Source of the DNA: Bacteroidales bacterium
GTDB taxonomy: Bacteria; Bacteroidota; Bacteroidia; Bacteroidales; ML635J-15
Length of the DNA stretch: 64,000 nucleotides
NCBI GenBank assembly: GCA_031275085.1
Contig: JAISPG010000018.1
Coordinates: 1-64,000 of the forward strand
Direction: 5' to 3'
Shown here: positions 1 to 64,000 of the stretch, one piece after another
Layout of the letters: every line of letters begins with the position of its first letter
Numbering within the stretch: position 1 is the first letter of the stretch
Notes under the pieces: model-generated
What the model saw: the letters and a program-made list of their open reading frames with translations, nothing else
The model's database searches: none
What the model was told of the DNA's origin: nothing
Made by a program: the position numbers and the translations under genes

Positions 1-1
1 G

Positions 2-88
2 GGCAAAAACGACCCGATGGTACCGAATAACTCTGAAGACAACAGAAAACTGAACAGAAGATGTGACTTCGAAGTGATTTTTAAATAA
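2..88 (+). CDS. C-terminal end of an OmpA-family protein (partial)
   Basis: Only the last 28 codons and a TAA stop are inside the window. The readable tail contains NDPMVPNN, then NRKLNRRCDFEVIF. This matches the end of the OmpA peptidoglycan-binding domain, where an N-R-x-x-N-R-R-x-x-F pattern closes the fold. Proteins of this family are anchored in the outer membrane and hold it to peptidoglycan through this domain. The N-terminal part lies upstream of the window, so the full architecture is unknown. A strong terminator follows 25 bases after the stop, so this gene ends a transcript. Confidence 0.72.
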   Translation, partial: GKNDPMVPNNSEDNRKLNRRCDFEVIFK

Positions 89-420
89 AAATGTAGGTAG
101 ATAGGTAAATACAAAAAAAAGGCAGTAAAAAAATACTGCCTTTTTTTGTTATAAAGTAAGATATGTTTTATTTAATAAGCTACAGGATTAAATAAGTATT
201 TATGATATTATTATTTTCTTTTGTAATCGTAAAAAATAGATTTACAAAGATTAATGATCTGATATGCTCTTTTCTATAATAAAATTAATAAAAGTGTGAA
301 AATTGAATAAATAAAAAACTAATAATAAATGTTTTACCTTTAAAAATCGTTAACTTACCGAAAAAATATTTATCTTTAATTATGGTGGGGATATTTTTGT
401 ACATAAAATAAAATTTAATC
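89..420. other. Intergenic region upstream of the envelope-sensing operon
   Basis: The region holds the terminator at 113-148 and otherwise AT-rich sequence without a credible reading frame. A TATTTTTG at 392-399 fits the Bacteroidota -7 consensus TAnnTTTG, 21 bases before the ATG at 421. I see no matching -33 TTTG, so the promoter is only suggested. Confidence 0.5.
113..148 (+). terminator. Rho-independent terminator after the OmpA-like gene
   Basis: The stem GGCAGTA (121-127) pairs with TACTGCC (134-140). A run of A precedes it and a run of seven T follows it. Confidence 0.85.
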
Positions 421-1191
421 ATGAGAAGGAAAGAAGATCAACCGTGTAAAAAAAATAAATGTAATTCTGGTTCCAGAAAAAGCAGGTCATTGGTTGTAAG
501 TATACTCCTGTTAGTTTCTGGTATTTTACTCATATTAGGCAACATGGGCAAAATTGATAAAAGCATTATGAGTTATATTTTTTCATGGCAGTCCTTGTTG
601 ATAGCATTAGGTATAGTAAATCTTGCAGGAGGTGTACGTTCTCATTGGTTTGCTTCATTTATCCTTATTTCAATAGGAACTCTATTCCTGGTAGATGATT
701 TATATGCATTGGAGACAGGAACAACAAACATAATATGGCCTTTATTGCTTATAATCATAGGCGTTTCAATAATTGTAAAAATTTTCATTCCGAGAGGACG
801 CAAAAATAAAAATGATGACGATAGAATAAATTATGATGAATACAGTGAAGATGATTATATAAATATTTCAAGAGTATTTTCAGGAGTAACTTTAGCTGTG
901 AAATCAACTAATTTTCAGGGAGGAAAAATGGAGTTTGTGTTTGGTGGCGGAGAAATAGACCTCAGAGAAGCCAAACTTGCAGAAGGGACATCTGTCTTGA
1001 AAGTCGAATGTGTTTTCGGGGGAGTAAAATTATTTGTACCTATGCATTGGGATGTCAGTATAGAATCCTCAGGAGTTTTTGGTGGTTTCAGTGATGAAAG
1101 AAGATTTATACTTGCGGATGAAATAGATAAAACACGTAAACTTATAATTAAAGCTGATGCTGTGTTCGGTGGCGGTGAAATATCGAATTAG
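421..1191 (+). CDS. LiaF-like membrane protein with VFGG repeats
   Basis: This is a 256-residue inner-membrane protein. After a basic N-terminus there are about four hydrophobic segments (roughly residues 23-43, 50-68, 74-91 and 101-121), then a charged linker and a soluble C-terminal domain. That domain repeats the motif VFGG four times (about 173, 199, 218 and 249), a beta-strand repeat typical of LiaF/DUF2154-type C-terminal domains. In Firmicutes LiaF modulates a two-component system that senses cell-envelope stress. Here a LytS-type kinase and a LytTR regulator follow directly on the same strand, 46 bases away, so a similar role as modulator of that pair is likely but inferred. The ATG at 421 is the first one after the upstream gap. 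Confidence 0.75.
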   Translation: MRRKEDQPCKKNKCNSGSRKSRSLVVSILLLVSGILLILGNMGKIDKSIMSYIFSWQSLLIALGIVNLAGGVRSHWFASFILISIGTLFLVDDLYALETGTTNIIWPLLLIIIGVSIIVKIFIPRGRKNKNDDDRINYDEYSEDDYINISRVFSGVTLAVKSTNFQGGKMEFVFGGGEIDLREAKLAEGTSVLKVECVFGGVKLFVPMHWDVSIESSGVFGGFSDERRFILADEIDKTRKLIIKADAVFGGGEISN

Positions 1192-1237
1192 AAAATATTA
1201 AAGATAAAAATTTGCAGAATAAAATTATAAAAATTTA

Positions 1238-2308
1238 ATGCAAAACCCATTTCTAAATAAAAATTTTCTGATAGTTTATTCTATAGCATGTACGGCTATT
1301 GCTGTTGTGCAATTTCTGATTTTGTACCTGTTTGCAGGTCTCGATCTTTTGTCAGCAATTCTGCAGGCGTTCTTTTCCAATGTTACTTTTGCTGCTCTTG
1401 GTGTTGGAATCTGGTATATTGTAAGATATAAAACTCCGGGTAGGGACAGGTTCCAACTTATGCTCAGATTTTTTCTTACGGGTTTTATTGTAGTTGCTTT
1501 TTGGATGATAGTTAATTTTATCATAGGCAAACTTTTACATAGAGTAACTTATGGAACTGTTAGTTTTCAGTGGCATTTATTATCTCAATTTATTTTAGGC
1601 TTTTTGTTTTATGTGATCTTTATGCTTTGGTTCCACTTGATGATAGTGATTTCAAAATATTCGGAAAAAACAATATCTGAAGAACGTTTACAAAATTTAC
1701 TTACGGAAACAAAATTGAATGCATTGAAAGCATATATAAATCCACACTTTTTATTTAACAGCCTTAATTCGGTAAATGCACTTATCGTTTCCAATCCCGG
1801 TAAAGCTCGTGAAATGGTTGTGAATTTATCGGAATATTTCAGATACAGCCTGAAACAAAAAGATAATACATATGTGAATTTTGAAGATGAACTCAGAAAT
1901 GCTCTTACATATCTTGAAATAGAAAAACTACGGTTTGGAGAACGGATATCATTAAATATTGATATTGATGAAAGTTCAAATGGAATATTAGTACCTGTTA
2001 TGACTTTGCAGCCCTTGTTTGAAAATATTGTAAAGCATGCCGTTTCCGAAAGCTTCGATACTATTTATATAGATTTAAAAGCTCTGCGTAAAGATGATTA
2101 TCTGGAAATTATTTTAACAAATAATTATGATGTAACTTCCGTATCTACAAAAGGAACCGGAATAGGTCTTTCTACAAATATTGAACGTTTTAGTTTAATT
2201 TATCATAGAAAAGATTTGATAGAAATCTCAAAAACTAATGGTATTTTTAAAGTTTTTATGAAGATCCCGATTAATTTAGAAACTAATGATGAAAATAGTA
2301 ATTATTGA
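1238..2308 (+). CDS. LytS/YehU-type sensor histidine kinase
   Basis: This is a 356-residue membrane sensor kinase of the His_kinase (PF06580) family. Four hydrophobic segments fill residues 8-145, with no large extracytoplasmic domain. A coiled linker leads to the phosphoacceptor motif INPHFLFNSLNS, with its His near residue 170. The ATPase domain shows an N-box at NIVKHA (about 263) and a G-box at GTGIGLS (about 311). It should autophosphorylate and pass the phosphate to the LytTR regulator encoded next. The two genes overlap by 23 bases, which indicates co-translation. The preceding LiaF-like gene probably supplies the signal, because the kinase has little sensory domain of its own. The specific stimulus cannot be read from the sequence. 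Confidence 0.9.
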   Translation: MQNPFLNKNFLIVYSIACTAIAVVQFLILYLFAGLDLLSAILQAFFSNVTFAALGVGIWYIVRYKTPGRDRFQLMLRFFLTGFIVVAFWMIVNFIIGKLLHRVTYGTVSFQWHLLSQFILGFLFYVIFMLWFHLMIVISKYSEKTISEERLQNLLTETKLNALKAYINPHFLFNSLNSVNALIVSNPGKAREMVVNLSEYFRYSLKQKDNTYVNFEDELRNALTYLEIEKLRFGERISLNIDIDESSNGILVPVMTLQPLFENIVKHAVSESFDTIYIDLKALRKDDYLEIILTNNYDVTSVSTKGTGIGLSTNIERFSLIYHRKDLIEISKTNGIFKVFMKIPINLETNDENSNY

Positions 2309-3026
2309 CGACGAATCTTTAGCGATTCAGATTATAAAGGAATATCTTGCAGAAGTTCCGCAAATTGAAGTAATTGGACAATTCCAGAATGGATTTGACG
2401 GATTAAAAGCCATTAATGAGCTTAATCCTGATCTTATCTTTTTAGATATTCAAATGCCGAAATTAACAGGATTTGAAATGCTGGAGCTTTTGGATAATCC
2501 GCCATTGGTTATTTTTACAACAGCATATGAAGAATATGCATTAAAAGCTTTCGAAAAAAATGCCGTAGACTATCTGTTAAAACCATTCTCAAAAGACAGG
2601 TTTATTAATGCACTTCAGAAAGCACAAAAAAGTTTTGCAGAAAATAAGAAATCAGATTTTTCCGGATTACTTGAAAATGTTAATCAAAGTAAAGACATTT
2701 TAGATAGGGTTGTTGTAAAAGAGTCGGGAAAGATTTTTATAATTCCGACCAATGAAATCTATTATATTGAATCTGCTGACGATTATGTGGTAATATCTAC
2801 TTCCAATAAAGAATATGTAAAACATGCAACCATGAAATTCTATGAAAGCAGGTTACCGGAAAACAATTTTGTGCGCATTCACAGATCAACAATAATAAAT
2901 ATAGAATATATTAAAGAAATTCAGCCATACACAAAAGATACACTTTCCGTGATAATGAAAAATGGAAAATCATTAAAAACCAGTAGACAGGGGAGTGTAG
3001 AATTAAAGAAAATATTAAAAATATAA
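2286..3026 (+). CDS. LytTR-family response regulator
   Basis: This 246-residue regulator has a receiver domain (about 1-120) followed by a LytTR DNA-binding domain (about 143-246). The receiver has the acidic pair D8/D9, the phosphoacceptor D54 in FLDIQMP, and the conserved Lys in LLKPF. The DNA-binding part includes YYIESADDYVVI and FVRIHRSTIIN, both standard LytTR landmarks. Two adjacent ATG codons (2286 and 2289) give an ambiguous start of one residue. The gene overlaps its cognate kinase by 23 bases and is the last gene of the three-gene operon. Targets are not evident. Envelope-related genes, including the LiaF-like gene at the head of the operon, are the natural guess. Confidence 0.92.
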   Translation: MMKIVIIDDESLAIQIIKEYLAEVPQIEVIGQFQNGFDGLKAINELNPDLIFLDIQMPKLTGFEMLELLDNPPLVIFTTAYEEYALKAFEKNAVDYLLKPFSKDRFINALQKAQKSFAENKKSDFSGLLENVNQSKDILDRVVVKESGKIFIIPTNEIYYIESADDYVVISTSNKEYVKHATMKFYESRLPENNFVRIHRSTIINIEYIKEIQPYTKDTLSVIMKNGKSLKTSRQGSVELKKILKI

Positions 3027-3075
3027 TTTGAATCAGGAAGTTTTTAGTGTTTTTATAATAGTTTTTTCATAAAGA

Positions 3076-3110
3076 ATAGGGATTGTCAGCCATGGCGTCC
3101 CTATCTTTTT
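3076..3110 (+). terminator. Probable terminator after the LytTR operon
   Basis: ATAGGGA (3076-3082) pairs with TCCCTAT (3098-3104), with CTTTTT just downstream. The loop contains the palindrome GCCATGGC. Confidence 0.6.
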
Positions 3111-3247
3111 ATAGAAATAATGAATATTTTTTACGATAATTAAAATAAAGAATAATTCTGCCTGTAGTTAGTTCTGTAGATTGTTCTAAATTGTTCTGCC
3201 GGATCTAAAATCATATACAAATAATATACTTACAGTTTTGTTATAAC

Positions 3248-3278
3248 TTTGTTTTTTATCTCCGATTCCTTAACTTTG
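3248..3278 (+). promoter_or_regulatory. Bacteroidota promoter of the aroC-like gene
   Basis: TTTG (3248-3251), a 19-base spacer, then TAACTTTG (3271-3278) is an exact match to the TTTG-N19/21-TAnnTTTG consensus. The ATG lies at 3292, so the predicted 5' leader is only about 7-9 bases. Confidence 0.8.
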
Positions 3279-3291
3279 TTCAAAAAACCTT

Positions 3292-4263
3292 ATGAATACA
3301 TTCGGCAGAATATTCAGGATATCAATTTACGGAACATCACATAATTCAGAATTAGGAATATTGATAGACGGATGTCCGCCCGGTATGGAAATTTCTATAG
3401 AAGAATTTTCCGAAGAAATATTACGCCGAAGTTCAGGACAACAAGGAACCACTCCCAGGCAAGAAGACGATATCCCTTTTATCAAAAGCGGGATATATAA
3501 TGGTAGAACAAATGGAACTCCATTATTAATAAGCTTTAAAAATAATAATTTCAAGTCTGCCGATTATGAATTTGGTGGATTTTGCCGGCCCGGACATGCC
3601 GATTTTGCAGCAGCAGCCAAGTATAAAAACTTTAATGATCCAAATGGTGGAGGACAATTCTCGGGTAGGATGACACTCCCTTTGGTAGCAGCAGGAGTAA
3701 TTGCAAAAAAAATTATACCTGACGTAGAAATAAAAGCAGAAATATATTCAATAGGTAATACCCGAAATATAAACCATGAAATTGAAGATGCAAAAAAACA
3801 GCTTGATTCTCTGGGAGGAATTGTACAGTGTAATATCTCAGGAATAAACCCGGGTTTGGGTGAGCCATTCTTCGACAGTGTAGAATCATTAATTTCTCAT
3901 GCTGTTTTTTCTATTCCCGGAGTAAAAGCAATAGAATTTGGAGAAGGAATAAGATCAGCATCAATGCGAGGTTCCGTATTCAATGATGTTTTTATCGACA
4001 AAAGCGGAAAGACAGGGACAAACAATTCCGGAGGGATCAACGGAGGAATTACCAATGGAAATGATATTTATTTTCGTGTTTATTTCAGGCCTGCATCAAG
4101 TATTGGAAAAAGACAAAAAACATTGAATTTTGAAACTGGTGAAATTCAGGACTTTGAATTAAAAGGACGTCACGACACATGTTATGTGTTACGCACACCG
4201 GTAATTGTTGAAGCAGTTGCTGCAATAGTACTGGCAGACCTTACATTATTATCGGCCTGTTAA
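3292..4263 (+). CDS. aroC: Chorismate synthase, short divergent form
   Basis: The product is homologous to chorismate synthase, which converts 5-enolpyruvylshikimate-3-phosphate to chorismate using reduced FMN, the last common step to aromatic amino acids. At 323 residues it is shorter than the usual 350-370. Family landmarks are present: FRISIYGTSHN with H17, RRSSGQQGTTPR near 43-54, RPGHAD with H102, and GRHD with H294/D295. Several signature positions differ. GESHG is GTSHN, and the normally near-invariant GGGRSSARET is GGGQFSGRMT (about 120-129), losing the Arg. The key His and Asp residues remain, so activity is plausible, but a changed substrate or a paralog role is possible. The start is fixed by the N-terminal family motif and the promoter just upstream. 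It is apparently monocistronic, with AddB-like 95 bases downstream. Confidence 0.8.
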   Translation: MNTFGRIFRISIYGTSHNSELGILIDGCPPGMEISIEEFSEEILRRSSGQQGTTPRQEDDIPFIKSGIYNGRTNGTPLLISFKNNNFKSADYEFGGFCRPGHADFAAAAKYKNFNDPNGGGQFSGRMTLPLVAAGVIAKKIIPDVEIKAEIYSIGNTRNINHEIEDAKKQLDSLGGIVQCNISGINPGLGEPFFDSVESLISHAVFSIPGVKAIEFGEGIRSASMRGSVFNDVFIDKSGKTGTNNSGGINGGITNGNDIYFRVYFRPASSIGKRQKTLNFETGEIQDFELKGRHDTCYVLRTPVIVEAVAAIVLADLTLLSAC

Positions 4264-4358
4264 TTTAAAAAATAACTTATTCAATCTGTTAGAACAAACA
4301 TGATAAAAAAATGTAAAAAATTGTCATATATTAATCATTAAAAACTATAATATCTCCG

Positions 4359-7193
4359 ATGCAGGAAACAACAACATTTTTACAAGAAGTATCAAAGGAA
4401 ATACTATCCGGTTTTGAAGATTTTCGTAAAGTTGAGATAATTGTACCTAACAGGCGTACAGGACTTTTTCTTAAAAAAACGATAATGGATTCGGTTGGTA
4501 AAACAATATGGATGCCCAAAATAACTACAATCCAGGAAATATTCACCTCAAATTCCAATCTGCATCAGGCAGAAGAATTACTATTAATACACCAGTTATA
4601 TACTGTTTTCAAAAAATATACAGCTACACACGAAAGCTTTGATGATTTTTATTATTGGGGAGAAGTAATACTTAACGATTTTGATGATATAGACAAATAT
4701 CTTGTTGATGCGGAAAAACTATTTTCCACAATAAAAGACATAAAAGAAATCGACAGGAAATTTGACGGCTACGATGACGATGAACTTGAAATAATTAAAA
4801 GATTCTGGACAAATATAAATCAGGCCAATATCAGTTATCAGAAAGAAAGATTTTTAAGCCTTTGGGAGAAAATGTATGATATATATACAGAATTCCGGCA
4901 AATCCTTATAAATAAAGGAATAGCATATCAGGGACTTATTTATAGGATGATAGCCGATAATCCGGATAATTGTAAATTTGATAAACCAGTATATCTGATT
5001 GTAGGATTCAATGCATTGAATAAATGTGAAAAAACTATTTTTAAGTGGTTGAAATCTAATAAAGAAACAATGTTTTTTTGGGACGCCGACAAATACTATC
5101 TTAAAGATGAATATCAGGAGGCAGGCAGATTCTTGCGGGAAAATATCAGAAAATACGAACCGTTTAAAAATACAGGAATAATCAATAAGATAAATAAAGA
5201 ACAAAAAAATATAGAAATAATTACAGCGCCTTCGCCGGTAAGCCAGGTAAAGATAATACCGCAAATACTTGAAAAATGGAAAAGCCAACCAGATTTTAAC
5301 CCTGAAAAAACAGCAATTATCCTAGGGGACGAAAATCTTCTGATCCCGTTGATGTACTCAATACCGCTATATATAGACCCATACAATATTTCTATGGGGT
5401 TTCCTGTAAAAAACTCTGCAGCATTTGCATTTATCACACATCTAATATCCCTGCAGCGTAATGCCCAGACTAATAACAAAACAACCCGCTTTTATTTTAA
5501 AGATATCTTATCCATAATAAACCATAACTTTATAAAGTCACTATTTCCACAGGATACTACTTTTCTGGAAAACATTATAAATGATAATAAGGATATCTAT
5601 TTAGAAACAAATCAATTAGATCTGAATGAATTTCTAGGGAAAATATTTTCCGGGAAATTTTTAAATATCCGGGAAATATCAGCCTACATGTCGGATATCT
5701 GTCTGGAATTAATAAATATCTTGGCAGGTAATGACGAACTTATAATAGAACTTGAATTCCTGAATAAAATAAGCAATCGGGTGACGATTTTGCATGAATG
5801 TTTGATTACTGGTGAGATAGAAATAATAAAACCGGATATTTACTTTAGATTGATGAATAATTCCCTTAAAAATCTGACAGTAGCATTTGAAGGAGAACCT
5901 CTACAGGGACTTCAGGTTTTAGGATTTCTGGAAACAAGATGTCTTGATTTTGACAGAGTAATTATGCTATCGATAAATGAAGGGATTTTTCCTAAAAATT
6001 CTGCATCACAAAGTCTGATTCCATATAACTTAAGGAAATTTTACGAGCTTCCGTCAATTGAGTTTCAGGATAGTATTTTTGCATATTACTTTTATCGCAT
6101 AATACAAAGAGCCAAAGAAATAAAAATAATATACAGTTCTCAGGCAGGAGATACCCCTTCTGAAGCATCAAGATTTATATCACAAGTAAAATATGAATTT
6201 GACAAAACAAAAAATTTTATAACCTTCCGTAATGATGGATATAAAATAAATATAAATACCCGACATGTAACATATTCAGCAAAAACTGTTGAAAAAATCA
6301 CAAAAATAAAAGCGCACCTCGAAAACGGGATCAGTCCGAAAGCTATAAACGAATATCTGAATTGCAAGTTCAGGTATTATCTTAATTACATAGAAAACAT
6401 AAAAGAGCCGGATAAAATAGAAGAACAGGAAGACGGTGCATTTTTCGGAAAATTATTTCACCGGATAATACAAGATCTGTATGAGCCATACACAGGTAAA
6501 GTATTGAATGAAAAAGATCTTGAAAAAATTATGGATTCGGAAAATGTAAAAAAACATACATTTTATTCATTAAAAAAAGTATTCAATCTTAAAACCGAAC
6601 AAGATGTAAAAAGATATTGTAATAAACTAATTGTAGATATAGTAATTAAATACATATATCAACTCCTTGAATTTGACCGAAAAACATTACCGGTTACAAT
6701 ACTTGGGCTCGAAAAAGAAAATGAAGTACAACTGTTTACAGAGTTTTCCGGGACTAAGCAGAATGTAAAAATAAAAGGATTCATTGATCGTGTCGATTTT
6801 CAGGATGGAAAACTAAGAGTACTGGATTATAAAACAGGAAGAACAGAAATAAAAATAAATAATATTGAAAATCTTTTTATGCCTGATAGGAATTCCAGAT
6901 ACGATACAGTTACACAAGTTTTGTTATATACTTTAATGGTAGGAGATGACAGATATAGTGAAATTTGTCCCGGAATACTGAATGTTAATGAATTAAATTC
7001 CGGATATGATTATCGTATAAGTATAGGAAGGAACAGATTAAATTATTTAAATAACGAAATGAAAGAAGAATTTATCGGATATCTTGAAAACATGTTTTCA
7101 GAAATGTTGGATCCGGAAATTAGCTTTACACAAACCAAAAATACTGATAATTGTAAATTCTGCCCCTATAATATTATTTGTGCAAGAAATTAA
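4359..7193 (+). CDS. AddB-like PD-(D/E)XK nuclease with Fe-S cluster
   Basis: This 944-residue protein belongs to the AddB/RexB-like family that, with an AddA helicase, resects double-strand breaks for recombination. The N-terminal helicase-like part starts near VPNRRTGLFLKK, typical of Bacteroidota members that lack an obvious Walker A loop. The C-terminal RecB-type nuclease shows FIDRVDF (about 806-812) and LDYKTG with D823 and K825. Four cysteines match the AddB 4Fe-4S staple: C669, then C932-x2-C935-x5-C941 at the very end. The nuclease therefore looks intact. No AddA partner is encoded in the window; it may lie elsewhere. The gene begins 95 bases after the aroC-like gene and seems to be transcribed alone or with it. 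Confidence 0.85.
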   Translation: MQETTTFLQEVSKEILSGFEDFRKVEIIVPNRRTGLFLKKTIMDSVGKTIWMPKITTIQEIFTSNSNLHQAEELLLIHQLYTVFKKYTATHESFDDFYYWGEVILNDFDDIDKYLVDAEKLFSTIKDIKEIDRKFDGYDDDELEIIKRFWTNINQANISYQKERFLSLWEKMYDIYTEFRQILINKGIAYQGLIYRMIADNPDNCKFDKPVYLIVGFNALNKCEKTIFKWLKSNKETMFFWDADKYYLKDEYQEAGRFLRENIRKYEPFKNTGIINKINKEQKNIEIITAPSPVSQVKIIPQILEKWKSQPDFNPEKTAIILGDENLLIPLMYSIPLYIDPYNISMGFPVKNSAAFAFITHLISLQRNAQTNNKTTRFYFKDILSIINHNFIKSLFPQDTTFLENIINDNKDIYLETNQLDLNEFLGKIFSGKFLNIREISAYMSDICLELINILAGNDELIIELEFLNKISNRVTILHECLITGEIEIIKPDIYFRLMNNSLKNLTVAFEGEPLQGLQVLGFLETRCLDFDRVIMLSINEGIFPKNSASQSLIPYNLRKFYELPSIEFQDSIFAYYFYRIIQRAKEIKIIYSSQAGDTPSEASRFISQVKYEFDKTKNFITFRNDGYKININTRHVTYSAKTVEKITKIKAHLENGISPKAINEYLNCKFRYYLNYIENIKEPDKIEEQEDGAFFGKLFHRIIQDLYEPYTGKVLNEKDLEKIMDSENVKKHTFYSLKKVFNLKTEQDVKRYCNKLIVDIVIKYIYQLLEFDRKTLPVTILGLEKENEVQLFTEFSGTKQNVKIKGFIDRVDFQDGKLRVLDYKTGRTEIKINNIENLFMPDRNSRYDTVTQVLLYTLMVGDDRYSEICPGILNVNELNSGYDYRISIGRNRLNYLNNEMKEEFIGYLENMFSEMLDPEISFTQTKNTDNCKFCPYNIICARN

Positions 7194-7236
7194 AACAAAG
7201 TTTTTACGTAGAGTAGGAGAGTGGCAAACAAAGCGT

Positions 7237-7264
7237 ACGGTGCGGTGAGCAATAGTCGAACCGT
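7237..7264. repeat. Small hairpin repeat, copy 1
   Basis: ACGGT (7237-7241) pairs with ACCGT (7260-7264), enclosing GTGAGCAATAGTCGAA. The core resembles the GTGAGCGAAGTCGAA of the hairpin at 49095-49127. It lies in the short gap between the converging AddB-like and exonuclease genes and is more GC-rich than its surroundings. Confidence 0.5.
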
Positions 7265-7287
7265 GGTTAAAATCCGGATAATTTCAA

Positions 7288-8055
7288 CTATTTATCATTC
7301 ATTTTTGATTTAATATACACTTCGGTGAAAACTTTTTTAGTATAAAGTGGAAAATCGCTTTTTTGTATCCAATCGTAGTATGAAGTATCTTTTTTGAAAA
7401 CCTCTTCCAGTAGCATGCCTTTATATTTTCCGAAATTTATCACAATATTATCGTTATCGTCATAAATAAGTCTTCCTACAAAATCAACATTTTTGTTATG
7501 GCTTGAAAATTCAGAAATTGTATCTATACTGTTACCAATGTCGTCGTATCTTTCAAGTTGAGCCTTAAAAACTTCATAGGTGGCTAATGTATCGGCAGAA
7601 GCAGAATGAGCGTTTGAATGATCCTTATTGCAGTAGAATTTATATGCAGCTTCTAAAGTACGGGGCTCTTTTTTCATGAAAATTACCATAACATCAATAA
7701 ATTTTCTCTTTTTCAGGTCAAAATTAACGCCTACCCTTAATAATTCTTCAGCAAGCATAGGAACATCAAATTTATTGGAATTATATCCGCCTATATCCGC
7801 ATCTTCCAGAAATGCGACCAGTTCTTTGGCTACCATTTTAAATGTAGGACAATCTTTAACATCTTCATTGGTGATACCATGTATTTTTGACGACGCTTCA
7901 GGAATATCCATTTCAGGATTAATTCTCATACTTTTTTGTATTTCATTTCCATTTGGAAATAATTTAAGTAATGATATCTCTACTATACGGTCTCTGGTAA
8001 GATTTATCCCTGTAGTTTCAAGGTCGAAAAAAACTATTGGTTTTTGTAACTTCAT
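7288..8055 (-). CDS. DEDDh 3'-5' exonuclease (DNA polymerase III epsilon-like)
   Basis: This 255-residue protein has an N-terminal DnaQ-type exonuclease domain. The metal ligands are visible: D11 and E13 in FFDLETTG, D97 in NSNKFDVPM, and H150/D155 in NAHSASADT, which is the DEDDh arrangement. The last 60 residues (VINFGKYKGMLLEEVF and onward) form a small extra module often attached to Bacteroidota exonucleases. The likely role is proofreading or repair-associated removal of 3' nucleotides. It is not fused to a polymerase, and the free epsilon subunit of the replicase is one possibility. It lies 61 bases downstream of dnaN on the same strand, with a terminator in between, so co-transcription is probably partial. 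Confidence 0.88.
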   Translation of the reverse strand: MKLQKPIVFFDLETTGINLTRDRIVEISLLKLFPNGNEIQKSMRINPEMDIPEASSKIHGITNEDVKDCPTFKMVAKELVAFLEDADIGGYNSNKFDVPMLAEELLRVGVNFDLKKRKFIDVMVIFMKKEPRTLEAAYKFYCNKDHSNAHSASADTLATYEVFKAQLERYDDIGNSIDTISEFSSHNKNVDFVGRLIYDDNDNIVINFGKYKGMLLEEVFKKDTSYYDWIQKSDFPLYTKKVFTEVYIKSKMNDK

Positions 8056-8069
8056 TGTAAAAGAAATAA

Positions 8070-8090
8070 AAAGGGGCTTTTGCCCCTGTT
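8070..8090 (-). terminator. Terminator downstream of dnaN
   Basis: On the minus strand AGGGGC pairs with GCCCCT around a four-base loop (8072-8087), followed by a T-rich run. Confidence 0.7.
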
Positions 8091-8116
8091 ATTAAATAAA
8101 TATTTTCAAATAATTT

Positions 8117-9247
8117 TTAATTATTTATCATCATTGGCATTAGAAGCATTAATACTTCTTCATTTTCATTTTCATTGTCTTTAGGCAAAATTATACCGGC
8201 ACGTGTAGGATCTGATAATTCGAAAATAACTTCAGTAGTGGAAATATTATTCAGAATTTCGATCAGGAAATTTGATTTGAAACCTATTGACATTTCATCT
8301 CCGTCGTACTGGCAATTTATAACTTCGTTAGCAGAAATGGAATAATCAAAATCCTGTGCTGCAACTGTAAGCTGGTTGCCTGATATGGTAAGACCTACCA
8401 GATTGCTTGCCTGATTTGCAAATATAGAAACACGTTTAAGAGTATTGTATAGTTCAAATCTGTCTACAATCAGTTTATTAGGATTGTCTTTTGGAATTAC
8501 AGTATTGTAATTCGGATATACTCCTTCAACAAGGCGGCAAATCAATTTTGTTTCTTCAAAACTGAAGATTGCATTTTTGTCGTCAAATTCAAGTGTAACA
8601 TCTGAAAATGCTTTTGGTAATATATTTTTCAGTACGGATGCCGGTTTTTTAGGTAATATAAATGCACTTTCTTCAGTTATATCAACATCGTTCCTGTGAT
8701 ATTTTACAAGTTTATGTGCATCAGTTGCTACAAAATTGATTCCATCGTTGGTTAGTTCAATATATATACCATTCATAACCGGACGTAATTCATCATTTCC
8801 TGTAGCGAATATAGCTGCGGAAATACCGCTGAAAATAACATCAGGAGTAATTTTCATACGTGTGGTTTTATCCTGTTTAAGAGCTGGAACTTGTGGAAAG
8901 TCTTCACCCATCTGTCCAACAAGAGAAAATTTTCCGTTAGATGAAATTATATCTATTTTTAATTCTTCAAGGTTAATATTAAATGTTAATGGTTGTTCAG
9001 GAAATTCTTTTAAAATTTCTACTATCCTTTTTGCATCAATTGCAATGATTCCTTCTCCGTTACTGTTTTCCAACGGTAAACGGGTGGTCATAGTACTTTC
9101 CAGATCACTTGCAGTTATTTGTAATATCCCATCCTTTAACTCAAACAGAAGATTATCTAAAATTGACAATGTGTTTTTTGCTGCGACTATTTTACTTACA
9201 GACTGTAAATGACCTAATAATTGAGAACTCGATACTACAAAATCCAT
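8117..9247 (-). CDS. dnaN: DNA polymerase III sliding clamp (beta subunit)
   Basis: This 376-residue protein matches the beta clamp along its full length, with three repeated clamp domains of about 120 residues. It opens with MDFVVSSSQLLGHLQSVSKIV and has the typical NTLSILDNLLFEL segment. It ends with a short region that contains VLMLLMPMMI, the usual C-terminal hydrophobic tail. As a ring-shaped dimer it tethers the replicative polymerase to DNA. It is not next to dnaA here. Instead it follows the gldF-gldG-DUF4340 genes, an order common in this phylum. A candidate -7 box in minus orientation (CAAAAATA on the plus strand, 9301-9308) would give it its own promoter, though the -33 element is not clear. 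Confidence 0.95.
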   Translation of the reverse strand: MDFVVSSSQLLGHLQSVSKIVAAKNTLSILDNLLFELKDGILQITASDLESTMTTRLPLENSNGEGIIAIDAKRIVEILKEFPEQPLTFNINLEELKIDIISSNGKFSLVGQMGEDFPQVPALKQDKTTRMKITPDVIFSGISAAIFATGNDELRPVMNGIYIELTNDGINFVATDAHKLVKYHRNDVDITEESAFILPKKPASVLKNILPKAFSDVTLEFDDKNAIFSFEETKLICRLVEGVYPNYNTVIPKDNPNKLIVDRFELYNTLKRVSIFANQASNLVGLTISGNQLTVAAQDFDYSISANEVINCQYDGDEMSIGFKSNFLIEILNNISTTEVIFELSDPTRAGIILPKDNENENEEVLMLLMPMMINN

Positions 9248-9432
9248 ATATTTTATATTTATTTTTTCAATTAAAAATTAAAACTCCTTGTTATATTTTA
9301 CAAAAATAAAAATTTATTTTCATTGTAAATATTCTGTTGGGAAATTCTTATCAACTTTTTTTATATATCATTTAATTTTGTTGCAAATACCGAAAAAAAA
9401 TCAAAAATTGTTTTTTGTAAACAATCATGATA

Positions 9433-10437
9433 CTAATTTCTTAGAAAACTGGATTTTTTTATACTTATAGGATCGATAATATAGAATTGTAATAGTACAA
9501 TTTCTTTATCATCTTTGATAATACCATACAAATGGTCTATATCCCAGTCATAAAGAGTGCCGTCGTCCTGAAAAGCATTATTTGTATTTTGTCGGTAATA
9601 GGTTTTTAATGTTTCTACTTCTCCCTGGCGGTTTTCTATGCTGTATTCCGATATTGTTGGCTGTAATATGATACTGTCAAGTTTTTCCTGTTTTATGTTA
9701 TCATCCATGTATGATTCAAATCCTATAAATTTTATCCGTGCAAGATACTCTTTAACCTTAAGTGTATCAAAAACGCCTGTGTTATTACCGTTTATATCTG
9801 TTAAATTATATCTGTTATTCCCATAGTTATATATGATAAAAGACTCATTAGGATCTTCAGTGTGTTTTACCTCAACTTTTGCAATATCCTGTACTTTATA
9901 ATTAAATACGATTCTTTCACGCCATTCCCCCAGCTCTGTAGTATATCGTATTGTCAGAAATCCTGCAAATCCTGGTATATGCATAAGAAAAGGCACATCA
10001 GAGCCCTCAAGTATCATATATGTACCTTTTGTATCACTGTTTCCTACATAGTAAGTTTTAACAAGTTTATCATTTTGGTATATTTCGGCTTTTATACCAT
10101 TTGTGGAAAGATCTCTTAAAACTTTTGGCAGTTTTGATTCAGGAACCGGCGATTCAACTTCGAGACGTTTTATTGTTTCAAGTAATATGTCTACAAAGTC
10201 TTTCCTGGCTTTGTGTTCTTCATTTACTGTCCAGTATTCATCATGCCTTTCAAGTAAAATTGTTTTATTATTCTTGTCTGCAAGGAAAATTTTATTAACG
10301 CTTGCTGTATCTGCTACTGCAAAATCTCTTAATATTATTTTTTCATTTTGCTTTTTATTATCTGAAAAATAAACTATTGCCAGTATTAGTACTGCTATTC
10401 CTAAAACAACTAAAAGTATTAAATTCTTTTTTTGCAT
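9433..10437 (-). CDS. DUF4340 domain protein of the gld locus
   Basis: This 334-residue protein has one N-terminal membrane anchor (about residues 6-25) and a large periplasmic part. It matches DUF4340, which is regularly encoded next to GldG-type ABC auxiliary proteins in Bacteroidota. Its biochemical role is not established. The context suggests it works with the GldF/GldG transporter at the periplasmic face. In the sequence I see no catalytic motif. The gene lies 185 bases before dnaN, and the gap upstream to the WG-repeat gene is 76 bases, so it is probably still part of the gldF transcript. Confidence 0.75.
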   Translation of the reverse strand: MQKKNLILLVVLGIAVLILAIVYFSDNKKQNEKIILRDFAVADTASVNKIFLADKNNKTILLERHDEYWTVNEEHKARKDFVDILLETIKRLEVESPVPESKLPKVLRDLSTNGIKAEIYQNDKLVKTYYVGNSDTKGTYMILEGSDVPFLMHIPGFAGFLTIRYTTELGEWRERIVFNYKVQDIAKVEVKHTEDPNESFIIYNYGNNRYNLTDINGNNTGVFDTLKVKEYLARIKFIGFESYMDDNIKQEKLDSIILQPTISEYSIENRQGEVETLKTYYRQNTNNAFQDDGTLYDWDIDHLYGIIKDDKEIVLLQFYIIDPISIKKSSFLRN

Positions 10438-10513
10438 ATTAAATTAGTTTATAAATTTGAAAATTTCAGTATCCGGTAGCTAATTCTTAATTCTTCATTC
10501 TTAATTTCTGAAA

Positions 10514-11719
10514 TTAATAAATCCATGCTTTTCCTTCCGAAAACGAGCCAACAAAATCATATTGTGCCGGAATATGAATATTTCCGTTATGATTTAAATA
10601 ACCCCATTTATTATATTTATCCCTGTATATAAAATATTTTTCTTTTCTTCGGGCTTTTATTTCCTGCATGTCGTTAATTTCAATTTTATCGCCGTTACAA
10701 TTATAATAAGTTTTTGTTTCGTTATTATAACATATAAATAATTCTGTTCTGTCACAGTTTCCGGTTATTTTATCATAATCAAGCGGAATTATTATTTCAT
10801 TTTTGGTATTAATAACTCCATATTTTCCATCTGTTGCAACTATTGAATAACCGTTGATAAAATTTGTTACCGTATCATAAACGGGTAAAATATTCCATTC
10901 ATTGTGTTTGTTTATGAAACCATATTTCTTTTTTTCATTTTCAACATAAGAAACTGCCATCCCGTCGGAAAACTGGTGAACAATATTATTTTTTTCAGGA
11001 CAATATACAATGTCTCCGTTCTTATTTATCACATACAAAGAATCATTTTTAGTTACAAGACATTCTCCGTTAATAAACTTATGATCTCTTGTTTTTGTAT
11101 ATACAAAAGGAATTACTGTTTCTCCGGATTTATTTAAAAACCCATATTTTTCATTCTTATCTCCGATTTTTTTTACAAAAACCAAATCTTCGTTAAATTG
11201 TGATTCTCCTGAATATTCACATGGAATTATTTCCTTACCCGAATTATCAATAAATCCCATTCTTTCCTTGTTGTAAACAGCACAAATTCCATCGTTGAAA
11301 CGTCCTACATTTTCGTATGTTTTCTTGGAAACAGTATCACCATATTGGTTTATAAGTGTATACTTTTTTTCTCCCGGCATTTTTACCCAGGAAACACCGT
11401 TACGAAAACCGTATTTTGATATATCACGGCTGTCATATACCGGAGGTAAAGCGATTTTTCCTTTTTCATTTATAAATCCGGCTCTCCAGCACTGCTCCCC
11501 ATTTTCTTCAACTTTGGTCTTAAATACGGCTAATCCTTCCGAATATGGACGGATATAATGACTTTCAAAATGAAATAATATTTTACCGTTTTCATCTATA
11601 CATGAGAATGTTTTTTTCTGTCCATATGAATTATTAACAAACAAAAACAAAACCATACTATAAATAAGCAAGTTAAAAATAGCTTGAATTTGTTTTATAT
11701 TTTCTTTTGTAAAAAGCAT
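10514..11719 (-). CDS. WG-repeat protein, secreted
   Basis: This 401-residue protein is built almost entirely of WG (WG_beta_rep) repeats of about 50 residues, each with a core such as GFIDNSGKEIIPCEY or YGVINTKNEIIIPLDY. At least seven such units are recognisable. A hydrophobic segment at about residues 17-30, ending NNSYGQ, looks like a signal peptide; M22 is an alternative start inside it. The repeats fold as a beta structure, and the function is unknown; binding is usually assumed. The last repeat ends abruptly at GKAWIY, soon after the last motif. It sits between gldG and the DUF4340 gene, which are often directly adjacent in this phylum, so it looks like an insertion into that operon. 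Confidence 0.78.
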   Translation of the reverse strand: MLFTKENIKQIQAIFNLLIYSMVLFLFVNNSYGQKKTFSCIDENGKILFHFESHYIRPYSEGLAVFKTKVEENGEQCWRAGFINEKGKIALPPVYDSRDISKYGFRNGVSWVKMPGEKKYTLINQYGDTVSKKTYENVGRFNDGICAVYNKERMGFIDNSGKEIIPCEYSGESQFNEDLVFVKKIGDKNEKYGFLNKSGETVIPFVYTKTRDHKFINGECLVTKNDSLYVINKNGDIVYCPEKNNIVHQFSDGMAVSYVENEKKKYGFINKHNEWNILPVYDTVTNFINGYSIVATDGKYGVINTKNEIIIPLDYDKITGNCDRTELFICYNNETKTYYNCNGDKIEINDMQEIKARRKEKYFIYRDKYNKWGYLNHNGNIHIPAQYDFVGSFSEGKAWIY

Positions 11720-11755
11720 AATTAATAATTCAGATCAACAGTCGTAAAAGACTAT

Positions 11756-13549
11756 TTATTTTTGTTGTTTTATATTTTTGTCAGTATATGTGGCAAATCT
11801 TTTTTTGTATTTTATTTTCCTGAAGATAATTACGGCTAATCCAAAAGCAATAATTATCAATACCGGAATAATAGAATTCATATACATCCAGAATGTCATT
11901 TTTTGTTTTACCAATGTCGGGTTTAATGTTCTTAGTTTTATTTCACGCATTCTTAATGAAATAAAACTATCATCAGCACACAGGTAATTTATACAATTCA
12001 TAAAAAACTGGGTATTACCCTGATATGATTGTATTTCGGGGTAATATTTATCATATCCCAATGGGTATGGTTGTTGTTTTGCCCCCAGCGTTCTTATTTC
12101 GTTACGGATAAAATCGCCGTCGGATATTACTATCATTTTTGTATTCGGTTCACTTTCTTCTATAAAATTAAAATCTTCATGTTCGTAAAGTTCTAATGTG
12201 AAGCGATTTATGAAATTGGATGTAAATTTTCCTTCAAGCAAAACAGCTATTGGAACATGCGGTTTGTTAAATGTTTTAGGATCCGGACGATTTCTTAATA
12301 TTTCAAGACTGACTTCGACAGGATGCATAGATGTTTTTGAATATTGGGAAGTCCTTAAAAGGACTGTTTTCTTTACGTCCGGATTATCTCCTACAGTATC
12401 AATAGAGCTGACAAAATGAGTTCTTATAGGATCCAGATTTCTTAATAACTGATGGTTCAGTAAGGTATCAGGTACTATTAAAGGAAAATAATACCATGGC
12501 CTTGGTTCAAATTGAGGGTTTCCATCAACAGTATTAACATAAACGGGAATATTTATACATCTGAGATCTTGTATAAGATCAGGATTTATCCTTATTCCAT
12601 ATCTGAATAACTGGTCATCAAGCCTTATATTTCTTATCATGGCCATTTCAAAAGGTTTAGAGCTAAGGCTGTCCATACTTATATCCATCCATTCCACAAG
12701 CCATATTACACTACCTCCTTTCATTATATACTGGTCAATTATGAATTTTTCCCTTTCCGTAAATACTTCGGTTGGTTTTGCAATAACCACAGCAGAATAT
12801 TCATCAAGAGCATTGAGAACATTGTTCATTTTTAACCTGTCTATCTGATAATATTTTGACAATGATGTCATTATATCATAAGTCTCATTTTCATTCAATT
12901 CGCCGTTGCCTTCCAGAAATGCTATTTTTTGTACTTCAGTACGTGAGAGCATCCATATAGCATGGGTAAAATCCCGTTCCAGTTCGGTTTCGGATAATCC
13001 TACCATGGAACTTCCCGAAGAGAGATTGTTGTTTATTAAATTTACAGGATATTCTTTCCCTTCATATTTTACCAAAGCTCCTGCAAATACCATTTTTTCA
13101 GAAACTCCACCCTCTGTTGACTGGCTTATATAGGTAGGATTTAAACCTTTATTATATAATTGTCTGTATACGTCTGAACTAAATTCCGGATCTTTTTCGT
13201 CAAAAGGGTTCTTGAATACATATTCTATCTTGTTGGAATAGGATGAAAAATTATCAAGGAACTCTTTTACTACCTTTTGATAACGTATAAGTTCTACAGG
13301 CAGGTCTTTACCATTCAGATAAACTTCTACGTAAACTTTATCTTCCAGGTTTGAAATGATTTTCTGGGAAGATTCGGTTATTGTGAATTTTTTTTCCTGT
13401 GTAAGGTCAAACCTGTGGAATACTTTTGACGACAAGATATTTAATACTATTATTAATAGTAAAATAAGTATAGCTTGAATAATATTTTGTTTTTTTAAAA
13501 CAAGTCTGGTATTTTTTTGATGTTTATGTTGTTCCATACTGTTTACCAT
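11756..13549 (-). CDS. gldG: GldG, ABC transporter auxiliary protein
   Basis: This 597-residue protein matches GldG (ABC_transp_aux family). It has one N-terminal transmembrane segment (about 24-44), a long periplasmic domain with the marker stretch YVEVYLNG near residue 70, and a C-terminal membrane segment (about 560-580) followed by a basic tail. GldG and GldF form the permease side of an ABC transporter first linked to gliding in Flavobacteria; in non-gliding Bacteroidales its substrate is unclear. The chosen ATG overlaps the end of gldF by 7 bases. A second ATG at 13537 would give a spacing of 5 bases and is equally possible. No ATPase gene (gldA) is present nearby. Confidence 0.85.
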   Translation of the reverse strand: MVNSMEQHKHQKNTRLVLKKQNIIQAILILLLIIVLNILSSKVFHRFDLTQEKKFTITESSQKIISNLEDKVYVEVYLNGKDLPVELIRYQKVVKEFLDNFSSYSNKIEYVFKNPFDEKDPEFSSDVYRQLYNKGLNPTYISQSTEGGVSEKMVFAGALVKYEGKEYPVNLINNNLSSGSSMVGLSETELERDFTHAIWMLSRTEVQKIAFLEGNGELNENETYDIMTSLSKYYQIDRLKMNNVLNALDEYSAVVIAKPTEVFTEREKFIIDQYIMKGGSVIWLVEWMDISMDSLSSKPFEMAMIRNIRLDDQLFRYGIRINPDLIQDLRCINIPVYVNTVDGNPQFEPRPWYYFPLIVPDTLLNHQLLRNLDPIRTHFVSSIDTVGDNPDVKKTVLLRTSQYSKTSMHPVEVSLEILRNRPDPKTFNKPHVPIAVLLEGKFTSNFINRFTLELYEHEDFNFIEESEPNTKMIVISDGDFIRNEIRTLGAKQQPYPLGYDKYYPEIQSYQGNTQFFMNCINYLCADDSFISLRMREIKLRTLNPTLVKQKMTFWMYMNSIIPVLIIIAFGLAVIIFRKIKYKKRFATYTDKNIKQQK

Positions 13550-14274
13550 TTACGACTTTCAAGTCTGAGTTTTGTAAGAAATATAAAAATGGAGATTACG
13601 CTTAAGAAGTATACAATATCTCTGGTATCAATAACTCCACGGCTCATTGAGCGGTAGTGGTCGTTTATTCCCAATGAAATAATAAAATCAGAGATTTTTC
13701 CGGAAGATGCCAAAAATGCTAAATTTTCAAAACCCAGGAAAAAAATATAACACAATAAAGCGCTTAACAAAAAAGAAATTATTGCATTTTTTGATAAAGA
13801 ACTGGCAAACAATCCAATTGCAGAATAAACCGCAGCCAGGAAAAATAAACCTATATATGATCCGAAAATAGCTCCGAAGTCTACATTTCCGACCGGATCT
13901 GCAAGAAGATTTATAGATAAAAGATAGAATAAAGTTGGAAGTAAAGATATTAATACCAACACTACGGAAGCAAGATATTTTGCAAAAACTATATGAAATT
14001 CAGTTAACGGACGTGTTAATAACAATTCCATTGTTCCTGATTTCAGTTCACCTGCAAACATATTCATTGTTATTGCCGGAACAAGAAATAGAAATACCCA
14101 TGGAGAAATAACAAATATAGTGTCAATATTTGCAAGTCCGATATCGAATATGTTTAGTGAACCTCTGAATATCCACATAAACATACTGTTAATTAACAAG
14201 TATACAACTACAACCAGATAGCCCGTAACCGAACTGAAAAAGTCTTTTATCTCTTTGATAAATAATGTCCCCAT
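13543..14274 (-). CDS. gldF: GldF, ABC transporter permease
   Basis: This 243-residue polytopic membrane protein has six hydrophobic segments and the typical ABC-2 permease stretch AGELKSGTMELLLTRPLTE near residues 74-92. It is annotated as GldF because GldG follows with a 7-base overlap and because the length and start (MGTLFIKEIKDFFSS) match the family. It should form the membrane channel of the Gld transporter. It is the first gene of the minus-strand run gldF-gldG-WG-DUF4340-dnaN. A consensus promoter lies 26-56 bases upstream. Confidence 0.85.
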   Translation of the reverse strand: MGTLFIKEIKDFFSSVTGYLVVVVYLLINSMFMWIFRGSLNIFDIGLANIDTIFVISPWVFLFLVPAITMNMFAGELKSGTMELLLTRPLTEFHIVFAKYLASVVLVLISLLPTLFYLLSINLLADPVGNVDFGAIFGSYIGLFFLAAVYSAIGLFASSLSKNAIISFLLSALLCYIFFLGFENLAFLASSGKISDFIISLGINDHYRSMSRGVIDTRDIVYFLSVISIFIFLTKLRLESRKW

Positions 14275-14299
14275 TTGTATGTGGTTAAAAATTATATTG

Positions 14300-14330
14300 C
14301 AAAAATACCTTTTTTCACGTTATATTCAAA
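14300..14330 (-). promoter_or_regulatory. Bacteroidota promoter of the gldF operon
   Basis: Read on the minus strand: TTTG (14330-14327), a 19-base spacer, then TATTTTTG (14307-14300). Both boxes fit the consensus, with a predicted leader of about 20 bases to the gldF ATG. Confidence 0.75.
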
Positions 14331-14332
14331 AA

Positions 14333-14368
14333 CAAAAAGGAGAGACTTTAAATTAAATCTCTCCTTTG
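14333..14368 (-). terminator. Terminator of the tRNA-Leu gene
   Basis: On the minus strand AGGAGAGA pairs with TCTCTCCT (arms 14338-14345 and 14358-14365), followed by a short T run. It sits one base after the tRNA. Confidence 0.85.
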
Positions 14369-14452
14369 TGCCCGGAACAGGGATCGAACCTGCACATCCT
14401 TGCGAATACTAGTCCCTGAAACTAGCGCGTCTACCAATTCCGCCATCCGGGC
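14369..14452 (-). tRNA. tRNA-Leu (anticodon CAG)
   Basis: The 84-base gene folds as a class II tRNA. The acceptor stem is GCCCGGA/TCCGGGC with discriminator A. The anticodon stem CTAGT/ACTAG encloses loop TTCAGGG, giving anticodon CAG for leucine CUG. It has a long variable arm and the T-loop GGTTCGATCCC. CCA is not encoded. A terminator follows immediately. It lies divergent to the metallopeptidase gene. Confidence 0.96.
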
Positions 14453-14543
14453 TTTTGCACTGCAAAATTATAAAAATTATTTGATTATCCGCAAAGTTTT
14501 ATTCCACTTTGTTTATCTTTACAAAAATTTAATAGTTAGTAAT

Positions 14544-16241
14544 ATGAAAAAAATATTTTTATTATTTAGTTTGGTTTCGTTAGTATTAATTTCTTGTAAT
14601 AATAAATCTGATCAGAAGAAAACATATAATGAAATGGAAAAACAATTTATAGAATTTGCTGAAAAGCATGAAGCCGTCACTCAGCCGATATACAGAAGCT
14701 TATGTGATGCATATTTCAGAGCATCTGTTTCAGGTGATGAAAATGAATACAGGGAAGCAGCCGAATACGAACTGGAATATACTAAGGTTTATACAAATAA
14801 AGAAGATTATGAATTCCTGAATAAATTGAAAAAATCGGGAAAAATTGAAGATGAAATCCTGAAGAGAGAACTTGATGTTCTTTTGAATTCTTATTTGTCA
14901 AACCAGGCAGAGCCGGAAGTTCTGGAAGCTATGATAAATAAATCTTCCGAAATTGAAATGAAATATTCTACGTTCAGGGCTGTCATTAATGGAAAAGAAG
15001 TTTCAGACAATGATATTGAAGAAATTTTAAGTACTTCGAAAAATTCCGAAGAAGTTAAAAATGCATGGCTCGAAGTAAAAAAGCTTGGTCCTGTGGTTGC
15101 CGATGATATTATTACTTTGGTAAAGATGCGTAATGATCTTGCTGTTTCTCTGGGATATGATAATTACCATGAAATGAGCCTGAAATTAAGTGACCAGGAT
15201 CCATATGAGATAGATAAGATCTTTGACGAACTGGATAATCTTACCAGAGGTAGTTTTGCAGAATTAAAAGAAGAAATAGATATATATCTTGTAAATAAGT
15301 TTAACATCAAAAAGGAGGAATTAAGGCCGTGGCATTATCAGGACAGGTTTTTTCAGGAAGCTCCGGCATTATATGAAATAGACCTGGATTCATACTATAA
15401 GGATCAGGATATAGAAAAACTTACAAAAGATTATTATGCTTCTATAGGAATGGATATAACAGATATGTTAGCCAACAGCGACCTTTACGAGAAAGAAAAA
15501 AAGAACCAGCATGCATATTGTATTAATGTTGACAGGGAAGGTGACATAAGAGTACTGTGCAACATAAAGCCTAACAGTAAATGGATGAATACCATGCTTC
15601 ACGAATTCGGTCATGCTGTTTATGATAAGTATATTGACAAAGATCTTCCTTTTGTTCTTCGCGACCCGGCTCATACTTTCACTACGGAAGCTATTGCAAT
15701 GTTATTCGGAAGATTAGCATCAAATGCTCAATGGATGCAGGATATGTTACATATAAGTGATGAGGAAAAAGAAAGTATTGCAGAATTGAGTTTTAAGTCA
15801 CTCCGTTTGGAACAACTGGTTTTTAGCCGTTGGGTACAAGTTATGTACAGGTTTGAAAAGTCTTTATATGAAAATCCTGATCAGGATCTTAATACTCTAT
15901 GGTGGGATCTCGTCGAAAAATATCAGATGGTAAAATGCCCTGAAGACAGGAATATGCCGGATTGGGCAACAAAAACACACATTGCAACTTCTCCTTGTTA
16001 TTATCATAATTATCTGCTTGGAGAATTGCTTGCTTCACAACTTAATCATTATATTTCGGTAAATATCTGTAAGAGTGATGATTATAATATGCAGAGCTTT
16101 TATAGTAATAAAGAAGTAGGAAAATATCTTATGGAGAAAGTATTTTTTCCGGGAGCGAAATGGTATTGGAATGATATGATTGAAAAAGCAACAGGCGAAA
16201 AACTTACTGCAAAATATTATGCAATGCAGTTTGTGGAATAA
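14544..16241 (+). CDS. Lipoprotein zinc metallopeptidase, M2/M3 type
   Basis: This 565-residue enzyme carries a lipoprotein signal (MKKIFLLFSLVSLVLISC), so it is lipid-anchored outside the cytoplasm. The zinc motif is HEFGH (H353, E354, H357), with the third ligand E382 in TTEAIAM. This arrangement and the surrounding helical sequence fit the gluzincin peptidyl-dipeptidase group (M2, angiotensin-converting-enzyme-like, or the related M3). It probably trims dipeptides from peptides in the periplasm or at the cell surface. An in-frame extension upstream reaches 14400 but would run through the tRNA gene, so the ATG at 14544 directly before the signal peptide is the start. A terminator follows the stop. 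Confidence 0.85.
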   Translation: MKKIFLLFSLVSLVLISCNNKSDQKKTYNEMEKQFIEFAEKHEAVTQPIYRSLCDAYFRASVSGDENEYREAAEYELEYTKVYTNKEDYEFLNKLKKSGKIEDEILKRELDVLLNSYLSNQAEPEVLEAMINKSSEIEMKYSTFRAVINGKEVSDNDIEEILSTSKNSEEVKNAWLEVKKLGPVVADDIITLVKMRNDLAVSLGYDNYHEMSLKLSDQDPYEIDKIFDELDNLTRGSFAELKEEIDIYLVNKFNIKKEELRPWHYQDRFFQEAPALYEIDLDSYYKDQDIEKLTKDYYASIGMDITDMLANSDLYEKEKKNQHAYCINVDREGDIRVLCNIKPNSKWMNTMLHEFGHAVYDKYIDKDLPFVLRDPAHTFTTEAIAMLFGRLASNAQWMQDMLHISDEEKESIAELSFKSLRLEQLVFSRWVQVMYRFEKSLYENPDQDLNTLWWDLVEKYQMVKCPEDRNMPDWATKTHIATSPCYYHNYLLGELLASQLNHYISVNICKSDDYNMQSFYSNKEVGKYLMEKVFFPGAKWYWNDMIEKATGEKLTAKYYAMQFVE

Positions 16242-16261
16242 CCGGTAAAAATAGTTTTAAT

Positions 16262-16303
16262 AAAAATCCTGTTTGAAAATATCTTTTTAACAGGATTTTT
16301 TAT
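16262..16303 (+). terminator. Terminator after the metallopeptidase gene
   Basis: AAAAATCCTGTT (16262-16273) pairs with AACAGGATTTTT (16289-16300), ending in a T run. It separates the peptidase from the RiPP-like cluster. Confidence 0.85.
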
Positions 16304-16354
16304 GTGAAATTTATATAAAGTGTATTTTAATATTTTGAAAAATATAAAACTTTT

Positions 16355-16383
16355 ATTCAAAATACGCAATTAGTATTTTGAAT
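16355..16383. promoter_or_regulatory. 11-bp dyad, possible operator of the peptide cluster
   Basis: ATTCAAAATAC (16355-16365) and GTATTTTGAAT (16373-16383) are perfect inverted copies separated by 7 bases. An additional half-site TATTTTGAA occurs at 16331-16339. It lies about 180 bases before the peptide gene and is not followed by a T run, so an operator is more likely than a terminator. The binding protein is unknown. Confidence 0.5.
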
Positions 16384-16561
16384 GATTTTTTTGATATAAT
16401 TTACTATTGGTTAATTTATTATGTAAATATTTTATTTTTAATTATGGTTTTGTTATATTGCGTGAGTTATGGGTAGTGGTAATTTGACGGACATGAAAGT
16501 AAAAGGCGTATCCTGAAAAGCCTATTCAATAGAGTAAGGGTAATCAAAAAAACAAAACATT

Positions 16562-16654
16562 ATGTTAACAGAAGTTTTTGAAGTAAACGAAATGTCTTGT
16601 AATGCAGGTTGTTGTGATTGTTTCTCAATGACATGTTCATGTGATTGCAGGTAA
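16562..16654 (+). CDS. Short Cys-rich peptide, candidate RiPP precursor
   Basis: This 30-residue ORF begins MLTEVFEVNEMS and ends with CNAGCCDCFSMTCSCDCR. All seven cysteines (13, 17, 18, 20, 25, 27, 29) fall in the last 18 residues, after an acidic Cys-free leader of 12. There is no Gly-Gly cleavage site and no signal peptide. It is the only ATG in its open frame; the frame is closed upstream at 16541. A strong hairpin and then two radical SAM/SPASM genes follow, the typical layout of a modified-peptide precursor and its maturases. I infer thioether or other modification of the Cys-rich core. It matches no precursor family I know well. A metal-binding peptide that is not modified is the main alternative. 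Confidence 0.7.
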   Translation: MLTEVFEVNEMSCNAGCCDCFSMTCSCDCR

Positions 16655-16657
16655 GTT

Positions 16658-16692
16658 TATGTAGCTCTCTTAAAAGGAGAGCTACATATTTT
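16658..16692 (+). terminator. Hairpin between peptide gene and maturases (attenuator)
   Basis: A perfect 12-bp stem, TATGTAGCTCTC (16658-16669) with GAGAGCTACATA (16677-16688), has a 7-base loop and a short TTTT after it. It starts 3 bases after the peptide stop. The U tract is weak, so partial termination is likely. It could keep peptide mRNA above maturase mRNA, as is common in RiPP operons. Confidence 0.7.
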
Positions 16693-16729
16693 AAAAAATT
16701 AAAATTATTAAAAGAGCAAAAATACAATA

Positions 16730-18076
16730 ATGAAATATCCTTTTTTAGAAAAACGCAATATTTTTGTGATTCCAGTAGGCGATTATTTTTCAAACTCTCC
16801 AGAGGCTTGTTTTTTGGTTTATTCTCCATTAGGAAATATTTTCTTTTTAGCATTACCATCGCAAGTGGAAAAATTAGAAACTCAAGCAATGTATAATGAA
16901 ACAGATAAACTTCTTGATGTTTTAAGTAATTATTCTCCTTTAGAAGAAAGAAATCCATATGGAGTAAGTTATGATGCTACTTCTACATTTTATATACTTT
17001 TGAATGAAAAATGCAATTTTCATTGTAAATATTGTTATTCGGCAGAAGGTCGTTCTAATGAAGAACTATCAATAGAACAAATCTATACAGCTCTTAAATA
17101 TTTCCTGTCAAGTGAAAGAAATGCACCAAAAACAAAAACGATAATGTTTATGGGCGGGGGCGAGCCGACACTTTCCTGGCATTTAGTAGAACAAGCAACG
17201 TTATTTGCAGAAAAACAAGCACTTGAAAACAATATTATATTAAAGAAACAATTGAGTACTAACGGTTCTGTATTAACGCAGCAAATGCTTGATTTTTATA
17301 AATCACATAATTTCGAGTTACAATTTTCTTTTGATGTAATACCTGAAGTTCAAAATGAACAAAGGGGACAGTTTGACAAAGTTTCGACTAATCTAAAACG
17401 ATTGGGAGAAGAAGGGGTGAAATGCAGAATACGTTCGACCGTCACTAATTTGAATGTAGAAAGAATGATGGAAATGGTTGAATTGTGTCATGGAGAATAT
17501 CCGAATGTAAAACATTTAACATGTGAACATGTAGTAGATCCTGATTTCTTTTCAACTACAGAAATAGTAACAAATTTTTATAATCAATATTTTGATTCAT
17601 TTATTGAAGCACGAACATCAGCCGATAAATATAACATTGAATTATTTTCGACATCATCAGGGACAATAAGAGCATTACGCGATAGATTTTGTTTTAACTT
17701 ATATTGTATTACTCCTTATGGAAGTTTGACTACTTGCCCAAACATATCTTCTCCAAATGAAAAAGGCTATGAAGATGCTGTTTTCGGACAAGTAAATAAT
17801 AACGAGATTGTTTTTAACGACAAATCGTACAAAAGACTAACAGATGGCAATATATCAACATATCCTGACTGTAAAGAATGTTGGGCTAAGTGGAATTGTG
17901 GAGGTGGTTGCCCTAATCAACGCCGTGTTTACGAGCCTCATATTTTTAACGAAATCTGTGTTTTTATGAAACGCATGTTACGACACAATCTAATACACGA
18001 ATTGGCCGAAAAACATAAAAAGACGACAGGTAAAAATTTCTTTGAAGATATTACCAATACTTTAAAAAAACAATAA
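16730..18076 (+). CDS. Radical SAM/SPASM peptide maturase 1
   Basis: This 448-residue enzyme has three parts. An N-terminal domain (1-90) contains the stretch FLVYSPLGNIFFLAL. The radical SAM core has C95-x3-C99-x2-C102 (CNFHCKYC), which binds the catalytic 4Fe-4S cluster, and GGGEP near residue 145 for SAM binding. The C-terminal SPASM region has C381-x2-C384-x5-C390-x3-C394 for auxiliary clusters. SPASM enzymes of this type form thioether or carbon-carbon links in peptides. The N-terminal part could bind the leader, by analogy with RRE domains, but this is inferred. It lies 75 bases after the Cys-rich peptide gene and overlaps the next maturase by 1 base. Confidence 0.88.
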   Translation: MKYPFLEKRNIFVIPVGDYFSNSPEACFLVYSPLGNIFFLALPSQVEKLETQAMYNETDKLLDVLSNYSPLEERNPYGVSYDATSTFYILLNEKCNFHCKYCYSAEGRSNEELSIEQIYTALKYFLSSERNAPKTKTIMFMGGGEPTLSWHLVEQATLFAEKQALENNIILKKQLSTNGSVLTQQMLDFYKSHNFELQFSFDVIPEVQNEQRGQFDKVSTNLKRLGEEGVKCRIRSTVTNLNVERMMEMVELCHGEYPNVKHLTCEHVVDPDFFSTTEIVTNFYNQYFDSFIEARTSADKYNIELFSTSSGTIRALRDRFCFNLYCITPYGSLTTCPNISSPNEKGYEDAVFGQVNNNEIVFNDKSYKRLTDGNISTYPDCKECWAKWNCGGGCPNQRRVYEPHIFNEICVFMKRMLRHNLIHELAEKHKKTTGKNFFEDITNTLKKQ

Positions 18077-19443
18077 TGGATTTTAATTTACTTTTTGAGA
18101 ATAATATATATACAATACCGGCAGGCGACATATGGAATGTTGCAAAAAATCGGCTATATTTTGTTTACTCACCTTTGAGTGGACATATTTTACTTGTAAG
18201 CCATGAAGAACTCATAAATATAGAAAATATATGTCGGGGAAAATGTGTTGGGACTGAAGTGCAAAATAATTTACTGAGGCTATTGAAAGGGCAGCAAAAT
18301 CAATATATATTTGAAATACCAAACTCTTCAGATGATGTTTATGAAATAGATATATTGTCTAATTTTAAATGTAATTTTAACTGTTCATATTGTTATTCTG
18401 CAGCGGGTCGTTCCTCGAAAGAAGTTGATTTCGAAAATATTGAAGTTATTATTGATTACTTATTTTTTTCGGGACATCCTCAAAAAAGACCGTATAAAAT
18501 AAATTTTTCGGGAGGAGGAGAACCTTTGTTGAGTTTTCCATTGATAAAAAAAACAATTGATTATATTGATGAAAAAGCAAAAGAAACTTCTTATCGGTAT
18601 AGTTATGGACTGGTAACAAATGGCAGCTTATTGAACTCTGATATTATAGATTATATCAAGGAGAAAAAAATCAATCTTGTTGTGTCATTTGAAGTATTAC
18701 AGGAACTTCAGGATTTGGAACGTGGAAATTATCATAGCGTTGCCAGCAACATCGATTTGTTACTTCAAAAAGATTGTCCTTTTGGTATCAGGGCAACTAT
18801 TACTCCCGAAAGCGTTCCTAAAATGGGATTAATGGTAAAGGAATTAGCTACCCGTTTTCCTAAACTTGGGGCAATTGTTTTTGATACAGTCTTATCTGCT
18901 GATATATTCAGAACGCCAAAGCAATTAAACAATTATTATGATCAATATTCATTTGAGTATTGGTCTGCAAAAAAATTAGGTAAAGAAATTGGTGTGAAAG
19001 TATTATGCAATTCGATGGAGCCAACGAGCATATTACGAACTCGTACTTGCCAGGGTAAAATAGTACTTACTCCCGATGGGGCAATATCTTCTTGTGCACG
19101 GGTTTCTTCCCCACAGGAGGATTTGTATGATAAGTTTATATATGGAGAAATTAAAAATAGAAAATTAGAGATAGATGAAATAAAGTTTTCTAATATAATG
19201 TCGGAAAACAATATTAATAACCGCAAAGAATGTCAAGAGTGCTATGCCCGTTGGAATTGTGGAGGAGGATGTTGGTTGTTTTCGCAATCTTTTTCAAATG
19301 AATTCGAAGAACCATTTTGCAACTTCACAAGAAAAGCTCTGAAAAAAAATCTTTATGAAATTCTCAATGAAAGACATAATGCAGCAAAAAAAGAAAGTTT
19401 ATGGGATTCTATAAATGCACAAATACAAGCAAAAAATATATAA
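18076..19443 (+). CDS. Radical SAM/SPASM peptide maturase 2
   Basis: This 455-residue paralog of the preceding enzyme has the same layout. Its N-terminal domain contains FVYSPLSGHILLVS. The radical SAM motif is C99-x3-C103-x2-C106 (CNFNCSYC), followed by SGGGEP, and the SPASM cysteines are C386-x2-C389-x5-C395-x3-C399. The shared N-terminal domain and the identical Cys spacing show an old duplication, but the sequences are clearly diverged, so they probably catalyse different steps or act as a pair on one substrate. The start ATG overlaps the stop of maturase 1 (TAATG), indicating translational coupling. I expect it to act in the cytoplasm on the upstream Cys-rich peptide. Confidence 0.87.
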   Translation: MDFNLLFENNIYTIPAGDIWNVAKNRLYFVYSPLSGHILLVSHEELINIENICRGKCVGTEVQNNLLRLLKGQQNQYIFEIPNSSDDVYEIDILSNFKCNFNCSYCYSAAGRSSKEVDFENIEVIIDYLFFSGHPQKRPYKINFSGGGEPLLSFPLIKKTIDYIDEKAKETSYRYSYGLVTNGSLLNSDIIDYIKEKKINLVVSFEVLQELQDLERGNYHSVASNIDLLLQKDCPFGIRATITPESVPKMGLMVKELATRFPKLGAIVFDTVLSADIFRTPKQLNNYYDQYSFEYWSAKKLGKEIGVKVLCNSMEPTSILRTRTCQGKIVLTPDGAISSCARVSSPQEDLYDKFIYGEIKNRKLEIDEIKFSNIMSENNINNRKECQECYARWNCGGGCWLFSQSFSNEFEEPFCNFTRKALKKNLYEILNERHNAAKKESLWDSINAQIQAKNI

Positions 19444-19494
19444 TAAATTTTTAATGTATATAGTATTTTTGTTCAGATAACGTAATTTATATAT

Positions 19495-20829
19495 ATGACC
19501 AAATTGAATATTTTACTTGTAATTCCACGTTATGAAACATACGGAGGAAATGGAAAATATGTGATGCCATTAGGTATCTTATATGTCTCGTCTTACCTCA
19601 AAAAATCAAATATTGCAAATGTATATACATTGAATATGAACCACCACGAAGGTTCGGAAGAAGAAATATTAAAATATTATTTTAAAACATTCAATATTCA
19701 AATATTGGGAATTGGCGGACTTTCAGGAGAATTTGCTGATATTAACAGAATTGCACGACTAACAAAAACAATAAATTCGCAGATAAAAATAATTGTTGGT
19801 GGTGGTGTTATCACTGCAGATGCAGAGACAGCGATGCAAGCTTTCGGGATTGCAGATTTTGGAGTGATTGGAGAAGGAGAAATAACCATTATTGAGTTAT
19901 TGAAAGCTATAAACAATGAAGTTCCGATTGAAGAAATTTCAGGATTAATTTTTTTAAAGAATGGAAATTTTATAAAGACAGAAGCAAGAAAAGAAATAGA
20001 AAACCTTGACATACTTCCTTTTCCTGATTACGAAGGGTTTAATTACAAAGAATATCTTGAAACAAATCCCGATATGAGTGATGAAGGGAAAAAATATACT
20101 CAAGTATCAATAATCGGTGGACGTTCCTGTAAATATAATTGTACATTTTGTTTTCATCCATCTGGTAGTACATATCGTCAGCGTTCTTTAGATTCTATTT
20201 TTAAAGAAATTGATTATCTAACATCAAATTATGAAATTTCTTATATTGCTCTAAGAGAAGAACTATTTGCAACAGATAATCAACGGGTAATCGAATTTTG
20301 TAATCGGATATGCCATTATGATTTCGACTGGTCAATTCAGCTCCGGGTTGATAGTATTAATTCCGAATTAGTTGACATTTTAAGAAATACTAGATGCAGG
20401 TATGTTTTTGTTGGCATAGAAAGCGCTCATGACACAGTTTTGAAAAGTATGAGGAAAGGAATAAATTTGCAACAAATTGAGTACGCCCTAAATCTTTTAT
20501 CAGAAGCTGGATTAAATAGCCGCTCAGGAATTATATTTGGAGATAAAGCAGAAACATTTGAGACTGTGATGTGGACATATAATTGGTATAAAAATAACAA
20601 ATCAAATTACCGTATGTTTCTTGATATGATTATTGCATTCCCTGGTTCTAAACTCTATATTGATGCTTGTCAAAATGGAATTATTCCCGACACAGTTCAA
20701 TTTTTAAAAGATGGTTGCCCTATTGTAAATACTTCCAGACTTAATGATGTCGAATTTGATAAATTGATAAAACTGGTCGAGAAAGAAAACCATAGAACAT
20801 ATACAGTTAAGAAGTACATTAATAACTGA
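19495..20829 (+). CDS. Cobalamin-dependent-type radical SAM enzyme
   Basis: This 444-residue protein belongs to the B12-binding-domain radical SAM class. Residues 1-140 form a Rossmann-like cobalamin domain (LNILLVIPRYETYGG, then GGGVITADAE and GEGEITIIELLKA). It lacks the DxHxxG motif, which is usual for this class. The radical SAM motif is C212-x3-C216-x2-C219 (CKYNCTFC). Such enzymes methylate unactivated carbons or catalyse ring formation. In this context C-methylation of a peptide is likely, but other reactions cannot be excluded from the sequence. It starts 51 bases after maturase 2 and ends 8 bases before the next radical SAM gene. Confidence 0.85.
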   Translation: MTKLNILLVIPRYETYGGNGKYVMPLGILYVSSYLKKSNIANVYTLNMNHHEGSEEEILKYYFKTFNIQILGIGGLSGEFADINRIARLTKTINSQIKIIVGGGVITADAETAMQAFGIADFGVIGEGEITIIELLKAINNEVPIEEISGLIFLKNGNFIKTEARKEIENLDILPFPDYEGFNYKEYLETNPDMSDEGKKYTQVSIIGGRSCKYNCTFCFHPSGSTYRQRSLDSIFKEIDYLTSNYEISYIALREELFATDNQRVIEFCNRICHYDFDWSIQLRVDSINSELVDILRNTRCRYVFVGIESAHDTVLKSMRKGINLQQIEYALNLLSEAGLNSRSGIIFGDKAETFETVMWTYNWYKNNKSNYRMFLDMIIAFPGSKLYIDACQNGIIPDTVQFLKDGCPIVNTSRLNDVEFDKLIKLVEKENHRTYTVKKYINN

Positions 20830-20837
20830 TTTATTGT

Positions 20838-22190
20838 ATGCGTTACATTTTAAAGGATAATTATATATTACGAGGTTGGATTGACAATCCATTCGGTGTT
20901 GTGGATATAAATACCGGGAAAAAATATTTTTTCACTTGTTCCGAATATGATGTTTTATTACATTGTAATGGAGAGAATTACATTAACAATGATAGCTATA
21001 TAAAACAATTATATGCAAGAGGGTTTGTTGGAATTGCTGATTCTAATAAAACGATAACAGAGTATCAAATGTATAAATCATATAAGTGTAATAATTATCA
21101 AACAGCAGAAATCGTACTTACCAATACATGTAATTATAAATGCCGTCATTGTTATATCTCAACTCCAAATGTAAAGAAGAAAGAATTATCTACAGGCGAA
21201 TGGTTTAATGTAATTAATCAACTTGTTGAGACAGGAATATTTCAAGTTGAATTAACGGGGGGAGAATGTCTTTTGAGGAAAGATTTTTTTCAAATAATAG
21301 ATCAATTAATACAATGTAATATTAGTATTGTAGCCATTCTTTCAAACGGATCGTTTATTTCAAGCAAGATTCTTTATGAATTTGAAAAGCGAGGTATAAA
21401 ACCTGCTTTTCAGATAAGTTTCGATGGAACAGAAGGCAATCATAATTGGTTAAGAAATTCATTAGATGCTGAAAAAAAAACTATTCGGAGCATTAAGTTA
21501 TTAAGAAAATATGGATTCTCTGTATTTGTAACAATGACAATGCATAAAGGCAATAAAGATTCATTACGTGAAACCGTATTATTATTGGGGAAACTGGACA
21601 TTGAACAACTTTATGTCGGCTATGTAACAGAAATGGGAGAATGGCTTAATCAAAATAAAACTTATAGAATGAACAGTAGTGAATATTATGATAGTTTTCT
21701 CGAATACATTCCATATTATAAAACAGATAAAATGCCTGTAAATATTCAACTTGGAGGAATATTTAAATATATGAGACATTCCGGAAAATATAATATTCCT
21801 ATGAAATTAAATAAAGGAGAGATAATGGGCAGAAAGAATGTTTGCAATATTTCTGCAGGAAAAATATATATAACAGCTAATGGTTCAGTATTACCTTGTC
21901 CTATATTTACAGGAACGGAAGTTGGCAAAAATATGCCTAATGTTTTTTCTATTTCTTTAAATGAGATTTTGACTGATTCTAATTATTTACAACAAGCAAA
22001 ATGCACTTATGACGATTTGAAAGAAGGGCAAACTCAATGTTATAAATGTTCGTTTCTTTACGAATGCGGAGGAAAATGTCATGTCGGAAATTGGCAGAAT
22101 GAACGTCAGTTTCTCATTGAGAAAGAAATGTCCTGCTCCTTTTTTAAAGGAGGATATGAAACTAAGATACAACAGGCTTGGGAAATGTAA
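20838..22190 (+). CDS. Radical SAM/SPASM maturase 3
   Basis: This 450-residue SPASM enzyme differs from maturases 1 and 2. Its N-terminal part (1-90) contains DNPFGVVDINTGKKYFF and a winged-helix-like stretch. The cluster motif is C98-x3-C102-x2-C105 (CNYKCRHC), followed by ELTGGECLLRKDF. The C-terminal cysteines are C401-x2-C404-x5-C410-x3-C414. The GGE-C-LLRKDF form of the SAM motif resembles PqqE/heme-d1-type (Nir) and other peptide-tailoring enzymes. It starts 8 bases after the cobalamin-type gene, in the same operon. Four radical SAM enzymes for one peptide suggest several modification types. Confidence 0.85.
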   Translation: MRYILKDNYILRGWIDNPFGVVDINTGKKYFFTCSEYDVLLHCNGENYINNDSYIKQLYARGFVGIADSNKTITEYQMYKSYKCNNYQTAEIVLTNTCNYKCRHCYISTPNVKKKELSTGEWFNVINQLVETGIFQVELTGGECLLRKDFFQIIDQLIQCNISIVAILSNGSFISSKILYEFEKRGIKPAFQISFDGTEGNHNWLRNSLDAEKKTIRSIKLLRKYGFSVFVTMTMHKGNKDSLRETVLLLGKLDIEQLYVGYVTEMGEWLNQNKTYRMNSSEYYDSFLEYIPYYKTDKMPVNIQLGGIFKYMRHSGKYNIPMKLNKGEIMGRKNVCNISAGKIYITANGSVLPCPIFTGTEVGKNMPNVFSISLNEILTDSNYLQQAKCTYDDLKEGQTQCYKCSFLYECGGKCHVGNWQNERQFLIEKEMSCSFFKGGYETKIQQAWEM

Positions 22191-22306
22191 TTTAATATTA
22201 AATTTTATGAAGAAATAAATATTTGATAAAAATGCGGAAGATAATTTGAAATCTTTATTTAGCATTTCTTCTTATTTGTAACAGTTGGAAATATTTTAGA
22301 TTAGAT

Positions 22307-22363
22307 ATGAAAACAGTTGGGTTTGGTAATATTTATGGAACTTTCATGCCAGGGATAAATTAG
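22307..22363 (+). CDS. 18-codon ORF coupled to the formyltransferase gene
   Basis: A small ORF beginning MKTVGFGNIYG and ending FMPGIN stops at TAG (22361-22363), whose last base is the first base of the GTG start of the formyltransferase. This arrangement is typical of translational coupling. The peptide has no Cys. It could be a leader that couples translation, a second small peptide product, or chance. It lies 116 bases after maturase 3. Confidence 0.35.
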   Translation: MKTVGFGNIYGTFMPGIN

Positions 22364-23193
22364 TGGAAAAGAAAAGTGTAATAATTATAACGAATGGATA
22401 TTCTTCATTTATCTCCAATCTTCATACAGCCAGGATTGTGGAGATAATTGGCGTATTAGATTGTGCTGGAGATAAAAAACTTGAAAATTATGTACATGGA
22501 AAAAATATTCCATATAAAACATTAATCCAACAAGATAAAGAATTACAAAAATGGATTAAAGAAAAAAACGTTTCTCTTATCATTGTTTATAAAATGCCTT
22601 TCTTATTAAAAAAAGAGGTTTATTCTATTCCAAAATATGGCTCGATAAATATCCACCCGTCATTATTGCCTCAATACCGTGGACCTAATCCTTGGTTTTG
22701 GATTTATTTCAATATGGAAAAAGAAAGTGGTGTGACAATTCATAGAATTGATGAAAGGGAAGATCACGGAGAAGTTCTTGCTCAAACGAAATTTGATATT
22801 AAATTGGGTGTTAATTTAAAAGAATTACAATCTATAGTAGAAATAAAGAGTATTTTCTTATTAAAAGAATTATTGCCTAAAATAGAAACAATAAAAGGGA
22901 AGTCTCAAGATTCTTATTTTTCAAGTTTTAAAGCATATAATGTTGCTAATTATAAATTAATAATTGATATTAATAAGATTGACGTTGCCAATCTATGGCA
23001 CTTATTAAGAGGTTTTCCTTGGCTTATACCAATATTATATTCCAACTTTAAACATAAAGGAAAATATAAGATAAAAAGTTATGTAAATAATATCTTTGAA
23101 AATGAAAATATTGGAAATGTAAAAGAAGATGAATCAAATATATTTTTATATTGCAAAAATGGCATTATTGAAGTTCAAAAATATAGGAAATGA
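22363..23193 (+). CDS. Formyltransferase-like enzyme of the peptide cluster
   Basis: This 276-residue protein matches the formyltransferase N-domain family (methionyl-tRNA formyltransferase, GART, UDP-formyltransferases). The catalytic triad is visible: N96 and H98 in NIHPSLLPQYRG, and D134 in EDHGE, 36 residues apart, the spacing of E. coli Fmt. The C-terminal part is short. It is unlikely to be the housekeeping Fmt, because it lacks a recognisable tRNA-binding C-domain and lies at the end of the radical SAM operon. I infer formylation of an amine or hydroxylamine in the peptide product, from 10-formyl-tetrahydrofolate. The GTG start is supported by the overlap with the preceding small ORF, and AGGGA lies about 9 bases upstream. 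Confidence 0.75.
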   Translation: MEKKSVIIITNGYSSFISNLHTARIVEIIGVLDCAGDKKLENYVHGKNIPYKTLIQQDKELQKWIKEKNVSLIIVYKMPFLLKKEVYSIPKYGSINIHPSLLPQYRGPNPWFWIYFNMEKESGVTIHRIDEREDHGEVLAQTKFDIKLGVNLKELQSIVEIKSIFLLKELLPKIETIKGKSQDSYFSSFKAYNVANYKLIIDINKIDVANLWHLLRGFPWLIPILYSNFKHKGKYKIKSYVNNIFENENIGNVKEDESNIFLYCKNGIIEVQKYRK

Positions 23194-23440
23194 AAATTTC
23201 TAAACAAAAATAAACTACTGCTAATAATCTATTAGTTGTTTGAGTGAAATAAAATCAATGTTAATTTTTATTTTTTTGTATTAAAGTAGGAATTAACAGA
23301 CTAATTGACTCATAATAATTAACATATCTAAATTTTATAGATTCCTGTTTACTTTAGAAATAGCATACCTCCTGAATAATCGTATAAAATATCAATTCAT
23401 AAAATGTTGTGCTGGTGAATACAGGTAAAAAAATAAAAAA

Positions 23441-23472
23441 ATTGCATAATATTTTTTTTATTTCTACGTTTG
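23441..23472 (+). promoter_or_regulatory. Promoter of the tetR-oxidoreductase operon
   Basis: ATTG (23441-23444), a 20-base spacer and TACGTTTG (23465-23472) fit the Bacteroidota consensus except for one base in the -33 box. Confidence 0.7.
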
Positions 23473-23488
23473 TTGAATAAATATTCAA
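23473..23488. promoter_or_regulatory. Probable TetR operator
   Basis: TTGAATA and TATTCAA form a perfect inverted repeat with a 2-base centre. It directly abuts the -7 box and covers the expected transcription start, 18 bases before the tetR ATG. This is the classic position for autorepression. Confidence 0.65.
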
Positions 23489-23506
23489 TCAATAGAAAAA
23501 TAATAT

Positions 23507-24142
23507 ATGCCGAAAACTAAAGAACAATTTGATGCTATGAAAATGGCAAGTATTGAAAATATTAGAGATGCCGGAGTAAAATTATTTGCAAAAAAAGGCT
23601 TGGCAGGAACCAGTATTAATGAAATAGCAAAAGAGGCAGGAATAAGTATCGGCTTGATGTACCACTATTATAAGTCAAAAGAAGAGCTGTATATAGAGTT
23701 AGTAAAATTTGCACTGACAACGGCAAATGAATTATTAAAACAATTATTGGAAACAAAAGATATGTCTCCAGGAAAAAAAATTGAGACGTTTACAAAAAAT
23801 ATGCTGGACGGCCTTAATAATGATGGTGATTCGGCTCCTTATTATTTTGCATTAATAGACCAGTCGTTACTTAGTAACAATATTTATAAGATAACCGGAA
23901 CAGATGAAAGTCTTGTCTTTGAATCTTATCATACACTTCAATTAATTATAAGAGAAGGACAAAGAACAGGAGATATAAAGAACGGAGATGCCCGGTCACT
24001 GACAACATTATATCTTTCTGCGATCCACGGATTATGTTTTTTTAAATTGACAACAGGAGATTATTTTTCACTTCCTGAATCTTCCTGGATAAATGAAATA
24101 TTAATCAACAAACAACAAATATTATGGAAAAGAAAAAAATAA
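23507..24142 (+). CDS. TetR-family transcriptional regulator
   Basis: This 211-residue regulator has an N-terminal helix-turn-helix (about residues 14-60: LFAKKGLAGTSINEIAKEAGISIGLMYHYYKSKEELY), typical of TetR proteins, followed by an all-helical ligand-binding domain. It overlaps the following oxidoreductase gene by 19 bases, so the two are co-transcribed. A palindrome on the promoter suggests that it represses its own operon until a ligand binds. The ligand is unknown; the neighbour suggests a hydrophobic compound such as a lipid or isoprenoid. Confidence 0.92.
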   Translation: MPKTKEQFDAMKMASIENIRDAGVKLFAKKGLAGTSINEIAKEAGISIGLMYHYYKSKEELYIELVKFALTTANELLKQLLETKDMSPGKKIETFTKNMLDGLNNDGDSAPYYFALIDQSLLSNNIYKITGTDESLVFESYHTLQLIIREGQRTGDIKNGDARSLTTLYLSAIHGLCFFKLTTGDYFSLPESSWINEILINKQQILWKRKK

Positions 24143-25626
24143 TTATCATTGGAGCCGGAATTTCAGGATTATCGGCAGGAATTCATGCTTTATTAAAAAA
24201 TTTTGATGTTGAGATATATGAATCTCATAACCTTGTTGGAGGACAATGTACCGCATGGCATCGTAAAGGCTATGATATAGATGGCTGTATCCATTGGCTT
24301 ACAGGTTCAAAAAAAGGTACATCTTTATATTCTGTTTGGGAGACCTGTGGGGCGTTATCCGGAGAAACTGAGATCGTTGATCACGATCCTATTTCTTCTT
24401 ATATTGACGAAAAAGGCGATATTTACTATCTGTACAGTGATATTCATAAAACGGAGGAAGAACTTATGAGAATATCACCCGAAGATAAAAAGGAAATAAA
24501 ACACTTTATCCATATAATAAGAGCATTTCAGGGTATGAATCCGCCAACTGAAAAGCCTGAAGAAATGATGAATAAATTTGATATGTTCAGATTTGCATTT
24601 CCATTCATTCTTAAAATGAAAAAAATGCAATTTGCAATGAGTCTTTCCGTAGCTGATTACGCAAAACGCTTTAAATCTCAAATCATTCGGAATTTGCTGT
24701 TAAGTTCTACTCCGAATATATTAGCTGCAAATGCAATGTTTTTTATGTTAGGTTTGCGTACGACCGGAGACGGAGGATGGGTACAGGGAGGTTCATTGCG
24801 ATTTGTTCAACGGATGCAGCAACGTTTCGGAGAATTAGGTGGAAAACTCTTTCTGAACAGTAATGTGAAAAATATAGTTATTGAGAATAATAAAGCAACC
24901 GGTATACGGCTCGGGAATAATGATACGTTGATTAAAGCTGACTATATAGTTCCTGCAATTGATATGTATGCACTTTTATATCAGTTACTGAACAATAAAT
25001 ACCGGATACCTTATTTTGAAGAGCGTTTTTCCGATTTTCTGAAATATCCGCTTATCTCAACAGTATTAGTATCTATTGGAGTAAAAACCAATCTTGGTCA
25101 TCGTCCGCACAGTATGAGTTTTAAGCCAAGCCGCGAAGTTATCATAGGCAATGTAACTCATTCTTTTATTACAGCTGAACATTTTGCATATGATCCTGCT
25201 TTTTCTCCTGACGGAAATACGCTGGTTGAGTTTTTGTTTCCGGATTTTAATTATGAATATTGGGAAAAATTACGGGAAAAGTCAAAAGAAGCATACAAAG
25301 AAGAAAAAAAACGTATAGGAGATTTATTGGTCTCTGAGTTGCAAAAAGTATATCCGGAAACTGAAGGAAAAATCGAACTTCTTGACGTAGCGACACCATT
25401 GACCTATAACAGATATTGTAATGCTTACAAAGGAGCATATATGTCTTTTCTTACTATTCCCGGAAATATGCAAAAAAATTATAAAGGAACAATTGACGGT
25501 ATTGATAACTTGTTTCTTGCAGGGCAGTGGGTTATGCCTGATGGTGGTTTGCCAACAGCAGCTCTGGCCGGAAAGTTTGCTGTACAAAGGATTTGTAAAT
25601 GTGAAAATATTAACATTAAATTCTAA
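24124..25626 (+). CDS. CrtI-like FAD-dependent oxidoreductase
   Basis: This 500-residue enzyme begins with the FAD-binding GAGISGLSAG motif (about 9-18) and the phytoene-desaturase-type stretch YESHNLVGGQCTAWHRKGY. Near the C-terminus NLFLAGQWVMPDGGLPTAALAG is the second conserved FAD contact. It belongs to the phytoene dehydrogenase/carotenoid isomerase superfamily, members of which oxidise or saturate isoprenoids and other lipids. No other carotenoid genes are nearby, so the substrate is unknown. It is under control of the TetR gene with which it overlaps. Confidence 0.85.
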   Translation: MEKKKIIIIGAGISGLSAGIHALLKNFDVEIYESHNLVGGQCTAWHRKGYDIDGCIHWLTGSKKGTSLYSVWETCGALSGETEIVDHDPISSYIDEKGDIYYLYSDIHKTEEELMRISPEDKKEIKHFIHIIRAFQGMNPPTEKPEEMMNKFDMFRFAFPFILKMKKMQFAMSLSVADYAKRFKSQIIRNLLLSSTPNILAANAMFFMLGLRTTGDGGWVQGGSLRFVQRMQQRFGELGGKLFLNSNVKNIVIENNKATGIRLGNNDTLIKADYIVPAIDMYALLYQLLNNKYRIPYFEERFSDFLKYPLISTVLVSIGVKTNLGHRPHSMSFKPSREVIIGNVTHSFITAEHFAYDPAFSPDGNTLVEFLFPDFNYEYWEKLREKSKEAYKEEKKRIGDLLVSELQKVYPETEGKIELLDVATPLTYNRYCNAYKGAYMSFLTIPGNMQKNYKGTIDGIDNLFLAGQWVMPDGGLPTAALAGKFAVQRICKCENINIKF

Positions 25627-25729
25627 ATTGTTATAACAGTACTAACCTTTATAACATTTTGCTGAATGCTTTCAGGTATTTTGTACATATTGTTCTAAAT
25701 ATTACAAAGTTTGCTTCTTGTTAAATTCT

Positions 25730-25769
25730 AAAAGATAATTTCAAAATTTTTTGGTTATCTTTTATTTTC
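25730..25769. terminator. Bidirectional terminator between convergent genes
   Basis: AAAAGATAA (25730-25738) pairs with TTATCTTTT (25755-25763) around a 16-base loop, with T-rich sequence on both sides. Confidence 0.55.
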
Positions 25770-25782
25770 GTTACTAATGCTA

Positions 25783-26343
25783 TTATGTAATAGTTTTTCC
25801 TAATTCTTCTGCTTTTTGTAATGCATCGGTTTTTAAAATATCACCAATATGACTTACTTCAGGGATCAGTAGTTTACCGCAGTCTTCCCAATCCATATAA
25901 CGATTTATAAGTTCATAAGACCTTACTATACCATCAAAATCAGTCATATCATCAGTTTCTGCACAAACAATCAACATGCTTTCTTTGATTTTTATTTCCC
26001 TTTTACCTACAAGCAAAGAATAGATTTTGTCCAGGGCAGCCTTTATTTGAGCAGGAAATGTAAACCAGTACAAAGGTGTTATTAAAACTATCATATCAGA
26101 ATTTTCCATTAAAGGAGCAAGCTCGTTGAAATCGTCATTAAATATACATGCGTTACCTTTACTAAAACATTTATTGCATGCAATACACCCTGCGATCTTT
26201 TTTTTACCGGCATTAAATTTAACAACTGTATGCCCGTTTGTTTCAAGTCCATTAATAAATGCATCGGCAAGCATGTCACTGTTGCCGCCTTTTCTCGGAC
26301 TTCCTGTAAGAATGAGTATATTCTTCTTGTTTTCCATATACAT
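25783..26343 (-). CDS. Iron-sulfur flavoprotein (flavodoxin-like)
   Basis: This 186-residue protein has the flavodoxin fold with the FMN-phosphate loop GSPRKGGNSD (14-23). The cysteine cluster C53-x2-C56-x2-C59-x6-C66 (GCIACNKC...C) is that of the ISF family, which carries FMN and a 4Fe-4S cluster and transfers electrons in anaerobes. YWFTFPAQIKAALDK is also a family hallmark. The start may be M3 (26337) rather than M1. A -7-like box (CAAAAATA on the plus strand, 26357-26364) lies close upstream and would give a very short leader. It converges with the oxidoreductase gene and diverges from dnaX. Confidence 0.85.
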   Translation of the reverse strand: MYMENKKNILILTGSPRKGGNSDMLADAFINGLETNGHTVVKFNAGKKKIAGCIACNKCFSKGNACIFNDDFNELAPLMENSDMIVLITPLYWFTFPAQIKAALDKIYSLLVGKREIKIKESMLIVCAETDDMTDFDGIVRSYELINRYMDWEDCGKLLIPEVSHIGDILKTDALQKAEELGKTIT

Positions 26344-26684
26344 AATAATTTATATTCAAAAATATAATTTTCACAAATATGAAATTTTTAAAAATAGATT
26401 TCTTTTTAACAAAATTATTAATTGTTTAAAAGAAAAATATAAATTGTTTTAATACATTACGACTTTATTATTGTGATTGTCCACCTTTATTATATAAAGA
26501 AATGAACAACCTGCCAGAAACAAATATGATACTCTTCATAATAAACAATAACTTTTTATGTGCCTTCTCATATAAACTTTATAAAATAAAAATAATATAA
26601 ATTATACTTCTTAATTTTGTCATGTACTTAGAAAAATCTTACTGATTTTTTTTATTTTTGTAAATAAATCTACATAATAAATAA
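26344..26684. other. Divergent promoter region of the flavoprotein and dnaX
   Basis: AT-rich with two candidate -7 boxes: CAAAAATA (26357-26364, minus) and TATTTTTG (26653-26660, plus). No convincing -33 elements are seen. A 32-codon ORF at 26502-26600 has no support. Confidence 0.5.
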
Positions 26685-28469
26685 ATGGATAATTTCATTG
26701 TTTCAGCAAGAAAATACAGACCCGATAATTTTGAATCAGTTGTCGGACAGGATGCAATAACCCAGACTCTAAAAAATTCTATAAGAATAAATCAGTTGGC
26801 ACAGGCTTATTTATTTTGTGGACCTCGTGGAGTTGGGAAAACAACTTGTGCAAGAATTTTTGCCAAAACTATAAATTGTAGTAATCTTACTGAAGATTTT
26901 GAAGCGTGTAACGAATGCGAATCCTGTGTGGCATTTAATAGTTTACGGTCTTTAAATATTCATGAACTAGATGCCGCTTCCAATAACTCCGTAGATGATA
27001 TAAGGAATCTTATAGATCAGGTAAGGATTCCGCCGCAAATAGGCTCTTACAGCGTATATATAATTGATGAGGTCCATATGTTGTCGAGTTCTGCGTTTAA
27101 TGCATTTCTGAAAACACTGGAAGAACCGCCTAAACATGTTATCTTTATTCTTGCAACTACGGAAAAACATAAGATAATACCTACTATTTTGTCACGTTGC
27201 CAGGTTTTCGATTTTAACCGTATAGGAGTTGAAGATATAAGGTCAAGACTTGAATTTGTAGCTCAGCGTGAAGGTATAAATGCAGAACACGATGCACTTC
27301 ATATTATAGCTCAGAAAGCCGACGGAGCAATGCGTGATGCTTTGTCGATATTCGACCAGATCGTGAGCTTCAGTGGAAAAGAAGTAACATATGAAAGCAC
27401 AATAAAAAACCTTAATGTACTTGATTACGATACATATTTTAAAGTAACAGATGCTTTCCTGTCGGGAAATTATTCTGAAACGCTTATTATTCTCGATTCG
27501 GTACTTAAAAAAGGATTTGAGGCAGGATATTTTATTAATGGTCTGGCTTCACATTTTCGTGATTTACTTGTTTGTAAGGATCCCGGAACTATTGACCTGC
27601 TGGAAGTAGGTAATAAAATAAAAGCAAAATATATGGAACATTCACAAAAATGTTCGGCATCATTTCTTTTTAAGGCAATTAATATTGCAAATCAGTGCGA
27701 TTTAAGTTATAAGCAGAGCCAGAATAAAAGATTACTTGTAGAGCTGGCATTGCTGAATATTTGTAATGTTGAAAATACAAATGCTTTTGAGAAAGAAACA
27801 ATAACAAACAATTCTGAAAAAAAAACAGAAGAAAATAAGATAGAGCAACCAAAACAGCCGGAAGTAAAACAATATTCAATTCCTAAGGACGATCATCAAC
27901 CTGTAAGTTCAGAAAAACAGGAGCCTGCAAGAAATGTTACATACCAGATAAATACAGAAGCATCAATGGTAGAAACTCCTTTAAATAAGGATATTCCACA
28001 AAATACTATAAGAAATATTTCAATAAAAGATTTGGCTACTGAAGTAGAAAAACCAAAAACACAAATCGTTGAAGATGCTAAAGTAGAATATGTTGTAGCA
28101 GGAGCAGAAGAATTTGATGATGAAAAATTGAAATATGTCTGGATAAAATATGCCGAATCGTTGCGTGAAAACCCAAGGCTTTTTACATTTCTTACGGGAC
28201 ATATTCCTCAAAAAAGAGAAGGTTTCAGATATGTAGTAGTTGTGGAAAATCAGGCTATCAAAAACAAGCTGGAAACCTTCTTGCACGATACTGTAATGTT
28301 TATGAGAAAAGAATTGAATAATAAAAATTTTGAACTGTTTTATGAAATAGGTGATGCAACTGTTCAAAAGAAAGTATTCAAAACCGATGAAGAAAAATTA
28401 CAGGATATGATAAAAATAAATCCTACAATTCAGAAATTTAGAGATGAATTTAATCTGGATTTTGAATAA
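26685..28469 (+). CDS. dnaX: DNA polymerase III subunit gamma/tau
   Basis: This 594-residue clamp-loader ATPase starts RKYRPDNFESVVGQ. Its Walker A is GPRGVGKT (about 46-53), followed by the zinc-binding cysteines around CNECESC and the Walker B IDEVHML (about 127). The AAA+ core runs to about residue 350. A low-complexity, Lys/Glu/Pro/Gln-rich linker (about 365-450) leads to a C-terminal domain that in tau contacts the polymerase. It loads the beta clamp encoded by dnaN, about 17 kb away. It is apparently monocistronic, with 438 bases of non-coding sequence following. Confidence 0.95.
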   Translation: MDNFIVSARKYRPDNFESVVGQDAITQTLKNSIRINQLAQAYLFCGPRGVGKTTCARIFAKTINCSNLTEDFEACNECESCVAFNSLRSLNIHELDAASNNSVDDIRNLIDQVRIPPQIGSYSVYIIDEVHMLSSSAFNAFLKTLEEPPKHVIFILATTEKHKIIPTILSRCQVFDFNRIGVEDIRSRLEFVAQREGINAEHDALHIIAQKADGAMRDALSIFDQIVSFSGKEVTYESTIKNLNVLDYDTYFKVTDAFLSGNYSETLIILDSVLKKGFEAGYFINGLASHFRDLLVCKDPGTIDLLEVGNKIKAKYMEHSQKCSASFLFKAINIANQCDLSYKQSQNKRLLVELALLNICNVENTNAFEKETITNNSEKKTEENKIEQPKQPEVKQYSIPKDDHQPVSSEKQEPARNVTYQINTEASMVETPLNKDIPQNTIRNISIKDLATEVEKPKTQIVEDAKVEYVVAGAEEFDDEKLKYVWIKYAESLRENPRLFTFLTGHIPQKREGFRYVVVVENQAIKNKLETFLHDTVMFMRKELNNKNFELFYEIGDATVQKKVFKTDEEKLQDMIKINPTIQKFRDEFNLDFE

Positions 28470-28907
28470 AAGATAGAAAAAAGATATTATTGTGTGATTT
28501 TTATTGTAATTATGTTTTTTTTGTTGTAATTAGAGGAATTTTTTAATACAAATATTGTATTGATCAGTTGATCATATCTTAAAATTACATAAAACTATCC
28601 TGTTTTTTAACGAAAAGCATTAAAAGCGGAATGTAATAATAACCGGAGTACATTATTTACATCTTACAATAACAGGTTGTAAAGCCGGATTTAAAATTAT
28701 TAGAGTTCGGAATATTTTTAGTAAAAATAAAAATTGTATTTTTTTTAAACCCTTTTTTGAGGTACTAAAAATGTAGAATTTTTATAAAATGACCATTCTT
28801 GCCAGGAATGAAAATTTGGTAGAAAAGATGTTACCTTAATATAGGCATTCCGTTAGGAATGCTACGTTAGCCAGATATCGGGTTGAATATATATTTTTCT
28901 TTACTTA
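28470..28907. other. Long intergenic region with two hairpin repeats
   Basis: AT-rich, with no plausible gene. It holds the pair of ATTCC-type hairpins at 28794-28862. The rest shows no recognisable structure. Confidence 0.5.
28794..28862. repeat. Paired ATTCC hairpins, intergenic repeat-like
   Basis: The first hairpin is CATTCTT/AGGAATG around GCC (28794-28810, one wobble pair). The second is GCATTCC/GGAATGC around GTTA (28845-28862). Both expose the same ATTCC/GGAAT arms, 34 bases apart. This is the form of a short dispersed intergenic repeat, not of a gene-specific site. Confidence 0.5.
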
Positions 28908-30212
28908 TTATGGATTTAAAAGTTTATATGTACCATGAACTTTGTTAACTCTTGCCTTTAATTTATCTTTATAACTGTCCCAGTCTTCAATATTTTTCCG
29001 AGCAACACCACTTTTGATAGCAGCTTTGGCAACTGCTGCAGCCACATGTTCAATAACGCGCAGATCAAGTGGTTTCGGTATTATATATTCCGGTCCGAAT
29101 TCGATTTTATCTTTGTTATAAGCTTTACAAACATATTCCGGGACTGGTAAATGAGCCATTTCTGCAAGAGCATAAGCAGCGGCTATTTTCATTTCTTCAT
29201 TTATTTGTGTAGCTCTAACATCAAGGGCACCTCTGAAAATAAAAGGAAATCCAAGAACATTATTTACCTGATTCGGATAGTCACTTCTGCCTGTGGCCAT
29301 TATTATATCTTTTCTGGCATCCAAAGCATCTTCATAAGATATTTCAGGGGTAGGGTTTGCCATTGCAAAAACTATAGGGTTATTGGCCATAGATTTTATC
29401 ATATCTTTTGAAACAACATTACCTACCGAAACTCCGGCAAAAACATCTGCTCCTTTTATTGCATCTGCTAATGTGTGTATGTCTCTGTCTGTTGCAAATT
29501 CCTGTTTGTAGATATTATTGCCGTAATTATCTTTTCTTACAACTCCTTTTGAATCGCAAAGAACGATATTTTCACGTTTAATTCCTAACGAAACAAACAA
29601 TCTGGCACAACTTATGCCTGCGGCACCTGCACCGTTAAAAACAACATTTACATCTTCTATTTTTTTATTTACCAGTTTCAGGGCATTGATAAGTGCTCCT
29701 CCTGAAATTATTGCTGTTCCGTGTTGATCATCATGAAAAACAGGGATATTCATTTGTTTTTTTAATTCTTCTTCTATTATGAAACATTCCGGAGCTTTTA
29801 TATCTTCCAGATTTATTCCTCCGAAAGTAGGTTCCAGAGCTCTTACTATTTCAATGATTTTCTGAGGATCTTTTTGATTAATCTCAATGTCGAAAACATC
29901 AACATCTGCAAAAACTTTAAATAGCAACCCTTTTCCTTCCATTACCGGTTTTGATGCTTCGGGACCGATATCACCAAGTCCGAGAACTGCTGTACCGTTA
30001 CTTATAACAGCAACAAGGTTTCCTTTGGCTGTATAATCGTAAGCCTTTTCCGGAGATTTTTCAATTTCAAGGCAAGGTTCGGCAACGCCTGGAGTATATG
30101 CCAGTGATAAATCCTTCTGAGTCTGGAATCCTTTAGTCGGTATAACTTCTATTTTTCCGTTTCTTCCTTTTTTGTGGTAATCCAGAGCTTCTTGTTTTGT
30201 ATATATGGACAT
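28908..30212 (-). CDS. Malic enzyme (oxaloacetate-decarboxylating)
   Basis: This 434-residue enzyme converts malate to pyruvate and CO2. It is the short form: the phosphotransacetylase-like extension of MaeB-type proteins is missing. Landmarks are [12 protein letters not shown] (about 32-43), [19 protein letters not shown] (about 76-94), the metal-binding [10 protein letters not shown] (about 158-167), and the Rossmann motif [11 protein letters not shown] (about 189-199). Whether it uses NAD or NADP is not decidable from these motifs. The ATG is 2 bases after the pdxA stop, so it is the last gene of the operon zinc-ribbon protein, pepA, pdxA, malic enzyme. Confidence 0.93.
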
Positions 30213-30214
30213 TT

Positions 30215-31282
30215 TTATTCGTCTATTTGGTTTATTTCATTTACATCTTCCAGTTCGTCAAGGTTCATTCTGTTTCTGATCAGACCATTCTGTAACCTTC
30301 TGTTCTCAAATATTTCTATTGCAGTATATATAGCATTTCTGAAAGATTGTTCATTTGCTGTTCCTTTACCTGCAATATCGTATGCTGTTCCGTGCGAGGG
30401 AGACGTTCTTATGATAGGAAGACCTGCAGTATAATTAACTCCTGATTCAAATGCTAGAACCTTAAATGGAATTAATCCCTGATCGTGATACATTGCCAGT
30501 ACAGCATCAAATTTTTTGAATTCTAGAGAACCGAAGAATCCATCGGCAGAATAGGGGCCAAAAGCTAATATATCCTGTTCTTTAGCTGTGTTTATGGCAG
30601 GAATTATTTCTCTTATTTCTTCGTCACCAATTATTCCTTCATCTCCTGCATGCGGATTTAGACTTAATACAGCAATTCTTGGTCTTTGAACAAGAAAATC
30701 ATTTATAAGGCAATTATTCAAAATGGTTAATTTTTCCAGGATTAATTCTTTTGTAATGGCTTTTGGAACTTCTCTTATTGGAATATGTCCCGTGACTACA
30801 CCAACTTTGATAATGTCATTTACCATAAGCATGATATGATTACATTTGTCAAATTTATTTGACAAATATTCGGAATGTCCGGGAAAATTAAAACCTGCTT
30901 CCTGAATATTTTTCTTATTTATTGATCCGGTTACAAGTACATCTATTTTTCCTTCTTTCAAATCTTCACATGCTTTTTCTAAAGCCTGATATGAAGCCAA
31001 TCCTGCCATTTCGGTAGATTTGCCGAGTTCAACACGGATATCTTCACTATTACAATTTATTATATGTATATTTCGCGACTTTGCTTCTTCGGCAGTGTTT
31101 ACAGTAATTGTATTTACATTATTGTTAAATGCTTTTTTGTAATATGCAATTACTTTAGGAGATCCGTAGATTATAGGAATTATATTACTGAACGCTTTTA
31201 CCTCCGTTAAGGTTTTAAGGATAACTTCGTAACTTATTCCGTTTATATCTCCTTGTGTAATTCCAATTTTTATTTTGTTCAT
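30215..31282 (-). CDS. pdxA: 4-hydroxythreonine-4-phosphate dehydrogenase
   Basis: This 355-residue protein matches PdxA of the DXP-dependent pyridoxal-phosphate pathway. It oxidises 4-phosphohydroxy-L-threonine with NAD. It begins with [17 protein letters not shown] and contains the metal-site segments [19 protein letters not shown] and [28 protein letters not shown] near the end is the typical substrate-binding stretch. It is 7 bases downstream of the M17 peptidase gene and 2 bases upstream of the malic enzyme gene. No other pdx gene is near. Confidence 0.95.
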
Positions 31283-31289
31283 TTATATT

Positions 31290-32720
31290 TTATTTTGAAT
31301 TATTTACAATTTCATTAAAAAAATTAAAAAGAAGTCTTACGCCGATTCCTGTTCCTCCGATTCCTCTGTAACTGTCGGCTTTTTCCGAGAATGCAGGTCC
31401 TGCAATGTCAAGGTGTATCCATTTATAATTTGTGAAATGTTCCAGAAATTTTCCGGCAGTAATTGCACCTGCATATTTGCCTCCTATGTTTTTCATGTCG
31501 GCAATTGTTGATTTTAGCTGTTCTCCGTATTCTTCCCATAACGGAAGTTCAACAAGCTTCTCCCATACTTTAAAACCGGATGATTTTAGATTTAAAACAG
31601 TATCGGGATCGTTTCCCATAATTGCAGTAGCATGTTCTCCGATAGCAGTTACAGCCGCTCCGGTTAAAGTTGCCAGGTCAATTACCAGTTGCGGATTGAA
31701 TTGTTTTGCGTATGCAAGGGCATCGGCCAGTATCAGTCTGCCTTCGGCATCTGTATTCAAAACTTCAACAGTAGTTCCGTCATACATTTTTATAATGTCT
31801 TCGGGAACATATGCATTATTTCCGGGTCGGTTATCTGTTGCCGGAATTAATCCGATTATTTTTAACGGAAGATTAGCTTTGGCTATAGCTGCAATAGTTC
31901 CTACAACAGCAGCCCCTCCGGCTTTGTCCGATTTCATGGTTTCCAGATAGCCACTTGGTTTAAGGTTTATACCTCCGGTGTCGAAAACCAGTCCTTTTCC
32001 TACAAGAATAAAAGGTTTTTCATTAATAGCATTTTCCGGTTCCCACTTCATGATTGTGAAAGTAGGAGGGTCGACACTGCCGCGGTTTACTGCTAAAATT
32101 CCCCCCATTTTTAAACTTTCAATTTTCTTTTTATCAAGAATTTCGGTTTTAATGCCGTGTAGTTTTCCTATTATTTCTGCTTCTTCCGAAAGTTTTTTTG
32201 CTGTCATGTATGATAATGGTTCGTTGACGATATCACGGGCATAAAAAACTCCGGTTGTTACAGCTTCAATATATTTTAACTCTTCTTCCGAAACATTGCA
32301 ATGAACAAATTTAATTTCTTTCAGGCTTGGGGTTTTGTCCGAAATATCGCTAAAATATTTATTGAACCTGTAATTACTTAAAAGTATACCTTCGGCAAGA
32401 GGTAATGAATATTTTTCATTTGTGAGATCGATTATATTTAATATATCGATTTTTAATTCCTGCAGTATGTTACTTATTTTGTTGCCGTTATTCCTTATTT
32501 CTTCATCACGGAAATGAATTTCTTTTTCATTATTAATTATAACTATAAATGAAGATTTATAAAGAGAGTTGATATGAATAAATTTGTTTTTTTCTTCAAA
32601 TCTTTTTTCAGCATATTCGATCTCACCCGGTAAAAGCTGTAAATTTCTTAATTGCTTTTTCTCTTTTATTATATATGCGGCACTTTCGGCTACAGTATAT
32701 TTATCTGCTAATTTTAACAT
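31290..32720 (-). CDS. pepA: Leucyl aminopeptidase (M17)
   Basis: This 476-residue enzyme removes N-terminal residues from peptides. The M17 signature NTDAEGRLILADALAYA (about 317-333) is intact. The metal-binding residues appear in LVGKGLVFDTGGINLKPSG (about 240) and KSDKAGGAAVVG. The N-terminal domain is divergent, as is usual. It probably works in the cytoplasm on imported peptides. It is the second gene of a four-gene operon, 11 bases after the small zinc-ribbon gene. Confidence 0.94.
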   Translation of the reverse strand: MLKLADKYTVAESAAYIIKEKKQLRNLQLLPGEIEYAEKRFEEKNKFIHINSLYKSSFIVIINNEKEIHFRDEEIRNNGNKISNILQELKIDILNIIDLTNEKYSLPLAEGILLSNYRFNKYFSDISDKTPSLKEIKFVHCNVSEEELKYIEAVTTGVFYARDIVNEPLSYMTAKKLSEEAEIIGKLHGIKTEILDKKKIESLKMGGILAVNRGSVDPPTFTIMKWEPENAINEKPFILVGKGLVFDTGGINLKPSGYLETMKSDKAGGAAVVGTIAAIAKANLPLKIIGLIPATDNRPGNNAYVPEDIIKMYDGTTVEVLNTDAEGRLILADALAYAKQFNPQLVIDLATLTGAAVTAIGEHATAIMGNDPDTVLNLKSSGFKVWEKLVELPLWEEYGEQLKSTIADMKNIGGKYAGAITAGKFLEHFTNYKWIHLDIAGPAFSEKADSYRGIGGTGIGVRLLFNFFNEIVNNSK

Positions 32721-32731
32721 AATAGTTTTTT

Positions 32732-33091
32732 TTAATCAACATATTCTTTTCTTTCTACTATAGTATGGTAATCGTCTTCGTGATTTATATATCCCATGTC
32801 ATAACAAAAGAAATAGATCTTTCCTGTTTTTGTTTTATAAATATTGGTCAGATAATCAAAATTAAATCCTGCCGATACTAATTTATCTTTATGGACTTTC
32901 CGTGTATTTTTCTGATATATCTCGAATAATATCCTCCGGTTGCTTTTTAATATTTTGTTTACCTGTCTGCTGAAATTTGTATTGTCCTGATTCAAACGGC
33001 TGTTGTAGGTGTTTCTGCATTGATCGCAACAAAATTTTTTGTCGATCCTTCCGTCAAATTCGGATTCACAAACCGGACAAATTCTTTTCAT
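32732..33091 (-). CDS. Small zinc-ribbon protein of unknown function
   Basis: This 119-residue protein starts with MKRICPVCESEFDG, then RIDKKFCCDQCRNTYNSR. The CPVC and CDQC pairs form a treble-clef/zinc-ribbon like that of zinc-finger proteins described in Bacteroidota. The rest is basic and predicted helical, then ends acidic. No enzyme motif is seen. Nucleic-acid binding is possible but unproven. It is the first gene of the operon with pepA, pdxA and malic enzyme. A -7 box (CAAAGATA on the plus strand, 33113-33120) fits the consensus in minus orientation. Confidence 0.7.
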   Translation of the reverse strand: MKRICPVCESEFDGRIDKKFCCDQCRNTYNSRLNQDNTNFSRQVNKILKSNRRILFEIYQKNTRKVHKDKLVSAGFNFDYLTNIYKTKTGKIYFFCYDMGYINHEDDYHTIVERKEYVD

Positions 33092-33261
33092 AACTAAAAA
33101 GTTTACCTTTTACAAAGATAAATTATATTTTCAAAATTGCTATATAAAATTTTCTTATAAATATTGGTCAGCGGAACTTATTATTATATGAGACCTGATT
33201 ATTTTAAATAGTCTGTATTTTCAGAATGAGCTTCATTTATTTATTATTTCATTACTGGACT

Positions 33262-34647
33262 TTAGTCTTTAATCAGTTTTCCCATTACATAATCCAGTGC
33301 CTTTTCCTGCTTTATTTCGATATCAGGTATTACTCCATTGTGATCTATTTTGTAGCCATCAGATGTATAATAATCGGCTGTCGGAATGATCAGGCTGAAT
33401 CCATTGGCGACATAAATCAATTCGCCGTTCAGCATAGAACCGGCTGTTTTTTCTCCTACGATTATTGCTCTTTTGTGTTGCTTTAATCCGTAAACGATAG
33501 GTTCGCATGTGCTTGCTGTTTTTTTATTTGTAAGTATAAAAACATTACCTTTATAAATGTTCCCATATGGAACTATTTTAAGGCAAAGTCCTTCTGTATT
33601 GTGTATACCTTCAATTATCAGGTCGAAATTAGCTTCTGAAAAGTGTGGAAAATCCTTATATTCATTAAGGGCAGGAGGAGTTTTATGTTTGTTAAACCAC
33701 TTTTGTGTGAGAAAAATCCCTCCGTAAATAGTTGTGTCGACCAGATTTTGAGCAAAAGGAATTGCTGCTTCAATGCTTCCGCCGCTGTTATTCCTGAGGT
33801 CTACTATCAGATTCTTGTAATTTTTTTGTATTATTATAGAAAAAATGCTGTCCATTTCGGCTTTGGGGCCGCTGAATGAGTTGATTTTCATATATACTGT
33901 CTGATCTGATTTTTCTTCTAAAAAAACATGTTTTATTTCTTTTTGGTTATTTTTATCTTCTTTATATTCCTGAAGTTTCATCATCCCGTAATGTGAAAAC
34001 GGAAGTTTTCTTGCATGAAAAAAGAATGCTGCAACCATTTCAAGATCATCCTGAACTTTCTTGGAAACATTTTGCATGTCCTTTTCAAAAGATCTCCATT
34101 TTTTTGTTTGTAATACATCTTTATTATAAATATTATTTTCTGTTATTTTTATGGATGTTTCAAATAAAGAAGAATAATTTTCCAATGGAGTTTCTGTATT
34201 TTTTCTGATTCCTGTGATCGTTCCCTTTATTTCTTCCCGTCCGTTTGTTAATTTAGCATTCAGAGTATCATTATATATATAGCCCCTGATTATATATGTT
34301 CCGATTAATGATTTAAAATATCCGGCAAATTTTAACGTGTCGATTTCGGTTTCATAAATACCTTCTGTAATGTTAAGAAAACTACCATATCTTAAGCTTT
34401 TTGTAAATATTCTTACAAGTGTTGAATTCCACGAACCCAGAATATCCCTGCCTGCTTTTTTCCGGGAATTAGCTTCGAATTTACCGTTATTTGTATGAAA
34501 TTCCATAAATGTTCTGACGGTCCCTATGTCGTTACTTTCCCATTCAAGAAACCACTTCCCTTCTAAAGTTTCATTTTTTACAACTGATTGCGCATTACAC
34601 TGTGTAAAGAAAATTAAAAATATAGATATGATTATTAATTGTTTCAT
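33262..34647 (-). CDS. S41-family peptidase, secreted
   Basis: This 461-residue protein has a signal peptide (about 1-19, ending QCNAQ). The C-terminal half is a tail-specific-protease (S41) domain: IVDLRNNSGGS, then the probable catalytic Ser in KKTASTCEP and the Lys in GEKTAGS. The N-terminal region is rich in beta-strand-like sequence without a recognised PDZ domain. It probably cleaves peptides or protein tails in the periplasm. It is distinct from the PDZ-S41 enzyme at 53780-55378. It is transcribed alone. Confidence 0.82.
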   Translation of the reverse strand: MKQLIIISIFLIFFTQCNAQSVVKNETLEGKWFLEWESNDIGTVRTFMEFHTNNGKFEANSRKKAGRDILGSWNSTLVRIFTKSLRYGSFLNITEGIYETEIDTLKFAGYFKSLIGTYIIRGYIYNDTLNAKLTNGREEIKGTITGIRKNTETPLENYSSLFETSIKITENNIYNKDVLQTKKWRSFEKDMQNVSKKVQDDLEMVAAFFFHARKLPFSHYGMMKLQEYKEDKNNQKEIKHVFLEEKSDQTVYMKINSFSGPKAEMDSIFSIIIQKNYKNLIVDLRNNSGGSIEAAIPFAQNLVDTTIYGGIFLTQKWFNKHKTPPALNEYKDFPHFSEANFDLIIEGIHNTEGLCLKIVPYGNIYKGNVFILTNKKTASTCEPIVYGLKQHKRAIIVGEKTAGSMLNGELIYVANGFSLIIPTADYYTSDGYKIDHNGVIPDIEIKQEKALDYVMGKLIKD

Positions 34648-34785
34648 TTTTTATGTTTATGAAAATTTTTGTAAAAGTATTTGCAAAAAATGATACTAAA
34701 AACTTACTGGTATGTATTAGTGAATTTTTGTGGTAAAAAACAAAAAAATAATTTTATCACACAAATTTGTGACGAATGACAAACC

Positions 34786-35664
34786 TTATTCTATGGCTTT
34801 TTTGAAATTTTCCATGTAGGTACGGGAAACAGGTATCTCTTTTGTTATCTCTTTAAGTTGTAACTTATATCCCTGAGCATTGCCTTTTATTTTTGTAATC
34901 ATATGAATATTTACAATAAAAGCACGATGACATCTTATAACAAACGGATAATCCTGTAGTTGTTCTTCAATTTGCTTTATGGTAGCTCTGAGTTTTTTGT
35001 GTTTAACAATATTATTATTTTTTGACCAGATATTTATATAATTTCCCGATACTTCAATGTAATATATTGATTCCGGCAATATTGAAACGGAGTCTTTTGT
35101 AGATCCGGTGAGTGTTATTTTATTTTCTTCAAAGATTTGTTTTCTGACCCGTTCGGTAAGTATTTCATTAAGCCTTGTGGCTTCTGCCAGGTTTTGTTTT
35201 AATGCTTTATTTTTTGTAATAAAAGTTATAATTATTACAGGGATAATTCCTGTTGTAAAGGTTGCAAACAGGTTTACCAGGAGCTCCCCTGATAAAATAT
35301 TTATAGAATCTGTCCCGAAAAGCAGACCGGTCAGGATCACCATATCGTAAACAACAATTAATATTCCCAGTAAACTAAGAAATAAAGCGAAGTGTATAAT
35401 GTTTTTTCCTATGGTCCAGTTTTCAGGAATATAGAATTTTTTGAATATTTTTGGAAATAATACGAATACCAGCGAAGAACCTGTAAAAACAGTTAAAACA
35501 AAACCTGCCAGAATTAGTATTTGTATTGAAGATCTCATATGAAAATTAAACGGCTCGAAAACAGCCAGAATCAAAAATACACATAAGGAGCATATTGCAA
35601 CTATTAACCAGGGACCATCGAAAAGAGGATAAGGCTGATTTAAATATCTGGATAATTTGTTCAC
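34786..35664 (-). CDS. Membrane-bound LytTR transcriptional regulator
   Basis: This 292-residue protein has four hydrophobic segments (about 20-40, 49-72, 88-114 and 127-150), a charged coiled linker, and a C-terminal LytTR DNA-binding domain (about 185-292). The domain includes YYIEVSGNYINIW and FVIRCHRAFIVN. There is no receiver domain, so it is a one-component membrane regulator that would sense a signal in or through the membrane. The target genes are unknown. No partner gene is adjacent. Confidence 0.85.
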   Translation of the reverse strand: MNKLSRYLNQPYPLFDGPWLIVAICSLCVFLILAVFEPFNFHMRSSIQILILAGFVLTVFTGSSLVFVLFPKIFKKFYIPENWTIGKNIIHFALFLSLLGILIVVYDMVILTGLLFGTDSINILSGELLVNLFATFTTGIIPVIIITFITKNKALKQNLAEATRLNEILTERVRKQIFEENKITLTGSTKDSVSILPESIYYIEVSGNYINIWSKNNNIVKHKKLRATIKQIEEQLQDYPFVIRCHRAFIVNIHMITKIKGNAQGYKLQLKEITKEIPVSRTYMENFKKAIE

Positions 35665-35740
35665 TTTAATAATTAATTCTGTTTTTACAAAATTATAAAA
35701 CTTTTATTATTTGAAATGCAGTTAAGGTGTATAAATTTTG

Positions 35741-35794
35741 AACGTTTCCCTCCCGGAGGTTTAGCTTTAGCTAAACCTCCGGGAGGGAAACGTT
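35741..35794. repeat. 26-bp perfect inverted repeat
   Basis: Two exactly complementary 26-base arms (35741-35766 and 35769-35794) are separated by TT. Each arm contains TTTCCCTCCCGGAGG, very GC-rich for this genome. It lies about 75 bases before the small gene at 35869 and upstream of the LytTR gene, between divergent units. The structure could be a REP-like element or a strong RNA hairpin. It is not followed by a T run. Confidence 0.85.
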
Positions 35795-35868
35795 GTAATA
35801 AGTTTTTCTGTGTAAAAACAATATCCTTAATATTTTGTTTTTTTTAATAGATCATAAAACATAATAAA

Positions 35869-36165
35869 ATGAAAACAGAAAATCATTCGGAAAATAAAAA
35901 GAATACAAAATCTGAAAATTCTCACTCAAAAGGAGAATCCCGTATTAATGCAGAACATCCTAATAAAGAAAAGCAGGATCCGGAAGATATTTATCCACAG
36001 GATAATAGTTGTGATGCTTCAAAAATGGTAACAGAATCATTTCGGATAGACGATAATTCTGATTTAAGTACTACAGCTACTACAGAAAATAAATGTATTG
36101 GTGATTCCATAATCCCCGGAGTTGGACTGGAAGAGTCTGACCGAAAAAAGGATTCAGGAAAATAA
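35869..36165 (+). CDS. Small, highly charged protein, unknown
   Basis: This 98-residue protein is strongly hydrophilic and likely disordered, with many Lys, Glu, Asn, Ser and Asp residues. It has two Cys, at DNSCDAS and ENKCIGD, and the only less polar part is IPGVGLEESD near the end. There is no signal peptide or membrane segment. I do not recognise the family. Its isolated position with its own terminator suggests a real, separately controlled gene. Stress-related hydrophilic proteins are similar in composition, but that is only a guess. Confidence 0.55.
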   Translation: MKTENHSENKKNTKSENSHSKGESRINAEHPNKEKQDPEDIYPQDNSCDASKMVTESFRIDDNSDLSTTATTENKCIGDSIIPGVGLEESDRKKDSGK

Positions 36166-36200
36166 ATAATAAAATTTGTTATATTTTGTATAAATTATAA

Positions 36201-36237
36201 AAATAAGCAGTAAATTTTTTGAACTTACTGCTTATTT
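36201..36237. terminator. Bidirectional terminator
   Basis: AAATAAGCAGTAA (36201-36213) pairs with TTACTGCTTATTT (36225-36237), a 13-bp stem between convergent genes. The T run is better on the minus side. Confidence 0.75.
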
Positions 36238-36259
36238 AGTTTTATATTAATTCTTGAAT

Positions 36260-38980
36260 TTACTTTATCAAATTTACTCTTTCTATTCCGACTTTGCCGT
36301 CAAAAATGATCTTAATAAAATAAGTCCCGTTAGAAAAGTTTGATATATCTAAAACATTGAATTCGTCTGCGTTTCTGATTAACTTCAGAATTTGTCCCAT
36401 TGAATTTGTGATTTCTATTGTTGTTCCTTTAACATTATCTATTTTTAAACTGCCGTTAGTTGGGTTGGGATATATGTTAACACCTAGATCTTTTAAATCC
36501 GGAACATGTGATTCGCCAAATTTTACATTAAATGTACAGGAATTTTCGTTATATGTATAAGTGATAGGATATTCTCCGTTCTCAAGTCCGGATAGTGTCA
36601 TACAATTGTCTGTTACATTAGTTCCCGAATAAGTCCCATTTTCAGGATAAGCATTCGAAAAACATATTGTAGAGTTGGTTTGAGTAATTGTATCCGGGTC
36701 AATAGTAATATCATCGGGACATATTACGCTGTCGGAAAATAAAAGAACAACATTGAATGTGCGTGAAGATGTGTTGGACCTGTTGCTGTATGTATAAGTA
36801 ACAGGATATACTCCGTTTTCCATGCCTAATACTTGCATGCAGTTGCCTGTTATGTTAGTTCCTGAGAAAGTTCCTCCTTCAGGGTAAACTTCCGTGAAAC
36901 ATATTTCATTGTTTGATTGCGTGATAGTATCCATATTAACTATAACTATATCCGGGCAAAGCATGCCGTCGGTTGGCAACAGTCTTACCTTAAATGTGCA
37001 GACATCTTCTTCCAAAGTGTATGTTATCGGATATTGTCCGTAGTCCAGATCAAAAATCTGCATACATCCGTCAATCACATTAGTTCCGGAATATACTCCT
37101 CCTTCATGGGAAACTCCTGAAAAACATATAAGAGAATTTTCGGGAGTTATAGTATCCATACTAATGTTTATATCTCTGGGACATACTAAATCCGAAGTTT
37201 CTAACGGGCGGGTTCTTAGCCGTAATGCAGGAGAAATATTCCTACCGCTTATAAAACTTACCCATTCATCTTGATGTGAAAATTTCCAGGATACGGAATG
37301 ATAATTGGCATTAGGAATATTGTCATTACCTATTTCTATTATTCTGCCACCGTTATAGTAAAATTTTGCTACAAGCATAACTTCTGAAACATAACCATCT
37401 GTTGCTGTAATTTGAGCAGGAATGTCAAAGTCAAGACTATGCCAGTTGCCAGCCATATCAAATGATTCAATATCAACACGCTGAGTAGCTTTTGTTGCCC
37501 AATCATGAGTATTTTGATCCCATTGCAACACAGAGAACTCAATGGCTGTTCCAGGTAGAGTTAGGCTACCTAAATAATAATCTATTCCATGTAGTTCTGT
37601 TTCATTAAAGAACATAAAATTAACACCTAACTGGTCGCCATTCTCTCCTCCGAATGAATATCCTGATGAATAATTCGCCATGTTTATTCCGGAGTTTGGA
37701 ATTTCTGCAAAATCCCTGGAGTAAGTATCCTGTGTTACCCTAAAGTATGAATAATTGATCCCATTTTCGGGAGTAGGATCTTCTCCTTCTAATATAAGAG
37801 CTTCAAATTTTACAACATATGAGCCGATTTCACAAAGATTCAGGTTAAAATAGTTTTCAACATCTTCATCCATATACCATATATCTACAGTGTCTGTTAT
37901 TCCGGGTGCTATGGTATTTGTTTTATATTTTGTTTTGGACCAGATTAAATTTGATTCGTTACCTTCTTTATATATTTCAACTTTTAGTCCTGGAGTAACG
38001 TTTGCAATACCCGTATTTTTTACAATGCCATGGAACATTAAAATATTATTGTCTCCCTGGTCAACATCTTTAGCATAAGTTCCATAATATGATGAATAAT
38101 GGAAATATTTATTATATTGAGTGCCTTCAGTATCATCAGGTATACTACCTATAGCTTCAGTGCTATAATGATCCCTGACATAAAAAGAGCTAACCCTGAA
38201 ATCATTCATTACCAGATCATATGGATCGGATTCCCGAATTTCGATATTATCAATAACCCACCAGTAGCCTAAAGGATAGGCCATTCCACCTATAACAGCT
38301 ACTTCTATGTTATCCCATAAAAAGCGTATAGATAGATCATTTGCTCCACCTGCTCCGGTTAATAATATTTCAACATCATTATTATATTCATTATTATTAA
38401 CCGCATCCTGATTTATTTCCACGCGCGTCCATACATAGTTTTCTTCACCTGTTTTCCATTCTACATAAGCAGCTACATCATTTAATTTTATAAATTTCTG
38501 GCTGAATATTATTTTAGGATGTTCAGCAGTTGTTAAATCAATATTATCAAATTGTATATAAGATTTTGACAGATCATGACCCGGACCTCCAAAATTAGGA
38601 TCAGTGTCAACACCGACAACATCAATATAAGCAGCTTTCCCTGATGAAAAAATATTTTGTTGAAACAAGTTTATATTATTATAATAATAATTAAAACCGG
38701 CACTTTGTATTGCCTGTTCCGCATCTCCCACTACCCATGATATATTGTTATCCTCACTAAGATGACCAATACTCCAGGTAGCAGACTCTCCTTCAAAATC
38801 CTGGCTCCAGATAATGTTTTTAGTATTGTTATTTCTTTTTACAGAATTAACTTTTCCGGAATTAATAAAATTTTTATCAGGTTTTTTTAAGAGTAATCGC
38901 TCTTCGGTTTTTACATTAACCTGGGAAAAAACAAAAACTGAACAAGTAAAAAATAACAATAAAGTAGAAAACTTTTTCAT
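36260..38980 (-). CDS. Large secreted protein with T9SS sorting domain
   Basis: This 906-residue protein begins with a signal peptide (about 1-20, ending VFVFSQ) and ends with a type A T9SS sorting domain (NIYPNPTNGSL onward, to VERVNLIK-like end). It is therefore exported by the type IX system and attached to the surface. The middle holds immunoglobulin-like or jelly-roll sequence without a catalytic motif that I recognise. Before the tail three repeats of about 75 residues each carry a Cys-Pro at the start, ICF in the middle, YSGTN or FSGTN, and YPITYT or YPVTYT near the end. They look like beta-sandwich adhesion modules. Confidence 0.82.
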   Translation of the reverse strand: MKKFSTLLLFFTCSVFVFSQVNVKTEERLLLKKPDKNFINSGKVNSVKRNNNTKNIIWSQDFEGESATWSIGHLSEDNNISWVVGDAEQAIQSAGFNYYYNNINLFQQNIFSSGKAAYIDVVGVDTDPNFGGPGHDLSKSYIQFDNIDLTTAEHPKIIFSQKFIKLNDVAAYVEWKTGEENYVWTRVEINQDAVNNNEYNNDVEILLTGAGGANDLSIRFLWDNIEVAVIGGMAYPLGYWWVIDNIEIRESDPYDLVMNDFRVSSFYVRDHYSTEAIGSIPDDTEGTQYNKYFHYSSYYGTYAKDVDQGDNNILMFHGIVKNTGIANVTPGLKVEIYKEGNESNLIWSKTKYKTNTIAPGITDTVDIWYMDEDVENYFNLNLCEIGSYVVKFEALILEGEDPTPENGINYSYFRVTQDTYSRDFAEIPNSGINMANYSSGYSFGGENGDQLGVNFMFFNETELHGIDYYLGSLTLPGTAIEFSVLQWDQNTHDWATKATQRVDIESFDMAGNWHSLDFDIPAQITATDGYVSEVMLVAKFYYNGGRIIEIGNDNIPNANYHSVSWKFSHQDEWVSFISGRNISPALRLRTRPLETSDLVCPRDINISMDTITPENSLICFSGVSHEGGVYSGTNVIDGCMQIFDLDYGQYPITYTLEEDVCTFKVRLLPTDGMLCPDIVIVNMDTITQSNNEICFTEVYPEGGTFSGTNITGNCMQVLGMENGVYPVTYTYSNRSNTSSRTFNVVLLFSDSVICPDDITIDPDTITQTNSTICFSNAYPENGTYSGTNVTDNCMTLSGLENGEYPITYTYNENSCTFNVKFGESHVPDLKDLGVNIYPNPTNGSLKIDNVKGTTIEITNSMGQILKLIRNADEFNVLDISNFSNGTYFIKIIFDGKVGIERVNLIK

Positions 38981-39172
38981 AATGCTTAATTTTTAAATTA
39001 TATAACAAAATAACAAAAAAAAATGATACATGGAACCTGGAAACTAAAAATAATTCATCTTTAATTCATATGTTATTGATCAGCTGGCAGTCATATCTGT
39101 CATGATGTCGTATGTGTCTTATGTCTGGTGTTTTTTTAAATTTAATTAATGAATTACAACCTATTTTTTACT

Positions 39173-39180
39173 TACATTTG
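39173..39180 (+). promoter_or_regulatory. Candidate -7 box of the EamA transporter genes
   Basis: TACATTTG fits TAnnTTTG and lies 21 bases before the ATG at 39201. The -33 region is not clear. Confidence 0.45.
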
Positions 39181-39200
39181 CAGGCTTTTTATAGTATATT

Positions 39201-40121
39201 ATGAATGACAGGAATTATAAAGCTCACCTGGCTATTTTGACAACAAATATAATTTTTGGAATAAATACGCCGATTTCTAAAAATGTATTACAGGAATATT
39301 TAAGTCCTTTTAGCCTTACTTTTTTCAGGATGGCTGGAGCTTGTGTTGTTTTCTGGCTGGTATCTTTATTTATGAAAACCGAAAAGATCAAACCCCGGGA
39401 TCTTTTGTTTATTTTTCTGGCATCAATGTTTGGAATTTTTATAAACCAATTTTCATTTATTCAGGGACTTTCGCTCACAACTCCTGTTAATGCGGCTATT
39501 ATTATTACTTGTACTCCCATCATGACAATGATAGTTTCTTTCTTATTTTTAAAAGAACCTATTACTTTTAAGAAAGCAGGAGGAGTTTTTTTAGGAGCGT
39601 CTGGCACTGTTATCCTTGTTTTGTCGGGATATTCGGGAACAGTTGGTGCCGGTAATATATGGGGAAATCTTCTGTGTCTTGTAAGTAGTCTGGCATATGC
39701 AATATATTTAACAGCATTCAAATGGCTTATTGATAAATACAGTCCGGTTTCGTTAATGAAATGGATGTTCCTTTTTGCAACAATTGTGAGTTTACCTTTT
39801 ACATTTGAAAGTGTTTCTCAGGTAAATTTTGCGGAAATGCCGCTTATTGCTTATTTACAAATCGCATATATTGTTGTTGGTGCTACTTTTACTACTTATT
39901 TATTAATTCCGATAGGACAAAAAGGATTACGCCCTACAACACTTACTATGTATAATTATCTTCAGCCGTTAGTAACTACAATTATTGCAGTTATTTTCGG
40001 TCTGGATACTTTCGGGTTTGTAAAAACTATAGCTGCAGTTATGATTTTCCTCGGCGTATATATTGTAATGAAAAGTAAGTCAAGAGCACAACTTGAAATA
40101 GAAAATAAAAAAAGTACCTGA
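39201..40121 (+). CDS. EamA-family (DMT) transporter 1
   Basis: This 306-residue inner-membrane protein has ten hydrophobic segments arranged as two EamA repeats (about 8-138 and 150-285). It belongs to the drug/metabolite transporter superfamily, which exports amino acids, nucleotides or toxic compounds. The substrate cannot be read from the sequence. It is followed, 2 bases after its stop, by another EamA protein, so the two are co-expressed. They may work as a pair or on different substrates. Confidence 0.88.
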   Translation: MNDRNYKAHLAILTTNIIFGINTPISKNVLQEYLSPFSLTFFRMAGACVVFWLVSLFMKTEKIKPRDLLFIFLASMFGIFINQFSFIQGLSLTTPVNAAIIITCTPIMTMIVSFLFLKEPITFKKAGGVFLGASGTVILVLSGYSGTVGAGNIWGNLLCLVSSLAYAIYLTAFKWLIDKYSPVSLMKWMFLFATIVSLPFTFESVSQVNFAEMPLIAYLQIAYIVVGATFTTYLLIPIGQKGLRPTTLTMYNYLQPLVTTIIAVIFGLDTFGFVKTIAAVMIFLGVYIVMKSKSRAQLEIENKKST

Positions 40122-40123
40122 CG

Positions 40124-41011
40124 ATGAAAAGTATTAAGGGAATAATATTTGCATTGATATCATCAGGAACTTTCGGACTTATACCATTGTTTTCCATACC
40201 TATGATGAGAAATGGGGTAGGAGTCCCTACGATTCTTTTTTATCGTTTTTTATTATCAGCAGTAATAATGGGAATAATATGCCTGATATCGGGAAAAAAA
40301 TTCAATATTTCAAAAAAAGAAGCCGGAATATCTTTTGTTCTTACATTATTTTATGCGTCAACAGCATTGGGATTATTTATCAGTTATCTCTACATTCCAA
40401 GCGGAGTAGCAACAACAATACATTTTCTTTATCCTGTTGTCGTAACTCTTATTATGACAATATTTTTTAAAGAAAAAAAAACGGTAAAAGCTTTTATAGC
40501 TGCCGGTTTGTCATTGGTTGGTGTAGGTTTTTTAACATGGTCGGGTGATACAATGCTAAATCCCAAAGGAATTCTTATTGTTCTTGCTATAGTTGTAACT
40601 TACGCTTTATATATTGTGGGAATAAATAAAAGCGGAGTTGAAAAGGTTGATTCACGGATACTTACATTTTATATTTTGCTTTTTTCTGCATTTATTTTTG
40701 GTGCTTTTGCTTTTTCCACAACAGGAATAGATAAAATAACTGGTGCTTCAGATTGGATAAATTTATTATTACTAGCGTTTATTCCTACAGTAATTTCAAA
40801 TCTAACATTAGTTCTGGCAATTAAATATGCAGGTTCTACGATTACTTCTATTTTAGGATCTATGGAACCTCTTGTTGCCGTAATTGTAGGTGTTGTTTTT
40901 TTTAAGGAAGATTTTAGTTTTTGGGGGATTATAGGATTGGTAATAATTATTGTATCGGTAATGTTGGTTGTTGTTCCTGTTGGCAGGTCTAAAACAGTTC
41001 CTGCAAAATAA
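40124..41011 (+). CDS. EamA-family (DMT) transporter 2
   Basis: This 295-residue protein also has ten predicted membrane segments and two EamA domains. It is a clearly diverged relative of the preceding transporter, with Gly-rich PSGVATTIHFLYPV near residue 95 and GSMEPLVAVIVG near 245 as family landmarks. Its ATG is 2 bases after the upstream stop. As with the first, the substrate is unknown. Whether it forms a heterodimer with the first is speculation. Confidence 0.87.
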   Translation: MKSIKGIIFALISSGTFGLIPLFSIPMMRNGVGVPTILFYRFLLSAVIMGIICLISGKKFNISKKEAGISFVLTLFYASTALGLFISYLYIPSGVATTIHFLYPVVVTLIMTIFFKEKKTVKAFIAAGLSLVGVGFLTWSGDTMLNPKGILIVLAIVVTYALYIVGINKSGVEKVDSRILTFYILLFSAFIFGAFAFSTTGIDKITGASDWINLLLLAFIPTVISNLTLVLAIKYAGSTITSILGSMEPLVAVIVGVVFFKEDFSFWGIIGLVIIIVSVMLVVVPVGRSKTVPAK

Positions 41012-41200
41012 TTCCTGACTTGTAATTTAATTTCTCATTTAGTTTATAAAAGATTTCAATAAGAAAAAATAACATTTGCAACGGGTTGGTATCTGTTGTG
41101 AAATTTTTTTAGATAATATTAACATAAATATAAAATATTTTTTTTTCATATTCGTCTATATTAATAGATAGTCAGATTATTAATTATAAAATTTAAAGAT

Positions 41201-41443
41201 ATGAAAAATGTTGAAAAATCAGGTAGACGAATATCTGAAATATTTTATGAGAATATTTCGGATCCGGATTTAGACGATCAGAACAGAATTAATGAAAATC
41301 CGGATGACTGGGAAGTATTGCATGGAAGTATGCGAAGCAGGTCATATAAGAATAAAGATCGTAAATATAAACATTTTGAGAGAAGAAGAATGGGTGATAA
41401 CAGGTTTAACCAGAAAAGTGGAAATTCATTAGCTTATGATTAA
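41201..41443 (+). CDS. Small basic protein of unknown function
   Basis: This 80-residue protein is hydrophilic, with an acidic first half (DPDLDDQNRINENPDDW) and a basic second half (RSRSYKNKDRKYKHFERRRMG). No signal peptide or membrane segment is seen. I do not recognise a family. The basic half would suit nucleic-acid binding. Its own terminator and the 190-base gap before it suggest an independent gene. Confidence 0.5.
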   Translation: MKNVEKSGRRISEIFYENISDPDLDDQNRINENPDDWEVLHGSMRSRSYKNKDRKYKHFERRRMGDNRFNQKSGNSLAYD

Positions 41444-41486
41444 TAAAAATCCAGACTTAATATAATAAGAATAAATTAATTTTTTC

Positions 41487-41525
41487 AAACACGGATTTAA
41501 AATTACAAAATCCGTGTTTTTTTTA
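41487..41525 (+). terminator. Terminator after the small basic protein
   Basis: AAACACGGATTT (41487-41498) pairs with AAATCCGTGTTT (41508-41519), 12 bp, followed by a T run on the plus strand. Confidence 0.85.
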
Positions 41526-41568
41526 TATGGATATAGTATAAATAGATAATCCCCTGGTTTTTCCGGAC

Positions 41569-44199
41569 TTAATAAATTTTCTTTAATATTTCATCTTTAG
41601 CAAAATCAACAGCTTTTTTTATTCCCTCAGGGTCTTTTCCTCCGGCAGTTGCTATGAATGCTTGTCCTCCACCACCTCCCTGTATCGGTTTTGCGGCTTC
41701 ACGGATTAATTGTCCGGCATTAAGTTCTTTTTCTTGTGTAAGATTTTCAGAAAATGCAATCGCCAGATAAGGCTTGCTATCTATAACAGTTCCTAAAATA
41801 CAGGCAAAAGATTGTATTTCTCCTCTTATTTGAGAACATATTTCTTTTAAATCATTAGGATCCTGAAGATCAATGACTTCTGAAATTATAGTGATATTAT
41901 TAAGTATTTCGGATTTTTTTATTATTTCCTTTTTTATATTTTTTAATTCGGATATACGGTAATTCTCCAATTGTTTTCTTTGAATATTATTTTCGGAAAT
42001 TAGTTTGTTAATTCCTTGTAACACATCTTTAGGATTATTTAATGCTTTTGATATTTCAGATAACAAGTCAAGATGTTCAAATATATAATTTTCAGCTTCA
42101 ATTCCGGTGATAGCTTCGATTCTTCTTATGCCGGCAGCAATGGCACTTTCGGATATAATTTTAAAAAATCCTATTTGTCCTGTATTTTCAACATGAGTAC
42201 CACCACATAATTCTATAGAATCGCCAAATTGAATAACCCGGACTTTATCTCCATACTTTTCTCCAAACAATGAAATTGCACCCATGTTTTTTGCTTCATC
42301 AATGTTCATATTTCTTTGTTCGTTGCGGGTATTATTTCCCACTATCATAGAATTGACCATTATTTCAACTTTTCTTATTTCTTCATCGGTCAGTTTATTG
42401 AAATGAGAAAAGTCAAATCTTAACTTTTTACTATCGACCAAAGAACCTTTTTGTTCAACATGAGTTCCTAGTATTGATCGCAATGCATAATGAAGCAGAT
42501 GGGTAGCACTGTGATTTTTTGCAGTTGAATCTCTTTTTCCAAAGTCAACAACAGCATTGAATTCTGCTTCTGTATTTTCAGGTAATTTTTTTGTAATATG
42601 AATTATCTGATTGTGTTCTTTTATTGTATTTTCAATAAATATTTTTTCATCTCCGTTTTTTATATAGCCTGTATCTCCGATTTGACCTCCCGATTCAGCA
42701 TAAAAAGGAGTCCTGTCAAATATAAGATGGAAAATATTTTCATTTTTCTGTTTTACCTGACGGTATTTTATTATGTGTATGTTTGTTTCAATAAAATCAT
42801 AACCAATAAAAGGAATCTCTTCTTCCGTACCGATAATTGTCCAGTCGTCGGTATTAGTATCGGAAGCATTACGTGCACGGTCTTTTTGTTTTTGCATTTC
42901 CGAATCGAATTCTTTTTTATTGACTGTCATTCCATTTTCTTTGGCAATTAATTCAGTAAGGTCAAATGGAAATCCATATGTATCATAAAGTAAAAATGCA
43001 TCATTACCACTTATTTCATTTTTTCCCGAAGCTTTAAGTGTTCCGATATTTTGATCAAGTAATCTTATACCTTTTTCAAGGGTTCTTAAAAATGTTGTTT
43101 CTTCTTCTTTTATAACTTTTTCAATAAGATTTTGTTGGGATATCAATTCGGGATAAGCATCTCCCATTTGTTTTGCCAGTGTTGGGACAAGTTTATATAT
43201 AAATGCTTCTTTCATATCCAGGAAAGAATATGCATATCTTACAGCACGTCGTAATATTCTGCGTATTACGTAGCCGGCTTTAACGTTTGATGGCAATTGT
43301 CCGTCTGCTATTGCAAAAGAAACTGCACGGAGATGATCTGCAACAACGCGTAATGCTATATCTGTTTTTTCATTATCACCATAAGTTATACCGGATATTT
43401 CAGATATTTTTTTTATTATTGTCTGGAAAATATCGGTATCGTAATTGGATTTTTTACCTTGCAATACAGTACATAATCTTTCAAATCCCATTCCGGTATC
43501 AACGTGTCTCTCAGGTAATTGTTCCAGGCTTCCGTCGGCTTTTCTGTTGAACTGGATAAATACAAGGTTCCATATCTCAATTACTTGTGGGTGATCTTTG
43601 TTTACAAGTTCTTGTCCCGGAATTTCTTTTCTATCTTTATCATTTCGTATGTCGACATGAATTTCGGAGCAAGGTCCGCAAGGTCCCATATCGCCCATTT
43701 CCCAAAAATTATCCTTTTTAGAACCGTATAATATTCGCGAGTTGTCAATGTATTTTTTCCATATATCCTCTGCCTCGATATCCAAAGATATATTTTCGTC
43801 CTTATCTCCGCCGAAAACAGTTACATATAATCTATCTTTGTCTATTTTGAATTCTTCTGTTAATAAAGTCCAGGCATAATTTATAGCTCCTTCTTTGAAA
43901 TAATCGCCAAAAGACCAGTTCCCCAGCATTTCAAACATGGTATGATGATAAGTGTCATGACCAACGTCTTCAATGTCATTATGTTTTCCGGATACTCTTA
44001 AACATTTTTGAGAATTGGCAACTCTTAACGCTTCCGGCTTTCTCGATCCGAGAAAAATATCCTTAAACTGATTCATTCCTGCATTAGTGAACATAAGAGT
44101 AGGGTCTCCCTTTATTACCATAGAATCACTCGGTACTATCTTATGTCCGTTTTTACTGAAAAAATTTTTAAATTTTGCCCTGATTTCGCTTGAATTCAT
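41569..44199 (-). CDS. alaS: Alanyl-tRNA synthetase
   Basis: This 876-residue class II synthetase charges tRNA-Ala. The catalytic domain shows the class II motifs around HTMFEMLGNWSFGDYFK, and the tRNA-recognition part follows. The editing domain has HSATHLLHYAL and CGGTHV, the zinc-binding set that removes mischarged Ser or Gly. The C-terminal DHHA1-type domain ends with GGGGGQAFIATAGGK. The length equals the usual 875 residues, so it is complete. A -7 candidate (CAAAAATA on the plus strand, 44244-44251) shares sequence with the divergent M23 promoter. Confidence 0.97.
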   Translation of the reverse strand: MNSSEIRAKFKNFFSKNGHKIVPSDSMVIKGDPTLMFTNAGMNQFKDIFLGSRKPEALRVANSQKCLRVSGKHNDIEDVGHDTYHHTMFEMLGNWSFGDYFKEGAINYAWTLLTEEFKIDKDRLYVTVFGGDKDENISLDIEAEDIWKKYIDNSRILYGSKKDNFWEMGDMGPCGPCSEIHVDIRNDKDRKEIPGQELVNKDHPQVIEIWNLVFIQFNRKADGSLEQLPERHVDTGMGFERLCTVLQGKKSNYDTDIFQTIIKKISEISGITYGDNEKTDIALRVVADHLRAVSFAIADGQLPSNVKAGYVIRRILRRAVRYAYSFLDMKEAFIYKLVPTLAKQMGDAYPELISQQNLIEKVIKEEETTFLRTLEKGIRLLDQNIGTLKASGKNEISGNDAFLLYDTYGFPFDLTELIAKENGMTVNKKEFDSEMQKQKDRARNASDTNTDDWTIIGTEEEIPFIGYDFIETNIHIIKYRQVKQKNENIFHLIFDRTPFYAESGGQIGDTGYIKNGDEKIFIENTIKEHNQIIHITKKLPENTEAEFNAVVDFGKRDSTAKNHSATHLLHYALRSILGTHVEQKGSLVDSKKLRFDFSHFNKLTDEEIRKVEIMVNSMIVGNNTRNEQRNMNIDEAKNMGAISLFGEKYGDKVRVIQFGDSIELCGGTHVENTGQIGFFKIISESAIAAGIRRIEAITGIEAENYIFEHLDLLSEISKALNNPKDVLQGINKLISENNIQRKQLENYRISELKNIKKEIIKKSEILNNITIISEVIDLQDPNDLKEICSQIRGEIQSFACILGTVIDSKPYLAIAFSENLTQEKELNAGQLIREAAKPIQGGGGGQAFIATAGGKDPEGIKKAVDFAKDEILKKIY

Positions 44200-44239
44200 T
44201 TTAAAATTTTTAAAGTTTTTAAATTTTTTTTAAAATTAC

Positions 44240-44271
44240 TTTGCAAAAATACTTAATTTATTTTAAATTTG
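44240..44271 (+). promoter_or_regulatory. Consensus promoter of the M23 peptidase gene
   Basis: TTTG (44240-44243), 20 bases, then TAAATTTG (44264-44271). The ATG at 44302 is 30 bases further. This rules out a start before the -7 box and supports 44302. Confidence 0.8.
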
Positions 44272-44301
44272 TTGGTTGTTTTTTTTAGACTTTTGTTGAT
44301 A

Positions 44302-45288
44302 ATGAAGATATTTAATAGAACCAAGTACAAATTTAACCAGGAAACACTACAATACGAAGAAATAAAACTTAGCTTTAAGAGGCTTATCCTTAAATTAGTA
44401 CCACATTCTTTTGCCTCATTGATATTCGGATTTGTTATAATGTTTTTATATATAGTAGTATTTGAATCTCCTGAGGAAAAAATATTACGGGCAGAAAATG
44501 AATACTTAAAGTCAAATTTTAAAAAAATGAATACCAGGCTTAATGAAACTGATAAAGTTCTGGATGATATAGCCAAAAGAGATAATTATATATATCGTAC
44601 AACCTTTCAACAGGATTCTATTCCGTTTACTGTCAGAAACTCAGGGGTAGGGGGTAGTAACAGGTATAAACATCTTGAGGGATTTACGAATACCGAATTG
44701 GTTAAAGATGCTGCAAAAAAACTTGATCAGATGGAGCGGAAACTGGATATTCAGACTTTATCATATAAAGAACTTATAGAAGAAGTAAAGAATAAACAGG
44801 AATATTTTTTATGTGCACCGGTTCTACAACCTATTCATGTTAACGAATTAACAAGATTATCATCTTTTTTCGGATACAGACAACATCCCGTTCTGGGAAT
44901 AGTTCAGTTTCATAAAGGGATTGATCTTACTGCACCACAAGGAACACCTGTATATGCTTCTGGTGATGGTGTTATTGTTGGAGTTGAAAAGAGTAATTCC
45001 CGTAGCGGCTATGGGAATAATATAATAATTGACCATGGAGTTGAAGGATTATCGACCAGATATGCTCATTTATATACTATTGAAGTTAAAAAAGGTCAAA
45101 AAGTGAAAAGAGGAGAAAGAATAGGTACGGTAGGTAATACAGGATTATCAACAGCACCGCATTTGCATTATGAAGTGCTTAAAAACAAGGCTGCTGTTAA
45201 TCCTCTTAGATACATGGTTATTCCTACTGCAGATGAATATGAACAAATAATAAAATTAGCTGAATATCCTAGTATATCCTTTGACTAA
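44302..45288 (+). CDS. M23-family zinc metallopeptidase (murein hydrolase-like)
   Basis: This 328-residue protein has one membrane segment (about 35-57), so the enzyme part is periplasmic, then a coiled-coil region with LRAENEYLKSNFKKMNTRLNET. The LytM domain contains HKGIDLTAPQGTPVYA and ends with the AHLYTI and APHLHYEV zinc-site motifs. The ligands appear to be H and D in the first and the HxH in the last, so it is probably an active endopeptidase on peptidoglycan peptides. A TTG at 44269 could extend the frame, but it lies inside the promoter. A terminator follows the gene. Confidence 0.88.
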   Translation: MKIFNRTKYKFNQETLQYEEIKLSFKRLILKLVPHSFASLIFGFVIMFLYIVVFESPEEKILRAENEYLKSNFKKMNTRLNETDKVLDDIAKRDNYIYRTTFQQDSIPFTVRNSGVGGSNRYKHLEGFTNTELVKDAAKKLDQMERKLDIQTLSYKELIEEVKNKQEYFLCAPVLQPIHVNELTRLSSFFGYRQHPVLGIVQFHKGIDLTAPQGTPVYASGDGVIVGVEKSNSRSGYGNNIIIDHGVEGLSTRYAHLYTIEVKKGQKVKRGERIGTVGNTGLSTAPHLHYEVLKNKAAVNPLRYMVIPTADEYEQIIKLAEYPSISFD

Positions 45289-45324
45289 TTTTGTTTGGAT
45301 TTAGCGGAAAGTTTTAAAATACTA

Positions 45325-45378
45325 TATATAAAAAAGAAACAACTTCTGTAACACAGAAGTTGTTTCTTTTTTATATAT
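45325..45378. terminator. Bidirectional terminator between M23 and Rrf2 genes
   Basis: AACTTCTGT (45341-45349) pairs with ACAGAAGTT (45353-45361), and A and T runs on both sides extend the stem. Confidence 0.85.
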
Positions 45379-45390
45379 GTCAAAATATTA

Positions 45391-45819
45391 TTAAAATAGT
45401 TTCCTGTCAGGAGGAATGTTGTTTATCATATCCTGCAGTGTATGTGTTTTTAAATGATCAACCAGTTTTTCGCTTACTTCGTGACATATTCCTCCCATAA
45501 GACAATTTCCAAATGGACAAAAAGCATTGTCAATCGGGCAGTTGCTTAAACTTACTTCTCCTTCTATAGCTTGTAATATTTCTATTATTTTTATTTCATC
45601 AGCAGGTCTGGCCAGATAAAATCCTCCGCTTGGTCCTCTTGTTGAGCCTAATATCCCGTTTTTAACTAATTTCTGCAAAACTTTTGAAGCATGGTGCTTG
45701 GATGCGCCTATGGCTTCTGAAATATCTACCGCATTGATTGCAGTTTCTGATTTTGCAATTAGTGCCATTCCGTGAAATGCTATGGCATCGGCTTCTGAAA
45801 AAGCTATAAATTTTGTCAT
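45391..45819 (-). CDS. Rrf2-family regulator with Cys cluster
   Basis: This 142-residue winged-helix regulator has the Rrf2 arrangement GPSGGFYLARP (about 62-72). The cysteines C94, C101, C106 and C112 lie in the ligand region and, as in IscR or NsrR, could hold an Fe-S cluster that senses iron, oxygen or NO. It lies at the end of the hydG operon, which suggests control of hydrogenase maturation, but its targets are unproven. It is preceded by two TM1266-type genes. Confidence 0.88.
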   Translation of the reverse strand: MTKFIAFSEADAIAFHGMALIAKSETAINAVDISEAIGASKHHASKVLQKLVKNGILGSTRGPSGGFYLARPADEIKIIEILQAIEGEVSLSNCPIDNAFCPFGNCLMGGICHEVSEKLVDHLKTHTLQDMINNIPPDRKLF

Positions 45820-45831
45820 TGTCTTTAAAAT

Positions 45832-46068
45832 TTATAATGTCATATATTTATATTCTATTCCTTCTATTTTATTTAAGTTTTCCAATAATGAATTTATTTG
45901 GGTTTGATCTCCGTGCAAATCAATTATAATAATTCTGCCTTCAATTTCATCCCTGTTTAAACCTATCCTGGTACGTATTATACAGCCGTAATCTGAAAAA
46001 AGTCTTTGAAGTTTTTCTCCTGCAGCTGTTGTTTCTTTTACTAATATGCCTAAAATGTTATACTCCAT
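45832..46068 (-). CDS. TM1266-type ACT-domain protein, copy 1
   Basis: This 78-residue protein has the ACT-fold pattern of the iron-only hydrogenase system regulator family (TM1266): MEYNILGILVKETT, then RTRIGLNRDEIEGRIIIIDLHG. The residues probably bind a small ligand at a dimer interface. It is the third gene of the operon hydG, TM1266, TM1266, Rrf2. The next gene is 12 bases away. Confidence 0.75.
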   Translation of the reverse strand: MEYNILGILVKETTAAGEKLQRLFSDYGCIIRTRIGLNRDEIEGRIIIIDLHGDQTQINSLLENLNKIEGIEYKYMTL

Positions 46069-46075
46069 TTGATAA

Positions 46076-46333
46076 TTATTTAAAACTCATAACTTTTACA
46101 ACAATACCTCTGATTTCATTTAGTTCGCTGATAAACGCTTCACATTCACTGTTATTGCCGTTAATTTCTAAAATTATGAGTCCGTTGCGGCTACACTTTG
46201 AATCGTATAATTCGTGAAATCCAAAACGAGTCTTGATCAGTCCTGAATTTTTTGACAGTGTATTCTGGAGACGAACTGATTCTTTGATTCTGTCTAGAAT
46301 TTTTATTACTACTATAGTTAAGTTTTGATCCAT
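46076..46333 (-). CDS. TM1266-type ACT-domain protein, copy 2
   Basis: This 85-residue protein resembles the previous one in arrangement (MDQNLTIVVIKILDR, LIKTRFGFHELYD, GLIILEINGN) but is clearly diverged, so the pair arose by old duplication. It is 9 bases downstream of hydG. A hetero-oligomeric regulator made of both copies is possible. No DNA-binding domain is visible in either. Confidence 0.75.
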   Translation of the reverse strand: MDQNLTIVVIKILDRIKESVRLQNTLSKNSGLIKTRFGFHELYDSKCSRNGLIILEINGNNSECEAFISELNEIRGIVVKVMSFK

Positions 46334-46342
46334 AATATTATT

Positions 46343-47773
46343 TTAGAAATAAAGATCCCTTTCTCCTTGTTTGATTTTTTCAATTTTTTCTCTTGTTGAT
46401 TTTTCAATATTTTTATCATCAAATTTTTGTAATTCATTTTCGATAAGTTTCCAGCCTTTTGATGCAGTGTCTTCTTTGGCATAATCCATCAGGTATTCGG
46501 CCAGAGTGAGAATTGCATTGGGAGTACAGAATTTTTTTATAAAACCGGGTACGCTGAATTCCATAAAATGTTCTCCCGTACGTTGTAGCCGATAACACGC
46601 AGTACAAAATGACGGGATATATTCTTTATCGATAAGCTCGTAAATTATTTCACTGAGTGAGCGTGTATCATTTACTTCAAATTGTTCACGATTCAGATCC
46701 TGTACTTCGTTTTTGGTTTCGGAATATGAACCTAATTCCAGCTTTGTTCCTCCGTCTATTTGAGAAACTCCGAATTTCATAACTTCATCGCGGATACTTG
46801 CAGATTCACGAGCGGTTAAAATAAGTCCCGTATATGGAACAGCCAGACGTAATATAGCTATTATCCTTACAAGCTCTTCATCTGTTACCAGATATTTTTC
46901 ATCTATATTTAATCCGGATGCCGATTTAATCCTTGGAAAGGAAATTGTGTGAGGACCAACATTATAGCATGCTTCAAGGTGGTTTGTATGCCTGATAAGT
47001 GCCATTACTTCAAATCTCCAGTCATATAATCCAAATAATGCACCTATGCCTACATCATCTAATCCTGCTTCCTGAGCTCTGTCCAGAGATGTTAAACGAT
47101 ATTCGAAATCTCTTTTGGGACCGCTTAAATGATATTTCTCATATGTAGGTTTGTGATATGTTTCCTGAAATACTTGATATGTTCCTATACCTGCATTATG
47201 AACAATCCTGAATCCTTCTATATCCAATGGTGCGGCATTAATATTTACTCTTCTGATTTCACCGTTACCTTTTTTTACATTATATGCCAAACGTACTGTA
47301 TGTGCAATATATTCGGGATTATATGAATCATGTTCACCATAAACAAGGATAAGTCTTTTTTGTCCATTATCCTCAAGCGCTTCAATTTCTTTGATTATTT
47401 CTTCATCGGATAATGTTTTGCGCTGGGCGTCTTTATTTGACGAACGAAATCCGCAATATTGACAATTATTCTTACATTTATTTCCTATGTACAAAGGAGC
47501 AAAAAGAACAATTCTATTCCCATATACCATTTCTTTTAATTTGCGTGCCCCTTCTTTTATGGCTTCAATTAATTCAGGAGTGTCTGCATTTATTAAAGTG
47601 GCAGTTTCTTTTAATGTCAGCCTTTTCTTATTTAAAGATCTGTCAATTATTTTCAACACGTCTTTTTTATCTGGATTTTTAGTATCCTGAAGAGCATTTT
47701 CAATCTCTTTTATACTAATGAAAGGTTTTTGTCTTTCATCCTGTATCTCATATTTTTCCGGTGTGAAAATCAT
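46343..47773 (-). CDS. hydG: [FeFe] hydrogenase maturase HydG
   Basis: This 476-residue radical SAM enzyme splits tyrosine into CO and cyanide ligands for the hydrogenase H-cluster. The radical SAM cysteines are C100-x3-C104-x2-C107 (CKNNCQYC). The C-terminal cluster motif is CxxC, 22 residues, C (CTACYRL to FCTPN), exactly the HydG-specific spacing, which distinguishes it from ThiH. HydE, HydF and the hydrogenase subunits are not in the window. It is the first gene of the operon with the two TM1266 proteins and the Rrf2 regulator. Confidence 0.93.
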   Translation of the reverse strand: MIFTPEKYEIQDERQKPFISIKEIENALQDTKNPDKKDVLKIIDRSLNKKRLTLKETATLINADTPELIEAIKEGARKLKEMVYGNRIVLFAPLYIGNKCKNNCQYCGFRSSNKDAQRKTLSDEEIIKEIEALEDNGQKRLILVYGEHDSYNPEYIAHTVRLAYNVKKGNGEIRRVNINAAPLDIEGFRIVHNAGIGTYQVFQETYHKPTYEKYHLSGPKRDFEYRLTSLDRAQEAGLDDVGIGALFGLYDWRFEVMALIRHTNHLEACYNVGPHTISFPRIKSASGLNIDEKYLVTDEELVRIIAILRLAVPYTGLILTARESASIRDEVMKFGVSQIDGGTKLELGSYSETKNEVQDLNREQFEVNDTRSLSEIIYELIDKEYIPSFCTACYRLQRTGEHFMEFSVPGFIKKFCTPNAILTLAEYLMDYAKEDTASKGWKLIENELQKFDDKNIEKSTREKIEKIKQGERDLYF

Positions 47774-47918
47774 ATTATTTACAAATGAACTTTTAAAAAT
47801 AAAATTACAAAATAAACATAATACAAATCTGTTCTATATTATTTTTATTAGCTGTATAATGATAATATGTAAATGTCTATATATTAAATCTCTCTCTTTT
47901 GTAAAGATATTACTATTA

Positions 47919-47955
47919 TTTTACTAAACAAATGATATTTATTTGTTTGGTAAAA
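47919..47955. promoter_or_regulatory. 15-bp dyad upstream of hydG
   Basis: TTTTACTAAACAAAT (47919-47933) and ATTTGTTTGGTAAAA (47941-47955) are inverted copies, with 14 of 15 matching, around a 7-base centre. It lies about 145 bases before the hydG start. It may bind the Rrf2 regulator or another factor, or be a terminator-like hairpin. Confidence 0.45.
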
Positions 47956-48100
47956 AAGCTAATATCCTGTAATATGTCCTTAATAAAACAAATAATAAAA
48001 ATAATATAGAACAAAAATACTTAAATAAAGGAAGAATTAAAAGTATTTTTTATAAAAAATTAAATTTTTTATTTATACTCTTGATAAAAATAGCTATTAA

Positions 48101-48131
48101 AAAAATAAAAGCCACTAATAGTAGTGACTTT
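48101..48131 (-). terminator. Terminator of the ECF sigma gene
   Basis: On the minus strand AAAGTCACTA pairs with TAGTGGCTTT (48108-48131, one mismatch), followed by a T run. Confidence 0.65.
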
Positions 48132-48160
48132 ATTTTAAGGTATGTAGGGTTATTTGGCTG

Positions 48161-48661
48161 TTACCTGAAATCCTGTAAATTTTCCATTAATGTTCTGCGT
48201 GCAAAAAATATTCTGCTTTTTACGGTTCCTATTGGAAGATTTATTTCTTCAGCTATTTCTTTATATTTATATCCGTCTACAAACATTTGAAATGGAATTC
48301 TGTATTCTTCATCCAATTCCGAAATGGTTTCTCTGATATTCTGTGTGTTGATTGTGGTTTCTGCGTTTTCGTTGTCAAACATTGTATTTTTTAATATGTA
48401 TTCGTCTTCGGTTTCGTCGTTTACGGTATTTTTTGATGATAATTTTGTAACCTGATTCAGGTATGTATTTCTTAAAATTGTAAATAACCAGGCTTTAATA
48501 TTATTGTCGGCAGTATATTTATCCTGGTATTGGATGGCTTTTAAGAACGTTTCCTGTACGAGATCTTTTGCATCTTCGGTATCTCTTGTCAGACTTAATG
48601 CAAAATAATTTAAACTATCTTCAAATGATAATAGTTTTGTGTTAAATTCTTGAGTGTTCAT
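48161..48661 (-). CDS. ECF-type RNA polymerase sigma factor
   Basis: This 166-residue protein (start MNTQEFNTKLLSFED) has the region 2 motif DLVQETFLKA and the region 4 HTH (about 115-160) with YKEIAEEINLPIGTVKSRIFFARRTL. The in-frame upstream ATG at 48709 would add a basic stretch that is not part of the family, so 48661 is preferred. There is no anti-sigma gene beside it, and the target regulon is not evident. Confidence 0.9.
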   Translation of the reverse strand: MNTQEFNTKLLSFEDSLNYFALSLTRDTEDAKDLVQETFLKAIQYQDKYTADNNIKAWLFTILRNTYLNQVTKLSSKNTVNDETEDEYILKNTMFDNENAETTINTQNIRETISELDEEYRIPFQMFVDGYKYKEIAEEINLPIGTVKSRIFFARRTLMENLQDFR

Positions 48662-49094
48662 AATCTTATTTTTAGTGTTTTTATATATCATTAAATTATT
48701 TGAAGGCAAAATTATCTTGATAAGTATTATGTTGCAAATTTTTATACTATTATTAAGTTAATCGAATGTTAATAATTGTTAATTTACTTATATATGTATT
48801 TGATATAAATTGATATTGATTTTATTTATATTATTTAATATTAATATGTTACAAGATGAAGTTGCTATTGATCCGGTTTGTGAAAATATTCTATAAGTAT
48901 ATAGTATTATTCATTAAATATTATAATATTTTCAAAAGTATAAAAAATATTATTTGAGGTTAAGTATATGCTTTATATTGAATTATTGGTTTTTGAATAT
49001 AAATTGGCTCAATGTAAAAATTAGGTATTGGAAATATTAGATAAAAAACATTTATTAAAAAAACAAATTTCAACTTAGCTGCGGCCGTTGAGTA

Positions 49095-49127
49095 TTTCGG
49101 TCAGTGAGCGAAGTCGAACTGCCGAAA
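49095..49127. repeat. Small hairpin repeat, copy 2
   Basis: TTTCGGTCAGT and ACTGCCGAAA form a hairpin around GAGCGAAGTCGA. The core GTGAGCGAAGTCGAA is close to that at 7237-7264. It is GC-rich in an AT-rich gap. Confidence 0.55.
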
Positions 49128-49179
49128 CGGGCGATTTCACGCAGTACAGCAAGTAAAAGACAAAATACAAAAATAAATC

Positions 49180-49206
49180 ATAACTTAGCTGCTGTCGCTA
49201 AGTTAT
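49180..49206 (-). terminator. Terminator of the serpin gene
   Basis: ATAACTTAGC (49180-49189) pairs with GCTAAGTTAT (49197-49206) around 7 bases, and on the minus strand a T-rich stretch follows. Confidence 0.75.
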
Positions 49207-49237
49207 CTTTTGTTAATTAGAATTTTATCCAAAATAT

Positions 49238-50518
49238 TTATGGATTTACATATTGACCGATGAATAAAGGAGTATTGTTTTTATTTTCTTTAAGAATAAA
49301 AATAAATGGTTTGTCTGCTATAAAATTTATATAATCTTCCGTTTGTGCCGGCATTACTGATGTTGTTCTTGCAATAATTGCTGTGGCTGCAGCAGCTTCT
49401 GAACCATTTTCATCAATTTCAAAAAATACTTTTTGTAATATATTGCTTATTTTCAAACTTTTGTCATCACTTATTCCGGTTAGATCAGGATTTGTAAAAA
49501 TATCTGTAATACCAAGATTCATGAGGTTTTTAACAAGATCAAAAGATGATTCTATTTTGAATTTTGGAATTTCCATATGTACGTCCCTGTTTTTCAGATT
49601 TTTACAAATTTCGGAATATTCAGTTCCGGATGGAATGTAATTGATTAAGTTTTCTTCAGTACTTTCGTCAGGTAATAATATCATGAATGATATGTTATTA
49701 CTTTTATAAGGAAGTTCAAGGACTTGTGTGTTTTTATATTTTGCGTACCTTATTCCGCTTTTTTGCCTTTTTACCATAAATTTTGTAATAGAGGATTTAT
49801 CAGGAGTTGAATAAAACTCTTTTTCTTTTGTGGCTTGTTCGGAAAATTGAAATCTCCAGGCTCCTTTAATATATATAGCATTAACAAGTACCATTGCAGT
49901 GGAAGAATTTAATGTGTTTTCAGGAATTATATCCTTTATTTTGTCTTTTGTTATTTTTGAAACCCACAAATTTATTTTTTTCTCTTCGTTTCCTGCGTTT
50001 TTCTTAAAATCTGCAAGTTCAAAAGCTCCTGAAAAATATGTGGTAATATTTTTTTCATATTCTTCTTTTATTTTAAAAGTTTCTTCAAGGAATATTTTAT
50101 TAGCCAGATTAAAATCAAGAAGAGTGTCTTCGGAAAAATTGTTTAAATATTTATTATAATCGGAATATTCTTTATTAAATATATTTATATCTGCATTATA
50201 TCCCAGAGCTTTATGAATTTGTTCTGTCGTGTTATTTTTAGTACCGGTATATACCATTCCTAATGCAAGGTTCAATGAAACAGGAGAGAATGACATATTT
50301 TCTCCTTTATATCCGGAACTTAAATTTTTGAACAGTTCCAGTGAAGAATTTGTAATGTTTTCTGTAAACATTTTTTGGCTATTTGGTTTGGAAAGAGTTA
50401 AAACATCTTTTATTTCAACATATTGAGGCTCTAATTTCGGAGTTTCTTTTTTTGATCTGCATGAAACAATAATTAATGCTAAAATACTTATTAATAGGTA
50501 TATGATGATCTTTTTCAT
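49238..50518 (-). CDS. Serpin, lipoprotein, inhibitory type
   Basis: This 426-residue protein has a lipoprotein signal with lipobox IVSC at about residues 17-20. The rest is a complete serpin domain, ending PLFIGQYVNP, which closely follows the family signature. The reactive-loop hinge reads GSEAAAATA, the small-residue pattern of inhibitory serpins, which lets the loop insert on cleavage. Counting from the hinge, the P1 residue is probably Thr and P3 is Arg (IIARTTSVM), so the target protease could be trypsin-like or elastase-like, but this is inferred. A -7 candidate is at 50562-50569. Confidence 0.9.
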   Translation of the reverse strand: MKKIIIYLLISILALIIVSCRSKKETPKLEPQYVEIKDVLTLSKPNSQKMFTENITNSSLELFKNLSSGYKGENMSFSPVSLNLALGMVYTGTKNNTTEQIHKALGYNADINIFNKEYSDYNKYLNNFSEDTLLDFNLANKIFLEETFKIKEEYEKNITTYFSGAFELADFKKNAGNEEKKINLWVSKITKDKIKDIIPENTLNSSTAMVLVNAIYIKGAWRFQFSEQATKEKEFYSTPDKSSITKFMVKRQKSGIRYAKYKNTQVLELPYKSNNISFMILLPDESTEENLINYIPSGTEYSEICKNLKNRDVHMEIPKFKIESSFDLVKNLMNLGITDIFTNPDLTGISDDKSLKISNILQKVFFEIDENGSEAAAATAIIARTTSVMPAQTEDYINFIADKPFIFILKENKNNTPLFIGQYVNP

Positions 50519-50633
50519 AAATGTTTTATTAGTTTATTCAATTATATACAAATTTTGTTCCCAAAGCTAATAAATAATAGTTAAAAGTTCACTAACTTTA
50601 AGTGGTAAGTACAAAAAATTACAGTTTTTAATT

Positions 50634-52520
50634 TTATAAATTTTTAATTATTTCAATTTCTTCAGGGCTTAGTTTAAAGACTTTAAAGATCTCATTATCA
50701 ATTTTTTCTCTGACATCATTATTGTTAATAGCTTCCGTTACAAGTTTTTCCAGTTTTTTTCTGTAATGTACTGATAGTTTCGGAAATGGTAATTGTTCAA
50801 GGTCAGTACGTAATACTTTATGTGTTGAGAATTTCTTTTTAAATAGGAACTGGAATATTTGTGAGTTTAGGAATGCCAAAGTAGCTTTTATTGAATATCC
50901 GGGGATATCCGGAATCAGAATATTGGCACTGTTCAGTGTCAGACATTGTTTATTGTCGTATGCAAAAATAAGATTATTATGAATAAAACGGTATATTAGT
51001 TTTTCTTTAGCTCTGTAATATTCGTCACGTGCCACTTGTTGAAATTCGTTGCGGTCATATTTTATAAAAACCGAAGGTGAATCGAGTCCGTAGTATGTTA
51101 TATCACTACCTCTATAGACAGGTTCGTTATCACTACTTTTTTCTGTGCTTATAAATTTATTATTGTTCCCTGTTATTATTCCAAGTGCCCAGCTTGCATT
51201 ATTTTTTAATGTTTTATGTGGGATGGAATATATTTTTTTTATAAGATTTTTTGTTTCGGTAGTTATGTGAATATCAAAAATATAATCTTTTGTATTTATA
51301 AATCTTTTTTGATCTATTTTATGTTCGATTTTTTTTGTTTTTATTTTCAGCGGATGTCTGAAATCGGGTTTTGTTTTTTTGAAATGAATCAGGATAACAG
51401 GTGTGAATACCCTGCTAAAGGCTCTTCCGAATTCTTTAATGGATATTATGGTTGTTTTTGTAGCAATAATCTTCCTTATATTGGCATGAGTTTTTATGTT
51501 AAGTATAGATTCGGGAAGTAAGAATATACATTCGCCTTTGTCCTTTATGATTTCCAGAGATTTTGCAATAAACATCGAAAATATTTCATTGGAATTGAGA
51601 ATGTTTTTATATTCTTCTGATAATATTTCATTTTTATTTGCTCCCCATGGAGGATTTGTTGCAATTACATCAATTTTTCCTTTTATTTCGGACAGGAATT
51701 CTTCCTGTGAATTACAAAGAATATTTGTACAATAAATATTCGGTATTTTTGCCGAATGTCTGAAATGCAACAACAGGTTGATCTTTGCAATAAAAACTGC
51801 ATTGTTGTCTATATCGGAACCGTAAATATTTTCAATATAAATATTTTTATTTTTTGCTGCACTCAATAAAAAACTTCCTGTTCCGCAACAAGGGTCAAAA
51901 AATGTTTCTGTTTTGTTTCCCAGGCATGATATTATTTCATCTGTAATTTGAGGTGGAGTGTAATAACTTCCGTTTTTCGATTTATTTCCTTCGCTTCTTA
52001 GTGACTGATACAATAATCCTAACGGATCAAAACACTCCAGTTTATTGAGTTTTATAAGATGAGGACGTACCTGGTGAATGAAATCCAATTTTAAAGTTTT
52101 ATTATCTCCATACTCATCAATTATTTTCTGGAAAACAGATCTTTCATATTCAAGATAACCAAACAGTTCAAAAATTTCTCTTTTTGATATCAGAAAACAG
52201 ACAGCCAGACTGTATAAACATTCGTCGGTATTTTTAAAATATTTTTTAGCTATATCTGTGATTTTTTTTATCCTTGTTCGTATTTGTTGATTAGTTGAAT
52301 ATTCGGAAGGTATGAAATTTATTCCTGATTGTGCTTTATTTGCTCTTTTGTTTAATTTCTGGATATTTCCGTCCTCAATAGATTTCTTGAGGTTACTGAT
52401 CTCATCAAATGTTAAATTCTTGGATAATAACTTAGACTTGATCCAATTGCGGATTGTAGCCTGAGATACATTTAAAATTTCAGCGGCAGCAGCGATATTT
52501 AAAACTTCACTTTTATCCAA
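50634..52520 (-). CDS. N6-adenine DNA methyltransferase with N-terminal HTH
   Basis: This 628-residue protein has an N-terminal helix-turn-helix (about 8-30: AAAAEILNVSQATIRNWIKSK), then a gamma-class amino-methyltransferase core. Motifs are GSYYTPPQITDE (about 184-195), the SAM site FDPCCGTGSF (208-217) and the catalytic NPPWG (289-293). The C-terminal part (about 430-620) is like a TaqI-type target-recognition domain. No endonuclease domain or neighbouring restriction gene is visible, so it is apparently solitary. It could mark DNA for regulation or be a remnant of a restriction system. Confidence 0.85.
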   Translation of the reverse strand: MDKSEVLNIAAAAEILNVSQATIRNWIKSKLLSKNLTFDEISNLKKSIEDGNIQKLNKRANKAQSGINFIPSEYSTNQQIRTRIKKITDIAKKYFKNTDECLYSLAVCFLISKREIFELFGYLEYERSVFQKIIDEYGDNKTLKLDFIHQVRPHLIKLNKLECFDPLGLLYQSLRSEGNKSKNGSYYTPPQITDEIISCLGNKTETFFDPCCGTGSFLLSAAKNKNIYIENIYGSDIDNNAVFIAKINLLLHFRHSAKIPNIYCTNILCNSQEEFLSEIKGKIDVIATNPPWGANKNEILSEEYKNILNSNEIFSMFIAKSLEIIKDKGECIFLLPESILNIKTHANIRKIIATKTTIISIKEFGRAFSRVFTPVILIHFKKTKPDFRHPLKIKTKKIEHKIDQKRFINTKDYIFDIHITTETKNLIKKIYSIPHKTLKNNASWALGIITGNNNKFISTEKSSDNEPVYRGSDITYYGLDSPSVFIKYDRNEFQQVARDEYYRAKEKLIYRFIHNNLIFAYDNKQCLTLNSANILIPDIPGYSIKATLAFLNSQIFQFLFKKKFSTHKVLRTDLEQLPFPKLSVHYRKKLEKLVTEAINNNDVREKIDNEIFKVFKLSPEEIEIIKNL

Positions 52521-52654
52521 TTGTTGAAAATAGATGTCAAAATTAATATTTCTTTGTGAGTGTCAAAATTTTTTATAAGTATTTTGTTTCTTGTGATATT
52601 AAATATAATAAACAATACTTACCTCTTTTTGAATATATTAGAACAGTTGTATAA

Positions 52655-53179
52655 TTATAAGGAATTATTTACAATTTTTAATGCATTTTCAAATCGTTTT
52701 TCACCTTGTCCTTTAATAATGCCGTAGTTTGTATTGATTTTTTTTATTTCTTCCAGATATTTATTGAAAAAATATGGTCTCATTTCGGAGTTTTCTCTTA
52801 CAGGATCAAATTCCCATGGTAAATCATAATAACATAACAAATGAAGAAAAGCAGGTTCTTCTTTCAGCCAATTGTCGATCCATTTCGGATAGTCGTTATA
52901 TAAGTGTTGCAGCCATATTTTTGTTATTATGAGATCGGTGTCCAGAAAAATAAATTCAGAAAAATGTTCTGTTATTTTTTTTTCTGCATCTATCTGCATT
53001 TTTGCAATCTCAATAACATCATTTTTTGTATATGGGCGGGTCAATTCTTCAACATAATCTCTTGCAATTTCAGCTATATAAGGAACACTGAAATGTTCTG
53101 CCAGTTTTTTTGTCAGTGTAGATTTTCCTGTAGATTCCGGTCCGGTGAGGACTATTTTTTTTATTTTTTTTTCACTCAT
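52655..53179 (-). CDS. Nicotinamide riboside kinase (NadR kinase-domain type)
   Basis: This 174-residue P-loop kinase opens MSEKKIKKIVLTGPESTGKST (Walker A GPESTGKST, about 13-21) and later has FIFLDTDLIITKIW. This matches the C-terminal ribosylnicotinamide kinase domain of NadR, without the adenylyltransferase and regulator domains. The pnuC transporter gene directly upstream (7 bases) supports phosphorylation of imported nicotinamide riboside. An in-frame start at 53311 would lie within pnuC and is rejected. Confidence 0.85.
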   Translation of the reverse strand: MSEKKIKKIVLTGPESTGKSTLTKKLAEHFSVPYIAEIARDYVEELTRPYTKNDVIEIAKMQIDAEKKITEHFSEFIFLDTDLIITKIWLQHLYNDYPKWIDNWLKEEPAFLHLLCYYDLPWEFDPVRENSEMRPYFFNKYLEEIKKINTNYGIIKGQGEKRFENALKIVNNSL

Positions 53180-53186
53180 ATTTTTT

Positions 53187-53783
53187 TCATTTTGTAATGA
53201 GTGCTCTTTTCCATTTAAAGTAACCAAAAACTGCCAGTATTGTAAGTACAGTAAATAGTATTGCAGTAGGATATAAGCCTTTGTAGATATACAGTCCGGT
53301 TGATACGGCATCTACTACTATCCAGAATAACCAGTTTTCCAGAATTTTACGTGCAAGAAGCCAGGTTGCAATAATACTTAATGAGGTTGTAAAAGCATCA
53401 CCAATTGCAACATCTGAATTTGTGAACTTTATAAGTATAAAATATATTATAAAAAAGAATAGTATGGATCCTGCAATACTGTAAAACCATTGTTGTTTAG
53501 TTAATGAAGTTGTGGTTATTTCAGATTTGCCGGAATTGTTTCTGTTTTTTATCCAGAAATACCATCCGTAAATACTTACAGCTAAATAGTATATTTGAAA
53601 AGACATGTCGGCATAGAATTTCGACTGGTAAAAAACCACTATATACATCAAAACCATTATGATACTTGTAAGCCAATACCATACGTTTTGTCTTATCTGA
53701 AGAAAAATGCCGACTAACCCAAGTATTGCGGCAATTGTTTCAAACCAGTTATTATGTAGCCAAGTAAGAATGATGTCCATCAT
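53187..53783 (-). CDS. pnuC: Nicotinamide riboside transporter PnuC
   Basis: This 198-residue membrane protein has about seven hydrophobic segments and the aromatic-rich pattern of PnuC (NVWYWLTSIIMV, SIYGWYFWIKN, NWLFWIVVD). It imports nicotinamide riboside, which the downstream kinase traps by phosphorylation. The start (adjacent ATGs at 53783 and 53780) overlaps the stop of the protease gene by 4 bases (ATGA). Confidence 0.9.
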   Translation of the reverse strand: MMDIILTWLHNNWFETIAAILGLVGIFLQIRQNVWYWLTSIIMVLMYIVVFYQSKFYADMSFQIYYLAVSIYGWYFWIKNRNNSGKSEITTTSLTKQQWFYSIAGSILFFFIIYFILIKFTNSDVAIGDAFTTSLSIIATWLLARKILENWLFWIVVDAVSTGLYIYKGLYPTAILFTVLTILAVFGYFKWKRALITK

Positions 53784-55378
53784 TCACCTTTCAATATTTT
53801 ATTATATAACTTATCGTTGTTTATTATTTCTTTTGCCCTGAGGAAAAACGGGTTCATATCATTGAATACTTCCCAAAAATCATTGTTTTTCCAGATATCT
53901 CCGGCAATAAGTGATTTTAGATGATTTTTTAAATAAAGATCCTGTTCACGGGTTGCCGGCTTTAAAGAATCTATTTTAATATTTTCCTTTTTAGCTGCTT
54001 CCAATAGTTCATTCATTATTTTTTGGTCTACTTCAAATGATTTTTTGAATGTACTTACATCGGGATATTTTGTATTTAAAGTTTTACGGTTTTGATCAAC
54101 ATATTTTGATACAAAAGAGAATAAAATTCCTTTTTGTAATAATTGTAAATGTAATTCGGACCGTAATGTAGTATCGACAGGAATAAAATCATCGGGCATA
54201 ATTCCGCCTCCACCATAAACTGTTTTTTGATAGACAAGTGTCTGATATTTTAAAGAATCGGCAAAAATAATACTATCTCTGTTTGTAAATTCACCATGTT
54301 TATATCTGTTTACCAGATCCTGTGAATATTCATCAAATCCGTCTTCATAAGGTTTTTGAATTAATCTTCCGGTCGGGGTATGGTATTTGGCAATTGTAAG
54401 TCTTACTGCAGAACCATCTGTAAGCATCATTTCTCTTTGAACAAGTCCTTTGCCGAAAGTACGTCTTCCTACAATTACAGCCCTGTCCCAGTCTTGAAGT
54501 GCTCCGGAAACAATTTCACTTGCAGATGCAGAACCTTCGTCAACTAAAACTACCAGTTTCCCTTTATAGAACCGTCCTTTTTTTGTTGATTTGTAATCGG
54601 TACGCGGAAATTTTGCTCCTTCGGTGTATACTATAAGTTTATCGTTTGTTAAGAATTCGTCGCATAATACAACTGCTTTATCAAGATAACCACCGGAATT
54701 ACCGGTAAGGTCGAGTATTATATCTTTTGCACCGGACTTAATAAAAGTCGTAAATATAGAATCAAGTTCTGTGTCTGTTGTGCGGGCAAACCGGCTAAGT
54801 TTCACATATCCGATGTTGTCATCAGTTATATATGCGGCATCTACACTATATATAGGAATTTTATCGCGGGTAATGTTAAAATCAAGTGCTGTAGGTTTTT
54901 GTCCGCGTAATACATTGATTTTAACCTGGGTACCTTTTTTGCCTCTTAGCATTTTTGTAACATCTGCATTTTTAATTCCAACTCCTGCAATTAAAGAATC
55001 ATTTACCTTGATTATTCTGTCACCTGCCAGCAAACCGACTTTTTCGGAAGGACCACCATTGATAACACTGGCAACAATCAAAGTGTCGTCCATAATTCTG
55101 AATTGAATACCTATGCCGTCGAAGCTCCCTTCCAGTGGCTCTTTCATTTTTTCGATTTCTGAGGCACTTATATAAACGGAGTGCGGATCCATGGTTTTCA
55201 ACATATCAGTAATTGCTCCTTCAACAAGTTTACTCATATTCACAGTATCAACATACATCGCGTCAATGAGGGTTAATAGTTGATTGAACTTACGGGTTTG
55301 ATTTGCTACTTCCTGGCAATATATTTGTGTACTGAATATTAGAGCTAATAAGATACCAAAAATTTTTTTAAAAGACAT
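53780..55378 (-). CDS. PDZ-containing S41 C-terminal processing protease
   Basis: This 532-residue protein has a signal peptide (about 1-21, ending IYCQ), a PDZ domain (about 80-165, with GIGIQFRIMDD and GPSEKVGLLAGDRI), and an S41 core with DLTGNSGGYLD, the Ser in GSASASEIV and the Lys in GRRTFGKGLVQ. A helical C-terminal extension follows. It probably processes C-terminal tails of periplasmic proteins. It overlaps pnuC by 4 bases. A -7 candidate at 55396-55403 would give a short leader. Confidence 0.92.
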   Translation of the reverse strand: MSFKKIFGILLALIFSTQIYCQEVANQTRKFNQLLTLIDAMYVDTVNMSKLVEGAITDMLKTMDPHSVYISASEIEKMKEPLEGSFDGIGIQFRIMDDTLIVASVINGGPSEKVGLLAGDRIIKVNDSLIAGVGIKNADVTKMLRGKKGTQVKINVLRGQKPTALDFNITRDKIPIYSVDAAYITDDNIGYVKLSRFARTTDTELDSIFTTFIKSGAKDIILDLTGNSGGYLDKAVVLCDEFLTNDKLIVYTEGAKFPRTDYKSTKKGRFYKGKLVVLVDEGSASASEIVSGALQDWDRAVIVGRRTFGKGLVQREMMLTDGSAVRLTIAKYHTPTGRLIQKPYEDGFDEYSQDLVNRYKHGEFTNRDSIIFADSLKYQTLVYQKTVYGGGGIMPDDFIPVDTTLRSELHLQLLQKGILFSFVSKYVDQNRKTLNTKYPDVSTFKKSFEVDQKIMNELLEAAKKENIKIDSLKPATREQDLYLKNHLKSLIAGDIWKNNDFWEVFNDMNPFFLRAKEIINNDKLYNKILKGE

Positions 55379-56001
55379 AATTCTATTTTTATTTGCAAAG
55401 GTATATAATCAAATTTTATTTATTTTGTTAAATAACACTTTTTTATGAAAAATTGTTTAGTGTGTTTTTATTATTATATGGTAAAATAAACTTTGTATGT
55501 GCTGATAGTCAATTGTGTATAAGGTATCAAAAAACAATTTTTTAAAAAACTTTGTATCAATGATATCACTTAGTGTAACAAGCGAATAAATAACAAAAGT
55601 AAATATTAGAATTACTTGTTACATTATTTGCAGAAAAACCATTTGCAAACCTTATGAGATTGTTTCCGTAAGTTTGTTGTAACTATAGGTTGGATGCGAG
55701 TTCTAAAATTCTGTAACACAATGTCATTTAGAATTTAATTGTTCTTTGGATATTATTTTTTGATTTTATATTTGATTGTTCTCTACTTATTTTCTACATT
55801 AGCCCCTTTTTATTAGAAGCTTTGTCTGATTGAAATTTTGTTATTAAGTAATTTTATACGATAAAATTATAGTATTTTAGTGTTATCTTTTATGTTAGTA
55901 TAGATTGTTAATTAGATTAATAAATTAGTCGATTATAAAGTATTGTAACTGAAAAACAATATTTAGTTAATATGGTTTATATAGTGTGTAGTGATTAAAG
56001 T
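55379..56001. other. Long AT-rich intergenic region
   Basis: No gene is seen. It contains a 9-bp inverted repeat, TGTAACAAG (55574-55582) and CTTGTTACA (55615-55623), 32 bases apart, possibly regulatory. Otherwise I see nothing. Confidence 0.5.
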
Positions 56002-56499
56002 ATGAATAAGTTGAGCAAGCAGATAAAAAATATTTTAAAGAAGGAAGATAATTATCCTTATGATATTTCCAGATACCGTGAAGTGATCTCATATATACCT
56101 TATTTTCAGGAGATAAATGAAGGTGATTATATAATTTACCATGATGATCATACATTTGAATATACACCACAGTTTTATTCTTTTATTAAAGCATTGTTTG
56201 ATGCAAAGCTGGTAGAGGATAAGGATACTATGAATGAATTTTTAAAAGAATATAGGTCGGAATCGTCTTATAAACTCTGGATGAAGGATATGAACATGGT
56301 TTTGGATGATGAAAAATTATTATCATTGACAAATCTTAGTTTATTAAAAAAAATAATATTTTCTTTAATAAATCTGGAAAATGTTTTACAAGGCAGTTGG
56401 GGAATTGATGCTGAATCCGGAAACTGGCTGAAAATCCTTATACAATTACGTAATATCTTTCCCAGGGTATTTAAAACCGAAACCAGTGTTTTACATTAA
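56002..56499 (+). CDS. Small conserved-type protein of unknown function
   Basis: This 165-residue protein is charged and helical, without signal peptide or membrane segments. It contains ISYIPYFQEINEG near residue 30 and HTFEYTPQFYSFIKALFDA near 50. It resembles DUF6508-type proteins in the SYIPYF motif, but this is a tentative assignment. No function is known. It is transcribed alone, convergent with the O-methyltransferase gene. Confidence 0.55.
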   Translation: MNKLSKQIKNILKKEDNYPYDISRYREVISYIPYFQEINEGDYIIYHDDHTFEYTPQFYSFIKALFDAKLVEDKDTMNEFLKEYRSESSYKLWMKDMNMVLDDEKLLSLTNLSLLKKIIFSLINLENVLQGSWGIDAESGNWLKILIQLRNIFPRVFKTETSVLH

Positions 56500-56567
56500 C
56501 GATAATTAACACTCATAGTGTGTTTGAAAAAGAATAAAAAGTAAAAATTAAGCTGATCCGTAAATTA

Positions 56568-57209
56568 TTATAACTTTCTTATTGCCATTAGCCCATCTCT
56601 TACAGGTAAAATAATTTTTTCAACACGGGGGTCTGTCCTTATTTTTTCATTGAATTCGATAATTCCTTTGGTCATATAATCATTAGATACAGGGTCCGAA
56701 AAAATCTTATTATTCCATAAAACATTATCGGCCAGAATAATGCCCCCTTTTTTTACTTTAGGAAATACAATACTATAATATTCCGAATATTCACGTTTAT
56801 CGCCATCAATAAAAACGATATCGAACTCTTCATTCAAATTCGGAATTATATTTAATGCATCTCCTGTAACGGATTTAATTTTATTGCCAAGACCCGAAAG
56901 ATTAAAATATTTGTGTGAAAGCCACTCTATTTCATCATTTTTTTCAATTGTTATGATTGTTCCGTTTTCGGGTAAAGCCATAGCCATACATATGGCCGAA
57001 TAACCGGCATAAGTTCCTATTTCAAGAATATTGGAAGCTCCGGTAATTTTTATGATAAATCCCAGGAGATTTCCCTGATATTTTCCGGATAACATACGGG
57101 GATGAATCTGGGTAATTGCCGTTTCTCTGGTAAGTTTTTCCAATAAATCATTTTCACTTGTCCCGAATTCATTTATGTAATTTTCAACATCATTATTTAT
57201 TTTATCCAT
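56568..57209 (-). CDS. Class I SAM-dependent O-methyltransferase
   Basis: This 213-residue enzyme has the SAM loop ILEIGTYAGYSAICMA (about 60-75) and VFIDGDKREYSEYY with the metal-binding Asp, followed by GGIILADNVLWNN. It belongs to the caffeoyl-CoA/catechol-type O-methyltransferase family, which needs a divalent metal. The substrate is unknown. The gene is 4 bases after the M16 peptidase gene, so it shares its transcript. Confidence 0.9.
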   Translation of the reverse strand: MDKINNDVENYINEFGTSENDLLEKLTRETAITQIHPRMLSGKYQGNLLGFIIKITGASNILEIGTYAGYSAICMAMALPENGTIITIEKNDEIEWLSHKYFNLSGLGNKIKSVTGDALNIIPNLNEEFDIVFIDGDKREYSEYYSIVFPKVKKGGIILADNVLWNNKIFSDPVSNDYMTKGIIEFNEKIRTDPRVEKIILPVRDGLMAIRKL

Positions 57210-57213
57210 ACTT

Positions 57214-58431
57214 TTATATATAAATTAATGTGGAAAAATTATCCCGGTCAAATATTTCATTTGCAACTTCAATTATTTGTTGTGCTGTTACAGATTCAAC
57301 TTCAGCAATTGTTTCCCTTAGTGTTTCAATCTGATTGTATATAAGATAAGTCTTTCCCATTGACAATAACATATTGGAATTTATCTCATTACTGATAGCA
57401 AGATGACCTATAAACTGCTTCTTCATTTTATTCATTTGGAGTGGGCCTAATAATTTTGTTTTCAATAGGTCCAGTTCTTTAAATATCAAATCGACAGCAA
57501 ATTGCATATTTTCTTTATCCACACCAAAATAAATATTAAAATTACCTGTATCTTCATATGGAGTATAACCGGATTCAATATTATAAGACAAGCCGTTTTT
57601 TTCTCTTAATACCATATTCAGCCTTGAGTTCATTCCCGGTCCTGCAAGCATATTGGAAATAAGGAATAATGGTAAACGTTTCGGATCGCTAAATGAATAT
57701 GCGTATGTTCCTAAAATACAATGAGCCTGATAAGTGTGTTTCTTTAACGTTTTGTTTAATGCCACATGACCGGTAAAAGGAATTCTTTTAAAATTACGCA
57801 AATTAGGCGGATTTGAACCAAGATATTTTTCACAATACTGTAAAAGCTTTTCAAATTTTATATTACCAATAGAGCAAAATACCATCTGGTCGGTATTATA
57901 CTTTTCAGAAATAAATTTTATAATATCTTTATCAGTATATTTTTCAAGGAGTTTTTTGGTTCCTAAGATATTCCGCCCCAAAGAATGACCCGGGTATATG
58001 AGATCTTCAAAATCGTCGAATATTATTTCTGCCGGGCTATCTTTATATGAATATATTTCGTCAATAATGACTTCCTTCTCTTTTTCTATTTCTTTTTGAG
58101 GAAATATTGAATTAAAGATAACATCATTGATAAGTTCAATGGCTCTTTCATAGAATTCATATAAAAAACTTGTGGATATACAGGTCTCCTCTTTGGTAGT
58201 GTAAGCATCTATTTCACCTCCAACATCTTCCATACGACTTAGAACATGAAAAGCTTTACGTTTTTTTGTCCCTTTAAAAAGCATATGTTCGGTAAAATGT
58301 GCTATCCCGTGCTGGTCAATATCTTCATCTCTCGTTCCCGTATTTATAATAAGCCCGCAATGAGCGACATCCGAACTTACATTCTTGTGTATAACGCGAA
58401 TGCCATTGGTTAATAATGCTGTATTGTACAC
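57214..58431 (-). CDS. M16-family zinc peptidase
   Basis: This 405-residue protein has the inverted zinc motif HFTEHMLFKGT (about 45-55; HxxEH) and a downstream Glu-rich stretch that should provide the third ligand. The length corresponds to one M16 half-enzyme, the form that acts as a dimer in bacteria. It has no signal peptide, so it is probably cytoplasmic. It lies between the TerC-like gene and the O-methyltransferase gene, 8 and 4 bases apart. Confidence 0.92.
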   Translation of the reverse strand: MYNTALLTNGIRVIHKNVSSDVAHCGLIINTGTRDEDIDQHGIAHFTEHMLFKGTKKRKAFHVLSRMEDVGGEIDAYTTKEETCISTSFLYEFYERAIELINDVIFNSIFPQKEIEKEKEVIIDEIYSYKDSPAEIIFDDFEDLIYPGHSLGRNILGTKKLLEKYTDKDIIKFISEKYNTDQMVFCSIGNIKFEKLLQYCEKYLGSNPPNLRNFKRIPFTGHVALNKTLKKHTYQAHCILGTYAYSFSDPKRLPLFLISNMLAGPGMNSRLNMVLREKNGLSYNIESGYTPYEDTGNFNIYFGVDKENMQFAVDLIFKELDLLKTKLLGPLQMNKMKKQFIGHLAISNEINSNMLLSMGKTYLIYNQIETLRETIAEVESVTAQQIIEVANEIFDRDNFSTLIYI

Positions 58432-58439
58432 TTTTTTAT

Positions 58440-59408
58440 CTATTGATTATTTGGATCAATTTCAATTTTATTTTTCTTATTTTTATATATAGAAAATAAA
58501 ACTGATATAATTATTGTTCCTATGATTACTCCCAAAGAAACAAAGTTAGAAATATGGAAATTATATCCAAGTTCTGCCATAAGTTCATTGATACACATTT
58601 TTAATCCTATGAATGATAAAATGAAGGCTAAGGCGTATTTAAGGTAACTAAAATATGCCATAATTCCGTTAAGGGCAAAATATAATGATCTCAGGCCAAG
58701 AATAGCAAAAATATTGGAAGTAAAAACAATGAAAGTATCATTTGAAACAGATAGTACCGCAGGTATGGAATCTACGGCAAATATTAAGTCTGATACTTCA
58801 ATAAAAAGTAACGTAATAAAAAAAGTTGTCGCAAAAAGCTTGCCGTTTTTACGTATAAAAAAATGTCCGTCGGTATTCTCTTCTGTTACAGGCATTATCT
58901 TACGGAATAATCTTATTACAATATTCCTGTTAGGATCAAAATCTTCTTTTCCTTTTTTCTCAAATAACATGTGAATTCCTGTATATATAAGAAATACCCC
59001 GAAAATATACATAACCCAGCTGAACCTTTGTATAATTGCAACTCCTGCAAAAATAAATATCGCCCGCATTACTAATGCTCCAATAATACCCCAGAACAGT
59101 ATTTTATGCTGATATTTCGGATCAATATTAAAGTAACTGAATATCATTATGAAAACAAACAAATTGTCAACACTTAATGATTTTTCAAGAATATATGCAG
59201 TAAAGAACTCAAGAGCTTTAGTATGATCGATAAAAAAATAAATCCCAACATTAAACAATAATGCAAGTGCAATCCAGAAAACACTCCATAGAATTGCTTC
59301 TTTAATTTTTATGACCGAATCCTTTTTATGGAATACCCCCAGGTCAAGCATAAGCATTACAATGACAAAAACTATAAATCCGATCCAATATCCGATTCCC
59401 TCTACCAT
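58440..59408 (-). CDS. TerC/Alx-family membrane protein
   Basis: This 322-residue polytopic protein has about nine hydrophobic segments and the family motifs EKSLSVDNLFVFIMIF (about 79-94) and FAVDSIPAVLSVS near residue 205. TerC/Alx proteins are implicated in manganese efflux and redox or pH stress. It is the first gene of the operon with the M16 peptidase and O-methyltransferase. A -7 candidate (CAAATATA on the plus strand, 59432-59439) lies 24 bases upstream. Confidence 0.9.
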   Translation of the reverse strand: MVEGIGYWIGFIVFVIVMLMLDLGVFHKKDSVIKIKEAILWSVFWIALALLFNVGIYFFIDHTKALEFFTAYILEKSLSVDNLFVFIMIFSYFNIDPKYQHKILFWGIIGALVMRAIFIFAGVAIIQRFSWVMYIFGVFLIYTGIHMLFEKKGKEDFDPNRNIVIRLFRKIMPVTEENTDGHFFIRKNGKLFATTFFITLLFIEVSDLIFAVDSIPAVLSVSNDTFIVFTSNIFAILGLRSLYFALNGIMAYFSYLKYALAFILSFIGLKMCINELMAELGYNFHISNFVSLGVIIGTIIISVLFSIYKNKKNKIEIDPNNQ

Positions 59409-59940
59409 AATTAAATATTTTATATTTTAGGCAAATATAATTAAATTCCAATTTTCAATAAACAAATCTCAGGCAAATTCCAATTTTGTGTATTGAGAAT
59501 TCCAATCCGGCTAAATATTTCATAGTTATTTTGTATTTATATCAATAAGAACATAGTTTATTAATAGATGTTTTAATTTATTGTTTTCTGTTATTTTTCT
59601 ATTTTATTGCTATTATTTTATATAAAATTTATATTATTTATTTGCTTTGTAAAGTGAAATATCGATTAATCTATATTTATGTGAAATATATATTTATTTT
59701 ATATAAAAACTAATATAAATAATAAAATACTAATAAAAGTCAGTATATAATTTGGAAATTATGTTTTTATAGCTATTTTTGAAAAAGTAATTGTTATAAT
59801 TAATAAAATCGTATGGCTGTATTTTTTTATATAGAAATAACATATTATGGGAAAAACGACGCACCCTGATGTGTTTCGTTGAATTTCAACGGTTTATTTG
59901 TGTTTATGAATTGTTTTTTTAATAATTAAATCAAAAATTT
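59409..59940. other. Intergenic region between terC-like and beta-helix genes
   Basis: Very AT-rich, with no gene. It contains a 7-bp dyad (CGTTGAA/TTCAACG, 59877-59891) about 50 bases before the next ATG, possibly an operator or leader hairpin. Confidence 0.5.
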
Positions 59941-62304
59941 ATGAAAACTTCAAACATTATTTTTTTTAGTCTGGTTCTGTTTTTTTCTGTTGGGTTACAA
60001 GCCCAGTCTAATTACGGAGCATCACGTTTACGTGGAAATCATATGGATTGTGATAATATTTCGGAGTATTACATCTGGCATGATGCTTCTGAAGACTTAT
60101 CTGCAGTTCCATCCTCATGGAGTGTAACAGGAGGGCGTATCATTGATTATTATGATGACTTTAGTCGCATTACCGTGGAATGGTATAGTCCGAATACCCA
60201 CCCTGTGAGGAAGGTGCAACTCCATAGTTATGTCTTAAATGGTAGAAGGGTCCTGGCTCTTGCTACGATCAATATTCAAACCTGTAATACTACACAGGGT
60301 ACAACATATTCCGATGCTACATTCAGTTCGATATCAGGAGGAAGCAATTTAATTAATAATCAAACTTTTACTTTGTCCGGAACTTTTACAATAGATCAGT
60401 TTCAGGCTGGATTTATAAACTGTAATATATATTTGGAAGAAAATACACAGATTGTGCTTACTTCGCAAAACTCATATACTAATTTTTTAAATTGTGTTAT
60501 GTTTATGGGTAAAAATAGTTCTGTATCAATTAATTCTAGAAGTGGTTCTAATTTTTATATTGATAAATGCAATATAGAAAAAAACAGTACACATAACTGG
60601 AATGGAATTGTTGCTAATACAAATGATATGAAATTTGAGATCAGGGATAACTTTATTTCGGGAAGTCAATGTGCCATGAAAATAAACGGATTCCTTCATG
60701 CCACGATAGAAAGAAATGTATTGGGTAAAAATAATGAAGTTATTGTTTCAACAAACATTTCTGACGGATATTTATATAGCTTGTCCAACTGGTTTGTTCC
60801 ATCCAATAATGTGACTTCTGTAAGATTGGTCTCCAACCTGAACCTTAATGCATATATTAATAATAATATATTTGATAAGCAGGGAATTAATATTACAGAT
60901 GTACCTTATAGTGAGATCAGGAATAATAAATTCTGGGGTAGAGGAGCCGCTATTCCTATGTGGATAGAAGATTCATTTCTTAGCGCTTCACATGGCAACA
61001 GTATTATTTCGGATAATGAAATATCAGAACCGCTTTATTCAGGGATAGTTATAGCTAATTATAACAGTACCATATACAACAATATAATACGTAAAGATGA
61101 ACCTCAGGTCTATGAGGCAGGTATAGCTATTCATCTTGTACGAAATAATACTGTTAATATATATAGCAACAATATATCTTCAATTATTGGAGCAGCTGGT
61201 ATATGGGTGTTTGGATCTTATCCCGTTGAATCATGTGAAAATGAAAATATAAGTATTTACAATAATAATATAAATATAGGGTATACTCAACTTAATGACA
61301 ATTTATTGTGTTATGGTGTTGCCATGGCTGGGTTGTCTCCTACATCAACAACACGAATTAATAATAACACTATTAGTCTTGATGTAGATCTCCCGACTCA
61401 AGGTGCTCCTGGCGAATGTATTTATTTAGCAAATTGTTGCGGGAATAATACAATAGAATATAACACTACAGAGATATTGAGTAGTAATATGTATGGTACA
61501 TATAATATTCATATTTTAAAATCTCCGGCGGTCATAAGGGGAAATCTTATGAAATACGGATATTACGGACTTTATATTGATGGAGATTGTTATAATTCTA
61601 CTATTAAATGTAATAAATTCTGGGCAAACTACTATGGCATCCGTCTGAATAATGCCAGGCTTAAAAGCCAGGGGTCTGCCGTAGCAGGAAATGCTTCCGG
61701 TAATGTATGGTTTGGACAATTTGGCAATGCGAGTAATAATAGAAAGCTGTCCGGAACAATCCAACAACCGCTTTATTGGTATTGGTGCGAAAATTCAGGT
61801 CTTTGTGCTGCTAATTTATACGATGACCTTCCCACTCCCATAAGTTACCAGCCATATTATCCACTTAATAATCTTATTGCATGTACAAGTAATGGCAGTG
61901 GATCTAGTTTTTGTATTACACCAATGGTAGCTCCGGCTTCTAATGTTAGTAATTGTTGTGGACGTAATTCGGTAGTTCCGGATGATGAAGATATTTCTTA
62001 TATATCTACAGAAGACTTTATTGATGCTGATTATGATGCCTATCTTTCTTCTCCGGAAGAAATTTCGTGTAAATTGAATCTTTTCCCGAATCCAGCAAAC
62101 GATCGACTTACTATTGAAAATGTTGATAAAGAATTGCTTATAAATATTTTTGATATGAAGGGGCAAAATTTGTCGGAAACAATATTGAATGCAGGAACAA
62201 ATGATATATCTGTTGCAACATTAGATGCCGGAATTTATATGTATAAAATTTCTGATAATCAGGGAAATATCCTGAAAACAGGAAAATTAACCATAATCCG
62301 GTAA
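59941..62304 (+). CDS. Beta-helix surface protein with T9SS sorting domain
   Basis: This 787-residue protein begins with a signal peptide (about 1-22, ending GLQAQ) and ends with a T9SS type A tail (LNLFPNPANDRLTIEN onward). Residues about 110-620 are a right-handed parallel beta-helix, shown by recurring short turns rich in Asn such as IRNNKFWG, ISDNEIS and IYNNNIN. It is exported to the surface. The N-terminal part (about 23-100) has beta-sandwich-like sequence. Such helices bind or cut polysaccharides; I see no catalytic residues, so an adhesive role is as likely as an enzyme. Confidence 0.85.
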   Translation: MKTSNIIFFSLVLFFSVGLQAQSNYGASRLRGNHMDCDNISEYYIWHDASEDLSAVPSSWSVTGGRIIDYYDDFSRITVEWYSPNTHPVRKVQLHSYVLNGRRVLALATINIQTCNTTQGTTYSDATFSSISGGSNLINNQTFTLSGTFTIDQFQAGFINCNIYLEENTQIVLTSQNSYTNFLNCVMFMGKNSSVSINSRSGSNFYIDKCNIEKNSTHNWNGIVANTNDMKFEIRDNFISGSQCAMKINGFLHATIERNVLGKNNEVIVSTNISDGYLYSLSNWFVPSNNVTSVRLVSNLNLNAYINNNIFDKQGINITDVPYSEIRNNKFWGRGAAIPMWIEDSFLSASHGNSIISDNEISEPLYSGIVIANYNSTIYNNIIRKDEPQVYEAGIAIHLVRNNTVNIYSNNISSIIGAAGIWVFGSYPVESCENENISIYNNNINIGYTQLNDNLLCYGVAMAGLSPTSTTRINNNTISLDVDLPTQGAPGECIYLANCCGNNTIEYNTTEILSSNMYGTYNIHILKSPAVIRGNLMKYGYYGLYIDGDCYNSTIKCNKFWANYYGIRLNNARLKSQGSAVAGNASGNVWFGQFGNASNNRKLSGTIQQPLYWYWCENSGLCAANLYDDLPTPISYQPYYPLNNLIACTSNGSGSSFCITPMVAPASNVSNCCGRNSVVPDDEDISYISTEDFIDADYDAYLSSPEEISCKLNLFPNPANDRLTIENVDKELLINIFDMKGQNLSETILNAGTNDISVATLDAGIYMYKISDNQGNILKTGKLTIIR

Positions 62305-62463
62305 AATGTTATACTTTTTAAATGTTATAGATATGGTAAAACGACATATATCAATTATACCTGTCAATTGTCTATTTATATTTTAAGTTTACAAAAACTT
62401 AACGGAGAATTTGAAAATCAAAAATTTATTGTAAAATAGTTTTAAATAATAAAATAAGCGATA

Positions 62464-62497
62464 AAAGGGGACAAAGTTTGTCCTCTTTTATTTTTTA
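62464..62497 (+). terminator. Terminator of the beta-helix gene
   Basis: AAAAGGGGACAA and TTGTCCTCTTTT pair around AGT (one wobble), followed by a T run. Confidence 0.8.
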
Positions 62498-62581
62498 ATA
62501 GTAATTAAATAATTTGTAAAATATCATTTTATCTGTATTATGACAATTATGAATTTTTGTTATTCAGTTTTGTTATGTTCT

Positions 62582-62611
62582 TTTGTATTTATAAAATATA
62601 TATTATCTTAG
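62582..62611 (+). promoter_or_regulatory. Promoter of the ptb-buk operon
   Basis: TTTG (62582-62585), an 18-base spacer, then TATCTTAG (62604-62611), which differs from TAnnTTTG at one base. The ATG is 28 bases further. Confidence 0.55.
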
Positions 62612-62638
62612 CAACGCAATAAATAAATAGTTAACATT

Positions 62639-63544
62639 ATGAATATTAAAAAGTTAGATGATCTAATCGTTGCAGTAAAATCAAAACCAAGGAAAAGGCT
62701 TGTTGTTGCTTATGCAAATGATAGTCATACGATTGAAGCAGTTAGTAATGCAATAGATTTGGGAATAGTTGAGGGCATTTTGGTAGGAGATGAGCCAACC
62801 ATAAAAAATGTATGTAAAGAAGAAGGAATAGATGTATCAAAATTTAAAATAATACAGGAATCAGAAGAACAAAAGGCTGCGAACCTTGCTGTGAAACTGA
62901 TTAATGACGGTGAAGCAGATTTTATTATGAAAGGTCTGGTAAGTACAGATAAGTACATGCGGGCAATTCTTAATAAGGAAACCGGATTATTGCCTCCTAA
63001 AGCTGTTTTAAGCCATGTTGTTGTGCTTGAAGTTGCAAATTATCATAAATTACTTGTAGTTAGCGATGTTGCAGTAATTCCTGCTCCGGATATTAATCAG
63101 AAGGTTGCAATAACAAATTATGTTATATCAACTGCAAAAACATTGGGAACAGAAAGGCCTAAAATTGCAATGATAGCAGCAACAGAACAGATGACAGCCA
63201 GTATGCCTGCATGTGTAGATGCTGCAATAATAAGCAAAATGGCAGACAGGGGACAGATAAAAGGTGCCGATATTGACGGACCTTTAGCATTAGATGTTGC
63301 CATTGATGAAGAGAGTGTAAAAATCAAAAAAATACAGAGTAATGTTGCAGGTGATGCTGATGGTTTGGTTTTTCCGAATATAGAATCTGCAAATGCTTTT
63401 TATAAGGCAGTAACTAAGCTTGCTAATGCAAAACTGGGAGCAATGCTGGTAGGAGCAAAGTGTCCTGCAGTACTTACTTCACGTGGAGATTCTGCGGAAA
63501 CAAAAACATTTTCGATAGCATTGGCGGCATTAAACTCAAAATAA
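62639..63544 (+). CDS. ptb: Phosphate butyryltransferase
   Basis: This 301-residue protein belongs to the phosphate acetyl/butyryltransferase family: LPPKAVLSHVVVLEVANYHKLLVVSD (about 119-144) and DGPLALDVAIDEE (about 215-227). It exchanges CoA for phosphate on butyryl-CoA or related acyl-CoA. The downstream butyrate kinase, 28 bases away, supports the butyryl assignment over Pta. The pair makes ATP in butyrate formation or uses branched acids. Confidence 0.88.
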   Translation: MNIKKLDDLIVAVKSKPRKRLVVAYANDSHTIEAVSNAIDLGIVEGILVGDEPTIKNVCKEEGIDVSKFKIIQESEEQKAANLAVKLINDGEADFIMKGLVSTDKYMRAILNKETGLLPPKAVLSHVVVLEVANYHKLLVVSDVAVIPAPDINQKVAITNYVISTAKTLGTERPKIAMIAATEQMTASMPACVDAAIISKMADRGQIKGADIDGPLALDVAIDEESVKIKKIQSNVAGDADGLVFPNIESANAFYKAVTKLANAKLGAMLVGAKCPAVLTSRGDSAETKTFSIALAALNSK

Positions 63545-63572
63545 TAATAAAAAAGAATTATATAAAAGGGAA

Positions 63573-64000
63573 ATGGAAAAATATAGAATTTTAACAATTA
63601 ATCCGGGATCAACTTCAACAAAAATTGCAGTTTTTGAAAATGAAAAAAATATTTTTCTGAAAAATATAAAACATACAGCTGAAGAGTTGGCTCCATACGG
63701 TTCAATTACCGATCAATATGAATTCAGAAAAGAAAAAGTTCTTAAAGAGCTTATGGAAGCAGGTCAGGATGTAAATACCATAAATTGTATTGTTGGTCGT
63801 GGCGGATTGATAAAACCTATTCCATCAGGAGTTTATGAAATTAATGCAGACCTGAAAGCAGATCTTGTTGATGCTCCTATGGGTGAACACGCCAGTAATC
63901 TTGGAGGACTTATTGCAGAAGATATTGCAAAAGGACTTGACGGAGTGAATGCATATATTGCAGATCCGGTTGTTGTTGATGAATTAACAGACATTGCCCG
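63573..64000 (+). CDS. buk: Butyrate kinase (partial, runs past the window)
   Basis: The first 142 codons begin MEKYRILTINPGSTSTK, the phosphate-binding start of the acetate/butyrate kinase family. VGRGGLIKPIPSGVYEIN (about 73-90) and DAPMGEHASNLGG (about 99-111) are typical for butyrate kinase. It transfers phosphate from butyryl-phosphate to ADP. The ATG at 63573 follows a GGGAAA stretch and fits the family start. It continues beyond 64000. Confidence 0.9.
   Translation, partial: MEKYRILTINPGSTSTKIAVFENEKNIFLKNIKHTAEELAPYGSITDQYEFRKEKVLKELMEAGQDVNTINCIVGRGGLIKPIPSGVYEINADLKADLVDAPMGEHASNLGGLIAEDIAKGLDGVNAYIADPVVVDELTDIA

What the first reader, a model, noticed from the sequence alone, without database searches (positions are those of the whole stretch)
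16355..23193. Probable new RiPP-like cluster: Cys-rich peptide, four radical SAM enzymes and a formyltransferase
Seen: a 30-residue peptide with seven Cys in its last 18 residues, then three SPASM enzymes and a cobalamin-type radical SAM enzyme, all with intact cluster cysteines, and a formyltransferase homologue with the N/H/D triad. All are on one strand, with overlaps or short gaps, and a terminator precedes the block. Known: SPASM enzymes adjacent to short Cys-rich peptides make thioether or C-C links, and B12 radical SAM enzymes methylate carbons. Inference: a peptide with several modification types, perhaps crosslinked, C-methylated and formylated. I do not recognise this gene combination as a named class. 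A metal-binding or signalling role is possible.
Basis: partly seen in the sequence, partly recalled or inferred. Interest (0 to 1): 0.92.

Follow-up and report, generated by a model that had tools for sequence, protein, structure and literature searches.

The report
New Cys-rich modified-peptide gene cluster
A tiny cysteine-rich peptide gene in a Bacteroidales genome sits in front of radical enzymes and a formyl-transferring enzyme, and the same set recurs in about a dozen distant relatives, one of them on a phage-like contig, so it is probably an undescribed class of modified peptide.

Summary
A 30-aa peptide with 7 Cys (16562-16654) is followed on one strand by three SPASM radical SAM enzymes, a B12-type radical SAM enzyme and a formyltransferase. 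I compared 16 clusters (window plus 15); 15 have a homologous peptide and the 16th contig starts too late. The peptides share CCD-x4/5-C-x-C and are under purifying selection. All 14 compared clusters with the B12 enzyme have the formyltransferase, its N/H/D triad intact; in one locus the two are one protein. Ten of the 13 B12-type relatives also carry an M42 peptidase; none was found in the window genome. I found no description in the held library. Best reading: an undescribed RiPP class, thioether-crosslinked, probably C-methylated and N-formyl-capped. The chemistry is inferred, not shown; the product's role is unknown.

The parts
16503..16540 (+). DUF805b-like 5' UTR RNA element with a possible pseudoknot (loop triplet before GAAAA pairs with the triplet after AGAGUA)
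   Evidence: RF02914 33.6 bits, just under the 35.6 gathering score; above it in 10 relatives; pseudoknot pairing
16562..16654 (+). precursor peptide gene, 30 aa, 7 Cys; motif CCD-x5-C-x-C
   Evidence: homologues in 14 other clusters; purifying selection
16658..16688 (+). stable hairpin between peptide and first enzyme gene, probable attenuator or mRNA stabiliser (inference)
   Evidence: -19.6 kcal/mol, z -5.7; the 70 nt after the peptide stop fold stably in 15 of 15 clusters
16730..18076 (+). S1, SPASM radical SAM peptide maturase with an N-terminal domain
18076..19443 (+). S2, SPASM radical SAM peptide maturase, paralogue of S1 (29% identity)
19495..20829 (+). B12-binding radical SAM enzyme, probable C-methyltransferase (inference)
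   Evidence: PF02310 and PF04055; 50-65% identity in 13 other clusters
20838..22190 (+). S3, third SPASM radical SAM enzyme; no close counterpart in the loci held
   Evidence: PF13186 and PF04055; only 21-26% to enzymes of other clusters
22363..23193 (+). 10-formyl-THF formyltransferase homologue with an Fmt-like C-terminal domain

Best explanation
This is a RiPP biosynthetic operon of an undescribed class. The RNA element at 16503-16540 lies in the leader of the message; a 30-aa precursor is translated in excess and a hairpin limits read-through into the enzymes. S1 and S2 (and S3 here) bind the short leader and link Cys sulfur to carbons of the core, the invariant Asp of CCD being the most likely acceptor. 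The B12 enzyme then probably methylates a carbon. After the leader is trimmed (M42 peptidase in most relatives, some other peptidase here), the formyltransferase caps the new N-terminus; the window peptide has no Lys, so its N-terminus is its only ordinary amine. SHOWN: gene content, order, conservation, selection, fold classes, RNA layout. INFERRED: every chemical step, their order, the cap and the roles of the RNA parts. Function: most likely a fixed-structure secreted or metal-binding signal rather than a fast-diversifying toxin. About 0.95 that it is a RiPP operon; about 0.45 that thioether, methyl and formyl all occur on the peptide.
For: A homologous peptide beside the enzymes in 15 of 16 clusters, the 16th contig truncated. 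The core GCCDVFGYGC[TS]CACNNS is identical but for T/S in 8 relatives (L015-L021, L066), while S1 of L015-L022 is only 56-83% identical in pairs (that set has L022 and not L066). Uncorrected pN/pS 0.18 among nine relatives. The S1 model is nearest to 5why/5wgg, titled a study of thioether bond formation, over residues 8-426 (that this enzyme is CteB is recalled; the N-terminal part rests on few rows). S1 and S2 score best against the PapB model, and PapB joins Cys to Asp or Glu with spacings of 0-6 (PMC9413430, abstract). The formyltransferase is in 14 of 14 compared B12-positive clusters and fused to the B12 enzyme in L067. M42 in 10 of 14. Linear gramicidin synthase, which formylates its first residue (recalled), is among the PDB relatives of the formyltransferase.
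Against: No mass-spectrometric or expression data. S1 and S2 fall far below the curated PapB cut-off (115.8 and 127.5 against 340), so the crosslink type is open. The formyltransferase substrate could be something else. The window, L020, L068 and L069 lack M42. The type C clusters (L023, L024) have the peptide but no B12 enzyme, formyltransferase, M42 or DUF805b in the stretch read. The window peptide is only 53-63% identical to the nine other type A peptides and lacks their C-terminal end. The clusters are rare: in 393 order genomes and 395 phylum genomes only the window's own had a type A-like hit.
Confidence: 0.62

Rival explanations
1. Metallophore or metal-buffering peptide: the enzymes fix the backbone so that the CCD and CxC thiols bind copper, zinc or nickel; formyl and methyl groups protect or tune the ligand set.
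For: Invariant Cys-Cys-Asp and Cys-x-Cys in 15 of 15 peptides; nearly constant core in 8 relatives.
Against: No metal transporter or metal regulator among the three window flanking genes scanned or the neighbours annotated; neighbours were not searched systematically.
Confidence: 0.25
2. Weapon or conflict system (bacteriocin, exclusion or defence), including as cargo of temperate phages.
For: One cluster lies among phage genes; patchy distribution (1 of 31, 2 of 399, 4 of 249 genomes, starting genomes included); the kinase part fused to the L066 formyltransferase matches the PADLOC model STK_OB (4e-26) and the L067 membrane protein weakly matches a 2TM effector model (0.0043).
Against: The core hardly varies between hosts, unlike most toxins (general knowledge); the window cluster itself has no kinase, membrane or transporter gene.
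Confidence: 0.25
3. Precursor of a small peptide-derived redox cofactor, of the PQQ or mycofactocin kind: the peptide is trimmed to a few residues by the M42 peptidase.
For: M42 peptidase in 10 of 14 clusters, near-constant core.
Against: No user enzyme recognised among the neighbours annotated, which were not searched systematically; 5-7 Cys would be unusual for such a cofactor.
Confidence: 0.1
4. The formyltransferase does not act on the peptide but on another metabolite (for example a sugar), or is a spare Met-tRNA formyltransferase that merely travels with the cluster.
For: Best PDB sequence matches are sugar N-formyltransferases; the window model covers both domains of Fmt.
Against: Present in 14 of 14 compared B12-positive clusters, in most as a short single-domain form, fused to the B12 enzyme in L067; window score 100.2 against the Fmt cut-off of 201.5; no sugar gene among the window genes scanned. 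Whether the genome has another fmt gene was not searched.
Confidence: 0.2
5. The peptide ORF is a chance reading frame.
For: It is short and matches no family in the libraries searched.
Against: Conserved in sequence, place and flanking RNA features in 15 clusters, with pN/pS 0.18 among nine relatives.
Confidence: 0.01

Closest known systems
Ranthipeptides / SCIFF peptides with CteB-like or PapB-like SPASM maturases
   Same: Cys-rich short precursor beside SPASM enzymes; S1 fold closest to 5why/5wgg (CteB by recall); PapB model is the best NCBIfam match.
   Different: Two to six SPASM enzymes per peptide, plus B12 enzyme and formyltransferase in 14 of 16 clusters and M42 in 10; scores far below the family cut-offs; peptides of 28-35 aa with CCD-x4/5-C-x-C rather than six Cys in forty-five residues (SCIFF wording from passages of PMC8326336).
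RiPP C-methyltransferases of the B12 radical SAM superfamily (TIGR03975, ApyD NF050148)
   Same: B12-binding plus radical SAM domains, RiPP context.
   Different: 92.4 and 109.6 bits against cut-offs of 281.85 and 750; HpnJ and PhpK models score higher (140.7, 131.0), also below cut-off.
Fmt / ArnA / sugar N-formyltransferases and linear gramicidin synthase subunit A
   Same: 10-formyl-THF fold, NIHPSLLP motif, N/H/D triad.
   Different: Most cluster members are single-domain; others are fused to B12, kinase-like or membrane parts; shared G-x-[ND]-P motif after SLLP.
DUF805b RNA (RF02914)
   Same: Hairpin, GAAAA and AGAGUA boxes.
   Different: The window copy is below the gathering score; a second, pseudoknot-type pairing that the structure line of the model does not show.

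Membership tests
RiPP cluster | short precursor peptide gene next to modifying enzymes, conserved together | tested here: met
   15 of 15 clusters with readable upstream DNA
RiPP cluster | precursor is in fact modified | not testable with these tools
   needs expression and mass spectrometry
SPASM radical SAM enzymes | CxxxCxxC plus seven-Cys SPASM pattern | tested here: met
   invariant in 9 of 9 rows for S1 and for S2; S3 above the Pfam SPASM cut-off; S1 and S2 give no Pfam SPASM match
PapB family (NF047865) | score above the curated cut-off of 340 bits | tested here: not met
   S1 115.8, S2 127.5, S3 53.4 bits
SCIFF system (TIGR03974) | maturase above 425 bits; six Cys in forty-five residues | tested here: not met
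   S1 75.9, S2 96.2 bits; 15 peptides of 28-35 aa with 5-7 Cys
Ranthipeptide | non-alpha-carbon thioether bridge | not testable with these tools
   chemistry inferred from fold and family only
B12 radical SAM enzymes | B12-binding domain and radical SAM domain | tested here: met
   PF02310 55.0 bits and PF04055 61.3 bits, both above cut-off
B12 radical SAM C-methyltransferase | methyl transfer to carbon | not testable with these tools
   family inference
10-formyl-THF formyltransferase | fold and N/H/D triad | tested here: met
Methionyl-tRNA formyltransferase (TIGR00460) | score above 201.5 bits | tested here: not met
   100.2 bits
DUF805b RNA (RF02914) | score above the gathering threshold of 35.6 bits | tested here: inconclusive
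   window 33.6 bits; above threshold in 10 relatives

The most novel reading that the evidence does not exclude
A new RiPP class with a nearly fixed product: a multiply crosslinked, C-methylated peptide whose N-terminus is capped by a formyl group from folate, made by Bacteroidales, several of them from gut and rumen samples by their record titles, and carried by at least one phage-like element, and read by partner membrane proteins or kinases that in some clusters are fused to the formyltransferase. Folate-dependent formylation would be a RiPP tailoring step that I did not find described.
Probability: 0.3. Interest if true: 0.85.

Novelty: new variant of a known kind. Interest (0 to 1): 0.72.

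Why it matters
It defines a RiPP class by a peptide motif, an enzyme set and a 5' RNA element, so more members can be found by simple searches. It offers a compact system in which two to six related SPASM enzymes, a B12 enzyme and a formyltransferase appear to act on one peptide of about 30 residues. The fixed core and the phage-borne copy make its biological role an answerable question.

Tried and rejected

Literature searches that gave no description of this combination: (listings and starts of abstracts), with matched passages of PMC10352776 and PMC8326336 and the abstract of PMC9413430. The library lacks most subscription journals, so absence there is weak evidence. The paper that described DUF805b was not seen.

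Full report
WHAT IS THERE. The window is part of a 3.08 Mb, 89%-complete assembly. On the + strand, 16562-16654 encodes MLTEVFEVNEMSCNAGCCDCFSMTCSCDCR, followed by S1 (16730-18076), S2 (18076-19443), a B12-binding radical SAM enzyme (19495-20829), S3 (20838-22190) and a formyltransferase (22363-23193). S1 and S2 match no Pfam SPASM model but carry the full Cys pattern in all aligned relatives; S3 passes Pfam's SPASM cut-off. None of the NCBIfam families listed for the five enzymes (best 25 each) reaches its cut-off. The window peptide, three relatives and one peptide of L025 match no NCBIfam family.

RELATIVES. One scan of genome contigs with S1 gave 8 loci, L015-L022. Profile searches with the B12 enzyme at E 1e-120 to 1e-130 gave 1 of 104, 2 of 399, 4 of 249 and 1 of 395 genomes, each count including the starting genome, and one viral contig. 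S1 was found in 1 of 31 genomes of the window's family, its own. In 393 order genomes the S2 search gave, besides the window, paralogous SPASM enzymes in three genomes; two of these (L023, L024) hold related peptides; at most four candidates per genome were scored there. I compared 16 clusters. Type A (11: window, L015-L022, L066, L067): S1, S2, B12 enzyme, formyltransferase, mostly M42; S3 is extra in the window. Type B (3: L058, L068, L069): five or six SPASM enzymes with B12 enzyme and formyltransferase. Type C (2: L023, L024): five or six SPASM enzymes, no B12 enzyme, formyltransferase or M42 in the stretch read.

THE PEPTIDE IS REAL. Fifteen of 16 clusters have it; the L022 contig begins inside S1. 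Invariant residues are M1, V8, C17, C18, D19, C25 and C27 of the window peptide. In eight type A relatives (L015-L021, L066) the core is GCCDVFGYGC[TS]CACNNS, while the S1 proteins of L015-L022 are 56-83% identical in pairs. Uncorrected pN and pS are 0.139 and 0.785 among nine type A relatives (ratio 0.18), and 0.305 and 0.752 for the window against those nine. In L018 the peptide lies 1.3 kb upstream of S1 with a 379-aa gene of no known Pfam family between; in L024 it lies between the second and third SPASM genes.

RNA FRAME. DUF805b scores above its gathering threshold before the peptide in L015-L021 (seven), L058, L067 and L068, and 33.6 bits in the window (threshold 35.6). L066 has it only by pattern search, with a changed but still complementary pseudoknot triplet. 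So 12 of 12 type A/B clusters with enough upstream DNA have it; L022 and L069 have too little, and L023 and L024 show none at E 0.01. The loop triplet before GAAAA can pair with the triplet after AGAGUA: the variable pair is complementary in 49 of 57 pattern matches against 27.3 expected if independent; the other two pairs hardly vary (54 against 51.2, 51 against 45.4), and relatedness was not controlled. The distance from AGAGUA to the first ATG with an ORF of 25 aa or more is 24-28 in 11 of 12 cluster peptides (64 in L066), 22-31 in 25 of 30 best-scoring other sites (one of them in the window's genome) and in 4 of 6 further sites of the window's genome. The 70 nt after the peptide stop fold stably in 15 of 15 clusters, z -2.3 to -7.8. 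Precursor, hairpin, then enzymes would give more precursor than enzyme (inference).

MECHANISM. Leader-guided thioether formation by S1/S2(/S3), probable C-methylation, trimming, and formylation of the new N-terminus. The window peptide has no Lys, so its N-terminus is the only ordinary amine. Each chemical step is inferred. The fixed core speaks for a constant partner (receptor, metal or target) rather than an arms race, but the phage-borne copy, the patchy spread and the kinase part resembling STK_OB (4e-26) allow a weapon or conflict role.

PHAGE LINK. The contig of L056 and L058 has a terminase small subunit (2.9e-5) and an integrase on one side of the cluster, and a UmuD-like protein, a terminase large subunit (1.2e-27) and a weak head-tail adaptor match (2.5e-4) on the other. 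Whether it is a complete phage was not tested.

VERDICT. Real, conserved, and not found described in the held library. It is a new class within a known kind (RiPP).

Noticed in passing
window 16503-16540; loci L015-L021, L026-L055, L058, L066-L068, L070-L077: DUF805b RNA (RF02914) matches show pairing for an H-type pseudoknot that the model's structure line does not contain, and sit at a nearly fixed distance (mostly 22-31 nt) before start codons of very different genes.
   Followed up: partly
L028, L048, L045, L055, ORF start just after the DUF805b match: Some other DUF805b sites precede short peptides with a GG-type leader, so the element may mark a wider group of peptide and secreted-protein genes in Bacteroidales.
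   Followed up: no
L058 201-21333 and L056 9967-15711: An 11.6-kb RiPP cluster with five SPASM enzymes lies between phage genes on an IMG/VR contig, together with a 643-aa membrane protein with a sub-threshold RCK match.
   Followed up: partly
L025 2670-7627: Two other Cys-rich peptide ORFs near two S1/S2-like proteins (one of them weak) and an M42 peptidase; M42 may be a recurrent partner of such clusters.
   Followed up: no
L067 6825-7727, L069 9481-10317, L066 8043-8942, L016 14575-15432, L018 7843-8982: Probable membrane proteins beside or fused to the formyltransferase, or (L018) beside the peptide; L067 and L069 are homologous (33%), the others at best possibly. Role unknown.
   Followed up: partly
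L015 1-6944: Contig labelled Lachnospiraceae carries a type A cluster with DUF805b like those of Bacteroidales; transfer or mis-binning, not resolved.
   Followed up: no
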